Origin: Enterococcus crotali
GTDB taxonomy: Bacteria; Bacillota; Bacilli; Lactobacillales; Enterococcaceae
Direction: 5' to 3'
Length of the DNA stretch: 64,000 nt
Assembly (NCBI RefSeq): GCF_000633635.1
Contig: NZ_AYPQ01000001.1
Coordinates: forward strand, 310,424-374,423
Every line of letters begins with the position of its first letter. The stretch's first letter is position 1. A program made the translations under genes and the position numbers. Below the pieces are notes generated by a model. The model ran no database searches, was not told where the DNA came from, and worked only from the letters and a program-made list of their open reading frames with translations. Below, piece by piece: positions 1 to 64,000 of the stretch.

Positions 1-236
1 AAATACTCGCGCATTGTTTCGGTCAATATTTCTGTATCGCCATTGTCAACGCCATTCCCACCATCTAAGTATGTTGGAACAAATGTAAAAAAAGGTGCAT
101 GCTCATCTTCAAAAGCAGAGTTTTCGTGGATTTCTTTAAGAGTGATTTGTACATTAAACGTATCAGCAGCATAAGCCGCTAAACGTTTCACGAAGGAACG
201 TGTGTTACCAGAGATTGAAATATATAGAATGTTCAT
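1..236 (-). CDS. nrdI: Class Ib ribonucleotide reductase flavodoxin NrdI (5' part)
   Basis: The gene runs leftward and is cut by the window edge; about 78 N-terminal codons are visible. The start is the ATG whose complement lies at 234-236, behind a strong AGGAGG site (complement at about 243-250). The protein opens MNILYISISGNTRSFVKRL, the FMN-phosphate-binding loop (SGNT) typical of the short NrdI flavodoxins. In class Ib systems NrdI supplies the oxidant that builds the dimanganese-tyrosyl cofactor of NrdF, so nrdE/nrdF are expected further left, outside the window. The family assignment rests on the N-terminal loop and on the later conserved-looking stretch PTYLDGGNGVDNGDTE. Confidence 0.85.
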   Translation of the reverse strand, partial: MNILYISISGNTRSFVKRLAAYAADTFNVQITLKEIHENSAFEDEHAPFFTFVPTYLDGGNGVDNGDTEILTETMREY

Positions 237-285
237 TTAAAAAACCTCCTCGTAAAATAAAAGCACAACAGCGCTAAGCAAGTCC

Positions 286-322
286 ACAAATTTATAAAGT
301 GTTTGCACGTATATAATAGTAC
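286..322 (-). promoter_or_regulatory. Possible pair of NrdR-like operator boxes upstream of nrdI
   Basis: Two AT-rich imperfect palindromes lie at about 286-302 and 305-322, each with CAC/GTG- or CAC/GTA-like ends around a TATA core. They are about 20 bp apart centre to centre, i.e. two helical turns. NrdR boxes come in helically phased pairs upstream of nrd genes, so the position fits. The match to the consensus is only partial. Confidence 0.25.
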
Positions 323-390
323 ACCCTAACCCTAACGATTGAAAAGTAAATTCTTGTATTTTGTGAAGAATATCATTTAGTCTTTATTAT

Positions 391-419
391 TTGTCACTAC
401 TATCCTATTCGCCTATAAT
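391..419 (+). promoter_or_regulatory. Sigma-70-type promoter for the gene at 451
   Basis: TTGTCA at 391-396 and TATAAT at 414-419 are separated by exactly 17 bp. Transcription would start near 426, ahead of the ATG at 451. This excludes any coding start further upstream in the same frame. Confidence 0.7.
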
Positions 420-450
420 ATTCCTATATAAAAAGAAAAGAGGCGCAAAA

Positions 451-912
451 ATGTCTTATAAAGTTGATTTCAAAACGGTTTCAATAATTGGGTTTGAAAC
501 GTCTCCAGTAGCAGAAGCATTAGCTGGATTACGTGCGAATGAAGCTCGTTATTATTGGAATAAATATAAACATGAATTTGTAACTGTGCCAGCTAGTGAT
601 GATCCTGAAACCTTAGCGTGGATTGAAAAGATCTTGGCCGAACGTGATATGCAGTTTCCCTATAAAGCATTAGAAGTTTCAAGTTTTGAAGTAGATGGTA
701 TTAAGATGGCCTATGTTTTTTATGAAAATGGTTTGGCTGTTAATGTGATGTATACTCTTGAAGAAGGTGGGAAACGAGCGGTTGGGTTTAAATTATCTGA
801 TGGGATGGAGATTCCAGCTGAATTTGAAGGGAAATTTAAATTTGCTCGTCAAAAATCAAAACTGGCGGGAACGATTCGCGGCTCCTTTTTTGTGATCAAA
901 GGAGAATATTAG
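451..912 (+). CDS. Conserved hypothetical protein
   Basis: A 153-residue soluble protein beginning MSYKVDFKTVSIIGFET. I do not recognise the family. There is no signal peptide or membrane segment. The reading frame extends upstream to 391, but the promoter at 391-419 and the purine-rich AGAGGCG just before 451 favour the ATG at 451. It stands alone: nrdI is divergent and a strong terminator follows at 979-1022. Its place beside nrdI may be incidental. Confidence 0.7.
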   Translation: MSYKVDFKTVSIIGFETSPVAEALAGLRANEARYYWNKYKHEFVTVPASDDPETLAWIEKILAERDMQFPYKALEVSSFEVDGIKMAYVFYENGLAVNVMYTLEEGGKRAVGFKLSDGMEIPAEFEGKFKFARQKSKLAGTIRGSFFVIKGEY

Positions 913-978
913 TTTTTGATTTTTCCAGTATGATAAGCAGGTATTAGCACAGATTGAATAAAGAAATTTTTGAACGTA

Positions 979-1022
979 AAGCCTAAAGAAAAACTCGGAT
1001 AGTTTTCTTTAGGCTTATTTTT
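979..1022 (+). terminator. Rho-independent terminator
   Basis: A 15-bp perfect stem (979-993 with 1002-1016) with an 8-base loop, followed by ATTTTT. It ends the transcript of the gene at 451-912. Confidence 0.85.
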
Positions 1023-1196
1023 GTAAATAGGTTTTTACATTAAAAATCAGAGAAGTAAAAACAATAGTTACATTTTGTGGAATAAAATGGATATAATTGA
1101 AAGGAAATGAAAAAAGGTGTTGAATGAGAAAACGCTTACTGCTATCATGAAGATATTTAGAGGAGAAAAGGAAGAAAAAATGATGGAGGGAATAAG

Positions 1197-3719
1197 ATGC
1201 GTTCAATAGATAATTTCTTTTTAAACATAAAAGAAACATTGCTACATAAATCTGAAATGACGACACAAGAGGTTGAACAATTAACTGGAATGAAAAGGAG
1301 TATAGTAAGTCTTTATCTGAATCAGCTAGTTTCTGATCATTTACTTAACAAAACAAATACAAGACCGGTGAAATTTTATTTACCGCATTCGTCTGAATCT
1401 GCTTTTATTGATTTTATTGGTTTTGATGGGAGCATAAAAAAACAAATCGATCAATGTAAATCATCAGTTACTTATCCGCCGAATGGGTTACCAGTCTTAC
1501 TTCACGGAAGCAGTGGTGTAGGAAAAAGCTATTTAGCCAAGTTGATCCATCGCTATGCACAAGAAAAAAAAGAAATTTCGGCAGATGCACCTTTTGTTGT
1601 TCTTAATTGTGCTGATTATGCGAATAATAAAGAGTTACTTTCATCCTTACTTTTTGGTTATGTTAAAGGGGCCTTTTCTGGTGCACAGAGTGATAAAGAA
1701 GGGTTGATTCATGAAGCTGAAGGTGGTTACTTGTTTCTAGATGAAGTGCACAATCTTTCTGCAGAAAATCAAGAAAAGCTGTTTTTACTCATTGATGAAA
1801 AGAAATATCGTCCTTTAGGTGTAAACGGGCAATGGAAACAGTCTACTGTACGCTTAATCATGGCAACGACGGAGGATCCAGAATCTTCACTATTAGTGAC
1901 ATTTAAAAGAAGAATTCCCTTTGAAGTTTTTTTACCTGATTTTAAAGATCGAACATTCGCTGAGAAAGAAAACTTGGTTTTTAGTTTTTTTAAACAAGAA
2001 AGCATCCATTTGGATTGCTCTTTGAGTGTTGGAGAAAGTTACATTTCAACGTTGATTGAAGCCGATTTCAAAGGGAATATTGGGGAAATAAGAAATAAAA
2101 TTCGAGCAGATTGTGCTGAAGCCTACAATAAAGGACAAGCCAAAGGAATTCTTGAAATTGGTTTCCCACCGGTTATTTCACTAGATAAGGAATCTGCAGC
2201 AGGAACATTTAGTCACCAGGATAAAGCTAGTTCTTTAGAAGCATTTGCTTTTATAGAGTATACAGAAGCGGCGAACGTAGCGGAAATGTTGGTGAATGAT
2301 CTTCATCTAAAATGGGTGATGGACAATTATAGCTTGGATTTTTTACTAGTTGTTAATGATGTAGAGCGTTTTTTTAGGAAGCAGCCCGAAATAGCAGATT
2401 ACCTGAATCGCTATGGTATCAAAATCGATGATCAATTGGTGACGAAGCTTATTCTATTTTCCCTACTTATTCATTATGATCCTTTTATTGAACGGGTTAA
2501 GATCAAGGATATCGTTGAGGCACAGTACAATTTCCATAAATATTTTAGGTTAGCAAAAGGTCTGCTTACGTTGCTTTTTTTGAGTGACGGGCTCATTCAT
2601 GAGAATGAAATAGCGCTATTAGCGGCTTACTTATTAAACGTTTTGCCAATAAAATCAAAGATCAATGCTTTAGTGATCATGCATGGAAAAAAGAATGCCT
2701 TCTCATTAGCACGCGCTGCGAATCAATTGGTTGGAGATTTTGTTTTTGAAAGTTTTGATATGCCGATCGATATGTCAATCAAAGAAATAATCAATGAAGT
2801 GAACGTCTTTATTAAACAATACAACACGACAGATGGTTTAGTATTACTCGTGGATATGGGATCACTTGAACAGATGTACAAAAAAATTCAGGGAAATGTT
2901 ACAGGAGATTTGTTGATTATGAATAACGTATCAACGGCTCTGGCACTGGATGTTGGATTAAGGCTTTCCCAAAACCAAAGAATTGGGCAACTCGAACAAC
3001 TATTATTAGATGATTTCGGGGTCTCAAAACAATATTATGCAGGTGTATCACAGCAAACTAATTTATTGATATCTTGTATTTCTGGAGAAGGAATCGCACT
3101 AAAAATTCGTGATATTATTGATAAGTATACTCGTAGTGAGGAAATTGAGTTATTATCAATGGACTTTACCAAATTAAATGAACTTTTAAAAAAAGATCAA
3201 AAAGTAATGTTTAAAGACACAATTGCGATTCTTTCAACCTCGAATATTGATGATTCGATTGTCCCAGTTATTAATATCGAAAGTATTATAAATGGTGCGG
3301 ACAATTTAAGCATCCTTGCTCCATTTTTCAAAACGACAGAAAGCATCAAAAAATGCACCAACGAAATCATCAAGCTGTTTACATTGGAAGGGGCTACTGA
3401 TCGTTTAAGTTTTTTGAATCCAACGATGGTTATTAATGAAGTTGAAGAAGTAATTGAAAGTTATGAAAGCTTTTATAAAATTGAAATCAACAATTTTATG
3501 CGGATTAATTTATTTTTACATTTATCAACAATGATCGAACGAATTCTGACAGGGGATGGCATTGATTCGTCAGATGTGCCAGTAGAAAATATGTCAGAGT
3601 ATCATGCTTTTAAAGAAATCTCTCTCCATTTTTTTAGCAAAATTGAAAATAAATATAAATTAACTTTACCAGATGGTGAAATTAAAATGATTTATTTGAT
3701 TTTGAGAGAACAAATTTAG
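1197..3719 (+). CDS. LevR/MtlR-type sigma-54-dependent activator with PTS-regulatory domains
   Basis: 840 residues, starting at the ATG behind GGAGGG. Order of domains: a helix-turn-helix at about residues 10-50; a sigma-54 AAA+ domain with Walker A GSSGVGKS (104-111), the sigma-54 contact loop as GAFSGA (158-163; usual form GAFTGA) and Walker B LFLDEVH (179-185); then PRD / EIIA-mannose-like / PRD regions, with a probable phospho-His in VIMHGKK. Proteins of this family (LevR, ManR, MptR) activate mannose-class PTS operons and are tuned by PTS phosphorylation. The operon immediately downstream has a textbook sigma-54 promoter (3821-3836), so it is the evident target. The gene is intact and followed by its own terminator. 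Confidence 0.92.
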   Translation: MRSIDNFFLNIKETLLHKSEMTTQEVEQLTGMKRSIVSLYLNQLVSDHLLNKTNTRPVKFYLPHSSESAFIDFIGFDGSIKKQIDQCKSSVTYPPNGLPVLLHGSSGVGKSYLAKLIHRYAQEKKEISADAPFVVLNCADYANNKELLSSLLFGYVKGAFSGAQSDKEGLIHEAEGGYLFLDEVHNLSAENQEKLFLLIDEKKYRPLGVNGQWKQSTVRLIMATTEDPESSLLVTFKRRIPFEVFLPDFKDRTFAEKENLVFSFFKQESIHLDCSLSVGESYISTLIEADFKGNIGEIRNKIRADCAEAYNKGQAKGILEIGFPPVISLDKESAAGTFSHQDKASSLEAFAFIEYTEAANVAEMLVNDLHLKWVMDNYSLDFLLVVNDVERFFRKQPEIADYLNRYGIKIDDQLVTKLILFSLLIHYDPFIERVKIKDIVEAQYNFHKYFRLAKGLLTLLFLSDGLIHENEIALLAAYLLNVLPIKSKINALVIMHGKKNAFSLARAANQLVGDFVFESFDMPIDMSIKEIINEVNVFIKQYNTTDGLVLLVDMGSLEQMYKKIQGNVTGDLLIMNNVSTALALDVGLRLSQNQRIGQLEQLLLDDFGVSKQYYAGVSQQTNLLISCISGEGIALKIRDIIDKYTRSEEIELLSMDFTKLNELLKKDQKVMFKDTIAILSTSNIDDSIVPVINIESIINGADNLSILAPFFKTTESIKKCTNEIIKLFTLEGATDRLSFLNPTMVINEVEEVIESYESFYKIEINNFMRINLFLHLSTMIERILTGDGIDSSDVPVENMSEYHAFKEISLHFFSKIENKYKLTLPDGEIKMIYLILREQI

Positions 3720-3729
3720 TTGTGTTAAG

Positions 3730-3772
3730 AAAAAAGCTAGTGTTAAAGAATTTTTTAACACTAGCTTTTTTC
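3730..3772 (+). terminator. Terminator of the activator gene
   Basis: An 18-bp-class AT-rich stem, with AAAAAGCTAGTGTTAAA pairing with its complement ending in GCTTTTTTC. It separates the activator gene from the PTS operon. Confidence 0.85.
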
Positions 3773-3798
3773 TGAAATCCTTTGATTAAAGGATTTCA
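3773..3798. promoter_or_regulatory. Perfect palindrome, candidate activator-binding site
   Basis: Two 11-bp perfect inverted arms (3773-3783 and 3788-3798) around GATT. It lies between the activator terminator and the sigma-54 promoter, its centre about 36 bp upstream of the -24 element. LevR-type activators bind upstream activating sequences of dyad form, so this is the natural candidate, though it sits nearer the promoter than many such sites. Confidence 0.55.
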
Positions 3799-3820
3799 AG
3801 CTAATTGCTCTTTGATTTTT

Positions 3821-3836
3821 TTGGCATACAACTTGC
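3821..3836 (+). promoter_or_regulatory. Sigma-54 (-24/-12) promoter of the PTS operon
   Basis: TTGGCATACAACTTGCT-type sequence beginning at 3821: the GG of the -24 element and the GC of the -12 element have canonical spacing, with a near-perfect match to TTGGCAC-N5-TTGCT. A LevR-type activator is encoded just upstream. Confidence 0.92.
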
Positions 3837-3874
3837 TTTATATAAAAATGAACGAAAAAGGAGGAGAAATAATA

Positions 3875-4801
3875 ATGAACTATGCAACTAGATTAAATTC
3901 GTTTTTTCCAAGCTGTAACAATGAGTTAGAAAATGTTTTTGAAGCATTGAAAGGAATCGGCATCACCCATGTTGATTTGAACTATCCTGAGCATGTTAGA
4001 AATTATTCGCCAGAGGATATGAGCGTGTTGCTGAAGAAATATGATTTATCCGCGAATGGTGTTGCTTTAAGATTTAGAGATGAATTCAAGAATGGTGAAT
4101 TGGGCAATGCAGATCAAGCGATATCAGATAAGGCGTTAAAATTATGTTTTGAGGCGGTTGATTATTGTAAAGCGATTGGAGGAAAGGTTGTAACAATTTG
4201 GCTTGGATTTGATGGATTCGATTATTCCTTCCAAATTGATTATGTCAAAGTCTGGAATCAAATCAGAGAGTGTTTTATAAAAATTGCAGATCACGATCCA
4301 GAGATAAAAATCAGTGTGGAATATAAACCATTTCAACCTCGTGCTTACGCGTTTGTTGATAGCTTTGGTACGACACTTTCAATGATCAAAGAAGTAAATC
4401 GTGAGAACTTTGGGGCAACACTAGATTACTGTCATATGTTGATGAAACATGAAAATCCAGCATTTGGTGCTAGTATTTTAGGCAGTCAAGGGAAGCTCTA
4501 TGGGATGCATTTAAATGATGGGTATGGCTTGAATGATGATGGGTTGATGGTTGGTACGAGTAGTCTAATGAAGACTTTAGAGTTACTTTACTATATGAAG
4601 CTGTATGAGTTTGATTCTGCGATTTATTTTGATACCTTCCCAGTTATTGAAGATGCGTCTGAAGAGTGTCGTTTTAATTTAGAACTAACTGAAAAATTGT
4701 TTTCATTAATTGAAGAAATTGGTATGGAAAAAATTGGTGAAATTATTGCTTCAAATGATGGCGTTGCGGCGAATCGTCTGTTATTAGCTATTTTAAAGTA
4801 A
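3875..4801 (+). CDS. Sugar phosphate isomerase/epimerase-like TIM-barrel protein
   Basis: 308 residues from the ATG at 3875, which has GGAGGAG at ideal distance. Longer upstream starts would overlap the sigma-54 promoter. The pattern fits the xylose-isomerase-like TIM barrel (AP endonuclease family 2 fold): a metal-ligand-like SVEYKP strand, then GATLDYCHM, then YGMHLNDGYG, then FDTFP near the end. Members isomerise or epimerise ketoses or sugar phosphates. As first gene of a mannose-class PTS operon it probably converts the imported sugar phosphate or a derivative; the substrate cannot be read from the sequence. Confidence 0.75.
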   Translation: MNYATRLNSFFPSCNNELENVFEALKGIGITHVDLNYPEHVRNYSPEDMSVLLKKYDLSANGVALRFRDEFKNGELGNADQAISDKALKLCFEAVDYCKAIGGKVVTIWLGFDGFDYSFQIDYVKVWNQIRECFIKIADHDPEIKISVEYKPFQPRAYAFVDSFGTTLSMIKEVNRENFGATLDYCHMLMKHENPAFGASILGSQGKLYGMHLNDGYGLNDDGLMVGTSSLMKTLELLYYMKLYEFDSAIYFDTFPVIEDASEECRFNLELTEKLFSLIEEIGMEKIGEIIASNDGVAANRLLLAILK

Positions 4802-4838
4802 TAAAAATTAGAAGAACAGAGAAAAAGGAGGAGCAAAA

Positions 4839-5939
4839 ATGGTAGATAAAAAGGACATACCAGAAAAATTTGCACAGCCCTATACAATAGAAGGTGTTTC
4901 ATTAGAACGTGTTGATGATTGTGTGCATATTCATTTTTCCAATCCCAAACGAGAATTGATCGAAATCTTTTATAGTAATCATCCAGTTGAACGGGCAACA
5001 TTCAAACTGTTGATTGAAGGGAAAACTGAAGCGTTTGACACGCTATTACCCCGAAGCCAAGGACCTTATTACTTTTTTGCAATAATTAAGGGACAGCATA
5101 CACCAATATTTGGAGAACGAATCTTACCACTTACGGGCACGATCAATTTACGAGATCTTGGTGGCTATACGATAGATCAAGGACAGCGTGTTAAATGGGG
5201 GCAATTGTACCGTTCCGACCACTTAACTAAGTTGACTGAAGAAGATATCATTATTTTAGAACGAATCGGTATCAAAACAGTTATCGACTTGAGATCTGAT
5301 CATGAAAAAACGGTGTATCCCAATCAAAAGATTCCTACTGTTGAGTACCTTTTGAATTGCAACCCAGAATCACACTTTGCTGAATTAGCTGGTAATGCGA
5401 TTAACTTGGAGGCTGAAAATAAAAAGTTGATTGACGATATTGAAAATGGGGACGTTGATGCTTCTGTTGTGAATGGTTCAGGTCTTGTTTCAATTAGAAG
5501 CTACGAAAGTTTTGTAGAGGATCAAAAAAGTCAGAAAGCTTTTGGCGAGATGGTAAAATGGCTAGCTGATCCAAAAAGTATTGCAAGCATCCATCATTGC
5601 CGTGGTGGGAAAGATCGGACTGGTTTTGGTTCGATGCTTATCTTAGCTCTTTTAGGAGTGAACGAGGAGCAAATCATGAAGGATTACTTGATAACTAAAA
5701 CTGTAAGGGAAGAGCGGAACTTGATTAAGTTGAGACAATATCAAATGTTAACGGATAATCAGGATTACTTAGATTATTTAATGGCATTGATCGATACTCG
5801 CAAAGATTATTTAACCGCAGCTATGACTAAAATCAAGGAAGAATATGGCGGCATAGTCAATTATGCTACCAATTATTTAGGCGTATCACTAGTAGAAATC
5901 GCTCAAATGAAGAAATTATATTTGGAACCGATTGATTAG
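4839..5939 (+). CDS. Tyrosine-protein phosphatase-like protein (Y_phosphatase3 type)
   Basis: 366 residues, ATG behind AAGGAGGAG. The phosphatase loop HCRGGKDRTG contains the catalytic Cys at residue 254 and the conserved Arg; upstream, NLRDLGGY and LYRSDHLTKLT are the typical entry motifs of this family (e.g. LipA/Lmo-type and MptpB-like phosphatases). The first 100 or so residues form an extra N-terminal region. It has no signal peptide and is cytoplasmic. It is the second gene of the sigma-54 PTS operon. The family acts on phosphotyrosine, phosphoinositides or small phosphoesters; in this context a sugar-phosphate-related substrate is possible but is inference. Confidence 0.8.
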   Translation: MVDKKDIPEKFAQPYTIEGVSLERVDDCVHIHFSNPKRELIEIFYSNHPVERATFKLLIEGKTEAFDTLLPRSQGPYYFFAIIKGQHTPIFGERILPLTGTINLRDLGGYTIDQGQRVKWGQLYRSDHLTKLTEEDIIILERIGIKTVIDLRSDHEKTVYPNQKIPTVEYLLNCNPESHFAELAGNAINLEAENKKLIDDIENGDVDASVVNGSGLVSIRSYESFVEDQKSQKAFGEMVKWLADPKSIASIHHCRGGKDRTGFGSMLILALLGVNEEQIMKDYLITKTVREERNLIKLRQYQMLTDNQDYLDYLMALIDTRKDYLTAAMTKIKEEYGGIVNYATNYLGVSLVEIAQMKKLYLEPID

Positions 5940-5953
5940 AAAGGAGTTTTTTT

Positions 5954-6391
5954 ATGGAGAAAAATGCGGTATTACTTGCCAGTCATGGTCAGTTTGCACA
6001 ATATGCACTTGAAAGTGCCCAAATGATTATGGGACCACAGGAGAATTGCGATTTTTTAACAATTTCGGTTGATGATACGCTAGATTATTCAAAAAAACAG
6101 ATCAAAGATAAAGTTAGAAAATTAAATACAGAAAAAGGGTTGCTGATTATTGTTGATGTATTTGGAGGAACGCCTTCCAATATTTCCAGTGAAGTATTAT
6201 TACAGAGTGAAAATGTACTTGTTGTAACAGGCTTAAATTTACCATTACTGCTAAATACTTTTTTGAATCAAAACAAAGCTCTTGAAGAGATTGAAGAGAT
6301 ATTAGCTGCTTCATACCATGAAGGCTATATAAATATTAAAGAAATGATGAAACAAAAGGAGGACGAATACGATGTCAGTGAAGGTTTGTAG
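5954..6391 (+). CDS. PTS system mannose/fructose/sorbose family EIIA component
   Basis: 145 residues, ATG behind AAAGGAG. ASHGQFA places the phospho-accepting His at residue 11, and VDVFGGTPSN is the conserved second motif of EIIA-Man domains. It receives phosphate from HPr and passes it to EIIB. The 3' end overlaps the EIIB start by 20 bases, indicating translational coupling. Confidence 0.92.
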   Translation: MEKNAVLLASHGQFAQYALESAQMIMGPQENCDFLTISVDDTLDYSKKQIKDKVRKLNTEKGLLIIVDVFGGTPSNISSEVLLQSENVLVVTGLNLPLLLNTFLNQNKALEEIEEILAASYHEGYINIKEMMKQKEDEYDVSEGL

Positions 6392-6841
6392 AATTGATGA
6401 CCGCTTGATTCATGGTCAAGTTGTAACGAGTTGGTTAAATACATTTAAAGTTGAACAGATTGTAATCGTTAGTAATGAAACAGCAGGAAATGATACACAA
6501 CGATCTATTTTAAAAATGAGTACGCCGCCAAATGTGATCACTCATATTTTTACAACAGATCAATTTTAACAATTGCCAAAAAGGGACCAATCAAAAAATC
6601 CACATTATTATTATCAGATTCTGTTTTTGATATTGAAACAATCATTGACGGCGGCTTTGAAATCAATGATTTAAATGTAGGTGGTTTGAGGTTGAATGAA
6701 CAGCGTGAACGTGTTTCTAAGCAAGTGTCTGTTACGAAAGAAGAAAGAGAGTGCTTTAAACGTCTGATTGATAAAGGCGTCAATGTCGAAATTCGGATGG
6801 TTCCATCGGATACTTCATTAAATATGAAGGGGGAGATTTAA
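6372..6841 (+). pseudogene. PTS mannose-family EIIB component, frameshifted
   Basis: The N terminus MSVKVCRIDDRLIHGQVVTSW carries the active-site His14 in the RLIHGQV motif of EIIB-Man domains. The frame stops at 6569, but the homologous sequence continues in another frame (LTIAKKGPIKKSTLLLSD... to NMKGEI) up to the TAA at 6839-6841. Restoring one T in the T run 6564-6567 gives a 156-residue protein of normal family length. All other PTS components here are intact, so a sequencing deletion is more likely than true loss. If real, the break would inactivate the whole permease. Confidence 0.85.
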
Positions 6842-6842
6842 G

Positions 6843-7619
6843 ATGCAAATTTTTCTGGTAAGTGTTTGGGCTTTTATTTGCAGTGTAGACGATTCATCGA
6901 CTCAAATGATTCGTCGCCCTTTAATGATTTGCACCGTTGTTGGTTTGATTATGGGGGATCTTTCTCAAGGCTTGTTGATCGGTGCAACGTTAGAAGTGAT
7001 GTGGATGGGAATCGGAAATGTTGGCGCGTATACAGCACCCGATGTTGTGAGTGGCTCAGTAATTAGTTGTGCACTTAGCATTGCTAGTGGTGGAGGCGTT
7101 GCTACAGCTGTTACGCTAGCTGTGCCAACGTCAATCTTGGCGCAACAATTGATTATCGTTGTTTCAACAGTGATGGTCGCACTAAATCCATACGCAGCGA
7201 AATTAGCAGATCAAGGAGATGTGAAAGGAACCAACAAATTAATTATCTTACCAACGTTAGCAATTGGGTTAGTTAGAGCAGTACCAACGTTTTTAGCCAT
7301 GCAATTTGGCAGTGGGATCATTGAGAAAGTTGTTGCAATGTTACCAGAAGTTGTTATGACAGGTCTTGGAACTGCTGGGAAGATCATACCCGCTGTCGGA
7401 ATTGCAGTGTTAATGAATGTCATGATCAAAGATGGCAAAATGTGGATTTTTCTTTTATTAGGTTGGGTATTGACCTCGTATTTAAAGTTAGACGTTTTGC
7501 CAGTAACTATAATTTCTCTGGCTTTTGCTTTTCTGTTTGATTTAGCTTCTAGTCAAGGTCAAGTAGTGACTCAACATTCTATTTCTGCTGAAGATGATAT
7601 TGAGGGGATTGAATTATAA
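6843..7619 (+). CDS. PTS mannose/sorbose family EIIC component
   Basis: 258 residues, highly hydrophobic, with many membrane segments and the EIIC-Man pattern GDLSQGLLIGATLEVMWMGIGNVGAYTAPD near residues 40-65. It forms the sugar channel together with EIID. It begins one base after the EIIB stop and its TAA overlaps the ATG of EIID by one base. Confidence 0.92.
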   Translation: MQIFLVSVWAFICSVDDSSTQMIRRPLMICTVVGLIMGDLSQGLLIGATLEVMWMGIGNVGAYTAPDVVSGSVISCALSIASGGGVATAVTLAVPTSILAQQLIIVVSTVMVALNPYAAKLADQGDVKGTNKLIILPTLAIGLVRAVPTFLAMQFGSGIIEKVVAMLPEVVMTGLGTAGKIIPAVGIAVLMNVMIKDGKMWIFLLLGWVLTSYLKLDVLPVTIISLAFAFLFDLASSQGQVVTQHSISAEDDIEGIEL

Positions 7620-8419
7620 TGGCTAAAATTACAAATAAAGATTTAAATCAAATGATTCTAAGAAATAATGCAGCTCGACTAACATTTAACTACGAGTCAT
7701 TACAGACGATCGGGATCATGCGAGCGATAGCACCCGCTTTAGGAAAAATTTATGAAGGCGATCCAGAAGGGCTTAAACGTGCGATGCATCGACATTTGAT
7801 TTTCTGTAATTCCCACGCGTTCGGAAATGCTTTTATATTGGGAATATCAACAGCTATGGAAGAGACAACGACAGAAGATGAAAAAGAATCGATCACAGCT
7901 CTAAAAACTGGATTGATGGGTCCTTTAGCTGCTCTTGGGGATAGTTTAGTCAAGTTTGTCTTTGTACCTATTTTCGGAAGTATTGGTGCCGCTTTAGCAT
8001 TTAATGGCAATATTTTAGGCCCCATTTTAATGTTTGTCTTATATAATATTATTAACTGGGGCGGTCGGATTTATGGTGTGAAAATAGGCTATTTTAAGGG
8101 ATTAGATTTTATTGAGAAGAATAATGAAACCAATATTTTAGCGCGAATCACGAGTATGGCAAATGTGGTTGGACTGATGGTGATTGGTTCATTGATCGCC
8201 ACAACGGTTAAAGTAAGTAGTCCTTTAGAAATTGTCGCTGGCGAAAACACGATTGTCTTACAAGAAATGATTGACAGCGTTATGCCCAACCTATTGGCCT
8301 TTTTATTGACTGTCTTTGTTTATAGATGGCTTAAAAAGACTGAAGGGAAACATACCGCTGCAACGATAATTTTTCTATTGGTTGCCACCGTGATTGCCAC
8401 TTATTTTGGGATTTTATAA
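7619..8419 (+). CDS. PTS mannose/sorbose family EIID component
   Basis: 266 residues. The family hallmarks are NYESLQTIGIMRAIAPAL near the N terminus, then GISTAMEE and TGLMGPLAALGDSL, with a hydrophobic C-terminal half. EIID is found only in mannose-class permeases and pairs with EIIC. It is the last gene of the operon; start and EIIC stop overlap as TAATG. Confidence 0.92.
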   Translation: MAKITNKDLNQMILRNNAARLTFNYESLQTIGIMRAIAPALGKIYEGDPEGLKRAMHRHLIFCNSHAFGNAFILGISTAMEETTTEDEKESITALKTGLMGPLAALGDSLVKFVFVPIFGSIGAALAFNGNILGPILMFVLYNIINWGGRIYGVKIGYFKGLDFIEKNNETNILARITSMANVVGLMVIGSLIATTVKVSSPLEIVAGENTIVLQEMIDSVMPNLLAFLLTVFVYRWLKKTEGKHTAATIIFLLVATVIATYFGIL

Positions 8420-8449
8420 GATTAGCTAGCAACATGTTTCTACAACGAA

Positions 8450-8494
8450 AAGTGCTTCGAACTATTTTATCTGAATAGTTCGAAGCATTTTTTA
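8450..8494. terminator. Bidirectional terminator between EIID and the M50-like gene
   Basis: A 14-bp stem (8453-8466 with 8474-8487) followed by a T run, with A residues on the other flank. It serves the PTS operon and, on the other strand, the convergent gene at 8510-9601. Confidence 0.85.
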
Positions 8495-8509
8495 TTGTAA
8501 TACATAGGT

Positions 8510-9601
8510 TTAACCCTCACTATTTTTTAAAATGAGCTCTTGTAACCAGTGATTCAATTTTAGCTCCGCTTTAGCATCACCAGGATTCGGTGCTTTGGCA
8601 ACCAAATTTTTTCCAGTTTTTAAACATTCTAAAGCAGCCTGATCATCATTTTCTACGAAATAATAGTAAGCTGCTTCTATACGCTTGTTGCCCATCAAAG
8701 ATTGTTTTAAGCTCATCCTCACCTTTTTATCTGACCATAATTGAGCTAGACGTGGATCTTCTGGTTTCGTAATGGATAAGGCAAAAATCAATTCTTTTTT
8801 AAGTTCAATTTGATATAAAGAAATCAGCTCGTCTAGGCGCGACCACAAGGATTCTAATTGCTCGTTTAGCTGATTCCAGTTCTGTTCTTCAAGAAATCGA
8901 GCTACTTTTAGAAATTCTTGGGAGTCATTGAAATAAGTCTGCTTTTGTTTGCCTGAAATCAAGTCAAAAAATGATTTTGGTAGTTCAAGATAGCTGATAC
9001 CTTGATTTAATTGATAGTTTACCTCGAATTGCATGTATAGTAAGTATTGTTGTTCTTCACTGGAAGCAGCTACTTTTAAACTCATTCCATCATTAAATCC
9101 CATCGGAACAGCATTTGTGACGGCTGTAAAAAGGCCCACAATGATAAAAGCGGTACCTATTAGTGAATGAAATCCCAATAAGACCCAAATGATCCCACAA
9201 GTAATTACATTCGCTAAAACCCCTCCTAATAAATAGAGACGAAACGGAAATTTCCCTTGTACATAGGCTGGAGGAGCCATCAAACATTGCCCAAGCGTAC
9301 CAGGAACCTTGAAACGTCTAAACACGATCTTCCCATCCGTTTGCCAAACCCACATAAATGAAAAAATACGATAACTGACCATTTGATAACCAGTCATTTT
9401 CCCAAAAATACCGTGTCCAGCTTCATGAATAATAATATGAAGGATATAAGAAAGGACCAGCGCAAAAAATAGAATAACAATGTCTAATCCTGAAAAATGG
9501 AGATTATTTTTTCCAATTAGATATCCGCCAAAATAGCCACCTGCACCTCCTAATCCCAACGATATCAAAGATAAACCAACTTTTTTACCCTTTTTCTTCA
9601 T
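8510..9601 (-). CDS. M50-like (site-2-protease type) membrane metalloprotease
   Basis: 363 residues from the ATG at 9601, which has AGAGGTG in front; an in-frame ATG eight codons upstream (9625) has no comparable site. The zinc motif HEAGH lies in the second membrane helix, and the second M50 signature N-x-x-P-x(4)-D-G appears as NAVPMGFNDG after about four helices. The last 170 residues are soluble and helical. It may be an intramembrane protease or a family member with a housekeeping role; no substrate is suggested by the neighbours. Convergent with the PTS operon. Confidence 0.75.
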   Translation of the reverse strand: MKKKGKKVGLSLISLGLGGAGGYFGGYLIGKNNLHFSGLDIVILFFALVLSYILHIIIHEAGHGIFGKMTGYQMVSYRIFSFMWVWQTDGKIVFRRFKVPGTLGQCLMAPPAYVQGKFPFRLYLLGGVLANVITCGIIWVLLGFHSLIGTAFIIVGLFTAVTNAVPMGFNDGMSLKVAASSEEQQYLLYMQFEVNYQLNQGISYLELPKSFFDLISGKQKQTYFNDSQEFLKVARFLEEQNWNQLNEQLESLWSRLDELISLYQIELKKELIFALSITKPEDPRLAQLWSDKKVRMSLKQSLMGNKRIEAAYYYFVENDDQAALECLKTGKNLVAKAPNPGDAKAELKLNHWLQELILKNSEG

Positions 9602-9897
9602 TTTACACCTCTTATCTTGTTTCATTTATCTTACCGTATAAAAGGTTAGGAAACCAGATAATTTTCGGAAAGAATGATTTAGTTAGAAAAAGATTTTTTC
9701 AAATCTCAAAGCTAGGCTGTACAGAAGTGTCTAATCCCACCGTTTATCCGCTTATGTGAGTTTATCACCTAGTATGATTACTTGATCCACTAGAATAGGC
9801 CTAAATAGACAGACTTGTGTCTTTACTTTTAAAGGATGCCATGTTACTCTTTTAATGTTATCGCATAAGTAGATAACAACCAAAAATTAAATAGAAC
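9602..9897. other. Intergenic region without recognisable gene
   Basis: About 300 bp between the M50-like gene and the riboswitch. Only short hairpins are seen (for example GTTATC...GATAAC at about 9858-9878). It must contain the thiT promoter, which I could not place with confidence. Confidence 0.4.
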
Positions 9898-9987
9898 CCA
9901 TCACAAAGGGGAGCCATGGCTGAGAATGAGTAATAACTCTAAACCCTTCGAACCTGTTCGTTAGTACGAGCGTAGGAATTGTGATGG
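9898..9987 (+). promoter_or_regulatory. TPP riboswitch (THI element)
   Basis: The conserved THI-box blocks occur in order: GGGGAGCC, GGCTGAGA, ACCCTTCGAACCTG, TTAGTACGAGCGTAGGAA. The closing P1 helix pairs 9899-9906 with 9979-9986. It precedes a thiamine transporter gene. The sequence downstream suggests translational control (see the expression-platform entry). Confidence 0.95.
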
Positions 9988-10040
9988 AGTAAATAGCAAC
10001 TTTTACTCCTCCTTTGTGACTCGGTCGTTCTATAAGGAGG
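9985..10040 (+). promoter_or_regulatory. Riboswitch expression platform: SD sequestration by anti-SD
   Basis: CCTCCTT at 10008-10014 is exactly complementary to the Shine-Dalgarno AAGGAGG at 10034-10040. CCTTTGTGA at 10011-10019 is exactly complementary to 9901-9909, the 5' side of P1. P1 formation with TPP would therefore free the anti-SD to block translation, while loss of P1 lets 9901-9909 capture it. A hairpin 9986-9993 / 10002-10009 lies between. There is no terminator T run. Confidence 0.7.
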
Positions 10041-10048
10041 ATTTTTTT

Positions 10049-10651
10049 ATGCAAAGAAAAGCAGAATTACAAATTTGGATCGAAGGAACGATCGTTGCGG
10101 CACTCGCGATGGTTTTGTCTTTTATTCCAACCAGCATTGGCAGTAGTTTTTCGATTTCATTAGGTATGATTCCAATCACGCTTTTTGCATTGAGAAGAGG
10201 AACGAAAGCTGGCTTTTTTTCAGCTTTTATCTGGGGATTGTTGCATTTTCCGTTGGCTCAAGTTTATTATTTAATGCCTGCACAAGTGATCATTGAATAT
10301 ATTTTAGCATTCGGTTTTGCAGGTTTTGCTGGTGTATACAGCAATCAGCTGCAACAAGCAATCACCAATAAAGAATATGGAAAAAGTAGTCGAATTATTA
10401 TCTATGCTTCATTTTTTGGCGTGCTGATGCGCTATTTTTGGCATTTTGTTGCAGGGGTTATTTTTTGGGGAAGTTTTGCGATGTGGGGAATGAATCCGTG
10501 GTTGTTTTCATTTGTCATGAATGGCTTAAGCGGGATTGCGACTGCACTTGCAACTTCCATTATTTTGCTGTTGCTTTTTAAAATCAATCCCAAACTATTT
10601 ATTCCAGCAAATCTGTCACGATTTAGTCATCAAAATAATGAAATGAAATAA
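10049..10651 (+). CDS. thiT: Energy-coupled thiamine transporter S component ThiT
   Basis: 200 residues from the ATG at 10049, behind AAGGAGG; a longer frame begins in the riboswitch platform and is rejected. Six hydrophobic segments. ThiT features are WIEGTIVAALAMVLSFIP near the N terminus (the E-G-x2-A-x-A-x3 helix), IPITLFALRRG, GLLHF and the aromatic-rich thiamine-site helices. ThiT binds thiamine and works with a shared EcfAA'T module encoded elsewhere. The upstream TPP riboswitch confirms the substrate. Confidence 0.95.
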   Translation: MQRKAELQIWIEGTIVAALAMVLSFIPTSIGSSFSISLGMIPITLFALRRGTKAGFFSAFIWGLLHFPLAQVYYLMPAQVIIEYILAFGFAGFAGVYSNQLQQAITNKEYGKSSRIIIYASFFGVLMRYFWHFVAGVIFWGSFAMWGMNPWLFSFVMNGLSGIATALATSIILLLLFKINPKLFIPANLSRFSHQNNEMK

Positions 10652-10678
10652 TGTAGTACAATATATTGTTATTGAAAG

Positions 10679-10719
10679 AATCTGAGCTAAAACTCAATCA
10701 GTTTTAGCTCAGATTTTTT
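10679..10719 (+). terminator. Terminator after thiT
   Basis: A 13-bp stem (10681-10693 with 10701-10713) followed by six T. Confidence 0.88.
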
Positions 10720-10745
10720 GTTTTGTGAATAAATAATGAATTTAT

Positions 10746-10774
10746 TGAAACCTAACCCTAAGTTTTTACACTAT
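10746..10774 (+). promoter_or_regulatory. Possible ECF-type promoter of the sigma gene
   Basis: TGAAAC at 10746-10751 resembles the GAAAC -35 element of ECF promoters, with ACACTAT about 16-17 bp downstream. ECF operons are often autoregulated. The -10 part is a weak match. Confidence 0.3.
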
Positions 10775-10794
10775 TGGAGTGAAGAGGTGAGAAA

Positions 10795-11337
10795 ATGGGG
10801 AAGTTTAGTTTTTCAGAGCTTTCATTGATCAAAAAAGCAATCAAAGGCGATAGTAATGCTTTAGGGAAAGTGTTGCGTAAAAATCATATGTATCTGTACA
10901 AAATGGCTTACATTTATATTGGGAATAAAGAAGATGCGCTTGATATTATGCAGGAAGCAACGATTCAGTCGATACAATCGATTCATACATTGAAAGAGCC
11001 TGGTTATTTTTTGACTTGGTTTTGTACGATCATGGCTAGGCAAGCAAGCAAGTTGATCAATCAAAAGGTTCAGATTCGTGAATTGCAAAATAATCCAGAA
11101 TTTACAGAATCAATGGATCTTTCAAAAAATAAAAATCAATCCATCGATGTGCTGGATGCTGTGATGGCACTAGAAGACAGGTACCGTTTGGTCTTGCAGT
11201 TGTTTTATTACCAAGATTTTTCAGTCAAGGAAATCAGCGAACTATTAACAATACCGGAAGGAACAGTTAAAACAAATTTAAAACGTGGGAGAGAAGCGCT
11301 AAAGACAATATTAGGGGAGGATTACCATGTCAGATAA
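10795..11337 (+). CDS. ECF-type RNA polymerase sigma factor
   Basis: 180 residues, ATG behind GAGGTGAG. Region 2 spans about residues 10-75 (AIKGDSNALGKVLRKN, then the -10-binding helix EDALDIMQEA) and region 4 about 115-175 with the helix-turn-helix VKEISELLTIPEGTVKTNLKRGREAL. Region 3 is missing, as usual in ECF factors. The next gene overlaps by 11 bases and encodes a membrane protein with a cytoplasmic N terminus, the normal sigma/anti-sigma arrangement. It resembles the SigV/SigM group in general form, but the partner is not RsiV-like. Confidence 0.88.
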   Translation: MGKFSFSELSLIKKAIKGDSNALGKVLRKNHMYLYKMAYIYIGNKEDALDIMQEATIQSIQSIHTLKEPGYFLTWFCTIMARQASKLINQKVQIRELQNNPEFTESMDLSKNKNQSIDVLDAVMALEDRYRLVLQLFYYQDFSVKEISELLTIPEGTVKTNLKRGREALKTILGEDYHVR

Positions 11338-12238
11338 CGAGAAAAAGATTTTACAAAAAGCGATGGAGAAAATTGATGTACCCAGAGAAGATGCACTTGC
11401 TGCACTAGACATCGATTCTGATCAAAGAAAAAATAAGCACCGTACATTTCACTATAAATGGGGTGAAATCTTCTTATCCAGTGTTGTTGTTATAAGCTTA
11501 CTTTTTATCGGAACGTTGATGTGGCCAAAAACGAAAGAAAACAGTGAACCTAGTAGTTCAGCTGCAACTACGGAAACGAAAAATGTGCCAACAACTATTC
11601 TACAAGCGACTAAGTATTGGAAAGTTGGAAATGAAGAAAAGTATTATCGTTTTAGCGATGACGAAGTTCGTATAATAATAAATTATTTCACTTGGTCTGC
11701 ACCAAAATACACGTTTAAAGACGATCAGTTGGATATTTTTGAAGAAGTAATTAACGATAATGCTGAGCTTGTATCTGAGCTTCATTCCTATCAAGTGAAA
11801 ATGGAAGGCGCAAACTTGATCTTAGAACCTAAATTACCTGGGGTAAAACGACTAGTGTTAGAACCTCACAACGAAGAAATTTTTCCATATACAGAAGAAT
11901 CAATCAAGAAACTTAAACCAGCTATTGAACCGGATTTAACAGCATATTCTTCATGGACGTCAATCATCAAAGGCAATAATGGGGTTAATAGTACTGTAAG
12001 CTTTGACGGATTTCTTCGTAAAGAAATAATCGACGGTGAAGATAGAGGGCTGACGATGACCTATGAAATAAATGGAAATCACATTTTAGTCGATTATGGC
12101 GGTTATCAAGTCACTTCAGACATGTACTGGGACGGAGAAAACATTGTATTCTGGACAGTATCCAATTCCCTACCCAAATCAGAAGATAGGAAAGATTATC
12201 CGGAGGAAGGTGTCTGCCTTCTCATACCGAACAAATAA
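11327..12238 (+). CDS. Probable membrane-bound anti-sigma factor
   Basis: 303 residues. About 45 cytoplasmic residues are followed by one membrane helix (about 46-66) and a roughly 235-residue extracellular domain after a Ser/Thr-rich linker. The start codon lies inside the sigma gene, implying coupled translation. I recognise no named anti-sigma family and no DUF3298/RsiV lysozyme-sensor domain. The C-terminal motif YWDGENIVF recurs in the next protein as YWDGNKVIF. The role is inferred from gene order and topology. Confidence 0.65.
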   Translation: MSDNEKKILQKAMEKIDVPREDALAALDIDSDQRKNKHRTFHYKWGEIFLSSVVVISLLFIGTLMWPKTKENSEPSSSAATTETKNVPTTILQATKYWKVGNEEKYYRFSDDEVRIIINYFTWSAPKYTFKDDQLDIFEEVINDNAELVSELHSYQVKMEGANLILEPKLPGVKRLVLEPHNEEIFPYTEESIKKLKPAIEPDLTAYSSWTSIIKGNNGVNSTVSFDGFLRKEIIDGEDRGLTMTYEINGNHILVDYGGYQVTSDMYWDGENIVFWTVSNSLPKSEDRKDYPEEGVCLLIPNK

Positions 12239-12275
12239 GTTTGCTTAAAACAAAAAATATGAAAGGCTGAATAAA

Positions 12276-12935
12276 ATGAAAAATAAAAGTAAGGTTGGGT
12301 TTATTAACTTAGTAATAGGAGTGATTTGTTGTGCAGTGATCGGCTATTTTTCATATGAATTTATTCAGACAACTCAAGAAGTACAAGCAGATGATTCAGG
12401 TGGAGCAAAGGCCAATAAAATTTCAGAGGGGCCAACAGAATTACCAGATGAAGTCAAACGAGAAGTGAATATGGCCGAATATCAAGAAAATAGCTTAGTT
12501 CGACCGATTCAGATCGAACATGGAACACAAGTAACGAAAGAGGACTTGATGAAATATAACTGGGTTAGGGTCGATGAGGAGTATGAGATGCAAACACCGG
12601 TTGAACAGGTGCATATTTTTACAGAAAAAAAGCGAAAAATCATTACATTTGATAAGGAGTCAGGAAAAGCATTAAATGAAATGAACCGTGCAACAGGAGA
12701 AGAGCTACCGCCAGGAGAAGATCCTTATATAATCGGTTATACAATGACGGATAATGAATTTCGTGAAGAGGTTAAGCTACATGACCAAATTCTCAGCACA
12801 ACATCAAAAGTCTACTGGGACGGTAATAAAGTTATCTTCACTCCCTTTGATGAATATGACCATAAAGAAGAAAGAAAAACGATTTTTCAACCAGTAGAAT
12901 TTGTTGAAGAGAATGAATATAGTAAAGATAAATAA
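12276..12935 (+). CDS. Membrane-anchored extracellular protein linked to the ECF locus
   Basis: 219 residues; an uncleaved-looking N-terminal helix (about 8-30) leads to an acidic, hydrophilic extracellular part. The start has GAAAGGCTGA nearby. The C-terminal YWDGNKVIF motif matches that of the preceding anti-sigma protein, so the two outer domains are probably related. It may be an auxiliary sensor or a target of the sigma factor. Function unknown. Confidence 0.6.
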   Translation: MKNKSKVGFINLVIGVICCAVIGYFSYEFIQTTQEVQADDSGGAKANKISEGPTELPDEVKREVNMAEYQENSLVRPIQIEHGTQVTKEDLMKYNWVRVDEEYEMQTPVEQVHIFTEKKRKIITFDKESGKALNEMNRATGEELPPGEDPYIIGYTMTDNEFREEVKLHDQILSTTSKVYWDGNKVIFTPFDEYDHKEERKTIFQPVEFVEENEYSKDK

Positions 12936-12972
12936 AAGGCTATTAGAAACAGAAAAAAAATAGTTCATAAGA

Positions 12973-13020
12973 ATGATGGAAAACAAGGCGAATAGCGATT
13001 TGTTTCCATCATCTTTTTTT
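12973..13020 (+). terminator. Terminator of the sigma operon
   Basis: GATGGAAAACAA (12975-12986) pairs with TTGTTTCCATC (13000-13010), followed by ATCTTTTTTT. Confidence 0.8.
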
Positions 13021-13071
13021 ATGCTCAGCCTGTATGTTACAATAAAAGTAAAAAAAGGAACAGAAGCTTAA

Positions 13072-14642
13072 ATGAAAAGAACAGGTTATTGGTTATATTC
13101 AATATGGTTAGTGAGTGTCGTATTTTTTATGTTTAGCGATAGAGGATATGCTGAGTCTTATGTTGAAGATCCATCTGAAATACTCAACCAAGAAACAAAG
13201 AACTATGTTACCAAATTAAACAACGAAAAATTCTCGACCTTGGAAGCTAGTCCAGAGTATGGTGTAGCGATCACACGAGATGTAGAGCCTTCAGGCAATA
13301 AAATCGATGTACATATAGAAAATAAATTTAGGAATTTTGATTTTAAAAATAGTGAAGCACCAGCAAACATGGTGGTTGTTTTTGTTTTGGATCAAGACGA
13401 AATCTGGTTTGCCCATGGAGAGAAACTTGCTTCGTTGTTTGATCCCTTAAATGAAAATAAATCATTGAAACGGCAATTATTAACACTGCTCAGTACAGAA
13501 AAATATGACGAGGCGGTCATCAAGGTATCCGATTATGTCTATCAATATGTAGAAAAAGCATATACAGAAAAAGGCTTGACGGCTATTTCTAAAGAAAGTG
13601 ACCAGATCAAAGAAAAAAACAAAAAAAGACAAGCCAACAAGCAAATTTTTTGGATGGTATCGGCAGCCATACTTCTTGTCTTAGCAGGTATTGGGTATAA
13701 TATGTATTTGACATTCAAGAAAAATGGGCTGAACAGGCAATTTATGCGCATAAGGTACTGCCAGCTAGATTACTGGAAGATGAGCAGTTCAATCAAAAAG
13801 ACTTTGAACACTGGTTAGAAAACAATAGTAAAATCTATAATAGATATGTCAATAAAAATGAAGCCATCAGAGCAGTAAAATACTACTGCCTATATAACTT
13901 TTTTCCTAAAAAAATCAATCAGATCAACTCAATTACAGATCAACAAAAACAATTATTGAAGCAGGCATTGCTCAATCGAGACATCGGTGATTCTTTTTTT
14001 CACAACTATTTTTCCGATGAACAGTTTACTTTTCTAATGTTTCATACAATGATCGCTGATGCTCAACAAGTCTCAGAAGCTTATACAGAAAACCTTCTTA
14101 GTTATCTAAACAAGTTTATCTCTGACTTGACGATTGACGACCAGATTCTAGAAGAAAAGCAGTCACTGATCCCAACATATAAACTGACTTTGTATGAAGA
14201 AGCCAAAAATAGGATTTGGGAAAAGCACATTGAAGCAGACTATTTAGCAAAAAACATGCTTGAAAACCAAAGTTATGAAAAACTGTTAACTGAATTGCCT
14301 GAAGAAATCGAAAAGATTGTTTCAAGCTGTTTCAAAGTAGCTGTTTTTAAAGTGGATTTACAACAAGTTTATGAGCTGGAACCGATTTACAAAGAGATTA
14401 TCGAAAATGATTTTTCAGATGAAGATGTCTCAGAAGTTATGTTCAGTATTAGAGTAGGGTACAAAACAGATCAAACATCCATTCTTAAACTGAAGGCGAT
14501 CGTAAAATCAGTAATCATCAATATGCAAGATACGATCAGAGATAGAAATAGACGTGAGACTACAATAGTGAGATTCGACTTTGAGGGAAGAGACGTGAAA
14601 ACCATTCTTCGTCCTAAAAGTAAAAATCGTTTTTTTGATTGA
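13072..14642 (+). pseudogene. TPM-domain (YgcG-like) membrane protein, frameshifted
   Basis: The first frame (13072-13818) has a signal peptide, a TPM-like domain (VEDPSEILNQETKNYVTKLNN... GVAITRDV...) and a membrane helix at about residues 201-219. After the helix the frame is lost, but coding sequence continues without a break in another frame (WAEQAIYAHKVLPARLLEDEQFN...) and joins the long frame that ends at 14642. Restoring one A in the run 13720-13724 gives about 523 residues: an outer TPM domain, one helix and a long cytoplasmic domain. TPM domains occur in proteins of envelope stress or photosystem repair. Probably a sequencing deletion. Confidence 0.75.
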
Positions 14643-14809
14643 AATAAGTGTTACATGAACAAAGAGATCGTGATGAAAGCCGCTCAGGCATGAGCACTAA
14701 GGAGAGCTTCATCAATACGTTATCTTATTCAAGTTTAGTGGCTGGCTGAAGAGACTGATGTTGTCACATGGTTTTTGCGGCTACGGTATGATGTTGATAC
14801 AGATTCTAT

Positions 14810-15511
14810 TTAATTGATCTTACTGAGTCTGTCTAACTCTTGGATTTCATTGCCCATTTTTGCCATTAAGTCAATAGCTAAGCGGTCCAATGAGCGATCT
14901 AATTCTTCTAACAGTTCAGAATATTTGGTCATCCTCTGCTTGAATTCACTAGTGTTCCATTCATTTAAACGCATTTCTACATGGTATAAATGCTCGGTAC
15001 TTTGATCAAACAATGAAACAATCATAGAAATAGTTGGCGTATAGTCCTGAAAATAAATACTCAACAATTCAATATCATGAATCAATTTCTCTGTTTCATT
15101 GCGATTTTTAATCAGTTTTTCAACTAGTATTTCTGGATGAGGATCTGTATGGTGGTAATGAACGCGGCGAATCGATTCTTCATTTTTATAGATACAAGTG
15201 TTCAACTTGCTATAAAGATTTTCGATTTTTTGAAATAACAATTCTCGATATAAAAATTCAGCTTGGATTGAGCGATCTTTTTTTGCGTTCATCTCAATCT
15301 CTTCCCGTAATGTTTCGTTTTGCCTTTTATTTTCGCTGAATGCTAGAAGAACAGCCCCAATGATTCCAAAAAAGGAACCAATAAAATTATATATACCATC
15401 AACAGTCAATTCTGGTGAGATAGTTTGCTTAATGATAGGAATGAAAACCAACAAAATACCGATCATAATTGTTATACATAGCATTAAATGATTGCGGATA
15501 AATTTTTTCAT
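14810..15511 (-). CDS. Hypothetical membrane protein with long helical cytoplasmic tail
   Basis: 233 residues from the ATG at 15511, chosen because AAGGAGG precedes it at ideal distance; the frame runs further upstream to 15622 without such a site. Two membrane helices (about residues 4-28 and 39-60) are followed by some 170 residues rich in charged and helical sequence, likely coiled coil. I recognise no family. The first 167 bp downstream hold no gene or clear terminator. Confidence 0.6.
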   Translation of the reverse strand: MKKFIRNHLMLCITIMIGILLVFIPIIKQTISPELTVDGIYNFIGSFFGIIGAVLLAFSENKRQNETLREEIEMNAKKDRSIQAEFLYRELLFQKIENLYSKLNTCIYKNEESIRRVHYHHTDPHPEILVEKLIKNRNETEKLIHDIELLSIYFQDYTPTISMIVSLFDQSTEHLYHVEMRLNEWNTSEFKQRMTKYSELLEELDRSLDRLAIDLMAKMGNEIQELDRLSKIN

Positions 15512-15734
15512 CAAATTTTCCTCCTTAAAAAAATGGCTCTCATAATAAATGTTAGCCTCAGCTTCGTTAAAATAACTTGAAGTAAGGGAATCTAAATTAT
15601 ACCGTATAATCCTGTTTTTCAAAAGAATAGTGACTAACAGATGATAAGCGTTTTTTCATTGAAATCAGTAGGAAAAAACAATTTTGATACTATAGACAAA
15701 CATTGATTTTATGGGGGAATTATTGCAGTAACTA

Positions 15735-15783
15735 CAAAAAATCACAGCTAATCTTGAACTCAAGGATCAAAATTAGCTGTGGT
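15735..15783 (-). terminator. Terminator of the VOC-protein gene
   Basis: Read on the minus strand, ACAGCTAAT pairs with ATTAGCTGT and is followed by GATTTTTT; an inner CTTGA/TCAAG hairpin lies in the loop. It terminates the gene ending at 15846. Confidence 0.75.
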
Positions 15784-15845
15784 TATTTTGTAAAAATAAG
15801 CTCTTTAGGCTGTTTGCAGTTACCAATTAAAGGAGCAGGGACACG

Positions 15846-16244
15846 TTACATATTCATCCAAGTTGGCTCCAAAGAGTTACCATCTGGATCTAGCACTTCA
15901 AGCCCAAACATTTGATCTTCAGGTATCCCCATATCCACTTTGTAAAAATCCCCGCCATTTGCTTTTGCAATGTCACCAAATTTTTTCACTGCATCAGCGC
16001 TTTCCAGACTGAATGAGACTAAAACGCCACTAGTTGTTTTGGTATCAGCAATCTGCTTTTCCTTAATAAACTTGCTATAAAAATCATGATTCAACAACAT
16101 GATCCAAAAGTTATCATCCCAAACCATTGAACTTGTTTGCTCATTTGAGAATTCTACATTCTTTTTAAAACCTAATTTTTCATAAAACTCAGTAGAACGT
16201 TTTACATCAGTGACTGGAAAATTTACAAAAACCATTGTTGCCAT
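15846..16244 (-). CDS. VOC family (glyoxalase/bleomycin-resistance fold) protein
   Basis: 132 residues with two beta-alpha-beta-beta-beta units: VFVNFPVTDVKRSTEFYEKLGF in the first, GLEVLDPDGNSLEPTWM in the second. The DPDGN-x-LE end is a family signature. Members bind a metal and act on diverse small substrates; this subgroup resembles the 'extradiol dioxygenase-like' lactoylglutathione lyase relatives. Single gene with AGAAGG in front. Substrate unknown. Confidence 0.8.
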   Translation of the reverse strand: MATMVFVNFPVTDVKRSTEFYEKLGFKKNVEFSNEQTSSMVWDDNFWIMLLNHDFYSKFIKEKQIADTKTTSGVLVSFSLESADAVKKFGDIAKANGGDFYKVDMGIPEDQMFGLEVLDPDGNSLEPTWMNM

Positions 16245-16343
16245 AAAGATCCAACCTTCTCTCTTGTTTTATTTATTACGAGTAGAGCATCTCATGTGTC
16301 GATTTTTTTGTCAAAAATATAGGATGCAAACAGGTGAAAAAAA

Positions 16344-16373
16344 TTGACTGATAGGATACAACCTAATTATAAT
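16344..16373 (+). promoter_or_regulatory. Sigma-70-type promoter of the GH3 gene
   Basis: TTGACT at 16344-16349 and TATAAT at 16368-16373, spacing 18 bp. Confidence 0.65.
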
Positions 16374-16420
16374 ATAATGACACTGTTAAACTGACATCAG
16401 TGATGTAAGGGGGAAGTACA

Positions 16421-17626
16421 ATTAATAATAAAACAATGATAACGACTGCATTCGCTGTATTACTACTGATTTTTGGTATTAGTTTTGGTGTTATGTGGTT
16501 AGTGAATAAAAGTGATAACGTACAGACAAAGCAAACAGAAGAAACCAAAACAACGGGAACAAGCGAGGGAGAAAAAGAAAAAACTACACAAAGTAATCAT
16601 CAAGCAGACTCAATAAATCAAGAAAAGACAATCAAGGATTTAATTGCTTCAATGAGCCTAGAAGAAAAGGTTGGACAATTATTTTTAGCCCGAGTCCCAA
16701 TTGACGGACAGCAAGAGAGCATTCAAAACAATCATTTAGGTGGGTATCTTTTATTTGGACGAGATATTGAAGGAGAGACGCCAACGAGTTTAAAGGAGAA
16801 AATAGCTTCTTATCAATCGGTGAGCAAATTGCCGCTTTTTATTGCATCAGATGAAGAAGGTGGAACTGTTTCACGTTTAAGTGGAGGAAATGATTTAGTT
16901 CCTGAAACATTTAAAGCACCAATGGAGATTTATCAAGCAGCAGGATTGCCTGGTATCCGATCCGACATCCAACAAAAATCAGAAATTCTTCGCTCTTATG
17001 GCATTCAAGGAGGACTATTTCCAGATGCCGATGTTGCCACTGATCCAGAGGCATTTATATACGATCGAACGTTAGGTTTAGATGCCGAAAAAACGAGTGA
17101 GTATATTAAGACAAGTGTGGAGGAGTTAAAAAAGCAAAAAATCGCTTCAACATTAAAACATTTTCCAGGGTATGGCGATAATCGTGACTCTCATTTAGAG
17201 ATTGTTTATGATACTAGAAGTTTAGAAGAATTACGACAAAATGATTTTTTACCATTCAAAGCTGGTATTGCGGCTGGGACAGACAGTATTATGGTCTCTC
17301 ATAATATTGTCACAAGCATTGATGACAGTTCACCAGCCTCAATTTCTAAGCCCGTGCACGATTTGTTGCGCAATGAATTAGGCTTTCAAGGTGTAATCAT
17401 GACAGATGATATGGATATGGCGGGATTAGCTGATTTTATCTCTCAAGAAGAGGCTGGACTAGCTGCTTTGATGGCGGGCAATGATTTGATATTGTCTTCT
17501 TCATTTCAAGAGCAAATCCCATATGTCTTACAAGGGATCGAGCAAGGAACTTACTCTGAAGCAAGCTTGGATCAATCTGTTTACCGCGTATTAAAAATGA
17601 AAAGTGACTTAGGATTATTAAAATAA
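16421..17626 (+). CDS. Membrane-anchored glycoside hydrolase family 3 (beta-N-acetylhexosaminidase-like)
   Basis: About 400 residues. A single N-terminal helix is followed by a Lys/Glu/Thr-rich linker and a GH3 barrel. NagZ-type motifs: DEEGGTVSRLSGG, KHFPGYGDNRDSHL, and MTDDMDM with the catalytic Asp nucleophile. No second GH3 C-terminal domain, as in NagZ. The first ATG is at 16436, but the GGGGGA site (16409-16414) is 22 bases from it and sits ideally in front of an in-frame ATT at 16421, giving a start MNNKTMITT with a basic residue before the helix. ATT initiation is therefore proposed. Likely works on cell-wall muropeptides or N-acetylglucosaminides outside the membrane. Confidence 0.8.
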   Translation: MNNKTMITTAFAVLLLIFGISFGVMWLVNKSDNVQTKQTEETKTTGTSEGEKEKTTQSNHQADSINQEKTIKDLIASMSLEEKVGQLFLARVPIDGQQESIQNNHLGGYLLFGRDIEGETPTSLKEKIASYQSVSKLPLFIASDEEGGTVSRLSGGNDLVPETFKAPMEIYQAAGLPGIRSDIQQKSEILRSYGIQGGLFPDADVATDPEAFIYDRTLGLDAEKTSEYIKTSVEELKKQKIASTLKHFPGYGDNRDSHLEIVYDTRSLEELRQNDFLPFKAGIAAGTDSIMVSHNIVTSIDDSSPASISKPVHDLLRNELGFQGVIMTDDMDMAGLADFISQEEAGLAALMAGNDLILSSSFQEQIPYVLQGIEQGTYSEASLDQSVYRVLKMKSDLGLLK

Positions 17627-17643
17627 GGATAAGTAAAGAGATC

Positions 17644-17693
17644 GAGACAAAAGCGTTCACTTCCGAGAAATAAGAGGGAACTGCTTTTGTCTC
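17644..17693. terminator. Bidirectional terminator between GH3 and RpiR genes
   Basis: An 11-bp stem GAGACAAAAGC (17644-17654) with GCTTTTGTCTC (17683-17693), and an inner GTTC/GAAC pairing. T-rich flanks on both strands. Confidence 0.7.
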
Positions 17694-17714
17694 TTGCTCT
17701 ATTTTCAACAGAAG

Positions 17715-18566
17715 CTAGATCAACTTGGGGTTCATTTTTTGATAATTGTCTAATTTATAAGCTAGATTTTTTTCATAGTTCAGATTAAAATAGCTAAGAT
17801 ATAACCGATCAAAGAGATACATCAAGGACATCCTTGTTGAGAAGGAGGAAATTTTGTTGTAATGATTTTCTAGTGATGGGAATAATAAAATACCATCAAC
17901 TTTTTCATTTAAAAGTAAGCTATTCTTTGAAGTGATCAACAGAATGCGACTATTATTTTTCCTTAAAATCTCTAGAATTTTTTTTACACTAGAACCGCGG
18001 CCTTCATAAGATACGACAATCGCCAAATGATCCAAAGTGCTATTTGCAGCGGATAAATTTTGTCTATAATCATCGATGGGCACATTGATTTGTCGACCGA
18101 TCTCCTGCATTTGAAATTGGAAATTTTGAGCAAAGTAGATGTTCGCTGATGAGGCATAAACATCGATAAACGTAGCTGTCTCGAGTAACTTGTTTGTAAG
18201 AGCCATCATTTCAACTGTGTTTACGTCGATCGTTGATTGAACCGTTTGCTCATAGACTGTTTTTAGCTTGTTGGTCATAGCATAATGATTATCTTCAGCA
18301 GAAATTGGGTAATCAATATCGATGATTTGTTCGGCTGTGTGCTCGTTTAAATAATTGACTAAGGCTAATTTAAGATCATTTAAACCATCTAGATCAAGTT
18401 TATTGATCAAACGGTAAATCGTCGAAATTGAGACGAAAGAATGTTCAGCTAATTCTTTCGGAGAAAAATGAATTACTTTTTCTGGAAAGGCCAGAATATA
18501 TTCGACAAGCGCTTTTTCACTTGTGGTAAGTCTATCCAAATTTTTTAATTTGAGCATTAAATTCAT
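17715..18566 (-). CDS. MurR/RpiR family regulator with SIS domain
   Basis: 283 residues from the ATG at 18566, behind AAAGGTG; a GTG four codons upstream is poorly placed. N-terminal RpiR helix-turn-helix (about residues 5-70: SEKALVEYILAFPEKV, ELAEHSFVSISTIYRLINKL) and a C-terminal SIS sugar-phosphate-binding domain (IDVYASSANIYFAQNF, VVSYEGRGSSV, ILLITSK). Such proteins repress sugar catabolic or amino-sugar genes. It converges on the GH3 gene, which is a possible target. Confidence 0.85.
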   Translation of the reverse strand: MNLMLKLKNLDRLTTSEKALVEYILAFPEKVIHFSPKELAEHSFVSISTIYRLINKLDLDGLNDLKLALVNYLNEHTAEQIIDIDYPISAEDNHYAMTNKLKTVYEQTVQSTIDVNTVEMMALTNKLLETATFIDVYASSANIYFAQNFQFQMQEIGRQINVPIDDYRQNLSAANSTLDHLAIVVSYEGRGSSVKKILEILRKNNSRILLITSKNSLLLNEKVDGILLFPSLENHYNKISSFSTRMSLMYLFDRLYLSYFNLNYEKNLAYKLDNYQKMNPKLI

Positions 18567-18631
18567 TACACAAAACACCTTTCAGTTTGTATAAATGAAT
18601 TATACCTGATTCTTGTTGATTATGTGAGAAA

Positions 18632-18670
18632 TAAAAAATAGATCAGGTTTTTTACCTAATCTATTTTTTA
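18632..18670. terminator. Terminator downstream of the HAD gene
   Basis: A 15-bp AT-rich stem (18634-18648 with 18654-18668) with A and T runs on either side. On the minus strand it ends the HAD transcript. Confidence 0.75.
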
Positions 18671-18673
18671 CAA

Positions 18674-19513
18674 TTAAAGTAGCTCAGCTAATGCTTTAGC
18701 GATTCCTTCTTCGTTATTAGAAGCAGTGATTTTATTCGCTGCATTTTTTAATTCAGTGACAGCATTCCCCATCGCAATACCCATTCCCGCATAGTTGATC
18801 AAGGAAAGATCATTATGACCATCACCAAATGAAATAATATGTTCCGGATGGATTCCTAATGGCTTTAATGTTTGTTCTAGGGCATTTGCTTTATCGATTC
18901 CTTGATCGGTAAATTCAAAATACATTGGTGCAGAAAACATTCCGCTGACAGAGTTTTCGAATGGTGCAAGGATATTTTGCCAATGTTCCTGTAAATACTC
19001 AGGTTGAGCAGCGACTAAAATTTTGTGCAACGGAAAATCTACAAAGGCCGCTAGATCAGTTTTTTCGCATAATTGAAAGTTCCCGCCGCGTGATTCATAT
19101 TCAATAATATTGAATAGCCCATCAGAAGAACCTAAATCCAGCATACCATCAAAAACATTATTGACGTACATATACCCGTCTTTTGCAATCATCGGTTTCA
19201 CGTCAAATTGTTTTAGGTGTTCTAAAATTGATTTACTACTCTCAATAGAAAGTGGTTGACTGAATAACTCTTTTTGCGAACTGACATCTAAAACATGAGC
19301 ACCATTATAAGAAACAATCATGCCGTTATATTGATCCATTTTCAAGTCTTCAACATATTTTAACATGCCAGGAGTTGGTCTCCCAGAAGCCAGAATCACT
19401 TTGATGCCGTTTTGTTGAGCTGTAATCAAGGTTTCCTTTGTTTGCTCCGTCATTTTCTTTTCATCATTCAAAAGTGTTCCGTCAATATCTAAAACAATTG
19501 CTTTTACATCCAT
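18674..19513 (-). CDS. Cof-type HAD-IIB family phosphatase
   Basis: 279 residues from the ATG at 19513 (GGAGG eight bases upstream; a nearer-upstream ATG at 19528 lies too close to that site). HAD motif I DIDGTLL, motif II LASGRPT, a C2B cap, and motif IV FGDGHNDLSLI. Cof/YidA-type enzymes dephosphorylate sugar phosphates, phosphorylated cofactors or nucleotides. It lies about 20 bp downstream of a VOC gene and is probably co-transcribed with it. Confidence 0.88.
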   Translation of the reverse strand: MDVKAIVLDIDGTLLNDEKKMTEQTKETLITAQQNGIKVILASGRPTPGMLKYVEDLKMDQYNGMIVSYNGAHVLDVSSQKELFSQPLSIESSKSILEHLKQFDVKPMIAKDGYMYVNNVFDGMLDLGSSDGLFNIIEYESRGGNFQLCEKTDLAAFVDFPLHKILVAAQPEYLQEHWQNILAPFENSVSGMFSAPMYFEFTDQGIDKANALEQTLKPLGIHPEHIISFGDGHNDLSLINYAGMGIAMGNAVTELKNAANKITASNNEEGIAKALAELL

Positions 19514-19537
19514 GTCATTTTCCTCCATCTATTGATT

Positions 19538-19921
19538 TTAAATCGTTAATTCTAAACGGTTTCCTTCAGGATCAGCGACAACAGACTCGTAATATCCATC
19601 ACCTGTTGTACGGGCAGGACTTAATAATTCATACCCTTCCATGACTAAAATAGCTGTAAGGTTATCAACATTTTCCGCACTGCCTAAAGAAATGGCCAGA
19701 TGTGCAAATCCTAGTATTTCATTTCCTGAATGGCGGTTTATCACATCATCTCTTGACATAATCTCCAGTCTGGCACCATCTGTAAAAGTTAAGAAGTAGG
19801 AACGAAAGCTGGTCTTTTTATTGTGGTACAGTTCAGAAGCAGCAGCATTAAAATAAGTTTCGTAAAATGTGCGCATATTTTCTAAATCATTGACCCATAA
19901 GCCAATATGTTCAATTTTCAT
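19538..19921 (-). CDS. VOC family protein (lactoylglutathione lyase-like)
   Basis: 127 residues, ATG behind AAAGGAGAG. Begins MKIEHIGLWVNDLENMRTFYETYF and ends YYESVVADPEGNRLELTI, the paired glyoxalase-fold signatures with His and Glu metal ligands. It heads a two-gene unit with the HAD phosphatase; together they may handle toxic aldehyde or sugar-phosphate by-products, which is inference. Confidence 0.82.
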   Translation of the reverse strand: MKIEHIGLWVNDLENMRTFYETYFNAAASELYHNKKTSFRSYFLTFTDGARLEIMSRDDVINRHSGNEILGFAHLAISLGSAENVDNLTAILVMEGYELLSPARTTGDGYYESVVADPEGNRLELTI

Positions 19922-20136
19922 TGTAAACTCTCCTTTTGCTGTAAAGACAGCGACTATTTATTTGATCTAATTCAATTAGATGTCTATTCATAGTATAAAG
20001 GATAAAAATAACTAAATGCAGTGGACGGGTCAGATTGAAAGTTATTTTTCAAAAAAATGACTCATTGATCATAAAATGTGAAAACTTTTGTTCAAACTGC
20101 GCGATAACTAGGGAATGAGTGTAAAAAATGATTGAA

Positions 20137-20754
20137 TCAGATTTGGTTTACGACTGCATTTAATGTATCCAGAATAGTGAAAATGGGTTGTTGGAGGTCG
20201 TCAATCTGTTTGTTTGAAACGATTGCCATGGAAAATTGCATTAAATAAATATCTCCTGTGAACAGCCTATTATTTTCTTGTAAATAATCGATCAATGTCC
20301 TTTGATACGCCTCTTTTTGATCCCTCATGATCAGATCAAACGCATTTGGAACAATAAAAATGTCATAATCAGTTGTTCGTTTTTGCTCTGAGTAGACTGT
20401 TTCGACCTTTTTCATGCTTTGTTCAACCGTTTTCGGATTTGAAAAAATCAGCTTTTTTTTGTTAGAATTAGCTACAATATGAGCAACTAAAGGATCCTCT
20501 ACACGGAGAATCGGCACCTCTTTGATGAAGTCTTGTTGAAGCAGATTTGAATACATCGTACAGGTAATGATCACGTTTGTAACATCTTCTGTGACTTTTT
20601 CTTCAATAAATTCTGTTATATTTTCGGTTGTAAAGTTTTCCAAAAAATCTGTCAACACATAATGCGCTAAGTGAATATCCTGATGGTTTTGAAATACTTG
20701 TATTAGATAGGGGATATTTGAAGCATGGGCATGAATGCAGATCATTTTTTTCAA
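20137..20754 (-). CDS. Asp/Glu racemase-like protein (tentative)
   Basis: 205 residues, ATG close behind CAGGAGGAACTG. The middle pattern fits the two-lobed Asp/Glu/hydantoin racemase fold: VIITCTMYSNLL (possible catalytic Cys), VPILRVEDPLVAHIVAN, then KKKLIFSNPKTVEQSMKKVE (lobe-start KxLxFxxPxT). A second catalytic Cys is not evident in the C-terminal half, so it may not be a racemase. Single gene. Confidence 0.45.
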   Translation of the reverse strand: MKKMICIHAHASNIPYLIQVFQNHQDIHLAHYVLTDFLENFTTENITEFIEEKVTEDVTNVIITCTMYSNLLQQDFIKEVPILRVEDPLVAHIVANSNKKKLIFSNPKTVEQSMKKVETVYSEQKRTTDYDIFIVPNAFDLIMRDQKEAYQRTLIDYLQENNRLFTGDIYLMQFSMAIVSNKQIDDLQQPIFTILDTLNAVVNQI

Positions 20755-20849
20755 GTCAGTTCCTCCTGTAGTTAGCGATAATTGTCATATTATAGCATAT
20801 ACTACTTTGTACGATTTATTTGTGTATTCAAAGATTGTAAGAATGATTG

Positions 20850-20879
20850 TTGACAAGCATCAATTGTGCGTGATATAGT
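20850..20879 (+). promoter_or_regulatory. Promoter of the ABC-F gene leader
   Basis: TTGACA at 20850-20855, spacing 18, and TATAGT at 20874-20879 with an upstream TG (extended -10). It would give a leader of about 235 bases before the ABC-F start. Confidence 0.75.
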
Positions 20880-20885
20880 AAATGC

Positions 20886-21117
20886 AATAAAAAACGAAGT
20901 GAGGGATCCGTGCGTTGAAAAATTAAGTCAATTTGTTGAAGCTGCATTCAGACTGTAACTTGAAGGAACAAGAACATCAAGGGAGCAGTGTGCAGATTTT
21001 CAGGATTGGCTTTGATTTTTCAGTGTACGGGTCTTTTTGTATACCCGTTATCGGACTGCCAACCTGAAAAGTGTAAAGGGATAATAAAATTTCCTTTAGC
21101 TTTTTTTAATGAGGTGA
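20886..21117 (+). promoter_or_regulatory. Attenuator-like leader of the ABC-F resistance gene
   Basis: Just after the promoter, a GAGGG site precedes tiny frames: GTG CGT TGA (20910-20918) and TTG AAA AAT TAA (20915-20926). Further on, TTTTCAGG-A-TTGGC (about 20997-21010) pairs with GCCAACCTGAAAA (about 21058-21070), enclosing an ACGGGT/ACCCGT hairpin. A weak stem AAAGGGA/TTTCCTTT (about 21076-21098) ends in AGCTTTTTTT shortly before the SD. A micro-ORF, alternative stems and a terminator fit drug-responsive attenuation as known for other ABC-F genes. Confidence 0.6.
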
Positions 21118-21121
21118 GACG

Positions 21122-22618
21122 ATGTCAAAAATTGAAATTAAACAATTAACATTTGGGTATGATACTCAAGGAACATTATTATTTGATCAAGCGAATTTAA
21201 ACTTTGATACTCAGTGGAAATTAGGGTTGATCGGCAGAAATGGCCGTGGCAAAACAACGCTGCTTAAGATTTTACAGAATCAATTGGCTTATAGTGGTCA
21301 AATCAGTCATCAATTGGAGTTTCTCTATTTTCCCCAACCTATCAAAGACAAGCATCAGCTAACGTATTATGTATTACAAGAAATCAGTGATTTTGATCAG
21401 TGGGAAATTGAACGAGAGCTAAATCTTTTACAAGTTGATCCGGAAATTTTATGGCGAGAATTTGCGACGCTTTCTGGTGGGGAACAAACCAAAGTGCTGC
21501 TAGCGTTACTATTTATCGATGAGCATTATTTTCCTTTGATCGATGAACCGACGAATCATTTAGATATCAATGGACGCAAGCAAGTAGCTGAGTATTTAAG
21601 AAAGAAAAGACAAGGCTTTATTGTAGTCAGTCATGATCGCTCGTTTGTAGATGAAGTGGTGGATCATGTCTTGTCTATTGAAAAAAGCCAATTAGAACTT
21701 TATCAAGGCAATTTTTCTGTTTATGAGGAACAAAAGAAAATCAAAGACACATTTGAATTAGCCCAAAATGAAAAACTAAAAAAAGAAGTCAGTCGGTTAA
21801 AAAAAACAGCAGCTGAAAAAGCTGAATGGTCCCGTTCTAAGGAACAAGATAAGTACGGTAAAACATCAGAAAAAGGCAGCGGAGCAATTTATGATACAGG
21901 TTTTATCGGTGCAAGAGCCGCTCGTACCATGAAGCGTGCTAAGACAATTGAACAAAGAATGGACACTCAAGTAGCAGAAAAAGCCAGCTTGTTAAAGGAT
22001 ATCGAGTACATCGATCCACTAACAATGAACTATCAACCAGGACATCATAAAAGACTATTCACGATAGAAAAACTGACATTAGCTTATCAAGAGCAAGCTT
22101 TATTTAAAGAAATCTCCTTTGAAATGAGTCAGGGACAGCGAATTGCGCTCGTAGGAGCTAACGGTTCTGGAAAATCCTCGATCATTAAATTTTTATTAGG
22201 CCAATTTACTGGAGAGAGCAACGGAGAAATACTAAGGCCAAAGAATTTGAAAATCAGTTATGTTCGTCAAAATTATGAAGATAATCGAGGAACATTACTA
22301 GAGTTTTCAGAAGAACACGGGCTGGATCATCAAGAATTTCTCAATAATTTGCATAAATTAGGAATGGAAAGAGAAGTTTTCTTAAACCGAATCGAGCAAA
22401 TGAGTATGGGACAGCGTAAAAAAGTTGAGCTGGCAAAATCTTTAGCACAGCCAGCCGAATTATACATTTGGGATGAGCCTTTAAATTATCTTGACGTATT
22501 TAATCAAGAGCAGTTAGAGCAATTGATCCATTCGGTAAAACCAACGATGATCGTGGTGGAGCATGATCAAGCATTCCTAGAAAAAATTGCTACGCAAGTC
22601 ATTACTTTAAGAAAATGA
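21122..22618 (+). CDS. lsa(A)-like: Lsa-type ABC-F ribosomal protection protein
   Basis: 498 residues, the same length as E. faecalis Lsa(A). Two ATPase domains: Walker A GRNGRGKT (38-45) with LSGGEQ signature and LIDEPTNHLD; then GANGSGKS with a degenerate second signature MSMGQRKKVE and WDEPLNYLDV. They are joined by a long charged linker containing the Lsa-like segment KYGKTSEKGSGAIYDTG and GARAARTMKR. No membrane segments, as in ABC-F proteins, which act on the ribosome. The Lsa group gives lincosamide / streptogramin A / pleuromutilin resistance. ATG behind GAGGTGAG. Sequence similarity to Lsa(A) is high by eye over the whole length. Confidence 0.88.
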   Translation: MSKIEIKQLTFGYDTQGTLLFDQANLNFDTQWKLGLIGRNGRGKTTLLKILQNQLAYSGQISHQLEFLYFPQPIKDKHQLTYYVLQEISDFDQWEIERELNLLQVDPEILWREFATLSGGEQTKVLLALLFIDEHYFPLIDEPTNHLDINGRKQVAEYLRKKRQGFIVVSHDRSFVDEVVDHVLSIEKSQLELYQGNFSVYEEQKKIKDTFELAQNEKLKKEVSRLKKTAAEKAEWSRSKEQDKYGKTSEKGSGAIYDTGFIGARAARTMKRAKTIEQRMDTQVAEKASLLKDIEYIDPLTMNYQPGHHKRLFTIEKLTLAYQEQALFKEISFEMSQGQRIALVGANGSGKSSIIKFLLGQFTGESNGEILRPKNLKISYVRQNYEDNRGTLLEFSEEHGLDHQEFLNNLHKLGMEREVFLNRIEQMSMGQRKKVELAKSLAQPAELYIWDEPLNYLDVFNQEQLEQLIHSVKPTMIVVEHDQAFLEKIATQVITLRK

Positions 22619-22626
22619 ACATAATG

Positions 22627-22671
22627 AATAAGCACGGATCATTGGACTAAGAATCTTGATCTGTGCTTATT
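22627..22671 (+). terminator. Stem-loop after the ABC-F gene
   Basis: A 15-base arm (22627-22641) pairs with 22657-22671 with one mismatch. A second small hairpin with TTCG loop (AGTACT/AGTATT) and TGTTTTT follows at about 22696-22717, and may be the functional terminator. Confidence 0.6.
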
Positions 22672-22821
22672 TGCTGGGACGAAGCCGCGTCTCAGTACTT
22701 TCGAGTATTGTTTTTCCCGCATATCTTTGCCATAATATAATAGTAGGAAAGTCGTTATTGGTTTTCACGAATAAGGCGAATGAAGTATGTCTGCGCTACT
22801 ATTTTTTGAGGGAATGAGAAA

Positions 22822-24948
22822 GTGGGTTGTGTTATGAATTGTTGGGAAACGCTGGGGTTAGAACCGACTTCAGATAAAAAAAAGGTCAAGCAAGCTTATG
22901 CAGCAAAGTTAAAAACGATCGATGTAGATCAAGAACCATTAGCCTTTCAAAAATTAAAAGAAGCGTTTGATTCGGCTATCTTTTTAACAGGAACGATTAT
23001 TGAAAGTAATCAACCAACTGGAGTGGCTTCATCCTCAGATGAAAAAAAGCAAGAAGCTGAATCTGAAACGAATCCAAGACAATTGGAAGAAAATAAAGCT
23101 ATATTTTCAGAAAATGAAACGACCGAACTTGAGAGCAAACAGTTGGATGACTTAGGACAAGAAGCAGGTGTCGATAATAATGAGATTATACAAGTCCAAA
23201 AAGCACAACAAAAAAATGCTGTTGAACGTTTTAATGAGGAATTAATAATAGTCTATGAAGGAATGGACTTTTTTTCAGATATAAAAAAATGGACACCGCT
23301 ATTTTCTAATGAGCTAGAATGGTCTATTGATGAACATAACGCAATAAATAATGTGATGCAGCAATTTTTGCTAGCTAATTATCGCGTATTAGCAAGAACA
23401 GTTATTGATTATATAGGGTCTGTGTTTGATTTTGATTCATTTGTAAAAGATTATAAATCCGGTGACTATTTTTGCTATAGTTGGGCTGAAATCAAAAATG
23501 TACCGAACTTTTCCTTTGATCATTATCAAGAGATACCAAAAGAAGAACGGTTGACCTATTTTACGAATCGCTACAACCTGTTTCAACTTCTAGAAAACAG
23601 TATTCCAGATCAAAATACTTGGATGGAGTCTTTAGATTTGTGTAGAATGCTGACGACCAATGACGTTGATGTGATCAACTTGCAAATTTCTTTTCTGCTG
23701 ATGACGGATTTTAGAATGGAACAAGAGGAAACGGTCACTCATTTCACTACTTTGCTTGAAACAGCGAGATCATTAAAGATTAATAAAACGAGTGAATTTT
23801 TTAGTGTTTATTATGAGTGGGCCAAAAATGAAGGTTCTACGAATGCTGTGTTGATATTTGATAAAAGTGAAGTGACAATTCCATCTGCAACACTTGATTT
23901 GTTGTTGGGGTACGTCTATTTTCGTTTAAATCGTTATTCAAGTGTGAGAGAACATTGGGTAGGATTAGCTCGAATGAACCCTGATTTGTTTAGACCAAAA
24001 GAACTGGCTATGTTAGCGTCAACAGAACCTGTAAAGGTGCCTCAAAAGAAAGAGAAAAGTGCTGGTCAATATCTATGGCTCGTTTTTGTTCTAATTTTAG
24101 CTTTCTTTAAAATCGGCGGAGTGATTTCAAGATCTAATGAGAGACATTCGTCATTGGACACACAAGATATTCAAAATATGTTTAGTGAAGAGAGACAGTT
24201 ATATAAAAATGTTATAAACAAAATGTCAGATCTTAAAGAAAGTGAAAATCTATACGATCAGTTTCTCTATTATTTTTATATCGACCGTGAAGATGAAGAG
24301 AGAGCGAGCTTCATAGAAAAAAATCTAGTAGGTCAAGCCAAAGAAATGGCTGAAAACCTGACTGTTTCACAATTACAGGAGGTTGTCATCAAGTCTAGGT
24401 ATGATTTTCAGGCTTCACCCGATAATGTTGCTGACTACGGTTTTGTGACGGCATTGACGTTACTTGAAGAGGATGATCCGTTTATTATTTTGCAAGAAGA
24501 TGAAGACGAACGAATTTCTAATGTCTTTGGAAAGGGCTGGGAGGTATTGCCAGAAGAGCAATTTGATGCGTTATGGGCAGAAATTCAAGTCCGACCGATG
24601 ATGTCGCAAAAATTCTTTGTTGTTTATTATTTATTATCAGATGAACGCAAGGAAAATCTAAAAGCAAATCCAGAGTATAGCACAGAAAACGTCAAGAAAT
24701 TATTGGAAAAAAATAGTTCAATGGCTACGGCAACAGAGTTTGAATCGGGCACTTGGCAAATCAGCCAAGACGAAGAGGATAAATTATATACAATCATCAA
24801 TGACGAGGATGGTGAGCATCAGTTTGTTTTATCGTACGATGATTATGGTCGGTTAGAGCACATTTATGGAGATCAATGGGAAAAGCTTGATGATGAGAAG
24901 AAAAAAATAATCTATACGAATGCTGAAGAAACAATCGGTGTTTATTGA
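22822..24948 (+). CDS. J-domain-like membrane protein of unknown function
   Basis: 708 residues. GTG start chosen because GAGGGA lies eight bases upstream; the later ATG (22834) has no site. Residues about 6-55 (NCWETLGLEPTSDKKKVKQAYAAKLK ... FQKLKEAFDSA) look like a DnaJ domain, though the HPD tripeptide is absent (TID occupies that region). An acidic low-complexity stretch follows, then a helical region with several Tyr/Trp, one membrane helix near residue 420 and an acidic C-terminal domain. Without HPD it is unlikely to stimulate DnaK in the classical way. Function unknown. Confidence 0.65.
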   Translation: MGCVMNCWETLGLEPTSDKKKVKQAYAAKLKTIDVDQEPLAFQKLKEAFDSAIFLTGTIIESNQPTGVASSSDEKKQEAESETNPRQLEENKAIFSENETTELESKQLDDLGQEAGVDNNEIIQVQKAQQKNAVERFNEELIIVYEGMDFFSDIKKWTPLFSNELEWSIDEHNAINNVMQQFLLANYRVLARTVIDYIGSVFDFDSFVKDYKSGDYFCYSWAEIKNVPNFSFDHYQEIPKEERLTYFTNRYNLFQLLENSIPDQNTWMESLDLCRMLTTNDVDVINLQISFLLMTDFRMEQEETVTHFTTLLETARSLKINKTSEFFSVYYEWAKNEGSTNAVLIFDKSEVTIPSATLDLLLGYVYFRLNRYSSVREHWVGLARMNPDLFRPKELAMLASTEPVKVPQKKEKSAGQYLWLVFVLILAFFKIGGVISRSNERHSSLDTQDIQNMFSEERQLYKNVINKMSDLKESENLYDQFLYYFYIDREDEERASFIEKNLVGQAKEMAENLTVSQLQEVVIKSRYDFQASPDNVADYGFVTALTLLEEDDPFIILQEDEDERISNVFGKGWEVLPEEQFDALWAEIQVRPMMSQKFFVVYYLLSDERKENLKANPEYSTENVKKLLEKNSSMATATEFESGTWQISQDEEDKLYTIINDEDGEHQFVLSYDDYGRLEHIYGDQWEKLDDEKKKIIYTNAEETIGVY

Positions 24949-25014
24949 TAGGGGAAGAAAGAGTATGTGTCATTCCTTCGTTTGCTTCGTAGAAATTTTC
25001 TTTTAAAAGTTTAA

Positions 25015-25062
25015 AAAAGTTACGACTGGGATGGCTTAACGCTCGGTCGTAACTTTCTTTAT
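25015..25062 (+). terminator. Terminator after the J-domain gene
   Basis: AAAGTTACGAC pairs with GTCGTAACTTT around a loop containing TGGGATGG, followed by CTTTAT. Confidence 0.75.
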
Positions 25063-25206
25063 ATCTAATTGAATAATATAGTAACATTAAAAAAATAAAA
25101 TCTTGTGTATAATAAAGAAAAAAGTATAAGTAGTAGTGAGCGTTCGTATTTTTTTTAGGTGTATTGATCATTATTGTTAGTTTGGCAAAGAGAGAGGAGA
25201 GTTATA

Positions 25207-25851
25207 ATGAAAGTGTTGATTACAGGTTTTGATCCATTTGGCGGCGATGCCATTAATCCGGCCTATGAAGCTGTTAAGATGATTCCAGATGAAGTGGCAG
25301 GAGCTCAAGTAGTCAAATTAGAAATACCAACTGTTTTTAAAGAAAGTGGCGAACTATTAAAAGCCGTAATAAAAGAGCTTGAACCAGATATAGTGATTTG
25401 TGTAGGACAAGCAGGAGGGCGTAGCGCTGTGTCTTTAGAGCAGGTAGCAATCAATTTGGCTGAAGCGAGGATTCCGGATAATAACGGAGAGCAACCAATT
25501 GGGGAAAAATTGGAAGAAACGGGAGAAACGGCTTATTTTACCTCATTACCAATCAAAGCAATGATGAAAAATATTCAAGCACATGGTTTGCCAGCATACA
25601 TCTCGTATACAGCTGGAACCTTTGTCTGTAATGCGATCATGTATCGTTTGTTATACATGATCAATAATGAATTTACCGATGTCAAAGGAGGCTTTATTCA
25701 TGTTCCATTCGAATCCGCGCAAGTAATCGATCGTTTCGTAGAGACACCTTCAATGCCGCTTGAAACAATTGCTCAATCATTGATCTATGCGATTGAAGCA
25801 GCAGTTAAGACAGAAATTGACATTGAAGAAAATACTGGCACCACACATTAG
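25207..25851 (+). CDS. pcp: Pyroglutamyl-peptidase I (pyrrolidone-carboxylate peptidase)
   Basis: 214 residues from the ATG at 25207 (GAGAGGAGAG in front). Cysteine peptidase family C15: N-terminal LITGFDPFGGDAINP, catalytic Glu78 in SLEQVAIN, Cys141 in AGTFVCNAIMY and His165 in GGFIHVPF, with the spacing of known Pcp enzymes. It removes N-terminal pyroglutamate from peptides in the cytoplasm. Pyrrolidonyl-peptidase activity is a classical enterococcal trait. Confidence 0.96.
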   Translation: MKVLITGFDPFGGDAINPAYEAVKMIPDEVAGAQVVKLEIPTVFKESGELLKAVIKELEPDIVICVGQAGGRSAVSLEQVAINLAEARIPDNNGEQPIGEKLEETGETAYFTSLPIKAMMKNIQAHGLPAYISYTAGTFVCNAIMYRLLYMINNEFTDVKGGFIHVPFESAQVIDRFVETPSMPLETIAQSLIYAIEAAVKTEIDIEENTGTTH

Positions 25852-26027
25852 AACAGTTATTGTGAAGATAGACCAAAAACAGCAGCTGAAAGGATCACTT
25901 CTTAGAGTATTCTTTTTGTTGGATCGTATACTTGTATTTGAGTATCAAGAAATATAATGGAAGGAACCCTGACCATCTATTTTTTGGGTTATTGAATCGA
26001 TGGAAAATTAAAAGAGTTCATTTTACT

Positions 26028-26046
26028 GATAATGATTCTCATTATC
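26028..26046. promoter_or_regulatory. Fur box overlapping the promoter of the ECF/IsdG operon
   Basis: GATAATGATTCTCATTATC, a 19-bp dyad with 17 of 19 matches to the classical Fur box; perfect 9-bp arms run from 26027 to 26047. It overlaps a -35-like TTCTCA (26036-26041), which is 17 bp from TATACT (26059-26064). Repression by iron-loaded Fur is expected. Confidence 0.88.
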
Positions 26047-26090
26047 ATTTTGTTATGATATACTAACCCAATAGAGAAAGGAGTGATTCA

Positions 26091-27242
26091 ATGAATATCG
26101 TAACAATCGCTGGAGTTTCAATTTTTTATGATACGCTCCAAACTGAGCGATGCCCAATAATGCTTACTGAGCAAGTATACATTGAGGATAAAAAGTTGCC
26201 ACGTTATTTTATCGGTGACACAACGATGACTTTTTTTGATTTTTATCATGCTGATAGCCCAGATTTTCAAGAAATGGATTATCAATTATCAGAGCAATTC
26301 AAACAAATTATCGGCAGATTTCCTCATACAAATCAACAAAAAATTATGCTAAATGAAGGCGGCAGCTATAGTATTAAGCACGTTCCCATATACATCTTAG
26401 TAAAAGATATTCTGTTAGCTGAAATTATGCCTGAGACCTATCAAGCATTCAGAAAGAATCTACAAGGTATCCAATCATTGACTCCTGTCTATGAAGAGGA
26501 ATTTGCTGAATTTAGCGGCTATAAAAGAAAACGTCTATGCTTAGATGGTACATATGGTTCCAGAGAACTACTTGAAAGCAGCCAAGAAAGAAATGTTCAA
26601 AGGGTTCAAGACAAGTTAGAATATGTGAATGAGATGTATTATTTTGCTCATTATAACTATGCAGGGATGGTACAATTTTTACCTGAACTTGAGATCAACA
26701 CCTATGATCAATTTCATGAAGCCTATGGCAAGTACATTTACAGTTTTACGGCGACAAAAAATGGGCAAACAATTCCGCTTTTATGGCCGGATTACTTATA
26801 CCACAAACCAGAAAATCACTTAGAGTTTGGACTTTTAGCGCATACTGAACAAGCAAGATACCAGGTATTTGATCAATGGGAAAAAGGGGAAGAAGTAAGG
26901 ATAGAGATTCTTGCTGATGGTTTTGAAGATGTTCGTTTTACTACTCAGCTAAAACAGCCGATGAGTGCTACACCAAAACTATCTAAATCAGAATATACGT
27001 ATGGAGAAATGATTCGTCTATCGATTGACTTGGGTTTAATCGACGAATTGAAAAAGCAAGTTCCTTCATTTGAAGTGTTCAAAACCAAAAAAATTTCTGA
27101 GAATGGTTATTCATTACATTATGAGCTGACAGAAGAACAGCTGCTACTGCCTAGTGAACAATTTGAAAAGGCTGGTCGTTATCAGCTTAAGATCATAAGT
27201 GAACGATATGGTCAGTTATTATTTTTATTTACAATAAAGTAA
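26091..27242 (+). CDS. Unknown protein, first gene of the Fur-regulated ECF operon
   Basis: 383 residues, ATG behind AAAGGAGTG. I do not recognise the family. No signal peptide or membrane helix is evident, so it looks cytoplasmic despite its place in an uptake operon. It is rich in Tyr, His and Met, and the last 110 residues look like a beta-sandwich (RIEILADGFEDVRFTTQL... GRYQLKIISERYGQLLFLFTIK). Being first after the Fur box and 17 bp before the S component, it is probably integral to the system, perhaps as a haem-binding or substrate-handling partner. That role is inference. Confidence 0.6.
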   Translation: MNIVTIAGVSIFYDTLQTERCPIMLTEQVYIEDKKLPRYFIGDTTMTFFDFYHADSPDFQEMDYQLSEQFKQIIGRFPHTNQQKIMLNEGGSYSIKHVPIYILVKDILLAEIMPETYQAFRKNLQGIQSLTPVYEEEFAEFSGYKRKRLCLDGTYGSRELLESSQERNVQRVQDKLEYVNEMYYFAHYNYAGMVQFLPELEINTYDQFHEAYGKYIYSFTATKNGQTIPLLWPDYLYHKPENHLEFGLLAHTEQARYQVFDQWEKGEEVRIEILADGFEDVRFTTQLKQPMSATPKLSKSEYTYGEMIRLSIDLGLIDELKKQVPSFEVFKTKKISENGYSLHYELTEEQLLLPSEQFEKAGRYQLKIISERYGQLLFLFTIK

Positions 27243-27259
27243 GAGGGGTTAGTAGAAAA

Positions 27260-27877
27260 ATGAACAAGTTAAAAATTCAAGATTTTATTTCAATTGGGAT
27301 CTACACAGCCATTTATTTTTTAGTTGTAACAATTGCAATGCTTATTTTAAGGTTTACGATCCCAGCCTTTAATTCAGTGCTTATTCCTAGTGCGACAGCA
27401 CTTTTTGCAGGGATCGTTTATTTGCTAGTGATCCACCGCATCCCTCGTTTTGGGGCAATTACGATCATGGGGAGTGTAATGGGCTTGTTTTTTCTAGTAT
27501 CAGGCCATTTTCCATTATCATTTTTGCCGAATATTCTTTGCGCAGTAGCTGCTGATTGGATTCAATATCATACCAAACTATCCGTTAAAGCTCGTACAAT
27601 GATTAGTTATACGGTGTTTAGCTTCGGTTTGATGGGCCCTGTACTACCATTGTGGTTTATGAAAAATGCGTACATTGATTCACTAATAGCTCGTGGAAAA
27701 GATGCTGTTTATATTGATAAAGTCTTTGCACCAATTACCACCACAACATTCTATGTTTGTGTTACAGCGGTGATTGTTTGTAGTATTTTAGGGATAGTTG
27801 TCGGTCAAAAAATTTATGACAAGCACTTTGATAAAGCTAAAGGAAAAAATTATGGAAAAAACATACGTAACGTTTGA
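27260..27877 (+). CDS. ECF transporter S component (MptD / Trep_Strep family)
   Basis: 205 residues, five to six membrane helices, ATG behind AAGAGGGG. The pattern ISIGIYTAIYFLVVTIAMLI near the N terminus, then ALFAGIVYLLVIHRIPRFGAITIMG and PNILCAVAADWIQY, fits the MptD-type S components. It determines substrate specificity. Here Fur control and the IsdG-like last gene point to haem or another iron chelate. Its last 26 bases overlap the T component. Confidence 0.75.
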   Translation: MNKLKIQDFISIGIYTAIYFLVVTIAMLILRFTIPAFNSVLIPSATALFAGIVYLLVIHRIPRFGAITIMGSVMGLFFLVSGHFPLSFLPNILCAVAADWIQYHTKLSVKARTMISYTVFSFGLMGPVLPLWFMKNAYIDSLIARGKDAVYIDKVFAPITTTTFYVCVTAVIVCSILGIVVGQKIYDKHFDKAKGKNYGKNIRNV

Positions 27878-28550
27878 TCCCAGAAGTAAACTATGTACGA
27901 TTTTATTTGCCAGCTTTTTATTGATGTTTCCTTTACCATTCAAAGCAGAAGTATTGTTTGTGACGTTGTTGTATGTTCTGTTTATCTTGAATGGCAGTTT
28001 AAAAAAAGGAACGATTTTTTATGGCATTTTCTGGCTACTTGTGTTAGGTGATTATTTGCTCTTTCCTTATATAGACAATGGACTGGCGGCGTTCTTTGAT
28101 TTTCTCTTTGTAGGAAATCGTCGTATGCTACCAACGATCATGGCTGCGACTTTTGCGATGAATCGGACGAAAATTAGCGAGTGGATCGCTGCTTTAAAGA
28201 AATGTCACGTCCCTTTTGCTCTAATTATCCCATTAACTGTATTGTTTCGTTTTTTTCCTACACTTTTTCAGGATTTTAAAAGTATTCGCAATGCAATGAA
28301 ATATCGTGGAATTGCGCTTTCGACTGCTGAGTTGTTTCTCCACCCGTTTCAAACAATGGAATACATCATTGTCCCCATATTAATGTCAGCGGAAAATACT
28401 TCATTGGATTTATCTTCAGCAGCACTCGTTCGTGGCTTAGCGAATCCTAAAACGCATACCAGCGTTTATGAGATACGGTTGAAAATTCAAGATTATGTAT
28501 TGATCAGTCTTTTGGTCTTGGGTGGAATTGTTGGGAGGATGATGGGATGA
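27852..28550 (+). CDS. ECF transporter transmembrane component (EcfT/CbiQ family)
   Basis: 232 residues from the ATG at 27852 (AAAGGAAAAA in front); longer in-frame starts lie inside the S gene. MEKTYVTFDPRSKLCTILFASFLL is the usual EcfT opening. Several helices follow, then the cytoplasmic coupling segment with RGIALS and SSAALVRGLANP, corresponding to the A-R-G motifs that contact the ATPases. Its stop overlaps the ATPase start (ATGA). Confidence 0.85.
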   Translation: MEKTYVTFDPRSKLCTILFASFLLMFPLPFKAEVLFVTLLYVLFILNGSLKKGTIFYGIFWLLVLGDYLLFPYIDNGLAAFFDFLFVGNRRMLPTIMAATFAMNRTKISEWIAALKKCHVPFALIIPLTVLFRFFPTLFQDFKSIRNAMKYRGIALSTAELFLHPFQTMEYIIVPILMSAENTSLDLSSAALVRGLANPKTHTSVYEIRLKIQDYVLISLLVLGGIVGRMMG

Positions 28551-29974
28551 TTGATTTACATGATGTGTCGTTTGCTTATGAGGATCAAGAAACGATCATT
28601 CAAAAGGTGGAATTAGAAGTTAAAGCTGGTGAGTTTATTGTTTTATGCGGCAAAAGTGGCTGTGGTAAATCAACGTTATTGAGAATTTTAAATGGTTTGA
28701 TTCCGGAATTGTATACAGGTGATTTGACAGGAGTAGGATCTGTTTTAGGACAAAATATGCTAACAAAAGAGTTTAATGAATACGTAAAGAATATTGGAGT
28801 CGTCTTTCAAAATCCTAAGACTCAGTTTTTTACCAGTGATGTTTATTCTGAATTAGCTTTTGCAATGGAAAATTACGGAATATCAAGGGAAGAGATGCTC
28901 AAGCGGATCGATGAGATCACAAGTTTGTTTTCTTTGGAAACATTTTTAGAACGAAGTATGTTTCATTTGTCTGGTGGACAAAAGCAATTGATCGCCTTTG
29001 CTTCTGCAAGCATGTTGAAACATCAGCTGTTTTTATTAGATGAACCGTCAAGTAACCTAGACGAAGTGACGATAGAACAGCTAAAAACTTATTTACAGGT
29101 ATTAAAAGAACAAGGAATGACCATCATTGTTTCTGAGCATCGTTTACATTACTTGACTGATCTTGCAGATCGCTATTTATTAATGGACAATGGAACGATC
29201 ATTGAAAGCTACACAAGTCAAGAAATGAGAGCGAAATCTGCTTTAGAGATCAATAACATGGGCTTAAGATCTCTTGAACAGACACGCTTAGTGAAAGAAC
29301 TTGAACCCACTCGATCTTCAGAGCAGTTGACTGTAGTATGTGAAGAGCTTGAATTTCATTATCGGAGACAACCATCTATACTAAAAATTCCTTCACTTAA
29401 ATTGACTAGCTCTGCTATTACTGGGATTGTTGGTCATAATGGTGCGGGTAAATCTACGTTTTCTAGAATTTTATCAGGTTTGATGAAGCCTAAGCAAGGA
29501 ACGATTAAGTTAAATCAGCATGTAATGAGTGCAAAACAACTTATTAACGAGAGTTTTGTTGTAATGCAGGATGTCAATCTGCAATTGTTTTTTGAAACAG
29601 TAGAAAAAGAGATCAGCTTGAATGCAAAAAATACCCAAGAATTTGATAAAATTGTGGATATGCTCAATCTGGAATCACTTTTACTGCGACATCCCCAAAC
29701 GTTGTCTGGTGGTGAAAAGCAACGAGTCGCAATTGCCAGCGCTTTATTATCAGGGAAGAAAATCATTATTTTTGATGAGCCGACAAGCGGGCTAGATTTG
29801 TTGCATATGGAAGAAGTCAGTCATACGATTCGCTGGCTACACAAGGAAGGGATTTTAGTTTTGGTGATTACTCATGACAAAGAGTTTCTCAGTCGAACTT
29901 GTCAGCGAGTGCTTCATTTTGAGCAAGGTCAAATCATTGATGATTACTTTATTAAAACAGAATATACAGAATAA
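28547..29974 (+). CDS. ECF transporter fused double ATPase (A-A')
   Basis: 475 residues with two complete ABC ATPase domains. First: Walker A GKSGCGKS (35-42), Q-loop VFQNPKTQF, signature LSGGQKQ, Walker B FLLDEPSSNLD, H-loop SEHRLH. Second: Walker A GHNGAGKS, signature LSGGEKQ, FDEPTSGLD, THDKEF. The Q-x-P loops resemble EcfA proteins. It energises the S and T components next to it, making this a dedicated (group I) ECF transporter independent of the shared EcfAA'T. Confidence 0.9.
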   Translation: MIDLHDVSFAYEDQETIIQKVELEVKAGEFIVLCGKSGCGKSTLLRILNGLIPELYTGDLTGVGSVLGQNMLTKEFNEYVKNIGVVFQNPKTQFFTSDVYSELAFAMENYGISREEMLKRIDEITSLFSLETFLERSMFHLSGGQKQLIAFASASMLKHQLFLLDEPSSNLDEVTIEQLKTYLQVLKEQGMTIIVSEHRLHYLTDLADRYLLMDNGTIIESYTSQEMRAKSALEINNMGLRSLEQTRLVKELEPTRSSEQLTVVCEELEFHYRRQPSILKIPSLKLTSSAITGIVGHNGAGKSTFSRILSGLMKPKQGTIKLNQHVMSAKQLINESFVVMQDVNLQLFFETVEKEISLNAKNTQEFDKIVDMLNLESLLLRHPQTLSGGEKQRVAIASALLSGKKIIIFDEPTSGLDLLHMEEVSHTIRWLHKEGILVLVITHDKEFLSRTCQRVLHFEQGQIIDDYFIKTEYTE

Positions 29975-29986
29975 TGGAGGGAAAAT

Positions 29987-30322
29987 ATGTACATTGTAAC
30001 CAATACAATTCAAACAGAGACAGCACAGTCACAAAGAATCATTCAGCAGTTTACAGCTGGACATACCAAAGAAAGCATGGAAAAAGTTGATGGTTTTTTA
30101 AACTTTCAATTGATGCAACGGACATTGCCAGATGATCCAGAAGTAACAGAGCTGGTAGTTTTAAGTCGTTGGACTTCAAAAGAGCATCAAAAAAATTGGG
30201 TAAAAAGTCAATCATTTAAGCAGATGCATCAAAGAAAAGAGCCTAAGGAGGACACTGCTAAAGAAAAGAAACGTCCAGGCATCATTTCAAGCACAATCGC
30301 TGAATACGAAGTATTAACATAA
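29987..30322 (+). CDS. IsdG/HmoA-like antibiotic-biosynthesis-monooxygenase domain protein
   Basis: 111 residues, ATG behind GGAGGG. The ABM fold signature is seen: N-terminal strand MYIVTNTIQ, the helix VDGFLNFQLMQR, the strand ELVVLSRWTSKEHQKNWVKSQSFKQMH, and a last strand ISSTIAEYEVL. Haem-degrading monooxygenases of the IsdG/HmoA group have N, W and H in the corresponding places (N6 or so, W in SRWTSKEHQKNW, and the H of QMHQ). As last gene of a Fur-boxed transporter operon it probably opens imported haem to release iron. Confidence 0.72.
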   Translation: MYIVTNTIQTETAQSQRIIQQFTAGHTKESMEKVDGFLNFQLMQRTLPDDPEVTELVVLSRWTSKEHQKNWVKSQSFKQMHQRKEPKEDTAKEKKRPGIISSTIAEYEVLT

Positions 30323-30363
30323 AAAAAGTTTCTGCTTGCTAAAATGCGGCAGAAACTTTTTTT
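30321..30363. terminator. Terminator of the ECF/IsdG operon
   Basis: AAAAAAAGTTTCTGC pairs with GCAGAAACTTTTTTT; symmetric A and T runs allow it to work in both directions. Confidence 0.9.
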
Positions 30364-30461
30364 ATGTTTATTTACTATTTAATCTATATAGTAGTAATGA
30401 TATGTATAGGATTTAAATAAACAAAATAAAAGAATTTTTGATGTTAAAGTAAGTTGAAAAC

Positions 30462-30486
30462 TTCCTCATTGTTGTACAAAGAAGAA
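30462..30486 (+). repeat. Left 25-bp inverted repeat flanking recombinase 1
   Basis: A perfect 25-bp match in inverted orientation to 32013-32037. It contains the palindromic core TTGTACAA at 30472-30479. The pair encloses the recombinase gene (about 1.58 kb from outer edge to outer edge), as expected for crossover sites of an invertible segment. Confidence 0.85.
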
Positions 30487-30514
30487 GATTGAATGCTTTT
30501 ACTAACTAAGTAAC

Positions 30515-30543
30515 AGTCTAATTGGAAAAACATAAGAAGTCAA
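30515..30543 (-). promoter_or_regulatory. Outward-facing promoter inside the left repeat
   Basis: On the minus strand, TTGACT (30538-30543), a 17-bp spacer and TAGACT (30515-30520). It now points left, towards the end of the IsdG operon. After inversion it would read rightward across the repeat into the regulator at 32174 and the WxL locus. Confidence 0.45.
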
Positions 30544-30726
30544 CAGTGTTTTATTGCGTTATTTCTCATTTTTTTTTTATAAAATGAAAAAAATTGAGAA
30601 TTTCCTTTAAAAAAGGAATTTTCTTAATTAAATCTCTTCTTTTTCACAGCAAAATCTATTTTTATAGGAGCTTTTTATTAGCCGTCAAAAAAATGGTCAA
30701 ATAAATAGATAAAGGAATGAGATAAA

Positions 30727-31860
30727 ATGTCTAAAAAAGGAGAAAATATTTACAAACGAAAAGATGGTAGATGGGAAGGGCGTTATATAAAAGGAAGAAA
30801 TAAAAGTGGTTCAATAAAATATGGCTATGTATACGCTAAGAAATACAGTGAGGTTAAAACAAAATTGATTGTTGTAAAAGCGGATCTAATTGGCAGCGGA
30901 AACAAAGAATATAAGGAAGAATTATTGGAAGTTTGGTGTGATTTTTGGTTGGTGAATGAAGTAAAAAGTCTAGTAAAAAGTTCTACGTATGCGCAATATC
31001 ATTGGTTGTGTAATAACTACATAGTTCCCTTTTTTAAGAATAACTATCTACATAATATAACAGACGATCATATTCAGAATTTTATTATTACACTGGAGAA
31101 ACGAAACTTGGCTTCTGGAACTATCAGGAATATTTTCGCCTTGTTAAGGAAAATGCTGATTGCTGCAGAGAATAACCAGCTTCTGTTTGGAAGTCCCTAT
31201 AAAAAAATTCGATTACCACATAAAAAAAATAATTCTGTTGTTGCCTTATCAAGAACAGATCAACGAAAGCTAGAGGCTATTGCCTTCAATGAAAAAGGTT
31301 GTTCCCCAATCATTTTATCGCTGTACCTTGGGCTTAGAATTGGAGAAATCAGTGGACTAAAATGGTCGGATATTGATTTTAATAAAGAAGTTGTTTATAT
31401 AAAACGAACAGTTTCACGAGTAAAAACATCTTTTGAAGCAGGAAATAAAACAAATATAATTATAAGTACTCCGAAGACCGAGCAATCTTCTAGAGTAGTA
31501 CCATTGTCAAAAAAAATAGTATATTACTTGTTAAATAAGAAAGAATATAGCCAAAGCGACTATGTTGTGACTTGTAAAAATAACTTAGCGGAGCCCAGAG
31601 TGATTCGCTATCGCTTCAAAAGTGCTATTAAGAAAGCAGCGATTTCTGATACGCACTTCCACATTCTTCGCCATACTTTCGCAACGAGATGTATTGAGAT
31701 GGGAACGGATATAACTAGTTTAAGTAAGTTGTTAGGACATACATCAGTTAAAATGACATTAGATATTTATACAGATTCGATGCTAGAAAGTCGAAAAGAA
31801 ATTGTTCAAAGGTTAGACCAATTAATGCTGGATGAATTTGAAACTATATCAGTGAGCTAA
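30727..31860 (+). CDS. Tn916-type tyrosine recombinase 1
   Basis: 377 residues, ATG behind AAAGGAATGAG. N-terminal arm-binding domain (KGENIYKRKDGRWEGRYI, an AP2/Tn916-Int-like beta domain), SAM-like core-binding domain (about 65-165), and a catalytic domain with Arg204 (GLRIGE), His312-x-x-Arg315 (HILRHTF), LGHTS and the nucleophile Tyr348. All catalytic residues are present. It is flanked by perfect inverted repeats, has no excisionase or other mobile-element genes beside it, and has a close paralogue at 40960-42081. Both bracket the WxL locus. A DNA-inversion role fits better than integration. Confidence 0.9.
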   Translation: MSKKGENIYKRKDGRWEGRYIKGRNKSGSIKYGYVYAKKYSEVKTKLIVVKADLIGSGNKEYKEELLEVWCDFWLVNEVKSLVKSSTYAQYHWLCNNYIVPFFKNNYLHNITDDHIQNFIITLEKRNLASGTIRNIFALLRKMLIAAENNQLLFGSPYKKIRLPHKKNNSVVALSRTDQRKLEAIAFNEKGCSPIILSLYLGLRIGEISGLKWSDIDFNKEVVYIKRTVSRVKTSFEAGNKTNIIISTPKTEQSSRVVPLSKKIVYYLLNKKEYSQSDYVVTCKNNLAEPRVIRYRFKSAIKKAAISDTHFHILRHTFATRCIEMGTDITSLSKLLGHTSVKMTLDIYTDSMLESRKEIVQRLDQLMLDEFETISVS

Positions 31861-31872
31861 GAATTATTTTTT

Positions 31873-31920
31873 TGACTAGTACCAACGCCATAACTTCAAA
31901 AGTTATGCGTTGGTACTTTT
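31873..31920 (+). terminator. Terminator of recombinase 1
   Basis: AGTACCAACGC(C)ATAAC pairs with GTTATGCGTTGGTACT, a strong stem followed by TTTATA. It insulates the downstream regulator from recombinase transcription in this orientation. Confidence 0.85.
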
Positions 31921-32012
31921 ATATTACATTCATTCTATTAAAAAATTTTACGCCGTCATTGAACCGTCAACTACTATTTTTATGCTAGTAAAAACAATGC
32001 TTACAGGACTTT

Positions 32013-32037
32013 TTCTTCTTTGTACAACAATGAGGAA
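32013..32037 (-). repeat. Right 25-bp inverted repeat flanking recombinase 1
   Basis: The exact inverse copy of 30462-30486, with the same TTGTACAA core (32020-32027). It lies 136 bp upstream of the orphan regulator gene. Confidence 0.85.
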
Positions 32038-32173
32038 ACTTTTTTGTCATGTAATGATCATCGTTTAATTGAGTATAGCATGATAAGAAAGTTAAAAAAA
32101 ACATTATGATTATTATATTATTTTTGTAAGAAATGACATTATATAAAAATAAATATAAAAGAAAGGACAGTAT

Positions 32174-32890
32174 ATGTATAATATCGGCGTTGCTTCATTT
32201 TCAGGGGCACTTTCTAACGATTACTTAGATAAAATCAATGAAATTGGGCAGATAAAATTAATACACGAAGATAATATCCAGCAAGTCAACCAAGAAATAG
32301 ACTGTGTCATTATTCCAGATAATAGCAGCGATGACAATACAATGAGTTTGACTTTGAAAAATATCATAGAAATTAAAGCTGTAACGAATAAATTAGTCTG
32401 GGTCTTAACAAATGAGATGAATAGCATTAAAAATATAGTTTTTTTGAAATTAGGTGTAGATGGTATTTTCCCTATAAATGATTTCCCAGAAGAATTTTTA
32501 TTAGTAATAAAGAATGCATTACATCGTCAACAAAGTGATCGTCCTCATCCTAGCCAACAAGATATACACACAATTTGGGAACAAGAAGATAATCAATTAG
32601 GTTCTCATAAAATTGAACTTTACCCTAGCAATTTAAGTGTGGCTATCAATGGACACAAAGAAGTAAGCCTAACGAGACTTGAGTATCGGGCTTTTGAAAT
32701 TTTATACAAAAAAAGAAATAAAGCCGTAACATATAAGGAAATCTATGAGTTTGTCTGGAAGTCAGAATTAGATAAAAAGCAATATCGCGTTGCCAACATC
32801 ATCTTTCATTTGAGAAAAAAAATAGAAGCGAGCTCAGAGGATGCTAACATCATAAAAACAGTTCGTTCAGTAGGTTACCGTCTCAGTTAG
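32174..32890 (+). CDS. Orphan OmpR-type winged-helix regulator with degenerate receiver
   Basis: 238 residues, ATG behind GAAAGGA. The C-terminal 85 residues are a classical OmpR/PhoB winged helix (LTRLEYRAFEILYKKRNKAVTYKEIYEFVW... VANIIFHLRKKIE... IIKTVRSVGYRLS). The N-terminal 115 residues have receiver-like strand order (DCVIIPDNSS, KLVWVLTN, KLGVDGIFPINDFPEE) but the acidic pocket and the phosphorylation site are not convincing, and no histidine kinase gene is near. It is the only regulator of the WxL locus in this window and likely controls it; its activity may depend on expression level. Confidence 0.8.
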   Translation: MYNIGVASFSGALSNDYLDKINEIGQIKLIHEDNIQQVNQEIDCVIIPDNSSDDNTMSLTLKNIIEIKAVTNKLVWVLTNEMNSIKNIVFLKLGVDGIFPINDFPEEFLLVIKNALHRQQSDRPHPSQQDIHTIWEQEDNQLGSHKIELYPSNLSVAINGHKEVSLTRLEYRAFEILYKKRNKAVTYKEIYEFVWKSELDKKQYRVANIIFHLRKKIEASSEDANIIKTVRSVGYRLS

Positions 32891-32936
32891 TAGTCATTAT
32901 AAGAAAAAAATTGTGTGAATAACACGATAAAGAAGC

Positions 32937-32972
32937 ATTTCTTGCTCACGTTTAGGACCGTGAGCAAGAAAT
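32937..32972 (+). promoter_or_regulatory. Perfect 14-bp hairpin upstream of the large WxL gene
   Basis: Arms 32937-32950 and 32959-32972, loop of eight bases. There is no T run; it is followed by CTAGGTTT and then the SD AAAGGAG. It may be a terminator of the regulator gene of unusual form, or an RNA element that protects or controls the WxL mRNA. Confidence 0.6.
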
Positions 32973-32997
32973 CTAGGTTTAGAAAGGAGTTGAAAAA

Positions 32998-35417
32998 ATG
33001 AAAATAGGGAAGAAAGTATTCACTTTCGGTGCAATTGGAATATTACTGGTATTTGGCAGTCTCTTTTTTATGAATCAGTCTTCAATAAAAGCTTCTGAAA
33101 CACCAACTAGTAACATTCGTTTGGAACAAACAGAAAAACAAATTCAAGAATCTTTAGATAATGAAGTATATTTTTCCTTAAACGTAAAATCTACAAAAAA
33201 AGATCAATTGATTTTACTAGAATACTCGGATGAAGTTACTTTTGATAAAGAGAAAATTCTTGAGATGAACAAAGAAAAAATCTCCCTTGTTCAAATCGAT
33301 GATGAGAAAAATCAGCTAGAATTAACTCTTAACCAAGAGTCAAAACAAGCCGTGCTATACTTTCAAGCAATGACTAGTCCAAACGTTAAACAGGTCATTC
33401 AAGCCTCATCAGAACAAGAGCGCTCAAATGAATTAATCATAGGAAAAGAAGACATAAAATCTGTTGAATCCTCCTCAGTCCGGCCAGATGAAAACTTGCA
33501 AGCTCGTGCCAGTCTAGCAACACCTTATGCAGAGGAATGGACGGAGATATTCACGGCGGAAGAAGCTTCAATAATAGCGGGTGAAGGAAAAGAGTTACGC
33601 TATGGCTTTGGCCCAACAGACGCAATCGGCAAGACAAGTATTTCTGGTAATAAACAAAAGCAATTTGCTATTCCTAATGTAACATTTATGGATAACGATA
33701 AACGAGTTCAGCATATTTACCATACTCAAAATCCTATGAGTAAACCAGAAGATGCAGGACAATCATTATGGACAAGTTACGGTTTGATTTATGCTTTCGG
33801 TAGTAATACAAGTCCTAGCATATTTAATACAGGGAGCCATGTTACTAGTGAAGGTTATAAATACTACAAACGTATCTTACCAAATGACATGACCGTGTAT
33901 AAACTAGTTTATAACACAGAATTTAGCACCAAAAAATTACGGGTAGAAATTTTAATGACTGGTAAGACAACGGGGACTGTAAATGTTGAATACACGGTGA
34001 CAAATATCGGCACAGAACGTGAAGCCAATTTCATTGTTGGTTCGATGATTGATACTGAGTTGAATAAGAATGATAAAGTGCCAATTTATGCGATTGGAGA
34101 TAATAAAGGTGTGTATATCCAAGATGCTGGAGAAAATGGCTACAAACTTCAGTACTTATTTTCAGGTGGACCAGATTACGTACAAAACTGGACCGGAAAA
34201 CACTGGATTCAAGGGACAAATACACAGCCTAGAGATTACTTCTTAAGTCAGTTTTTTAATTATGATGATTCAGGTTTTACAACCTTAGATTCACATGGTT
34301 ATGAAGCAGAAAATTATCCAGCAGATCAGTTGGTTTATGTAACGTCTGATATTAGAAAGATGGATACTGCCATCTTTATGAAAAATCAACCAACATCACT
34401 TGGAATCGATGAAAGCACCAAAATGACTTACGATGTAACTATCGGTCTTCCTGGAAATCCACCAGAAGTTTTTATCGATCAAGCTGATCAAGAGCTGATC
34501 CAAGGAAATGATTTTGAGGTTACAGGACAATGGCGGGATTCCGAGAGTCCTCTTGTAGATCTATATTACACGCTTAACGATGGGACAGCAGTAAAATTTG
34601 GAGATAAAGTTCCCAATGATATGACTAATCCTGGTAAAAAAATCAATTGGTCGTTCACGTTACCAAAATCTGCTTTGAGCCTTGGTAAACAAGTAATCAA
34701 AGTTTATGCCGTAGATAGTGAGGGACATACTTCAGAAGAGAAAGTTCTAAACTTGACAATCAAAGCAGGGGAAGCTGATTTAACTGTTCATTTTATTGAT
34801 GAAGAAAACAATGTGATTCATCCAAAAATTGTCCTAACGAGAAAAGTTGGTAGTAAAGTTGATTTGACAAAAGAAGCAGATGTGCTGAAAGCCGTGAATG
34901 ATCAACTAGAAAAAAAATATGAGATTCTTAGCTCACCAGTACCAGAGAATGCAATTGAGATTGTTGAAGGCGGTCGAGAGGTGACGTATCAATTAAAGGG
35001 CGAATTGTATTAGTTTCCGCCCCCACTGAAATTGATTTTGGAACGCAAATCGTTAAGGCTGAGGAAAGTGTTATAGAAGAACCTGTTCGAATTGATGGTG
35101 CCTTAGTCATTCAAGATAGTAGAGCGACAAAAAAACCTTGGAAGCTACAAGCACGTATGAAACAAGAATTGACAAATAGTAATCAAGAAATTGTAACGAA
35201 TGCTGTTCGCTATATATACAGCGGCAATGAAGTTACATTGAATGCTGGAATGCAAGATGTTGCTGTAGGTACAAATAAGGATGGAGCACCTAATAAAGTG
35301 AGTGACAAGTGGTCTGCTTCAGGAGATGGCTTCAAATTAAAAACAGAAGTTGGTGCTGTCAAAGAATCTGGTATCTATGTAGGAATTATAGAATGGGAAT
35401 TACTTGAAGGACCATAA
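32998..35417 (+). pseudogene. Large WxL-domain surface protein, frameshifted
   Basis: The ATG follows AAAGGAG. The first frame (to 35013) has a signal peptide, a large beta-rich region with lectin-like character and a MucBP-like stretch at its end (ADLTVHFIDEENNVIHPKIVL). The frame is lost at the G run 34998-35000; with one more G it continues as GRIVLVSAPTEIDFGTQIV... to KKPWKLQARM (first WxL motif) and GIIEWELLEGP (second), a complete WxL domain ending at 35417. Restored length is about 806 residues. The WxL domain binds peptidoglycan, so a true break would release the protein. Probably a sequencing deletion. Confidence 0.85.
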
Positions 35418-35433
35418 AAGGAGAGGGAAGAAT

Positions 35434-35790
35434 ATGAATAGAAAAAAAATACGACTCAGCATTCTGACCATCTCTATTTTAGGTCTCATGATTTTTTGGA
35501 AGCCGGTGGTGATTTATGCCGCTGATGGTGGTCAAGTTGGCCATGAAGCGGTGATTGAATTTTATCTAGAGGATGAAAAAAAAGAACCACCGACAAGTAC
35601 TTCAGATTCATTAAGTGATTTAAAAATTTCTGAAGAACCAAAACAAAGTAAGCCGATCGGGCGATTTCCACAAACTGGAGAAATCGTAAAAAAATCACTG
35701 ATGCTTAGTGGCATAGTGCTTGCTTTATCAGCGCTTTATGTCTATGTGAAAAAGCACAAAAAAGAACACGAAGGAGAGACCAAACCTTGA
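35434..35790 (+). CDS. Small LPXTG-type (FPQTGE) wall-anchored protein
   Basis: 118 residues from the ATG at 35434 (AAAAGGAGAGGG in front). Signal peptide, a short acidic region (QVGHEAVIEFYLEDEKKEP), Ser/Thr linker, sortase motif FPQTGE at about residue 78, membrane helix and a basic tail. Small LPXTG proteins of this shape are regular members of WxL (csc-type) clusters. Its last bases overlap the next gene. Confidence 0.88.
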   Translation: MNRKKIRLSILTISILGLMIFWKPVVIYAADGGQVGHEAVIEFYLEDEKKEPPTSTSDSLSDLKISEEPKQSKPIGRFPQTGEIVKKSLMLSGIVLALSALYVYVKKHKKEHEGETKP

Positions 35791-36578
35791 AAAAGATAAT
35801 GACATTCACTTTTTGTTTCTCCGTCCTTCTTTTGCTCACTCCTAAGACTAATGTTCAGGCTCAGTCTGCTACAAATGAAGGAACGATTGGTTTTGATGCA
35901 GCGCTAATCCCGCCGCAAGTCGTGGATCCAGAAAAACCAGTGAAGCCAGTTGATCCAGGTCCTAGCCCATCTACAGAAGGATTCTTGCGAATTGATTTTG
36001 TACCTAGATTAGACTTTGGACGAAATCGATTATCTAAAGAAGATCAATTTTATCAGGCTAGAGCACAATTGTTTCATGACGATACAGGAGCAAGAGGCAA
36101 TTTTGTTCAAGTGACAGATAGCCGTTCTACCGGAGCAGGCTGGACGTTACAAGTTCGTCAAGAAACAAACTTCATGATCCCAAACAACGAAGCATCGGAA
36201 CTAAAAGGCTCGTATATTTCTTTGGATAAATCGTGGACAAACTCTTCGATGGATAAAAAATACGCGCCATCATTAGTTAATGATGTGATCAAAATCGATA
36301 AAATGCAAACAACTTATGATTTAGCTAAAGCTGATAAAGGAAAGGGTCAAGGCATTTGGAGTGTAGAATTTGGTGCTTCTGCTGAAAATGAGAATGATTT
36401 AGATTCAACACTCACACCACTTGTTGATGAAACAGGTCAACAAGTTCTTGATCCTAGCTTTGAAAATAAGCAAATATATGAAAACAATGCAGTAACATTT
36501 TTTGTTCCAGGCTCACCTGATCGAAAACCTGGAAAATACCAAACGGTGCTGACTTGGATATTATCCGAGTTACCATAA
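35787..36578 (+). CDS. WxL-domain surface protein
   Basis: 263 residues. TTG start overlapping the previous stop, with AAGGAGAG about nine bases upstream. Signal peptide (about 25 residues), a Pro-rich linker (DPEKPVKPVDPGPSP), then the WxL domain with LDFG, AGWTLQVRQE (first motif) and YQTVLTWILSELP (second motif) at the very end. It binds the cell wall non-covalently through peptidoglycan, and is expected to join a complex with the DUF916 and LPXTG proteins of the locus. Confidence 0.92.
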   Translation: MKKIMTFTFCFSVLLLLTPKTNVQAQSATNEGTIGFDAALIPPQVVDPEKPVKPVDPGPSPSTEGFLRIDFVPRLDFGRNRLSKEDQFYQARAQLFHDDTGARGNFVQVTDSRSTGAGWTLQVRQETNFMIPNNEASELKGSYISLDKSWTNSSMDKKYAPSLVNDVIKIDKMQTTYDLAKADKGKGQGIWSVEFGASAENENDLDSTLTPLVDETGQQVLDPSFENKQIYENNAVTFFVPGSPDRKPGKYQTVLTWILSELP

Positions 36579-36608
36579 ATATTAAAAGATAAATAGGGGG
36601 AAACACAA

Positions 36609-37424
36609 ATGAAAAAAAGAACACTATGTTCTATCGCGTTATTAGCTGCACTAGGTGCTAATGTATTACTACCAGCTGCTGCGAGTGCGGACAATGGAAA
36701 AGCAACTCAAGCAAATGGACAAGGAACAATCGATTATGTAGAAGATTCTGGTAAAAATACAGATAAGGATCCAGAAAAACCTACAGATCCAGTAACACCA
36801 CCATACACACCTAATCCAGATGATGGACCATTGAAAATCGATGGTGTTTCAGACATGAACTTCAAACAACAAAGTGCTGTCTTAACTGACGAAAACTATT
36901 TTGCTGAGCAAGTAGAAATTGATAAAAATGGAACAAAAGAAAAACGTGGTGTTTATTTACAATTAACAGATAAACGTATTGATAGCCGTGGAAAATGGGC
37001 TTTAAGAGCATCAATGACTCAACAATTTAAAGCTGCGTCTGGAAATGTGTTAAATAATGCTACAATTAGCTTTAAAAATCCAATCGTTGAAACAGAAACA
37101 GATGCAGCAGTTAGTCCTCATGCAGTTTTAGCATCAACTGGTTCAGTATTTGAATTATTAGAAACTGGCAATGTCGTTGACGTTTTAGAAACGAAAGATG
37201 CTAAAGACGGTTTTGGTACGTATACTGTCGCTTTTGGTAATACAGTTGAATATAATACTAATACTGGAAAAGGAACAGCTGAAGATTCAACAGGTGTACC
37301 AAATGCAACCAATAAAAACAAAATTGAAAATGGTTCAGTATCATTATTCGTTCCAGGTAAAACTGTGAAAACCAAAGAAGCACATACTGCAACAGTTTTG
37401 TGGGAAATTGCAGAAGTACTTTAA
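36609..37424 (+). CDS. WxL-domain surface protein
   Basis: 271 residues, ATG behind AGGGGG. Signal peptide ending near AAASA, an acidic Pro-rich linker (DPEKPTDPVTPPYTPNPDDGP), then a WxL domain with GKWALRAS and a C-terminal ATVLWEIAEVL. It is the commonest architecture of enterococcal WxL proteins. Codon use looks more biased than in its neighbours, suggesting high expression. Confidence 0.92.
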   Translation: MKKRTLCSIALLAALGANVLLPAAASADNGKATQANGQGTIDYVEDSGKNTDKDPEKPTDPVTPPYTPNPDDGPLKIDGVSDMNFKQQSAVLTDENYFAEQVEIDKNGTKEKRGVYLQLTDKRIDSRGKWALRASMTQQFKAASGNVLNNATISFKNPIVETETDAAVSPHAVLASTGSVFELLETGNVVDVLETKDAKDGFGTYTVAFGNTVEYNTNTGKGTAEDSTGVPNATNKNKIENGSVSLFVPGKTVKTKEAHTATVLWEIAEVL

Positions 37425-37462
37425 AATTAAGATTTAAATAAATAAACCGAGAATGTTTTAGA

Positions 37463-37513
37463 TGACAAGCTCACTAATTATTACGAATTTTAGTAATTGG
37501 GAGCTTGTCTTTA
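37463..37513 (+). terminator. Stem-loop after the WxL genes
   Basis: GACAAGCTC pairs with GAGCTTGTC with an inner TAATTA/TAATT-type pairing, followed only by TTT. It may reduce read-through between the abundant WxL product and the membrane-protein genes downstream. Confidence 0.6.
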
Positions 37514-37537
37514 AATGAGAGGATTTGTTTTACGTTT

Positions 37538-38605
37538 ATGAAAAAATTTTTTCAGCAGTTAACTATTACCTTCTTTTTAATCATTGCTATTTCCTTTGTT
37601 CATACTCAAATAAGTGAGGCTTCCTCAGATCCTTCAGGAGCAGTTGGCTTTTTATATAAAAGCAACCATCCGGAAAATCAAATCGACGAGTCTGGTTATT
37701 TTAATTTGAAAATGACACCCGGACAAAAGCAGAAAGTATCAATCACATTATCAAACCTTAGTAAAGAAGAAGTCACTGTCAATGTAGGATTGAATGGTGC
37801 TAGAACCAACTCTAATGGGGTTTTAGAATATGGAAAAACAAAACTTGATAAAGATACTTCAATGAAATTTGATTTTACTGATATTGTAAAAGCGCCTAAA
37901 ACAGTCACACTTCCTCCAGAATCAGATAAGGATCTAGAGTTAGAGATCAATATGCCGGAAACAAGTTATGACGGTATTATTTTAGGGGGAATCCAGCTTC
38001 AAAAGGCGACAAAGGAAAACGAAAAGAAAGAAAATACAGGAACAACAATTATTAACGAATACGCCTATACGATTGCAATGTTGCTTAGAGAAAACGATAC
38101 AAACGTTGAACCTAAAATGGGCTATCTTAAAACATATGGAACACAGCCTAATGGACGGAATACAATAGTTGTAGATTTAGCCAATCAAGCAGCTAATTTA
38201 TTGGAAGACTTGACTGTGGAAGTTCAAATCATGCCTGAGAAAAACGATGAAGTACTGTATGAATCGAAAAAAACAAAAATGAGAATGGCTCCAAACTCGG
38301 TTTTAAACTATCCAGTCAGCATGGAAGGTCAAGCGATGGTTCCAGGGAAATATCGGGCGCATGTTAAAGCTGCTTCAGCAGATAAAAACTGGGAATGGAC
38401 CGAAACGTTTGAAATTACCAAAGAAGAAGCAGATAAGTTTAACCGTGAAGATATTGGTCTCGATCAAGAGCGCGGAATTGATTTCAAATTAGTCGGTATG
38501 ATCATAGGAGGCGTCATAGGCCTTATCTTGATTATTTTCTTAGTCATTCGCTTTGCCGCAAATAAAAAGACCAAGAAAAAGAAACGCCCCTCTAAAAAAA
38601 GATAG
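37538..38605 (+). CDS. DUF916 / DUF3324 cell-surface protein
   Basis: 355 residues from the ATG at 37538. The SD GAGAGG is about 15 bases away, rather far; an in-frame TTG at 37505 is less likely. Signal peptide, then DUF916 (FLYKSNHPENQ...GYFNLKMTPGQKQKVSITLSNLS, two Ig-like lobes), DUF3324 region and a C-terminal membrane helix with a very basic tail. These proteins bind peptidoglycan and WxL partners and are obligatory members of WxL clusters. Confidence 0.92.
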   Translation: MKKFFQQLTITFFLIIAISFVHTQISEASSDPSGAVGFLYKSNHPENQIDESGYFNLKMTPGQKQKVSITLSNLSKEEVTVNVGLNGARTNSNGVLEYGKTKLDKDTSMKFDFTDIVKAPKTVTLPPESDKDLELEINMPETSYDGIILGGIQLQKATKENEKKENTGTTIINEYAYTIAMLLRENDTNVEPKMGYLKTYGTQPNGRNTIVVDLANQAANLLEDLTVEVQIMPEKNDEVLYESKKTKMRMAPNSVLNYPVSMEGQAMVPGKYRAHVKAASADKNWEWTETFEITKEEADKFNREDIGLDQERGIDFKLVGMIIGGVIGLILIIFLVIRFAANKKTKKKKRPSKKR

Positions 38606-38628
38606 GACGGAAAGTTGGAAGAGATAAA

Positions 38629-39291
38629 ATGACATTATTGGATTGGATTGCGGTCATAAGTTTAGCAATAGCAATTATCTTTCTTCTCTTTATTCTCTTG
38701 TTCTTAGTGGGGATCATAAAAACTGGAAAAGAACAAAAAAAAATTCTGTTGATTCGAACTAAAAATAAACGTAAGAGAAAGGTAATTGCTAGAAAAAAGC
38801 GACAACTACAGAAGAAAAAGAAAAAAAGCATCGTTGCAAGCTTTTTATGTTTGATTGTCATGTTTATAGGCATTGCTACTTCTATGTATGCAGTTTATTA
38901 TCAATCAACGAATCTAGGTGAGGAAGATAAAAAAGCAATTGTTTCAGGATATTACAATCTTCGAGATATTGAGGATCAATTGCAATTGGCTGAATCAGGT
39001 GAAGGAGAACGGGCAGAGCAAAACCTAAAGAATCTTTCTTTACGGCTAGCAGCATTTGCTTTGAATAGAGCAGACTATCGTATTAATGGTGATGGACAGA
39101 TACGTATCAATCGCTATTATTCTTCGATGAAGGAGCTGGGAATCAATCTGTCTTCACAAGAAAAAGGCTTTTATAATGATCCGTCTTTACTAGAATCTTT
39201 TAAAGGAGATATTGAAAGAGTGAAGAAAAATGAGCAGGCTGTGATCGAGCAATTTAAAATAAACGAAAAATCATTGGCAGAAAAAAAATAA
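38629..39291 (+). CDS. Two-helix membrane protein of the WxL locus
   Basis: 220 residues. Helix 1 at about residues 6-30, then a very basic segment (residues 32-67, mostly Lys/Arg), helix 2 at about 68-90 and a C-terminal soluble domain (YYNLRDIEDQLQLAESGEGERAEQ...). The charge pattern puts the basic loop inside and the C-terminal domain outside. I recognise no named family. It sits between the DUF916 and signal-peptidase genes and may help assemble the complex. Confidence 0.65.
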   Translation: MTLLDWIAVISLAIAIIFLLFILLFLVGIIKTGKEQKKILLIRTKNKRKRKVIARKKRQLQKKKKKSIVASFLCLIVMFIGIATSMYAVYYQSTNLGEEDKKAIVSGYYNLRDIEDQLQLAESGEGERAEQNLKNLSLRLAAFALNRADYRINGDGQIRINRYYSSMKELGINLSSQEKGFYNDPSLLESFKGDIERVKKNEQAVIEQFKINEKSLAEKK

Positions 39292-39300
39292 CGGAGTTAA

Positions 39301-40062
39301 ATGTTTATGGCAAACACAGGGCATTCATCAAATAACAAAACTAAGTTACAAACGCCTTCAAATAAAAGAGCTCGGAAAAAGCGCCTAAAGAACAAACATA
39401 AGACTCCAGTTATACAAAAGCAACATGAAGCAACTAAAAGGAAAAAACGGTCAAATCAAAGACCCAATAAAAAGAGAAATTCGATTTATTTAAAACGAAA
39501 AAGACAGCAAAAGTTTGTTCGATTTAGTCTTGAAATCAGTAGTTCAATCTTGATTGCGTGTATTTTTATCTGGGTGCTTTCCTTATTTTTATTTACCTTT
39601 TCAAAAGTTGATGGTTATAGCATGCTGCCAACACTTTCTGAAAATGATTTTGTGTACATCAATCGTCGAGCGAGAATCAAACGCTTTAGCATAGCTTATT
39701 TTAAGACACCTGATCAACACGGAAAAGCAATGCGTCGCATCATCGGATTACCTGGTGAAACTGTGGAGTACAAGGGCGATAAGTTGTTTGTGAACAATGA
39801 AGAAGTAATGGAGTCGTTTATTGACAATCAAGAAGTAAAAAAAATGCAAAGTATGGATACTTTTTTTACAGAAGATTTTGATACAAAAACGATCAAAAAT
39901 GGTCAGCTAATAATTCCCAAAGATTCATACTTAGTATTGGGGGACAATAGACCCTATTCTACCGACAGTCGATATTATGGTTTCGTTCCGAAAGAAAATA
40001 TTATCGGCGTTGTCAAAGTGAGAATTTTACCCATACACAAGATAGAAAATTTAAATCGATAA
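39301..40062 (+). CDS. Signal peptidase I-like protein with basic N-terminal extension
   Basis: 253 residues. An unusual 70-residue Lys/Arg-rich cytoplasmic leader precedes one membrane helix (about 75-100). The S26 domain follows: catalytic Ser107 in DGYSMLPTL, then AMRRIIGLPGE and LGDNRPYSTDSRYYGFV. In typical SPases the residue two before IIGLPG is the catalytic Lys (KRIIGLPG); here it is Arg145, with Lys142 three residues earlier. The enzyme may be altered or inactive, or use another Lys. The ATG at 39307 is better spaced from the SD (CGGAG) than that at 39301. Probably dedicated to the WxL proteins. Confidence 0.82.
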   Translation: MFMANTGHSSNNKTKLQTPSNKRARKKRLKNKHKTPVIQKQHEATKRKKRSNQRPNKKRNSIYLKRKRQQKFVRFSLEISSSILIACIFIWVLSLFLFTFSKVDGYSMLPTLSENDFVYINRRARIKRFSIAYFKTPDQHGKAMRRIIGLPGETVEYKGDKLFVNNEEVMESFIDNQEVKKMQSMDTFFTEDFDTKTIKNGQLIIPKDSYLVLGDNRPYSTDSRYYGFVPKENIIGVVKVRILPIHKIENLNR

Positions 40063-40293
40063 TTAGCTGATACAAGCTATTTTAGATTGTGCAAAAAACA
40101 TAGGAAGTATAAAGAAATCAGAGTTTAGTACATATGTTGGCCTATTTTTATCATAAGAAATAGCCACATATTTATGAAAGAATAAAAGAATCAGCTGCTA
40201 ATGAAGAGTGATTCATATCTCTTTCAAATGTATTTGATAATTTTGGTTTTTTTAAAGGGTCACTTAACAATATATTACGAGGAGATGTTATAA
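40063..40293. other. Intergenic region with imperfect hairpin
   Basis: About 230 bp. A long imperfect stem (about 40132-40173, ACATATGTTGGCCTATTT against AAATAGCCACATAT) may end the WxL-locus transcript, although no T run follows. The remainder would hold the promoter of the small secreted protein. Confidence 0.4.
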
Positions 40294-40650
40294 ATGAAAA
40301 AGAAATTATTAGTTATGTTTTCACTAGCAATGGGACTATTCATTCTGTTAGGGTTCGGAGGACAACAAGCCGAAGCAACAACTGCAAAAAACACTTATTT
40401 TGAAAATCAAACAGAGGTAACCAATGCAAAATCAACTAACCCTAAATTAATTTTAAAGGGGGAAGTTACAGTTACTACTGAATCTGAAGCTACAACTAAG
40501 TATGCAAAAATTTATACAGTTTATAACAACAGAAAATTTTATGATAGCTGTGCAAAATTAGTTTCTACAACACCAGAATATGATTCTAAAGGTCTTGAAA
40601 CAGGAAGATATTTCCATGTTTACAAATTCTGTGGCTGTAAAGTAAAATAA
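40294..40650 (+). CDS. Small secreted protein with three C-terminal cysteines
   Basis: 118 residues, ATG behind GAGGAG. Clear signal peptide, likely cleaved after AEA (residue 28), leaving about 90 residues rich in Thr, Lys and Tyr with Cys in DSCAKL and FCGCKVK at the very end. It has no WxL, LPXTG or membrane segment. It could be a secreted effector, an adhesin-like peptide or a large bacteriocin-like protein; there is no immunity or export gene beside it. Family not recognised. Confidence 0.6.
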   Translation: MKKKLLVMFSLAMGLFILLGFGGQQAEATTAKNTYFENQTEVTNAKSTNPKLILKGEVTVTTESEATTKYAKIYTVYNNRKFYDSCAKLVSTTPEYDSKGLETGRYFHVYKFCGCKVK

Positions 40651-40959
40651 ATAATTAAGTAAATTGAGTGACTTCTTTAAAAACTATTATTATATACAAT
40701 GCCAAACAAAAAGAGTTTATTTTTTGTTTGGCATTTTTGTTCTTCAAATGATAATGAGAACGCTTTTGAAAGGAGTTTTAAAACATTTTTATATAATATA
40801 GAGAAAAATATCGATAGCATACCAGATAAAACAAAAAAATATTAAATAGTAGTGTATATTTATAATGATATAAGGTATATTAAATTTACACTATTTATTT
40901 TAATTATTTGGTTTGGAATAATTGAGTGTATGATTTGTTTGTTGAAAAGGGGTATAGAA
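40651..40959. other. Intergenic region upstream of recombinase 2
   Basis: Besides the terminator, the region is AT-rich with an imperfect inverted pair (AATAGTAGTGTA near 40843 and TACACTATT near 40889). There is no copy of the 25-bp repeat that flanks recombinase 1. Confidence 0.4.
40700..40738. terminator. Terminator of the small secreted protein gene
   Basis: ATGCCAAACAAAAA pairs with TTTTTTGTTTGGCAT, followed by TTTTTGTT. Confidence 0.88.
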
Positions 40960-42081
40960 ATGACTAGAAAAGGTGAAAATATTTATAAACGGAAAGATGG
41001 TAGGTGGGAAGGCCGCTATATAAAAAAAAGAGATAGTAAAGGCAGAATTATTTATGGCTATACTTATGGAAAACGCTATATAGAAGTAAAGTCAAAATTA
41101 ATATTATTGAAAGCGCAACATTTTGAGTTAGATACTATCAAGACTTTTAATGGCGATTTACAAGAGTGGAGTGTTTATTGGTTACATCACTATAAAAAAT
41201 CTACTATAAAGCAGTCTACATTTTTTAATTATAAATGGTTGATAAACAAATACATTCTTCCTTATATAGGTGAAAAAAGGATAAGTGATCTGAAAAATGA
41301 AGAAGTTAGAAGCTATATTGAAACGATAGAAGGACTGGGATTATCACATGGAACAACGAATAATATTTTTATTTTACTTAAAAAAATTTTAGAAGAAGCA
41401 GAAAATCAAAACATAATTTCTTCTAATCCTTGTCGAAACATTAAGTTGTCCAGAAAAAAATATAGGAATAAAGTACCAGTTGCTCTGACGGTGAATGAGC
41501 AAAAGCAATTAGAATATTTTGCATTCAAAGAAAAAGGGTGCTCCGCAATTATTTTGGCCTTGTACTCAGGTCTTCGGATTGGTGAGATTAGTGGACTTAA
41601 ATGGTCAGATATTGATTTTGAGAATGGAACTATTTACGTTAATCGTACGATTTTCAGAGTAAATAGTCATAGCGAAGGTCGCAAGACGGAAGTACTGGTT
41701 GGAATTCCTAAAACAGATCAATCCTCTAGAGTTGTTCCATTAGCTGGAAACTTAAAAAACTACTTGCTTGCAAAAAAAGCACTATCAGCTTCGAGTTATG
41801 TTGTATCATGTAAAAATAAAATGACTGAACCCAGAGTGATCAGATACCGATTTAAAAAAGTTGTAGAAGCCTCAGGAATTAGAAACATCCACTTTCATTC
41901 TTTGCGCCATACATTTGCGACTCGATGTTTAGAAGAACGTGTAGATATATCCAGTTTGAGTAAGCTTTTGGGTCACACTTCAGCAAAAATGACTTTAGAT
42001 ACGTATGCAGATTCGGTACTTGAAAGTCGACAAAAAGCGATCTTTAAAATAGACAAATTAATGACTTATCAATTGGATTAA
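40960..42081 (+). CDS. Tn916-type tyrosine recombinase 2 (paralogue of recombinase 1)
   Basis: 373 residues from the ATG at 40960 (AAAGGGG in front); upstream in-frame starts lack an SD. It matches recombinase 1 throughout: RKGENIYKRKDGRWEGRYIK at the N terminus, SGLRIGEISGLKWSDIDF, FHSLRHTFATRC, LLGHTSAKMTLDTYADSVLESR. All catalytic residues are present. It lies at the far end of the WxL locus in the same orientation as recombinase 1. No excisionase, relaxase or direct-repeat ends are seen. Confidence 0.9.
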   Translation: MTRKGENIYKRKDGRWEGRYIKKRDSKGRIIYGYTYGKRYIEVKSKLILLKAQHFELDTIKTFNGDLQEWSVYWLHHYKKSTIKQSTFFNYKWLINKYILPYIGEKRISDLKNEEVRSYIETIEGLGLSHGTTNNIFILLKKILEEAENQNIISSNPCRNIKLSRKKYRNKVPVALTVNEQKQLEYFAFKEKGCSAIILALYSGLRIGEISGLKWSDIDFENGTIYVNRTIFRVNSHSEGRKTEVLVGIPKTDQSSRVVPLAGNLKNYLLAKKALSASSYVVSCKNKMTEPRVIRYRFKKVVEASGIRNIHFHSLRHTFATRCLEERVDISSLSKLLGHTSAKMTLDTYADSVLESRQKAIFKIDKLMTYQLD

Positions 42082-42162
42082 GACTGTTTATTGAGTTAAA
42101 AGAGGTATGAGATGTGAAAATATTTTTAGTTTTTATCAAATAAACAATGAATATGTAGTATT

Positions 42163-42209
42163 AGTGCCTAGTGAATGAGTCAGTTTCTTTTACTCAGGCA
42201 CTTTTTTTT
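42163..42209 (+). terminator. Terminator of recombinase 2
   Basis: AGTGCCT-AGT pairs with ACT-C-AGGCACT, followed by eight T. Confidence 0.82.
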
Positions 42210-42277
42210 GCTGAAATCTCACTTAGAAAATATTTTCGTTATATTTGAATAATTAAGAAAATACTTGAAAATATTAC

Positions 42278-42294
42278 CGAAATCGTTTTCTTTT
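42278..42294. promoter_or_regulatory. Possible cre (CcpA) site before the mannosidase operon
   Basis: CCGAAATCGTTTTCTTT-type sequence; read on the minus strand, AGAAAACGATTTCGG resembles the cre consensus TGAAARCGNTTNCA with mismatches at the ends. Carbon catabolite control of such loci is common. Weak match. Confidence 0.3.
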
Positions 42295-42346
42295 CAAGAA
42301 ATGCGGAGTATATTTATAAAGAAGAGAGATGGAGGGAAAAGTTTAG

Positions 42347-44998
42347 ATGAAGAAGATACATGTAGTGGCTCATACTCATTGGGATCGTGAGTGGTACTTT
42401 AGTGACAATGAAGCATTTATCCAATTTTCTTATCATATGGACGAAGTGATTTATGCTTTAGAAAACAACGAACTGGATTATTACTATTTGGATGGACAAT
42501 TGAGTATTTTAGATGATTACTTAAAAGTGTATCCAGAAAAAGAAGCAAAAATCAGAGAACTTGTTGAATCAAACAAGTTATTTATTGGTCCTTGGTATAC
42601 GCAAATGGATGAATTTGTTGTTGCGGGAGAGTCAGTCGTTAAAAACTTACAAATCGGGATCAATATGTCCACACATTTAGGGGGTCATACTTCATTAGGT
42701 TATTTACCAGACTCGTTTGGTCAAGGAAAAGACATGCCCAAAATTTATAATGGTTTTGGGATCGAAGATGCTGTATTTTGGCGAGGTATGCCAAACGAAG
42801 TGACAAAGAGCCGTGAATTTTATTGGGTAGCCGAAGACGGGTCGAAAGTTTTAACGATCAATATACGTAATGGCTACTATGCTGGAGTAGCGTTGGTTGA
42901 AGGGGAAGATTATCAGAAAAAGGCCATGTTAGATCTTGTGTCTCAGGACAATGCTACAGATATCGTTACTTTACCAGTTGGGGGAGATCAGCGAGCTGTT
43001 GATCGAAATTTGAAAGAAATTATTCAACAAGTGAATGAGCAATATGGCACTGAATATCAGATTGAAGAAAGCAATTATCCACATATTTTTAATTTATTAA
43101 GAAAAACAGCTGCAGATTTACCTACGGTTCAAGGCGAATTTATGAGTGGTAGCGTTTCAAAAATTCATCGTTCGATTTATTCATCAAGGTACGACCTAAA
43201 AAAACTGAACGATACGATCGAAAATCGTTTGATTTTCCAGCTAGAACCATTGATGCTGATGGCTGATGATTTAGGGATCCCATTTAAACGAGAGCTTTTG
43301 GATTATATTTGGAAACTATTGTTAAAAAATCATGCCCACGATAGCATCGGCGGATGTAATACTGATAAGACGAATGAAATGATCTTAGCCCGATATAAAG
43401 AGGCCGATCAACTATCTTATTCTACGATTGATTATTTAGTAAGGAAAATTTCGGAGTCAATAGAAGGAATTCAAGAGAATGACTTAGTGTTATTTAATAC
43501 ACTACCGTATACGAGAACAGATACTCAGATAGTGGAAGTCAGCACCAAACTTGAAAAAGTCAAGCTATTTGACGAAAATCACAAAGCATTAGAGATGCAA
43601 ATTTTGTCGACAGAAAGAGTATACGCTGGTGAAGTCAGAAGATCAGAAGAAGATTATGACGAATCGAAATACTACTACATTCATAAGATAAGTTTAACCA
43701 AAGAAATTCCTCCACTTTCTTATGTGATCGTTACTGTAGAAGAACAAATTGAAACAAATGAAAATGTAGAAACTGCTGATCTTAAAAAGACCATGATCGA
43801 AAATGAGAACTATAAAATTATTTTTTCAAATGGAAATTTCTCTATTACGACAAAAGAGCAAAGGAAAACTTACGAAAATTGTCTATTTATTGAAGAATCA
43901 GGCGATGAAGGAGATACATATGATTATTCTCCGGCTTACCATGATCAAGTCCATCAGTTATTATTTGATACGTCAGATGTTGCCATTCAAAGTGGACCTT
44001 TACTTTCTGAAATGATAGTAAAAGGAAAATGGCATGTTCCAAAAGATTTAGAGGCCAGAAAAGCACACAAGACAAATGCTGTTATTGATTATACTTTTAC
44101 ATTGTCATTAAAGAATGATTCTAAGCGAATTGATATGAAACTGAAAATCAATAATCAAGCGATGGATCATCGTATGCGCCTAGTTGTAAAAACGCCAGTT
44201 GAAACCAAAGTCAGCTATGCAGATACTTTGTTCGGGATCGTAGAAAGAGAAAATCAAGATCCTCATATTCATGATTGGAGAGAGTTAGGCTGGAAAGAAG
44301 AACCTACAGAAATTTATCCAATGATCCATTATTCAAACATTCATGATTTAGAAACTAGCTGGACCGTGATGAGTAAAGGAATCAAGGAGTATCAAGTGAT
44401 CGACAGCGATTTGTATCTGACCTTGTTTAGAGGGATAGGATTTTTAGGGAGACCAGAATTGTTGAGAAGACCTGGAGATGCTTCTGGCAACCAATATCGT
44501 TATATTCCAACACCAGATAGCCAATTATTAGGTACTTTGGAGATGGAACTGTCATTATTGATCGCGGATGTTTTTGATCCAGTAATGAGTCAAAAAGAGT
44601 ATCAAGCTTACTCAGTTACATGCCCGTATTATCAAATTCAAACATTGAATCGTTTTACGAATCCTATTCAATATTTCCAAAGCAATAAAGTAGACCAGTT
44701 ACAGGCTCTAAAAGAATGTATAAATTTAACTGACTCAAATTTAGTCTTTAGTGCATTAGAGTTAAGTCGTGACGAGCAGTGGATCAATCTTCGTTTATAC
44801 AATCCCTCTCTAATTGAGACGGTCATAGATGAAAAAATCACTTTACCAACTGAAAGTACTGTTCGTTTTGTCGATTTAAATGGCGACACACTTGAATCTT
44901 TAGGAAAAGTAAAAGAAATTTTATTAGGCGAGTTCAAACCAGGACAAATTAAATCAGTTTCAATAGAAAGAGAACACGGGAAGGTTGAGATAAAATGA
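42347..44998 (+). CDS. Alpha-mannosidase, glycoside hydrolase family 38
   Basis: 883 residues, the normal length of bacterial GH38 enzymes. HVVAHTHWDREWY holds the zinc ligands at the N terminus; GYLPDSFGQGKDMPKI contains the catalytic Asp; NHAHDSIGGCNTD supplies another zinc-site His. No signal peptide, so it acts on imported mannosides. Start behind GATGGAGGG. It is the first gene of the mannoside locus and overlaps the permease gene by four bases (ATGA). Confidence 0.93.
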   Translation: MKKIHVVAHTHWDREWYFSDNEAFIQFSYHMDEVIYALENNELDYYYLDGQLSILDDYLKVYPEKEAKIRELVESNKLFIGPWYTQMDEFVVAGESVVKNLQIGINMSTHLGGHTSLGYLPDSFGQGKDMPKIYNGFGIEDAVFWRGMPNEVTKSREFYWVAEDGSKVLTINIRNGYYAGVALVEGEDYQKKAMLDLVSQDNATDIVTLPVGGDQRAVDRNLKEIIQQVNEQYGTEYQIEESNYPHIFNLLRKTAADLPTVQGEFMSGSVSKIHRSIYSSRYDLKKLNDTIENRLIFQLEPLMLMADDLGIPFKRELLDYIWKLLLKNHAHDSIGGCNTDKTNEMILARYKEADQLSYSTIDYLVRKISESIEGIQENDLVLFNTLPYTRTDTQIVEVSTKLEKVKLFDENHKALEMQILSTERVYAGEVRRSEEDYDESKYYYIHKISLTKEIPPLSYVIVTVEEQIETNENVETADLKKTMIENENYKIIFSNGNFSITTKEQRKTYENCLFIEESGDEGDTYDYSPAYHDQVHQLLFDTSDVAIQSGPLLSEMIVKGKWHVPKDLEARKAHKTNAVIDYTFTLSLKNDSKRIDMKLKINNQAMDHRMRLVVKTPVETKVSYADTLFGIVERENQDPHIHDWRELGWKEEPTEIYPMIHYSNIHDLETSWTVMSKGIKEYQVIDSDLYLTLFRGIGFLGRPELLRRPGDASGNQYRYIPTPDSQLLGTLEMELSLLIADVFDPVMSQKEYQAYSVTCPYYQIQTLNRFTNPIQYFQSNKVDQLQALKECINLTDSNLVFSALELSRDEQWINLRLYNPSLIETVIDEKITLPTESTVRFVDLNGDTLESLGKVKEILLGEFKPGQIKSVSIEREHGKVEIK

Positions 44999-46317
44999 AA
45001 ATAAATATCGAAAAAATTCAAGATCCATTGCTAAAAATTGCCAATAAAGTGGATAACAACAGTGTTTTACAAGCAATTAAAAATGCCTTTATCAGCAGTA
45101 TTCCCTTTACGGTCGTGGGGTCTTTTTCCAATCTAATCAAAATGCAGATCGATGCCTTTTTTGGTGAGACGGCGATCGGTCAAACCGCATCAGCAATTTT
45201 TGGAAATGTTTATTTAGGAACTTTGGGTATCGTAGCATTATTGATTGTATTTTCTACTGCTTATAATTATGCTAAAGAATTGATGAAAAAACACCCTGAG
45301 GCAAATATCAATCCACTATTAGCAACCTTATTAGCTTTTGCGGCATATTTTGTTATGGTGCCTAATAATGTGAATTTTGCTGATAGTTCTGCGGAAGTAG
45401 TTCAAGGTTATGCAAACAATTTCTTTAGTTATGAAGGAATGTTCACAGCGTTGATCGTTGGTTTACTTGCCGTATTTTTCTATTCAATCTTGGCGAAGCA
45501 TAAAATTGCGATCAAATTGCCGGGAAATGTTCCGCCAAACGTATTTGATTCATTCTTTGCATTGATTCCAATTTCAATTGTTCTGCTTGCTTGTTCGATA
45601 ATGAAAGTCGTGATCGAAGCGTTTGACTTTAATTCATTTATGGATCTGGTCAGTCAATTATTTGTTCAACCATTGACTTCTGTTGGAACAGGTTTACCAG
45701 CAATTATCGTCGTTATTTTATTAGAACAAATTTTATGGTTCTTAGGTCTACATGGATTTAATATTGTTTGGGGCGTTGTTTCTGCTTTATGGTTGCCGAT
45801 TTTCTTAGAAAACGTGGCTAAATTTGCTGAAACTAAAAGCTTTGCTGATATTTCAGTTGCACCAAATACAATGACCAATGTGTATGCAATGATCGGAGGA
45901 TCTGGTGCAACATTCGGCTTGATTTTAGCAATTTTGATTTTTACTCCTAAAACATATAGTGGTCGTGAGGTTGCAAAACTTTCATTTATTCCAGGTTTAT
46001 TTGGGATCAATGAACCGATCATCTTTGGATTTCCGATTGTATTAAATCCATTAATGTTTATTCCGTTTGTCTTTGTGCCTGTCTTTAATGCAATTGTTGC
46101 CTATATTGTGACAAAAATCGGTTGGGTGGTTCCATTGGTTGTATTAAATTCAGGAAATGAACCGATATTTATCAGCACTTGGATTTTAGGAGCTTTCCAC
46201 CTGAGCCCAGTGATATTGACAGCTGTTTTAGTCGTTTTAGACATTTTCATTTACGCGCCATTCGTACGTATGAATATGAAATTTGATGAAAGTCAGTTAC
46301 TTAACGCACAAAACTAG
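44995..46317 (+). CDS. PTS lactose/cellobiose-family EIIC permease
   Basis: 440 residues, about ten membrane helices. Signatures of the Lac/Cel EIIC group: an N-terminal QAIKNAFISSIPFTVVGS helix, FLGLHGFNIVWGVVSALW, and FIPGLFGINEPIIFGFPIVLNP. There is no EIIA or EIIB gene in the locus, so it must use soluble components encoded elsewhere. Substrate is probably a mannose-containing oligosaccharide, given the mannosidases on both sides. Confidence 0.9.
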   Translation: MKINIEKIQDPLLKIANKVDNNSVLQAIKNAFISSIPFTVVGSFSNLIKMQIDAFFGETAIGQTASAIFGNVYLGTLGIVALLIVFSTAYNYAKELMKKHPEANINPLLATLLAFAAYFVMVPNNVNFADSSAEVVQGYANNFFSYEGMFTALIVGLLAVFFYSILAKHKIAIKLPGNVPPNVFDSFFALIPISIVLLACSIMKVVIEAFDFNSFMDLVSQLFVQPLTSVGTGLPAIIVVILLEQILWFLGLHGFNIVWGVVSALWLPIFLENVAKFAETKSFADISVAPNTMTNVYAMIGGSGATFGLILAILIFTPKTYSGREVAKLSFIPGLFGINEPIIFGFPIVLNPLMFIPFVFVPVFNAIVAYIVTKIGWVVPLVVLNSGNEPIFISTWILGAFHLSPVILTAVLVVLDIFIYAPFVRMNMKFDESQLLNAQN

Positions 46318-46328
46318 TCTATCTATAC

Positions 46329-46370
46329 TAACAAGAGACAAGCGTTGCTTAAAAGAACCTCGTCTCTTGT
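46329..46370 (+). terminator. Terminator after EIIC
   Basis: AACAAGAGAC pairs with GTCTCTTGTT around a 20-base loop, followed by TTATT. Partial read-through to the RpiR gene is possible. Confidence 0.7.
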
Positions 46371-46400
46371 TTTATTGACGATAGAGGAAGGAGTTGTAAA

Positions 46401-47197
46401 ATGGAAAGTTATATAGAGTTGATTATCCAGGCAAATGAAAAAAAATTTACTGATGTAGAGCGAGTGATTGCACAATATTTTTTAGCTGGAAATAAAGAGC
46501 TAGGGATTCAGGAATTGGCTAAAGAGCTGAGTGTTTCAAATTCTTCGATTACCCGCTTTTGTAAAAAAATTGGTTTAGCTAATTATAAAGAATTGATCTA
46601 CCTTTATAAATATTCAAGTAAAGGAAACAAAAAACAAGCAGATTCTAGCATTAGTTATGTGAATTTGAACTATTCTTTATTGCTCAACGATATCATTGAA
46701 AAACTAGATAAAGATGAAGTTAAAAAAGCAGCATTGATGATCGATGGCGGCGTCTCATTCACTATTGGGGAACGGGGTACAATGCATTTTGTGGAGAAGA
46801 TTTTCAGTTTAAATTTTCACGACTTGGAAAAATTGTGAATGTAATCAAGGATGAACATTCCATTGTGATGATGGCTCATGGGGTTCAACAGGGGGATCTT
46901 GTTGTTTTATCTTCGATCTCTGGCGATAACGAAGCCGTTCAGGAAGCGGTAAGAATCGTCTCTGAGAAAAACGCTAAAGTGATTGTGATTACTGCAAATG
47001 AAAAAAGCCCATATAAAGAGTTTGCCGAAGCCTTTTGTCTAACAAGTTCGATGGGTAAAAAAGATATGGGAGGAATATCTCCTCAGATTCCAGTTTTAAC
47101 AGTAATCGATATATTGTATACAGAAATTCTGGCAATGTATCACGAAGATACAATAAGATCATGGATAAAATCAGAAGTAATTTTAAGAGGGAAATAA
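46401..47197 (+). pseudogene. RpiR/MurR family regulator of the mannoside locus, frameshifted
   Basis: N-terminal RpiR helix-turn-helix (ELAKELSVSNSSITRFCKKIGLANYKEL) and the first half of a SIS domain lie in one frame, ending at 46838. The rest of the SIS domain (KFSRLGKIVNVIKDEHSIVMMAH... VVLSSISGDNEAV... VIVITANEKSP) lies in another frame, ending at 47197. One extra T in the run 46787-46790 restores HFCGEDFQFKFSRLGK and a 265-residue protein. Probably a sequencing deletion. The regulator likely senses a phosphosugar from the locus. Confidence 0.85.
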
Positions 47198-47211
47198 AAG
47201 GAGAGTATTCA

Positions 47212-48486
47212 ATGACCGCAAACTATTCAAAAACAGTAATAGATCATTTAAAAAAACAAGTCGCAGAGCGCTCAAACAATCCTAGATGGAGTGAAGTCTT
47301 TTCAAATTGTTTTGATAATACACTGGAAACGACGGTTAAATCAACGGAGTATGAGGATACGTTTGTAATTACTGGCGATATTCCGGCAATGTGGTTACGG
47401 GATTCATCTGCTCAGATAAAACCTTATTTATCTGTAGCAAATGAAGATGTGGCTATCAAGCAACTTATCTGTGGTTTAGTTGCTCGTCAAATAAAATGTA
47501 TCTTGATCGATCCCTACGCAAATGCTTTTAATGAATCTGAAAATGGCGCTTGTTATCACCATGATATCACAGAGATGAACGGCTGGATCTGGGAGCGGAA
47601 ATACGAAGTCGATTCTTTATGTTATCCAATCGAATTAGCTTATTTATTATGGAAAAAAACAGGTGAGACAAAACATTTTACCGAGGCTTTTAAACAAGCG
47701 GCAGAAAAGATCATCGAAGTTTTTGAAACAGAACAGCATCATGAAAATTCGTCCTATCGATTTGAACGTTTTGGTGAACGAGCTGAAGATACACTTTCTA
47801 ACGGTGGACTAGGTGAGCCTTGCAGTTATACTGGGATGACTTGGTCTGGTTTTCGACCGAGTGACGACAGTTGTACATATAATTATTTAGTTCCAGCTAA
47901 TATGTTTGCCGTCGTTATATTAGGGTATCTGGAAGAAATAGCTAAAGTGATCTATGAAGATGACTTATTAGCAGAAAAGGCTAAGCATCTGAAAAATACA
48001 ATTGATGAGGGGATAGCTGAATGGGGTATTGTTGAACATCTTGGAAAAAAAGTTTATGCTTATGAAGTTGATGGACTTGGTAATTATCTTTTGATGGATG
48101 ATGCGAATGTACCTAGCCTGCTTGCTGCTCCTTACTTAGGCTATTGTTCCATGGAAGATACTGTCTATCAAAACACGCGGGCACTGATTTTATCTGATGA
48201 TAATCCTTACTATTATGAAGGAACTAAATTAAAAGGAATCGGGAGCGAACATACACCAAAAGACTATGTTTGGCCGATTGCCTTATCGATTCAAGGATTA
48301 ACAACAAATGATCAATCAGAAAAAGAAGCTCTTTTAAACACATTGGTTCAAACAGACGCAGGGACGAATCATATGCATGAAGGGGTCAACGTCAATGATC
48401 CGATGCAGTACACTCGCGAATGGTTTTCATGGGCGAATATGATGTTTTGTGAGTTGCTTTTAGATTACTTAAAACTGAACAAATAG
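47212..48486 (+). CDS. Exo-alpha-1,6-mannosidase, glycoside hydrolase family 125
   Basis: 424 residues from the ATG at 47212 (AAAGGAGAG in front). GH125 features: [17 protein letters not shown] near residue 50, NAFNE and [34 protein letters not shown], and [15 protein letters not shown] plus NHMHEGVN towards the C terminus. GH125 enzymes are inverting exo-alpha-1,6-mannosidases found beside GH38 genes in host-glycan loci of streptococci and clostridia. No signal peptide. Its start is 15 bp after the RpiR stop. Confidence 0.92.
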
Positions 48487-48497
48487 GAGAATAGCAA

Positions 48498-49870
48498 ATG
48501 AAAAAATTTCCAGAACATTTTTTATGGGGAGCAGCAACATCGGCGCCTCAATCAGAAGGTCATGGTTCGTTGAATGGAAAGTCACCTTCTACATGGGATA
48601 AATGGTATGAAATAAATCCAGAGAAATTCCAAAAAAATCAAGGGCCTGAGCACACCTCAAATATGTATGAAACATACATTGAGGATGCCAAAAGAATGAA
48701 TGATATCCATATGAATTCCTTTAGAACATCTATTGCTTGGACGCGTTTGTTGCCGGATGGTAAAACAATCAATCCGGAAGCGGTCACTTTTTATCGTAAC
48801 TATTTTCAAGAACTACATTCAAATGGCGTCAAACCGATCATTAATTTGTTTCATTTTGATATGCCTTGGTGGTTGATGGAAAAAGGTGGTTGGGAGTCAC
48901 GAGAATCAGTGGATGCATTTGCTTTTTATGCTGCGACTTGTTTTGAGTTGTTTGGGGACTTAGTTGAGTCTTGGACAACTTTTAATGAGCCAATGGTTCA
49001 TGTAGAATGCGGCTATTTATACGGGTATCATTATCCTGCTATTCATGATTTGAAAAAGGCAGTTCAGGTAGCTTTTCATACCGTGATGGCACATACGATG
49101 GCTGTGAAAGCATTTAAAGAGGGCAAATACTCTGGGGAAATCGGAATTATTTTAAATGTGTCTCCATGCTATCCAAAAAGTCATTCTGCAGCAGATTTGC
49201 GTGCGGCAGAACTTGCTGATTTATTAAATACAAAGAGCTTTTTAGACCCAGCTGTTTTAGGTACATTCCCTGAAAAATTGATCGATTGTCTAGCGGATAA
49301 TCAGTTATTACCTATAGTCGCAGAGCAAGACTTACACTTGATACAAATGAATACAGTCGATTTTATTGGAATGAATTATTATCAGCCTCGTCGTGTTCAG
49401 GCACCATCTAAGGTCAATCATCCAGCTGTTTCTCCAGCTGATTTTTATGAGCATTACGATTGGCCAGACAAAAAATCAATCCATATCGAGGCTGGGAAAT
49501 TTATCCAGAAGCCTTGTATGATGTTGCAATGATGATCAAAAATGAGTACAACAATATTCCTTGGTACGTTTCTGAAAACGGAATGGGTGTTGCAGATGAA
49601 GATCGATTTATGGATCAAACTGGAATGATCCAAGACGATTATCGCATCGAATTCATGATCGAACATTTAGAACAACTTCATAAAGGAATTGAAGCTGGCA
49701 GTAATTGTTTTGGTTACCATACGTGGACCTTTGTTGATTGCTGGTCTTGGTTAAATGGCTATAAAAATCGTTACGGCTTTTATCGCTTAGATTTAGAAAA
49801 CGATCAACGAACGTTAAAGAAAAGTGGTATCTGGTTCAAAGACTTGATCGATCGTAATGGTTTGTTATAA
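48498..49870 (+). pseudogene. Glycoside hydrolase family 1 enzyme, frameshifted
   Basis: The first frame (to 49532) has FLWGAATSAPQSEG, SIAWTRLLPDG and TFNEPMVH with the acid/base Glu. The second frame (from about 49476) has WEIYPEALYDV, WYVSENGMG with the nucleophile Glu, and CWSWLNGYKNRYGFY. Adding one A to the run 49470-49475 joins them into a 457-residue GH1 protein. GH1 includes beta-glucosidases, 6-phospho-beta-glycosidases and beta-mannosidases. In a locus of alpha-mannosidases, cleavage of the beta-mannose of an N-glycan core is an attractive guess. Probably a sequencing deletion. Confidence 0.85.
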
Positions 49871-49919
49871 AGCCATAATCGAAGGAATAAAGACAAGTTT
49901 TACGTAGTGTTACCCAACT

Positions 49920-49970
49920 AAAAAGCGCAGACCGAAACGAGTGATTCATTTTGGTCTGCGCTTTAAATTT
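49920..49970. terminator. Terminator of the mannoside operon
   Basis: AAAGCGCAGACCGAAA pairs with TTTTGGTCTGCGCTTT. Confidence 0.85.
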
Positions 49971-50080
49971 GATTAGACGACAAAGCTAAAACGTTTTCCT
50001 TAAACAGGTTTTACTGTAATCTTTTTGATGGTATACTATGGAAAAGAAGATTACTTTGTAAGTGAAATGGAGCCATCAGG

Positions 50081-50446
50081 ATGAATAATAGAGAGCAGCA
50101 AAGAAAATTTTCTGAACGATCTACTATCAATAATAGTACATTTGATGTGATGAATACAAACCAAACCCGCTACTCTAATGGTCAAGGAAAAGAAGTACTG
50201 CCAACTGATCGAGAAGAATCAAGAATTTCCAGCTATTACCTTTCAACAGGAGCCATTTATGTTTCAGGAGTGCTATTTGGAATCGGGCTATTTTGGTTGA
50301 TCACTCTTCTGGGAGAAGAATATATATCATCCGCATTTTATGCTAGTACTGCATTTTTAGTATATACATTGCTCTTTTGTGTGATCATGAGCTATTCATG
50401 GATTTTCATTGGGCTAAAACTTGCTAAAAGAGATAGGAGAAAATGA
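50081..50446 (+). CDS. Small hypothetical membrane protein
   Basis: 121 residues, ATG behind TGGAGCC. A hydrophilic, Asn/Ser-rich N-terminal half is followed by two membrane helices (about residues 54-76 and 85-113) and a basic tail. No family recognised. It precedes the structured leader of the methyltransferase gene. Confidence 0.6.
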   Translation: MNNREQQRKFSERSTINNSTFDVMNTNQTRYSNGQGKEVLPTDREESRISSYYLSTGAIYVSGVLFGIGLFWLITLLGEEYISSAFYASTAFLVYTLLFCVIMSYSWIFIGLKLAKRDRRK

Positions 50447-50480
50447 ATATGGAAAAAATGGTGAGGAAACGAAGTAACGA

Positions 50481-50557
50481 CTTGATACAGTTAGCGTCCT
50501 GATAGAGGCTGTATTGAGTTAAGAATTTCTATCAGAATCGAGCATAACTGTATCGAA
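50481..50557 (+). promoter_or_regulatory. Structured leader RNA upstream of the methyltransferase gene
   Basis: Two nested stems: outer 50484-50493 with 50545-50554 (10 bp perfect, extendable), inner CTGATAGA 50499-50506 with TCTATCAG 50528-50535. ATACAG at 50485-50490 can instead pair with CTGTAT at 50509-50514, so alternative folds exist. No known riboswitch motif is recognised. Confidence 0.5.
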
Positions 50558-50597
50558 CTTACACGAAGAAACAATAAATTGTAAGGGAGTTTTCGTT

Positions 50598-51365
50598 ATG
50601 AACGAGAAAGAGTTAAAAAGAGCTTGGCAAATGATTGAACAAATTGAATTTAAGGGCTGGGATTTTTCATATATGGAAAATAGATGGCGACAAGAGAAGC
50701 TACCTTGGAGTTATTCAATGCTTGTGCACAATTATTTATCCAAGGAGATGGAGCTCTTAGATATGGGAACTGGCGGGGGAGAATTACTTCTGACGTTTGA
50801 ACATCCATATCCCAAAACCTCTGTAACAGAAGGGTGGGAGCCCAATTATCTTTTGCTAAAAGAAAGACTTCAACCATTGGGTGTGACGATTACCTTCGTC
50901 GATGAAAGTGATCAGTTAGCTTTTCAAAATGATTCTTTTGATATGGTATTAAATAGTCATGAGTCGTATAATCCAAGTGAAGTATCCAGAGTATTAAAGC
51001 CAGGTGGGATCTTTATTACCCAACAAGTGGGGGATCAAAACGGGCGACTACTTTCAGAAAGACTACTTATGACATCACTTCCTAAAGAAGCTGAGTGGTC
51101 GTTACAAGCAGCCAGAAAAGCATTGTTAGAAGAAAAATTCCAAATTCTTTTTGCGGAAGAATATTTTCCATATCAAGATTTTTATGATATGGAAGGATTG
51201 ATTTATTATATGAGAAGAATTCCTTGGGAATATCCTAATTTTTGTGTGGAAACTTATTTTGAGCAATTGCTGCTGCTTCAAGATGAACTGTTAGATAAAG
51301 GATTTATTCATAATCAACAGCATCGATTCATTTTGGTTGGAAAGTTAGAAAAAGAGTATAATTAA
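50598..51365 (+). CDS. Class I SAM-dependent methyltransferase
   Basis: 255 residues, ATG behind AAGGGAG. SAM-binding motif I LLDMGTGGGELLL at about residues 53-65, then NDSFDMVLNSHESYNPSEVSRVLKPGGIFITQQV (motifs II/III of methyltransf_11 type). The C-terminal 80 residues form an aromatic-rich substrate region. Substrate unknown; a structured leader precedes it. Confidence 0.82.
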   Translation: MNEKELKRAWQMIEQIEFKGWDFSYMENRWRQEKLPWSYSMLVHNYLSKEMELLDMGTGGGELLLTFEHPYPKTSVTEGWEPNYLLLKERLQPLGVTITFVDESDQLAFQNDSFDMVLNSHESYNPSEVSRVLKPGGIFITQQVGDQNGRLLSERLLMTSLPKEAEWSLQAARKALLEEKFQILFAEEYFPYQDFYDMEGLIYYMRRIPWEYPNFCVETYFEQLLLLQDELLDKGFIHNQQHRFILVGKLEKEYN

Positions 51366-51377
51366 AACGAGTGAAGC

Positions 51378-51420
51378 AAAAGACTGAGACCTAACTCAAA
51401 AAGTTAGGTCTCAGTCTTTT
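51378..51420. terminator. Bidirectional terminator
   Basis: A 19-bp perfect stem (51378-51396 with 51402-51420) and GTTATTTT. It serves the methyltransferase gene and the convergent usp gene. Confidence 0.92.
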
Positions 51421-51454
51421 GTTATTTTAGTCTAAAACTCTTTTCTCAATACAA

Positions 51455-51889
51455 TTATTTAACGACAAGAACATTACAAGGTGCGTATTGTACAACATAA
51501 CTTGTTGTAGTGCCGAGCTGATTTGATTGAATCATCCCTTTACCAGTTGCTCCAACAATGATTAAATCAATCGACTGATTTGTCGGAACAATCGTTGAGA
51601 TCATTTCTTTTGGATTGCCGATTTCTACTATCGGTATCACGTCATCTAACCCTTGCTCAGTAGCATAATAAATATTTTTTAATAATTCTTTTTCGATTGC
51701 TTCTTTTTCTTCAGCAAGCACTTTTGAATAAGCATAGGAACTATGGCTGATTGCATTTTCGTCAACAACAGATAATAAATATAAAGTGGCATTTTTTTCT
51801 TTTGCAATAGCGACACCATGTTGTAGAGCTAACTCAGCATTTTTTGATCCATCAATTGCAACTAAGATATTCGAATAGTTATTGATCAT
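51455..51889 (-). CDS. Universal stress protein UspA family
   Basis: 144 residues from the ATG at 51889 (GAAAGGTG about ten bases upstream; a GTG at 51901 overlaps that site). Typical ATP-binding Usp pattern: ILVAIDGSKNAELAL at the start and LIIVGATGKGMIQSNQLGTTTSYVVQYAPCNVLVVK at the end (G-x2-G-x9-G-[ST]). Cytoplasmic; role in general stress survival. Confidence 0.92.
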   Translation of the reverse strand: MINNYSNILVAIDGSKNAELALQHGVAIAKEKNATLYLLSVVDENAISHSSYAYSKVLAEEKEAIEKELLKNIYYATEQGLDDVIPIVEIGNPKEMISTIVPTNQSIDLIIVGATGKGMIQSNQLGTTTSYVVQYAPCNVLVVK

Positions 51890-51989
51890 TTTAATCAGCA
51901 CCTTTCTTTATCTATCTTCATTATAACATGTTCATCACAAGAGGTTAAATGAATTGATGAAACACTTGTTTGAAACAAATCTGATAATA

Positions 51990-52038
51990 CAAAAAATGTG
52001 ATTGAGATACGACTCAAAGAGTCATGCCTCAACCACAT
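51990..52038 (-). terminator. Terminator of the M23 peptidase gene
   Basis: On the minus strand, TGTGGTTGAG-GC-TGACTC pairs with GAGTCG-ATCTCAATCACA around TTT, followed by TTTTTTG. Confidence 0.85.
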
Positions 52039-52100
52039 AGAATCTGTCTAATGATAGAAATAATAGTAGCTGTTCCATCATAAAACTGTTGTTTAGTTAC

Positions 52101-53408
52101 TTATAAGCCAAGAAATGGTGCAGGGTTAACGAAACCACCCCATAAACTAGTCGAGATGCTAAAGTGGAGATGGACACCCGTAGAATTACCAGTGGTACCC
52201 ATGCCGCCTAACATTTGTCCAGCGCTGACGCTTTGTCCGGCAGATACGCTTAAGCTACTCATGTGAAGATAATAGGAATAATAACCGTTATCATGTTTGA
52301 TCACAACGTGATTCCCTGCCATTCCACTATAATTTGCGCTAACAACTTCACCAGAACGAGCAGCCATAATAGGCGTTCCACTTGCTCCACCAAAATCAAT
52401 TCCATCATGGAAAGATCCTGAAATACCAGTAGGATCTTCACGACCACCAAATCCACTAGTAATCGTCATGCCTGAAACTGGTGCAGACCATCCACCAGAA
52501 GATGCTGGCGGCGTAGTAACTTGTTGCTCACTATTAGAACTGTCACTCGCAGTAGAATCATCAGTTAAATCAGGAGCAGCTGCTTGAGGCTGCTCTTGTT
52601 TTGCAGACTGAGTAGGAGCGGATGAAGCTTCTGCTTGTTTTGCCTTCGCTTGTTCTTTTGCTTGTTTTTCAGCGGCAGCTTGGGCTTGGGCTTCTTTTTT
52701 CTTTTCTTCAGCGATTGCTTTCAACTGTGCTTCTTTTATTTTTTCTGCTTCTTCTTTTTGTTTAACGAACTTGTCTTTTTCAGCTTTTTCAGTTGTAAGG
52801 CTAGCTGCTATTTCATTGATTTTAACATTTTGTTCTAATTTTGCTTCAGCCAAGGCAGCTTCTTTTTCTTCAAGTTCTTGGGTTTTCTTCTCAAGTGTAC
52901 TTATTGTTTCCGTCAAAGAGACTTTCAACGTTTCAAGTTCTTTTTTATCGTCTTTTTGAGCCGTTAAAATATCATTATTTGCAGTAATCAATGTGTTGAC
53001 AGCTAAAGCTTTTGAGAGTGCATCGGAAAGTGATTCAGCGCTTAGTATAACTGAAAGCATTGATTCTTGTTCATGATTTGTTTGGGTAGCTCTTGCTTGA
53101 GCTTGTAATTGATCGTTTCTTTTCTCAATCTTAGTTTCTAAATTAGAAATATCAGTGTTTAGCTTATTCATTTCTTTTTCATGTTTTTGTTTTTCCGAAA
53201 GGACCGTTTGGTATTCCGTTTCGATTGTTGTGATCTCATCTTCCAAGCTTGCTAAGTAGTCCTTAGCATCTTGTTCATTCTTTACGATATCTTCAATTTT
53301 TTTTGTTTGATTCTCTATTTTTTGGTCGATATCATCTGCTAATACGCTCATTGGTGCCATATTTACTAATAGAATAAATGAAAGTGTAATTAGTAGTTTT
53401 TTCTTCAA
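52101..53408 (-). CDS. Secreted peptidoglycan hydrolase, coiled coil plus M23 domain
   Basis: 435 residues. Signal peptide (about 24), a coiled-coil region to about residue 240 (EnvC/PcsB-like, ending in Ala/Lys/Gln-rich repeats), a low-complexity linker, then a LytM/M23 domain with zinc motifs HDGIDFGG and HLHFSIS. The layout resembles EnvC/PcsB-type cell-division hydrolases, in which the coiled coil contacts FtsEX, or secreted relatives. Both zinc motifs are intact, so activity is expected. Confidence 0.9.
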   Translation of the reverse strand: MKKKLLITLSFILLVNMAPMSVLADDIDQKIENQTKKIEDIVKNEQDAKDYLASLEDEITTIETEYQTVLSEKQKHEKEMNKLNTDISNLETKIEKRNDQLQAQARATQTNHEQESMLSVILSAESLSDALSKALAVNTLITANNDILTAQKDDKKELETLKVSLTETISTLEKKTQELEEKEAALAEAKLEQNVKINEIAASLTTEKAEKDKFVKQKEEAEKIKEAQLKAIAEEKKKEAQAQAAAEKQAKEQAKAKQAEASSAPTQSAKQEQPQAAAPDLTDDSTASDSSNSEQQVTTPPASSGGWSAPVSGMTITSGFGGREDPTGISGSFHDGIDFGGASGTPIMAARSGEVVSANYSGMAGNHVVIKHDNGYYSYYLHMSSLSVSAGQSVSAGQMLGGMGTTGNSTGVHLHFSISTSLWGGFVNPAPFLGL

Positions 53409-53646
53409 GTGACATTCCTCGCTTTGTATTTATCATTTTTTAGTCTATCACTTCTTTTAAAGTAATCACTGAGAGTTTGTAATAACACAAAACAAAGTAT
53501 ACCATAACGATCGAAAAATAATCAGATTTAACGAACAAATTAACAAAAAATGGTGATATTTAAAATCCAGCAATGAAGATATCATCTAACTGTAATATTT
53601 GATACTTACAATTAATAAGGAAGCATCTTTGTAATAGTCAAAACGA
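53409..53646. other. Intergenic region without recognisable gene
   Basis: AT-rich; must contain the M23 gene promoter on the minus strand. No hairpin with a T run was found for the XRE gene that ends at 53647. Confidence 0.4.
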
Positions 53647-54462
53647 TTACGCATTGTATTCAGAATAAAAGTCATCTAGTAAATTGATTAGTTGATCCTT
53701 TGTTTGGTCGTATTTTTTCAAAACATTTTTCTTAGCCAAAGGATTGCCTTTATCGTGTTTCTTGATAAGTTTAGCGTAATCAACCACTTTTGATGAGGGT
53801 CTTTTTCTATAAGCGATGTCATTTGTAATGATTTCTGATAGCATAGTAAAAACTTGAATGATCGATGGATAATTTTGCGTTGTTTCAGCCCGATTTAATA
53901 AATCAAGTACAAGATAAAAGATAGCTGCATTGATTTCCTTTTGATTGGAATCATGAAGTAATTTTTCGATCATTGGTAGAAAATCCGTTCTGTAACGATC
54001 ATTTTGTTCAATTAGATACGTTGTAGAATCTTCTGAAATAAGTGAAACGGTTTGTTCTGAAAACTCTAACTGATAATTCATTTCAAATAGATCTGGAAAC
54101 AATTCATTGGCAGCAAGTAAAATCTTCAAATCTTGAGAATAAGTGATCCTTTGTTTTTTCAATGCTTTAATCAGTTGCTTTAGTTGCGGTTCATCTAACT
54201 CCTGCTTTAATTCTGATTCAGATAACAATTGTTTGACATACGTTTCAAAATCGCCATAACGAATCCAATCTACAGTTGTATTACCGAAAAGTGCTAATCT
54301 TTCCAAGCGCTCTTGGTTGGGCAAATTATTGCCTTTTTCCCAATTATTTACTGTACTGGCACTGGAATTTCCAATTAATTTTGAGAAGCGAGCCATTGAA
54401 TATTTATGTTGCTCTCTGATCTCTTTGATTCTTTTACCAGCCGCTTTTAAATCAATGTCCAA
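53647..54462 (-). CDS. XRE-family regulator with helical C-terminal domain
   Basis: 271 residues. TTG start placed by AGGAGGG six bases upstream. N-terminal helix-turn-helix (AGKRIKEIREQHKYSMARFSKLIGNSSASTVNNWEKGNNLPNQERLERLALFGNTTVDWIRYG), followed by about 200 residues of helical sequence without a recognised domain. It is divergent from the gene at 54769, across a region with three related repeats (54518-54748) that may be its operators. Confidence 0.8.
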   Translation of the reverse strand: MDIDLKAAGKRIKEIREQHKYSMARFSKLIGNSSASTVNNWEKGNNLPNQERLERLALFGNTTVDWIRYGDFETYVKQLLSESELKQELDEPQLKQLIKALKKQRITYSQDLKILLAANELFPDLFEMNYQLEFSEQTVSLISEDSTTYLIEQNDRYRTDFLPMIEKLLHDSNQKEINAAIFYLVLDLLNRAETTQNYPSIIQVFTMLSEIITNDIAYRKRPSSKVVDYAKLIKKHDKGNPLAKKNVLKKYDQTKDQLINLLDDFYSEYNA

Positions 54463-54768
54463 ATTAATCCCTCCTAGGATAGTCTCTCTCCAACTATATC
54501 ATTTTTTTAATGATTGGTGTACCGTTTTTTTTTCATTTTGTACTTGAATTTTGTTGTTTGAAATGATATAGTGTTTGTACCGAAAATTATTCATTTTGTT
54601 GTTTTGTTTTTAATTTGAAACGATAGAATAGATGTAAATACGTTGAACATGATTGTTTTAACTATTATTTTATCTACTGAGTGATACTCGGAAACATTGT
54701 GATTTATTTGTTATAGCTTTGGTATTTTTATACCGAAAAATATTCATTAAAGGGAGGCGCAAGCTAAT
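54463..54768. other. Divergent regulatory region with three TACCG repeats
   Basis: 306 bp between divergent genes. A motif of form T-R-TACCG-(A/T-rich)-TTCATT occurs at 54518-54535, 54576-54595 and 54729-54748. The second and third copies differ at only two of 20 positions. The third ends five bases before the SD of the gene at 54769. Confidence 0.6.
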
Positions 54769-55332
54769 ATGAAAAAAATAACAAGGGTAGAGGAACAAAA
54801 AAATCAACACCTATATCAATTCTTAGAAAAACTCAACAATGAAATTCCCCACCAAGAAAATAAACAAAAAATGGAAGCATACTGCGTTCATCAATATAAA
54901 TTATTGGTGAATATGTCTTTTAGCGCGAATATCTTATATAAAGGGCTAGAATATGCAAGCCACGTATATAATCATGTAGTGAAGATCGAATATACTCGCT
55001 TATGCAAAATAATCATCAAGCAAAATTTTGATAAAGCAATAACAGAAGAAATACTCAAAAAATTAAAGAAAGCACAAAATGAACTATTTTTACATGCTCC
55101 AATGACAAAAGAGTCAGAAGGAATCGATATATTTTATGGTTTTACTGGAGGAAACCGTAAGAAATACAAAGCGAATCGGAACGCAATAAAACAGATGTAT
55201 GAAATAATCAAACGAGAGTCAGAAAAAAGCATGTATAGATATATCAAAGATTCATTTAATAGAAAGCGACGTAAAGTTAAAGAAAAAAGAGCATACGCAC
55301 TTTGGCTATTAAAAAGTTATACCTGGCATTAA
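54769..55332 (+). CDS. Hypothetical basic protein divergent from the XRE gene
   Basis: 187 residues, ATG behind AGGGAGGCG. Strongly basic, helical and Tyr-rich, with a Lys/Arg-rich C-terminal third (SFNRKRRKVKEKRAYALWLL). No signal peptide or membrane helix. It may bind nucleic acid. Family not recognised. A TACCG repeat overlaps its leader, suggesting control by the divergent XRE protein. Confidence 0.6.
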   Translation: MKKITRVEEQKNQHLYQFLEKLNNEIPHQENKQKMEAYCVHQYKLLVNMSFSANILYKGLEYASHVYNHVVKIEYTRLCKIIIKQNFDKAITEEILKKLKKAQNELFLHAPMTKESEGIDIFYGFTGGNRKKYKANRNAIKQMYEIIKRESEKSMYRYIKDSFNRKRRKVKEKRAYALWLLKSYTWH

Positions 55333-55510
55333 GCTTCCCTTATTGTTAAAATACGCAAAAAATCAGGATTTTTGTGAGAAAGAGACTTTATTTTTTGAAA
55401 AAGAGATGTTGTGTTATGCTTGATATGAAGAGCTTAGGTATCCTTAAAACGATACTGAAAGGTAAGCCTGTTATGCACATGAAACTTGAATAGAGAAAGA
55501 AGGAATTTAA

Positions 55511-57581
55511 GTGAATAACAATGAGGACAAGCATATGGATCACAAGGCTCATTCTATGAAAATGATGGATCATGATGGGATGACTAAACACGATCATAAA
55601 GAAATGGCTGGTATGGATCATTCCATGCATATGGGCAATTTTAAGAAAAAATTTTGGCTTTCTCTCATCCTGCAATACCGATTATTTTTCTTTCGCCGAT
55701 GATGGGTGTGGACTTGCCTTTTCAATTCACATTTCCAGGTTCAGATTGGTTGGTCTTGATTTTAGCTTCGATCCTATTTTTTTATGGAGGAGAACCTTTT
55801 TTAAGTGGAGCTAAAATGGAATTGAAACAGAAAAGTCCGGCTATGATGACACTTATCGCAATGGGGATTTCAGTTTCCTATTTTTATAGTATTTATGCGT
55901 TTATCGTGAACCAAATGATGCCGAAAAATCATGTAATGGATTTTTTCTGGGAGTTAGCGACATTAATTGTTATTATGCTGCTAGGACATTGGATTGAAAT
56001 GAATGCTATTTCAAATGCAAGTGATGCGTTACAAAAAATGGCCGAACTATTGCCTGATACAGTAAAAAGGGTGAATAAAGATGGCAGTGAAGAAGAAGTC
56101 TCCTTGCAGGAAGTTCAACCAAAAGATCACTTAGTTGTCCGAGCTGGAGATAAGATACCAGCTGACGGTATCATTACGAAAGGAACAACCTCAGTGGATG
56201 AATCCATGGTGACAGGTGAATCAAAAACGGTCACAAAAAATGAGCACGATAAAGTAATCGGTGGTGCTGTAAATGGAGCTGGAACAATTGAAATAATCGT
56301 TACTGGTACAGGTGAAACGGGCTATCTTTCAAAAGTGATGGCTATGGTCAAAAAAGCACAGACTGAAAAATCAAAATTGGAATCACTCTCTGATCGAGTG
56401 GCAAAATGGTTATTCTATATAGCATTGGGCGCTGGACTTTTAGCTTTTGTTGTTTGGTTGATCGTTGACCAAATTTGGGTACAGCATTTGAACGAATGGT
56501 GACAGTTTTCATCATAGCTTGTCCACATGCGCTAGGTTTGGCGATTCCTTTAGTGATCGCTCGATCTACTTCAATTGCAGCTAAGCATGGTTTACTTTTA
56601 AAAAATCGCAATGCGTTGGAACAAGCAAATGATATTCAATATGTTATGTTAGATAAAACTGGTACATTAACACAAGGCCGATTTACTGTTACAGGTGTAG
56701 AAATAATCAATAATCAGATCACGCAAAAAGAAGCATTGAAAGTGATTGGTGCTTTGGAAAATAACGCGAATCATCCTTTGGCGATTGGAATTATGAATTA
56801 TTTAAAAGAACAAAAAATTTCACCTTACAAGGTGGAAAATCTTCAAAGTATTTCTGGTGTAGGACTTACTGGAACCGTTAATGGTCAAGCAATTAAAATT
56901 GTTAATGAAAAAGAAGTTAAGCGATTGAAACTTCCGCTTGATCATTTGTTGAAAGAACGATATCAGGAACAGGGAAATACTTTAAGTTACTTAATTATTG
57001 ATGATCAATTGATGGCTATGATTGCATTAGGCGACATCATAAAACCAGAAGCAAAACAGTTCATAATAGATTTAAAAGCTCAGGGTATCACTCCTGTGAT
57101 GTTGACAGGTGATAATAAAGTAGCGGCTGAATCAGTTGCCCACTACTTAGGCATTGAAGAATTTCACGGAGAGTTACTGCCGGAAGACAAAGAAAAAATA
57201 ATCCAAACGTATACAAATGAAGGCAAAAAAGTTATGATGGTCGGTGATGGGATCAATGATGCACCAAGTCTAGTTAGAGCGACAATTGGCGTTGCAATTG
57301 GCGCAGGAACAGATGTAGCCATTGATTCTGCGGATGTCGTTTTAACAGATAGTGACCCAAAAGATATTCTGCGCTTTTTAGATTTAGCAAAACAAACTCG
57401 ACGCAAAATGATTCAAAATCTTTGGTGGGGAGCGGGCTATAATATTATTGCTATCCCGCTTGCAGCTGGAATTCTTGCACCATGGGGAATCTTGTTAAAC
57501 CCGGCTGTAGGAGCCATTTTAATGTCTTTAAGTACGATTATTGTCGCGGCTAATGCTATGACATTACGTATCCACAATTAA
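55511..57581 (+). pseudogene. copB: CopB-type copper-exporting P1B ATPase, frameshifted twice
   Basis: GTG start behind AGAAGGA. A Met/His-rich N terminus (about 42 residues, MDH and HDH repeats) replaces a CxxC domain, as in CopB. Then the actuator motif MVTGESKTV, the membrane ion site IACPHALG (CPH, as in CopB rather than CPC), DKTGTLTQG, NHPLAIG and MVGDGINDAPSL. The frame breaks near 55669-55672 (restoring [13 protein letters not shown]) and at the T run 56474-56476 (restoring [13 protein letters not shown]). Each is a one-base loss. Restored length is about 690 residues, slightly shorter than E. hirae CopB. Probable sequencing deletions. Confidence 0.88.
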
Positions 57582-57588
57582 AAAAATG

Positions 57589-57642
57589 AAAAGTAATGGA
57601 TAGTGCGTATATTTAATATGCATATTCATTACTTTTTTTTGT
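57589..57642 (+). terminator. Terminator after copB
   Basis: AAAAGTAATG pairs with CATTACTTTT, with an inner GCGTAT/ATATGC stem, then a run of T. Confidence 0.82.
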
Positions 57643-57687
57643 GAATCGGATAACATCAATATTTATTTTTTAGAGTGGAGGCTTAGG

Positions 57688-59165
57688 ATGGAATATGAAG
57701 AAATGCTTGATTTTGAATCTCGCAAATTATTGAGGATTTTTAATCTACTTAGCGCAAACAATGAGTCCAGTTCATTAGAAGAACTTTCAGTTAAGCTTGG
57801 AATCAATTCAAAAACAATAGCAAGGACTTTAAAAAAAATAAAGAACTTAATTGATCATTACCAGTTAGATGAGCATTTAGAGATTTGTTGCCGATTAAAA
57901 AATCAGTCTATCTAAAAAGAACGAATGATTTATATGTGGCGATTTTTTTGGTCCGGTATTTAAATGACGTACCTGAGATTATTTTTTTAAAAGCAGTTAT
58001 TGAAGAAAAAACAATTCAAACAAAACAGTTAGCCAAAAGGTTATTGATTAGTGAATCCAGCATGAGGCGACGAGTGAAAAAAATCAACGAGGTATTGAAA
58101 AAAATGGCTATTCGTTTAAAGTGGGGAACCTATGAATTGGTTGGAGAAGAAGAACAGATTCGAGCGTTGATTTTGCATTTTTATTGGTTTGCCTATCAAG
58201 GGATGGAAAATGATTTTTTAATGGAGGAAAAAGTAAGAAGTCAGCGTTTAACCAATCAACTGACTCATTTTTTTCAAATGAAAATCAATGATCTTCAAAA
58301 GGAATCACTATTTCGAATCGTTCAAATCGCAGCTTGGCGTTCTCGAAATGGAAGAAAAGTCTGGATCAAGAAAGAATGGAAGCAATATATTGAGAACAGC
58401 GTTATTTTCACACGATTTATAGCAGTTATGAAAGGGGAAAATAAGGTTGATAGCTGGGATTTTGATGAATTGACTTATCTTTATTTGATTGTTCAAGCGA
58501 ATTTTTTACCTTATTTTGATCCAAGTGTGCAGACATTCATTATTCAAGAACATTATTCGAAGAAAACCACGAGCTATAGAAAAACACATCTAGCTACACA
58601 AAAATTTAAACAAGTATTTTGGGATAAAGAGTTTAATCAATCAAACGCAAGTATGCTCTCATTTTTAAGCTTTCACTTGTATTATGAATTAATTTCCGAT
58701 TTTCCATTTGGGAGGAATCCGACAATTGTCGATTTGGAAAAAAAATATCCTTGTTTTATGAGAAAGATTGAAGAAGGAATCGGAGAACTAACTGAAGCAC
58801 ATACGAGCTATCAAAAGATACCTAAAGAAGCCTTATATTCACGATATTTTATCATTTTAAGTTCACTTATTTCACCACTGTACAATGAAAAAAGAGTATT
58901 GATTTGTTTGATGACTGATTTGTCACTTGAAAAAGAAAAGGAACTTGGGAAAAGAATCATTAACTTTTTCGAATATAAGTTCAATTTAATGGTGATCTAT
59001 GCGAGAACATCGGGTTCCATTTCCTGTGCAGACATTATTTTGACAACGGTCATTTATCAAGCTTTAGAACAACAACATGCCCAACGTGTCTTATTTATAG
59101 ACCCTATTTTTTCTGAAGAAGTATTTTTCAAAATTGAAAATTTAATCAAAAAAGTTAGAAAATGA
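57688..59165 (+). pseudogene. Mga-like transcriptional regulator, frameshifted
   Basis: The first frame has a helix-turn-helix (LEELSVKLGINSKTIARTLKKIKNLI). The second frame (from about 57887) has another (QTKQLAKRLLISESSMRRRVKKINEVL) and a long C-terminal region like that of Mga/AtxA proteins. Restoring one T at 57884-57886 gives about 492 residues, the usual Mga length. It follows copB after a terminator. Mga-family proteins control virulence and metabolic genes; the target here is unknown. Probably a sequencing deletion. Confidence 0.78.
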
Positions 59166-59225
59166 AGCCCTTTCAACTAAATGTGTTAAAATGGATTAGT
59201 GTATAAATTATTAGGAGGTTTTTCT

Positions 59226-60137
59226 GTGAAAAAGATTCAATTTGGTACAAGTGAATTACAAGTAACATCAGTTATTCTTGGTTGTATGAGAATGAGCGGG
59301 GCTGAAAATCCAACAGAAATCATTGAAACAGCCTATGACCATGGCATTGATTTTTTTGATCATGCAGATATCTATGGTGGTGGAGAATGTGAAACAATTT
59401 TTGGTCAAGCACTGAAGGAATCATCTGTTAAAAGAGAAGATATCATTATTCAGACAAAATGTGGAATTCGTAAAGGGATGTTTGATTTTTCTAAAGAACA
59501 CATTGTTTCCTCTGTAGAAGGCAGTTTAAAGCGCTTAGGAGTCGATTATGTGGATGCGTTATTACTTCATCGTCCAGATACACTTGTCGAGCCAGAAGAA
59601 GTAGCCGCCGCTTTTGATCAACTAGAAACACAAGGAAAAGTAAAATATTTCGGTGTCAGTAACCAAAAACCAATGCAAATCGATCTATTGAAAAAAACGG
59701 TGAAACAACCACTGCTTGCAAATCAATTACAGTTTGGTATCAAACATACAGGTATGATCGATCAAGGAATCCATGTGAACATGACAGATGAGGCGAGTGT
59801 TGATAGAGATGGCAGTATATTAGATTATTCTCGATTGAATGAGATGACGATACAAGCATGGTCACCTTATCAATATGGTTTCTTTGAAGGTGTATTTATC
59901 GGAAATAAAAAATTCTCAGAACTTAATGCAACGTTAGATAAAATCGCTAAAAATCATAACTGTACAGCCACTGGACTTGCTACTGCATGGATTTTAAGAC
60001 ATCCTGCCAAAATGCAAGTTATTGCTGGAAGTATGAATAAAGAGCGCATTAAGGAAATCGCTAAAGCAGCGGATATTGTATTAAGCAGAGAAGAATGGTA
60101 TGAAATTTATCGTGCAGCTGGAAATATTCTACCATAA
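59226..60137 (+). CDS. Aldo/keto reductase (YdhF-like)
   Basis: 303 residues from the GTG at 59226, with AGGAGG seven bases upstream; the frame extends further up without an SD. AKR signatures: FFDHADIYGGGECETIFGQAL (catalytic Asp and Tyr), IIIQTKCGI (Lys), LLLHRPD (His), GVSNQ and IQAWSPYQYG, and the NADPH-binding IAGSMNKERIKEI. It reduces aldehydes or ketones with NADPH in the cytoplasm. Single gene with its own terminator. Confidence 0.92.
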   Translation: MKKIQFGTSELQVTSVILGCMRMSGAENPTEIIETAYDHGIDFFDHADIYGGGECETIFGQALKESSVKREDIIIQTKCGIRKGMFDFSKEHIVSSVEGSLKRLGVDYVDALLLHRPDTLVEPEEVAAAFDQLETQGKVKYFGVSNQKPMQIDLLKKTVKQPLLANQLQFGIKHTGMIDQGIHVNMTDEASVDRDGSILDYSRLNEMTIQAWSPYQYGFFEGVFIGNKKFSELNATLDKIAKNHNCTATGLATAWILRHPAKMQVIAGSMNKERIKEIAKAADIVLSREEWYEIYRAAGNILP

Positions 60138-60183
60138 AATACAAAAGCAAATAATTTTCGTTGAATGATCTATGAGTACAAAA

Positions 60184-60220
60184 ACATCCATTCTGAGTCG
60201 ATAGAATGGATATTTTTGTT
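60184..60220 (+). terminator. Terminator after the aldo/keto reductase
   Basis: ATCCATTCT pairs with AGAATGGAT around an 8-base loop, followed by ATTTTTG. Confidence 0.82.
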
Positions 60221-60691
60221 ACCCAATTTTAAAAATAAAAAATCGTAATAACTAACGTTCAACCGTTCAGGTATCTCTAAAAGAACATGAAACTTCAAGT
60301 TCGTTTGATTTCGCTTGATTCCAGAATTCGTATGTATGAAAAAGTTCGTAAGGAAATAACAAATGCAACTGACAAAAAAGAAAAACACTTGAATTTGATT
60401 TCAATGAAAAACAAAGCTTGTTCTGTCCAAAAAAGTTACATTTTAGAAATGTTTCGTTCATATAATATTCACAAATTGCTTGTATTATAAGGACATAGAA
60501 GAAAGACAATAGTTACAAAAAATCAATTTCATTTGTGTGAACTCCTAATTGATCCGCTCTGAGTGTGCAGAGCGGGTCTTCTTTTTGTTTTCGATTAAGC
60601 TTTACGAACTTTAGTTCCTTCCTACTGCAAAGTTGACAGATTTTTGTTAGAATAAGAAGGAAACCAGTTTGCTGAAGATGAGGAGAAAAAG
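60221..60691. other. Intergenic region before polA
   Basis: About 470 bp between two genes. Short open frames on both strands (for example 60287-60490) have no SD and no recognisable product. A strong terminator at 60551-60587 has no obvious gene in front of it, so a small RNA or eroded gene is possible. An extended -10 (TGTTAGAAT, 60645-60653) may belong to polA. Confidence 0.45.
60551..60587 (+). terminator. Strong terminator with no obvious upstream gene
   Basis: GATCCGCTCT (60551-60560) pairs with AGAGCGGGTC (60569-60578), one G-T pair, followed by TTCTTTTTG. Confidence 0.85.
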
Positions 60692-63337
60692 ATGACAAAA
60701 AATAAGTTATTATTAGTTGATGGAAATAGTGTGGCATTTCGAGCGTTTTTTGCTTTGCACAATTCCTTAGAACGTTTTAAAAATAAAAACGGGCTACACA
60801 CAAATGCAGTCTATGCGTTTAACAACATGTTTGAAAACGTCATGACAAAAGAAAATCCGACCCATGTTTTAGTTGCATTTGATGCAGGAAAAACAACCTT
60901 TAGAACAGAATTTTATCCTGAGTATAAGGCAGGTCGTTCAAAAACACCGGGTGAATTTAAAGAACAAATGCCTTACATTCGTGAATTGCTGACTGGTTTA
61001 GGTGTGAAATATTATGAATTGGACAATTATGAAGCCGATGACATTATCGGAACACTTGCTACCAAAGTACCAAAAGATGAATTCGATGTTGTTGTATTGT
61101 CTGGGGATCGAGATTTAACACAGCTAGCGACAGATTCAGTAAAAGTTGATATTACGATTAAAGGAGTTAGTGATTTAGAAACCTACACACCTGAGCATGT
61201 CGCTGAAAAGTACGATGGGTTAACACCAAATCAAATCATTGATATGAAAGGGTTAGCTGGAGACACTTCAGATAATATCCCTGGGGTAACGAAAATTGGT
61301 GAGAAGACCGCTATTAAATTACTGAAAGAATTTGGTTCAGTCGAAGGTGTTTACGAAAATATCGATAGCTTAAAACCGAGCAAGATGAAAGAGAATTTGA
61401 TCAACGATAAAGAACAAGCCTTTATGTCTAAACGCTTGGCAACGATCAATGTAGATTCTCCAATTGAAATAAATATTGATGAACTTAAATATGAAGGAAA
61501 AGACTTAGAAAAGCTGATTCCTTTCTATAAAGAAATGGAATTTAAGCAAATGTTAAGCAAGCTAAACGTCGAAGAAGAAACAGTTGAGCTAGAAGATGTT
61601 CACTTTGATGTGGTTGATACATTTACAGAAGAAATGTTTACTGATGATATGGCCTTATATGTTGAAATGCTGGAAGACAATTATCATACTTCACCGATTG
61701 TAGGTGTGGCTTGGGGAACTAAGAAAAAAGTGTATGTGACAAATAGTTTAGAGTTATTTGAAAGTAAACCATTCGTTGACTGGCTCTTGTCAGATAATTA
61801 TAAGAAAACAGTTTATGATGCAAAACGGACATATGTTTCACTTAACCGTTACGTTGGCAAGCCGCAAGGGATTACGTTTGATGTATTATTAGCAGCTTAC
61901 TTATTAGATACAAATGATAACAGCGCGGATATTGAAGGTGTAGCGCAGCATTATGGTTATATGGATATTCATTCTGATGAATCAGTTTACGGAAAAGGTG
62001 CGAAAAAAGGCTTGCCGGAAGATGATGAAGCATTTTTCAGCCATCTTGCCCGAAAAGTCAATGCAATCCAATTTCTTTCTGAAAAACTAGATACAGAATT
62101 AGTAGAGAAAAATCAAGCAGATCTATTCTATAAAATGGAATTACCACTATCAAAAATTTTAGGTGATATGGAGATTACAGGAATTCGTGTGGATGCTAAT
62201 CGATTGAAAGAAATGCGTATTGAATTTTCAGATCGACTACGTGAAATCGAACAAAAAATATATGCAGAAGCAGGCGAAGAATTCAACTTGAATTCACCGA
62301 AACAATTAGGGGTGATTCTATTTGAAAAAATGGGTTTGCCGGTTATTAAAAAAACGAAAACGGGTTATTCAACTGCAGTGGACGTATTAGAACAATTAAA
62401 AGAGCAAGCGCCGATTGTAGAAGATATTTTAGTTTACCGTCAGATTGCCAAAATTCAATCGACGTATGTTGAAGGACTACTAAAAGTCATTCAGCCAGAT
62501 GATAAGATCCATACACGCTATGTTCAAACATTAACGCAAACTGGACGTTTAAGCTCAGTGGATCCTAACCTGCAAAATATTCCGATACGTTTAGAAGAAG
62601 GACGGAAAATTCGTGAGGCCTTTGTACCAAGAGAGAAAGATTGGTTGATTTTTTCATCAGATTATTCTCAAATCGAATTACGTGTGTTAGCTCATATTTC
62701 AGATGATCAACATTTGAAAGAAGCATTTATTGAAGGGCAAGATATTCACTCAAGTACAGCAATGCGTGTATTTGGTATTGAAAAACCAGAGGATGTGACG
62801 CCGAATATGCGTCGTCAAGCGAAAGCGGTAAACTTTGGGATCGTTTATGGAATCAGTGATTATGGTTTGTCGCAAAATCTGGGGATTACTAGAAAGCAAG
62901 CGCAAGAATATATTGATACCTATTTTGAAAAATATCCAGGAGTTAAAAAATATATGGAAGATATCGTTCGTGACGCAAAGGATAAAGGTTTTGTAGAAAC
63001 ACTTTACAATCGTCGTCGTTATTTACCAGATATCAATTCACGTAATTTCAATTTGCGTTCTTTTGCAGAACGAACTGCGATCAATACACCGATCCAAGGA
63101 AGTGCTGCTGATATCTTGAAAATTGCGATGATCAACATGCAAGATCGACTAAAAGAAGAAAACATGCAAGCTACAATGTTACTGCAAGTACACGATGAAC
63201 TTGTTTTTGAAGCACCTGAATCTGAATTAGATCAGTTGAATGCACTAGTTAAAGAAGTAATGGAAAATGCTGTTGCTTTGCATGTACCGCTATTGACTGA
63301 CAGCAGTTGGGGTAAAACATGGTACGAAGCAAAATAG
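60692..63337 (+). CDS. polA: DNA polymerase I
   Basis: 881 residues, ATG behind GATGAGGAG. 5'-3' exonuclease domain (LLLVDGNSVAFRAFFAL, YEADDIIGTLA, LSGDRDLTQLA), a 3'-5' exonuclease-like domain lacking the usual metal-binding acids (as in other Firmicutes), and the polymerase domain with SSDYSQIELRVLAHIS (motif A), RRQAKAVNFGIVYGISDYGLS (motif B) and QVHDELVFE (motif C). It joins Okazaki fragments and fills repair gaps. mutM follows, an arrangement common in this group. Confidence 0.97.
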   Translation: MTKNKLLLVDGNSVAFRAFFALHNSLERFKNKNGLHTNAVYAFNNMFENVMTKENPTHVLVAFDAGKTTFRTEFYPEYKAGRSKTPGEFKEQMPYIRELLTGLGVKYYELDNYEADDIIGTLATKVPKDEFDVVVLSGDRDLTQLATDSVKVDITIKGVSDLETYTPEHVAEKYDGLTPNQIIDMKGLAGDTSDNIPGVTKIGEKTAIKLLKEFGSVEGVYENIDSLKPSKMKENLINDKEQAFMSKRLATINVDSPIEINIDELKYEGKDLEKLIPFYKEMEFKQMLSKLNVEEETVELEDVHFDVVDTFTEEMFTDDMALYVEMLEDNYHTSPIVGVAWGTKKKVYVTNSLELFESKPFVDWLLSDNYKKTVYDAKRTYVSLNRYVGKPQGITFDVLLAAYLLDTNDNSADIEGVAQHYGYMDIHSDESVYGKGAKKGLPEDDEAFFSHLARKVNAIQFLSEKLDTELVEKNQADLFYKMELPLSKILGDMEITGIRVDANRLKEMRIEFSDRLREIEQKIYAEAGEEFNLNSPKQLGVILFEKMGLPVIKKTKTGYSTAVDVLEQLKEQAPIVEDILVYRQIAKIQSTYVEGLLKVIQPDDKIHTRYVQTLTQTGRLSSVDPNLQNIPIRLEEGRKIREAFVPREKDWLIFSSDYSQIELRVLAHISDDQHLKEAFIEGQDIHSSTAMRVFGIEKPEDVTPNMRRQAKAVNFGIVYGISDYGLSQNLGITRKQAQEYIDTYFEKYPGVKKYMEDIVRDAKDKGFVETLYNRRRYLPDINSRNFNLRSFAERTAINTPIQGSAADILKIAMINMQDRLKEENMQATMLLQVHDELVFEAPESELDQLNALVKEVMENAVALHVPLLTDSSWGKTWYEAK

Positions 63338-63355
63338 TAAACTAAAATAATTGAA

Positions 63356-63417
63356 GAAAAGACTGACCAAACGAAGAAGTTTTGACAACTTTGATGTGTT
63401 CGTTTTGGTCTTTTTCT
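63356..63417. terminator. Terminator between polA and mutM
   Basis: GACCAAACGA (63365-63374) pairs with TCGTTTTGGTC (63400-63410), with an inner AAGTT/AACTT hairpin, and TTTTTCTT follows. Confidence 0.8.
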
Positions 63418-63435
63418 TCTAAGGAGAGATGAAAT

Positions 63436-64000
63436 TTGCCTGAATTACCAGAAGTTGAAACAGTCAGAAAAGGGCTAGAAAAATTAGTAGTTGGAAAGAC
63501 GATCGAAGAAGTTACAATATTATGGCCGAGAATCATCGAGTCACCAGAATCAGAAATTTTTGCTCAGCAGTTGATTGGTCAAACAATTGAAAAAATGGAA
63601 CGTCGTGGCAAGTTCTTGATTTTTAAATTGACGAATTACGATATGATTTCCCATTTACGAATGGAAGGAAAATATGAAACCCATGATCCAGAAGATGAGC
63701 GAACTAAGCATACACATGTGATTTTTACTTTTTCAGACGGAACAGAATTGCGTTATCTGGATGTTCGTAAATTTGGCCGTATGACCTTAGTGCCTAAAAA
63801 CCAAGGGGCAAATTACAAAGGGATTTTGGCTTTAGGCCTGAACCGATTCCCTCAGAATTTAAACTAGCAGAATTTCGTATAGGATTAAAAAAACATCATA
63901 AAGCAATTAAACCATTGTTACTGGATCAGCGTTTAGTGACAGGTTTAGGTAATATTTATGTAGATGAAGCGCTATGGGAAGCGAAGATTCATCCTGAGCA
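63436..64000 (+). pseudogene. mutM: Formamidopyrimidine-DNA glycosylase MutM/Fpg (5' part, frameshifted)
   Basis: TTG start behind AAGGAGA; an in-frame stop just upstream excludes others. Mature N terminus PELPEVETVR has the catalytic Pro and Glu of Fpg. The first frame ends at 63867 after GILALG, but the family sequence continues in another frame ([54 protein letters not shown]) to the window edge. One more C at 63837-63838 restores it. The gene excises oxidised purines such as 8-oxoguanine. The zinc finger lies beyond the window. Probably a sequencing deletion. Confidence 0.92.

Follow-up and report, generated by a model that had tools for sequence, protein, structure and literature searches.

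The tyrosine recombinases FimB and FimE invert a promoter for surface structures, a task resembling the one proposed here for a DNA cassette of Enterococcus crotali. Hin of Salmonella is a serine recombinase, and its segment carries an outward promoter, as does, by candidate sequence, the enterococcal cassette. The invertible promoters of Bacteroides have a role in surface polysaccharides. According to the accessible part of PMC5903667, the gene of Hin, the flagellar phase variation enzyme, lies inside its invertible segment, again as in the cassette, while in Bacteroides at least thirteen regions are served by a single master recombinase, Mpi, the likeness being the many invertible loci per genome. 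RecV of C. difficile (cwpV, flagella) is likewise a tyrosine recombinase of a Gram-positive organism that serves surface genes (PMC5903667, accessible part), and cmrRST is a phase-variable signalling locus of the same species (PMC13367059, accessible part). Within the Lactobacillales, PsrA of Streptococcus pneumoniae is, in the accessible part of its description, a tyrosine recombinase associated with DNA inversion. Integrases of the Tn916/Tn1549 type share with the cassette enzyme an alignable catalytic domain and the combination of core and arm-type repeats.

The cassette differs from Hin in its enzyme, a Tn916-type tyrosine recombinase of the Phage_integrase family with arm-type repeats, and in its presumed target, the winged-helix regulator of a WxL operon. 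Instead of one master enzyme such as Mpi, each Enterococcus cassette brings a recombinase of its own along with a site sequence peculiar to it; in contrast to RecV, which serves more than one switch, the cassette recombinase sits inside its own segment. Models of FimB/FimE-type invertases span about 200 positions, whereas the cassette protein of 377 aa has an extra N-terminal part and stays far below the cut-off, two NCBIfam models of tyrosine-type DNA invertases matching it weakly (30.8 and 30.5 bits against cut-offs of 222 and 221). Unlike those of Tn916/Tn1549, the core sites are inverted rather than direct, and the segment holds no second ORF of at least 80 aa. PsrA acts, as far as the accessible description goes, on hsdS genes rather than on a promoter segment that contains its recombinase.

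The window, i.e. the whole stretch of 64,000 nucleotides that was analysed, contains at 30462-32037 what we regard with good confidence as an invertible promoter cassette switching the regulator of a WxL operon. The parts of the cassette and its left border are the following:

30316..30368, no strand assigned: two-way hairpin outside the left end (-29 / -26.8 kcal/mol), where transcription from the outward promoter probably ends as long as the segment is oriented as at present
30462..30486, plus strand: left inverted repeat, the presumed core site of the recombinase, with two inverted arms of ~10 bp and a short spacer between them
30515..30543, minus strand: candidate outward promoter TTGACT-N17-TAGACT, now pointing away from the regulator
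30682..30700, plus strand: left arm-type repeats (CCGTCA, GGTCAA)
30727..31860, plus strand: Tn916-type tyrosine recombinase, 377 aa, with Phage_integrase and SAM-like domains
31878..31917, plus strand: hairpin 3' of the recombinase gene (-23 kcal/mol), a probable terminator insulating the regulator
31953..31969, plus strand: right arm-type repeats (CCGTCA twice)
32013..32037, minus strand: right inverted repeat, reverse complementary to the left one without mismatch

The initial annotation, made from the sequence alone, had pointed to two exact 25-bp copies in opposite orientation, and these are indeed reverse complements at 25 of 25 positions; with mismatches allowed, the arms reach 30 bp at 93%. 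Inverted repeats thus bound both ends of the segment. In a scan for repeats of at least 16 bp, this pair was the longest exact inverted repeat of the 64-kb window, the next being 20-bp hairpins, and the repeat scan of the locus revealed no comparable direct repeat around the recombinase gene. The centre of the 25-bp repeat is the palindromic TTGTACAA, which allows more than one placement and direction of the crossover spacer. The 17-bp repeat centre occurs exactly twice, once per strand, in five of the 22 Enterococcus genomes (that of the window included); it is absent from the other 17, and a reversed-letter control gave zero as well. The earlier statement that the segment encloses the recombinase gene and nothing else is correct for ORFs of at least 80 aa, no cargo or excisionase ORF of this size being found besides the recombinase, but too narrow otherwise, as the candidate outward promoter and the CCGTCA repeats also lie inside. 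Between the promoter and the recombinase gene, an A+T-rich dyad (30563-30600) forms a hairpin of -11.1 kcal/mol (z -3.4) that is visible in five aligned copies.

The recombinase was described from the outset as catalytically complete, and an alignment of 20 sequences agrees: R204, K250, H312, R315, H338 and Y348, which we take to be the catalytic R-K-H-R-H-Y set, occupy invariant columns. The N-terminus is near-invariant in the same alignment, and no arm-binding Pfam domain was detected in the protein at E 0.01. The Int protein of 6emy/6emz, presumably that of Tn1549, can be aligned with the catalytic domain. Across recombinase clusters, no promoter was found for the recombinase gene itself (mean z -0.26). 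A second recombinase, 53% identical to the first, is encoded at 40960-42081, after the WxL locus, in the window and in four orthologous genomes. It was rejected as a partner in the switch, since in the five copies the exact cross-gene repeat does not exceed 13 bp, CCGTCA is missing nearby and no regulator lies within reach.

The surface-protein context proposed for the cassette was confirmed by domain matches, which place it beside a regulator and a WxL locus composed of the following genes:

32174..32890, plus strand: winged-helix (Trans_reg_C) regulator with a degenerate receiver-like N-terminus, the presumed target of the switch
32998..35013, plus strand: large protein with a signal-like start and a MucBP domain, the first gene after the regulator
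35434..35790, plus strand: small LPXTG protein of the EF2685/EF0750 family
35787..36578, plus strand: WxL protein
36609..37424, plus strand: WxL protein
37538..38605, plus strand: WxL-interacting protein (DUF916/DUF3324 type)
39301..40062, plus strand: signal peptidase I of the same WxL locus

This arrangement recurs in the genus. Among 41 long flanks (the window and L267-L306, L288 being truncated), 33 have the order cassette, regulator, large protein(s), small LPXTG-like protein, two WxL proteins and WxL-interacting protein. The large proteins mostly match MucBP or WxL profiles, and a ~222-aa protein and a protein of signal peptidase size often follow. Five flanks (L292, L293, L297, L298, L304) depart from this order, and two more (L278, L290) are variants of it. 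The receiver-like part of the regulator, its positions being placed on the receiver scheme by our own assumption, lacks the usual acidic pair, and the presumed phosphorylation position is D in 19 of 99 sequences; regulation by the amount of the protein rather than by its phosphorylation is therefore plausible. Some cassettes have no regulator and lie directly before large surface proteins, five of which were scanned: GA and ChW domains were found at L191 and a WxL domain at L209 and L263, L224 gave nothing over the cut-off, and a lectin match at L209 and L249 remained below it. At L191, L211, L216, L223 and L261, where the regulator is likewise missing, the protein directly downstream of the cassette has ~1095 aa and a common N-terminus.

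The family was followed through 140 homologous loci (L127-L266) from 22 Enterococcus genomes, i.e. the same-genus recombinase matches among the matches listed; matches from other genera, a mirrored copy in genome G005 and partial matches were kept apart. At 110 of these 140 loci the recombinase is enclosed by an exact inverted repeat of 14 bp or more, and a regulator homologue lies within 2.5 kb at 100 of the 110, against five of the 30 loci without a repeat, all counts being among the matches listed. These 100 loci, with both repeat and regulator, make up the set used below. The length of the best exact cross-gene repeat is clearly divided: at 165 loci tested it was 10-13 bp in 34 and at least 17 bp in 123, with 14-16 bp in just eight. 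The four orthologues (genomes G010, G002, G007 and G003), whose recombinases are 75-90% identical to that of the window, keep the inverted repeats while their outer left flanks diverge. The absence of repeats beside orthologous recombinases, which the initial annotation had named as evidence against a switch, is thus contradicted at all four, as well as at the 110 of 140 homologues (among the matches listed). The genome of the window alone has 17 recombinase matches, consisting of eleven full-length or nearly full-length ones at 41-100% identity, a single copy broken into two and four partial matches.

The presumed arm-type motif follows the same boundaries. In the 100-cassette set, CCGTCA is present in the left inner part of 95 and in the right inner part of 89, while its density just outside the cassettes is 0.00 and 0.33 per kb and that on the other strand is near zero. 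It is missing from both sides at 22 of the 30 loci without repeats, including the second recombinase of the window in each of its five copies, and present on both sides at nine of the ten repeat-bearing loci without a regulator. L244, which lies outside the 100-cassette set and has a 15-bp repeat, is devoid of CCGTCA, and its repeat is probably due to chance.

Several further related loci were noted. At L135, L151, L157, L160, L168 and other loci, recombinases related at ~43% are found without repeats, convergent to a gene of ~500 aa; at L135, the sole one of this group that was scanned, the gene codes for an Mga-type regulator. In genome G005, contig C1, the same recombinase is found twice with equal scores, near both contig ends (18931 and 3821039) and on opposite strands, which may be an assembly artefact. 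The clostridial relatives L073, L075, L077, L080 and L081 (35-38% identity) have exact inverted repeats of 15-21 bp around the recombinase, and no regulator homologue was found beside it. A megaplasmid of E. raffinosus (NZ_CP081847.1, L333) carries a cassette with an 18-bp repeat before a helix-turn-helix gene and a secA2/secY2/asp accessory Sec operon.

In the 100-cassette set, the recombinase gene points toward the regulator at 98 loci and away from it at two; flipping is therefore likely to be rare, tightly controlled or selected against in culture. Comparison of flanking proteins between loci, paralogous pairs included, gave 462 pairs of the same orientation and 12 flipped ones. One of the latter (L135-L142) joins unrelated loci and has no bearing on cassette inversion, and the remaining 11, some of which rest on the regulator alone, reduce to two loci, L161 (genome G003) and L239 (genome G017). 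L161 is flipped relative to L132, L149, L158 and L203, and L239 relative to L164 and L242, with both flanks matched. In the alignments L161-L158, L239-L164 and L239-L242, the breakpoints coincide with the repeats, the inner 1.4-1.5 kb match in reverse at 76-85% and the flanks are collinear. Hence the inverted arrangement, whose absence from every related genome was to speak against the proposed switch, does exist at two homologous loci. At one related locus of E. raffinosus megaplasmids, the sequences of three additional strains agree with that of the query strain over 96%, all on one strand, and a fifth record holds 32% of the stretch.

The suggestion that orientation be compared among relatives has thus been answered in two ways. 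The switch of the initial annotation has grown into a multi-copy family spanning the genus, with inversion at two homologous loci, but the inverted form was seen neither at the window locus nor at its four orthologues, which all share one orientation with the recombinase directed toward the regulator. This uniformity might mean that the switch family is real while the window copy is locked and no longer inverts. Locked copies do occur, as judged from the flipped L161, whose recombinase has one internal stop (that of L239 is open) and which is possibly an old inversion frozen in place because of this stop, and from the recombinase split between two frames in a paralogous cassette of the same genome (L138, G000:C1:115284-116395), possibly a locked switch although its exact 30-bp repeat pair is kept. 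The window recombinase, however, is open with all catalytic columns present, the repeats are exact at both ends and the promoter hexamers are kept in five copies, which makes a locked window copy rather doubtful. The switch family is real, and the window copy very probably belongs to it in working order and would invert in living cells.

The promoter evidence comes mainly from the comparison of cassettes. In a scan of the window alone, the candidate at 30515-30543 could not be distinguished from chance (12 hits against 10.0 in shuffles); it is, however, kept in the four orthologues, which have TTGACT-N17-TA(G/A)ACT at this position. A sigma70-like matrix was applied to eight region/strand classes, with dinucleotide shuffles as the background. 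Among these, the left inner region in its outward reading stood out with a mean z of 2.13 and 59 of 100 cassettes at p<=0.05, as opposed to 2-20% in the seven other classes; by recombinase cluster, its mean z was 2.36, with 19 of 28 clusters above 1.6. Weaker signals came from the right inner region read inward (cluster t 3.2) and the right outer region read backward (t 2.3). A significant outward promoter is lacking in 41 of the 100 cassettes, including L132, L149, L161 and L239. In the flipped L239, the sequence TTGACT-N17-TAACAT faces the regulator (p 0.08), and the flipped L161 has a degenerate promoter (p 0.15).

Terminator-like hairpins are distributed unevenly. In 45 of 100 cassettes (4.0 in shuffles) they occupy the interval from the recombinase gene to the right repeat; they are found outside the left end in 47 leftward (1.7) and 41 rightward (3.3), and they are nearly missing between the right repeat and the regulator (1 of 100; 1.3 in shuffles) and from the path of the promoter (1 of 100; 0.0). 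For the window, the assignment of its two hairpins as terminators rests on folding energy: neither the window scan nor that of the 100 cassettes made a call at 31878-31917, and the window scan called no terminator at all, the hairpin at 30316-30368 included. Since the outward promoter sits at the cassette end distal to the regulator, OFF is the probable state of the common orientation, and the terminators fit this assignment.

The opposite assignment was also considered, in which the present orientation is ON, the regulator being transcribed from a promoter of its own beyond the right repeat, and inversion lowers or alters expression, e.g. through the extra transcript of the outward promoter. 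The prevalence of one orientation (98 of 100 loci) would agree with this, and so would a -10-like element beyond the right repeat that is conserved in five aligned copies and because of which the regulator may own a weak promoter. Nevertheless, promoters are not enriched in the stretch from repeat to regulator (mean z -0.03; 0 of 28 clusters), clear enrichment is confined to the far end read outward, and terminators separate the recombinase gene from the right repeat in 45 of 100 cassettes, so that an ON state at present appears improbable.

Under the preferred reading, in which the present orientation is OFF, the recombinase would pair the two inverted core sites, its N-terminal domain bridging to the CCGTCA arm repeats inside, and the segment would turn round. 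In the present state, the cassette promoter would fire leftward into the two-way terminator, and the regulator would be shielded from recombinase read-through. In the inverted state, the -10 element would, by arithmetic, come to lie ~190 bp upstream of the start codon of the regulator and drive its transcription, and the regulator, once made, would activate the WxL operon downstream. Core and arm sites are turned round jointly, which would leave the flipped segment an equivalent substrate, so that the reaction should be reversible.

The repeat sequences vary between paralogues, and they do so together with the enzyme. Over 99 loci, one recombinase with a stop having been dropped from the 100, recombinase distance correlated with site distance (r 0.67) and with regulator distance (r 0.70), neither value being reached in 2000 permutations (0/2000), which were made with no correction for orthology. 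Within 15 clusters, site changes counted as locus pairs times columns affected both ends in concert in 533 cases, one end in 233 and the two ends discordantly in 74; the choice of sites by exact identity biases this count upward, the pairs are non-independent and the rows of L184 and L248 are badly registered. Strand exchange within a spacer common to both sites would lead to such concerted change at the two ends.

These data also bear on the idea that the cassette is the remnant of a small integrative element whose att cores became inverted by chance, its inversions being rare accidents devoid of a regulatory role. Several features would agree with it: the recombinase is of the Tn916 type with core and arm-type sites, related recombinases below 60% identity occur in phage and plasmid records (viral and phage collections gave distant ones alone, the best at 36% and 37%), and one of the two flipped cassettes, L161, has an interrupted recombinase. 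Cassettes may also come and go, as in the host genome, which has 61 WxL domain matches at E 0.001, nine of the 18 WxL operon markers over the cut-off lie within 10 kb of a cassette and nine, by position, have none, positions being compared by eye. On the other hand, a remnant would hardly be placed so constantly before a single type of regulator (100 of 110 repeat-bearing loci, among the matches listed), change its sites mostly in concert or display promoter and terminators laid out as a switch, and no cargo ORF of at least 80 aa accompanies the recombinase. We judge it highly improbable; a mobile element was set aside as the main explanation in view of the inverted ends, the lack of a second ORF of at least 80 aa and the fixed place. 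That the repeats are operators for self-regulation of the recombinase, with no inversion involved, has a negligible probability and was rejected, for although the sites are dyads to which the protein could bind (p<=0.05 in 72 of 100 when compared with letter shuffles), concerted changes of both ends predominate, as would be required for strand exchange, and two natural inversions have their breakpoints at the repeats.

On the scale of the clade, we consider it an evenly balanced proposition that Enterococcus genomes contain several independent, mutually orthogonal switches, each a domesticated Tn916-type mini-element in which the inverted core turns excision into reversible inversion, and that orphan receiver-like regulators take DNA orientation instead of phosphorylation as their input. 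To our knowledge, it has not been described how a strain selects one of its WxL loci over the others; self-contained switches, present as a set, would account for this choice by chance and bet-hedging, and, if the clade-wide orthogonality is true, many combinations of WxL surfaces per strain would follow. A literature search, in which subscription papers were thinly covered, returned no description of inversion at WxL loci or of invertible promoters in Enterococcus, and one survey, in its accessible part, gives the inversion signature once in 18 species of the class Bacilli (PMC5903667). The switch family would place programmed inversion widely in Bacilli, and it offers many naturally distinct pairs of recombinase and site.
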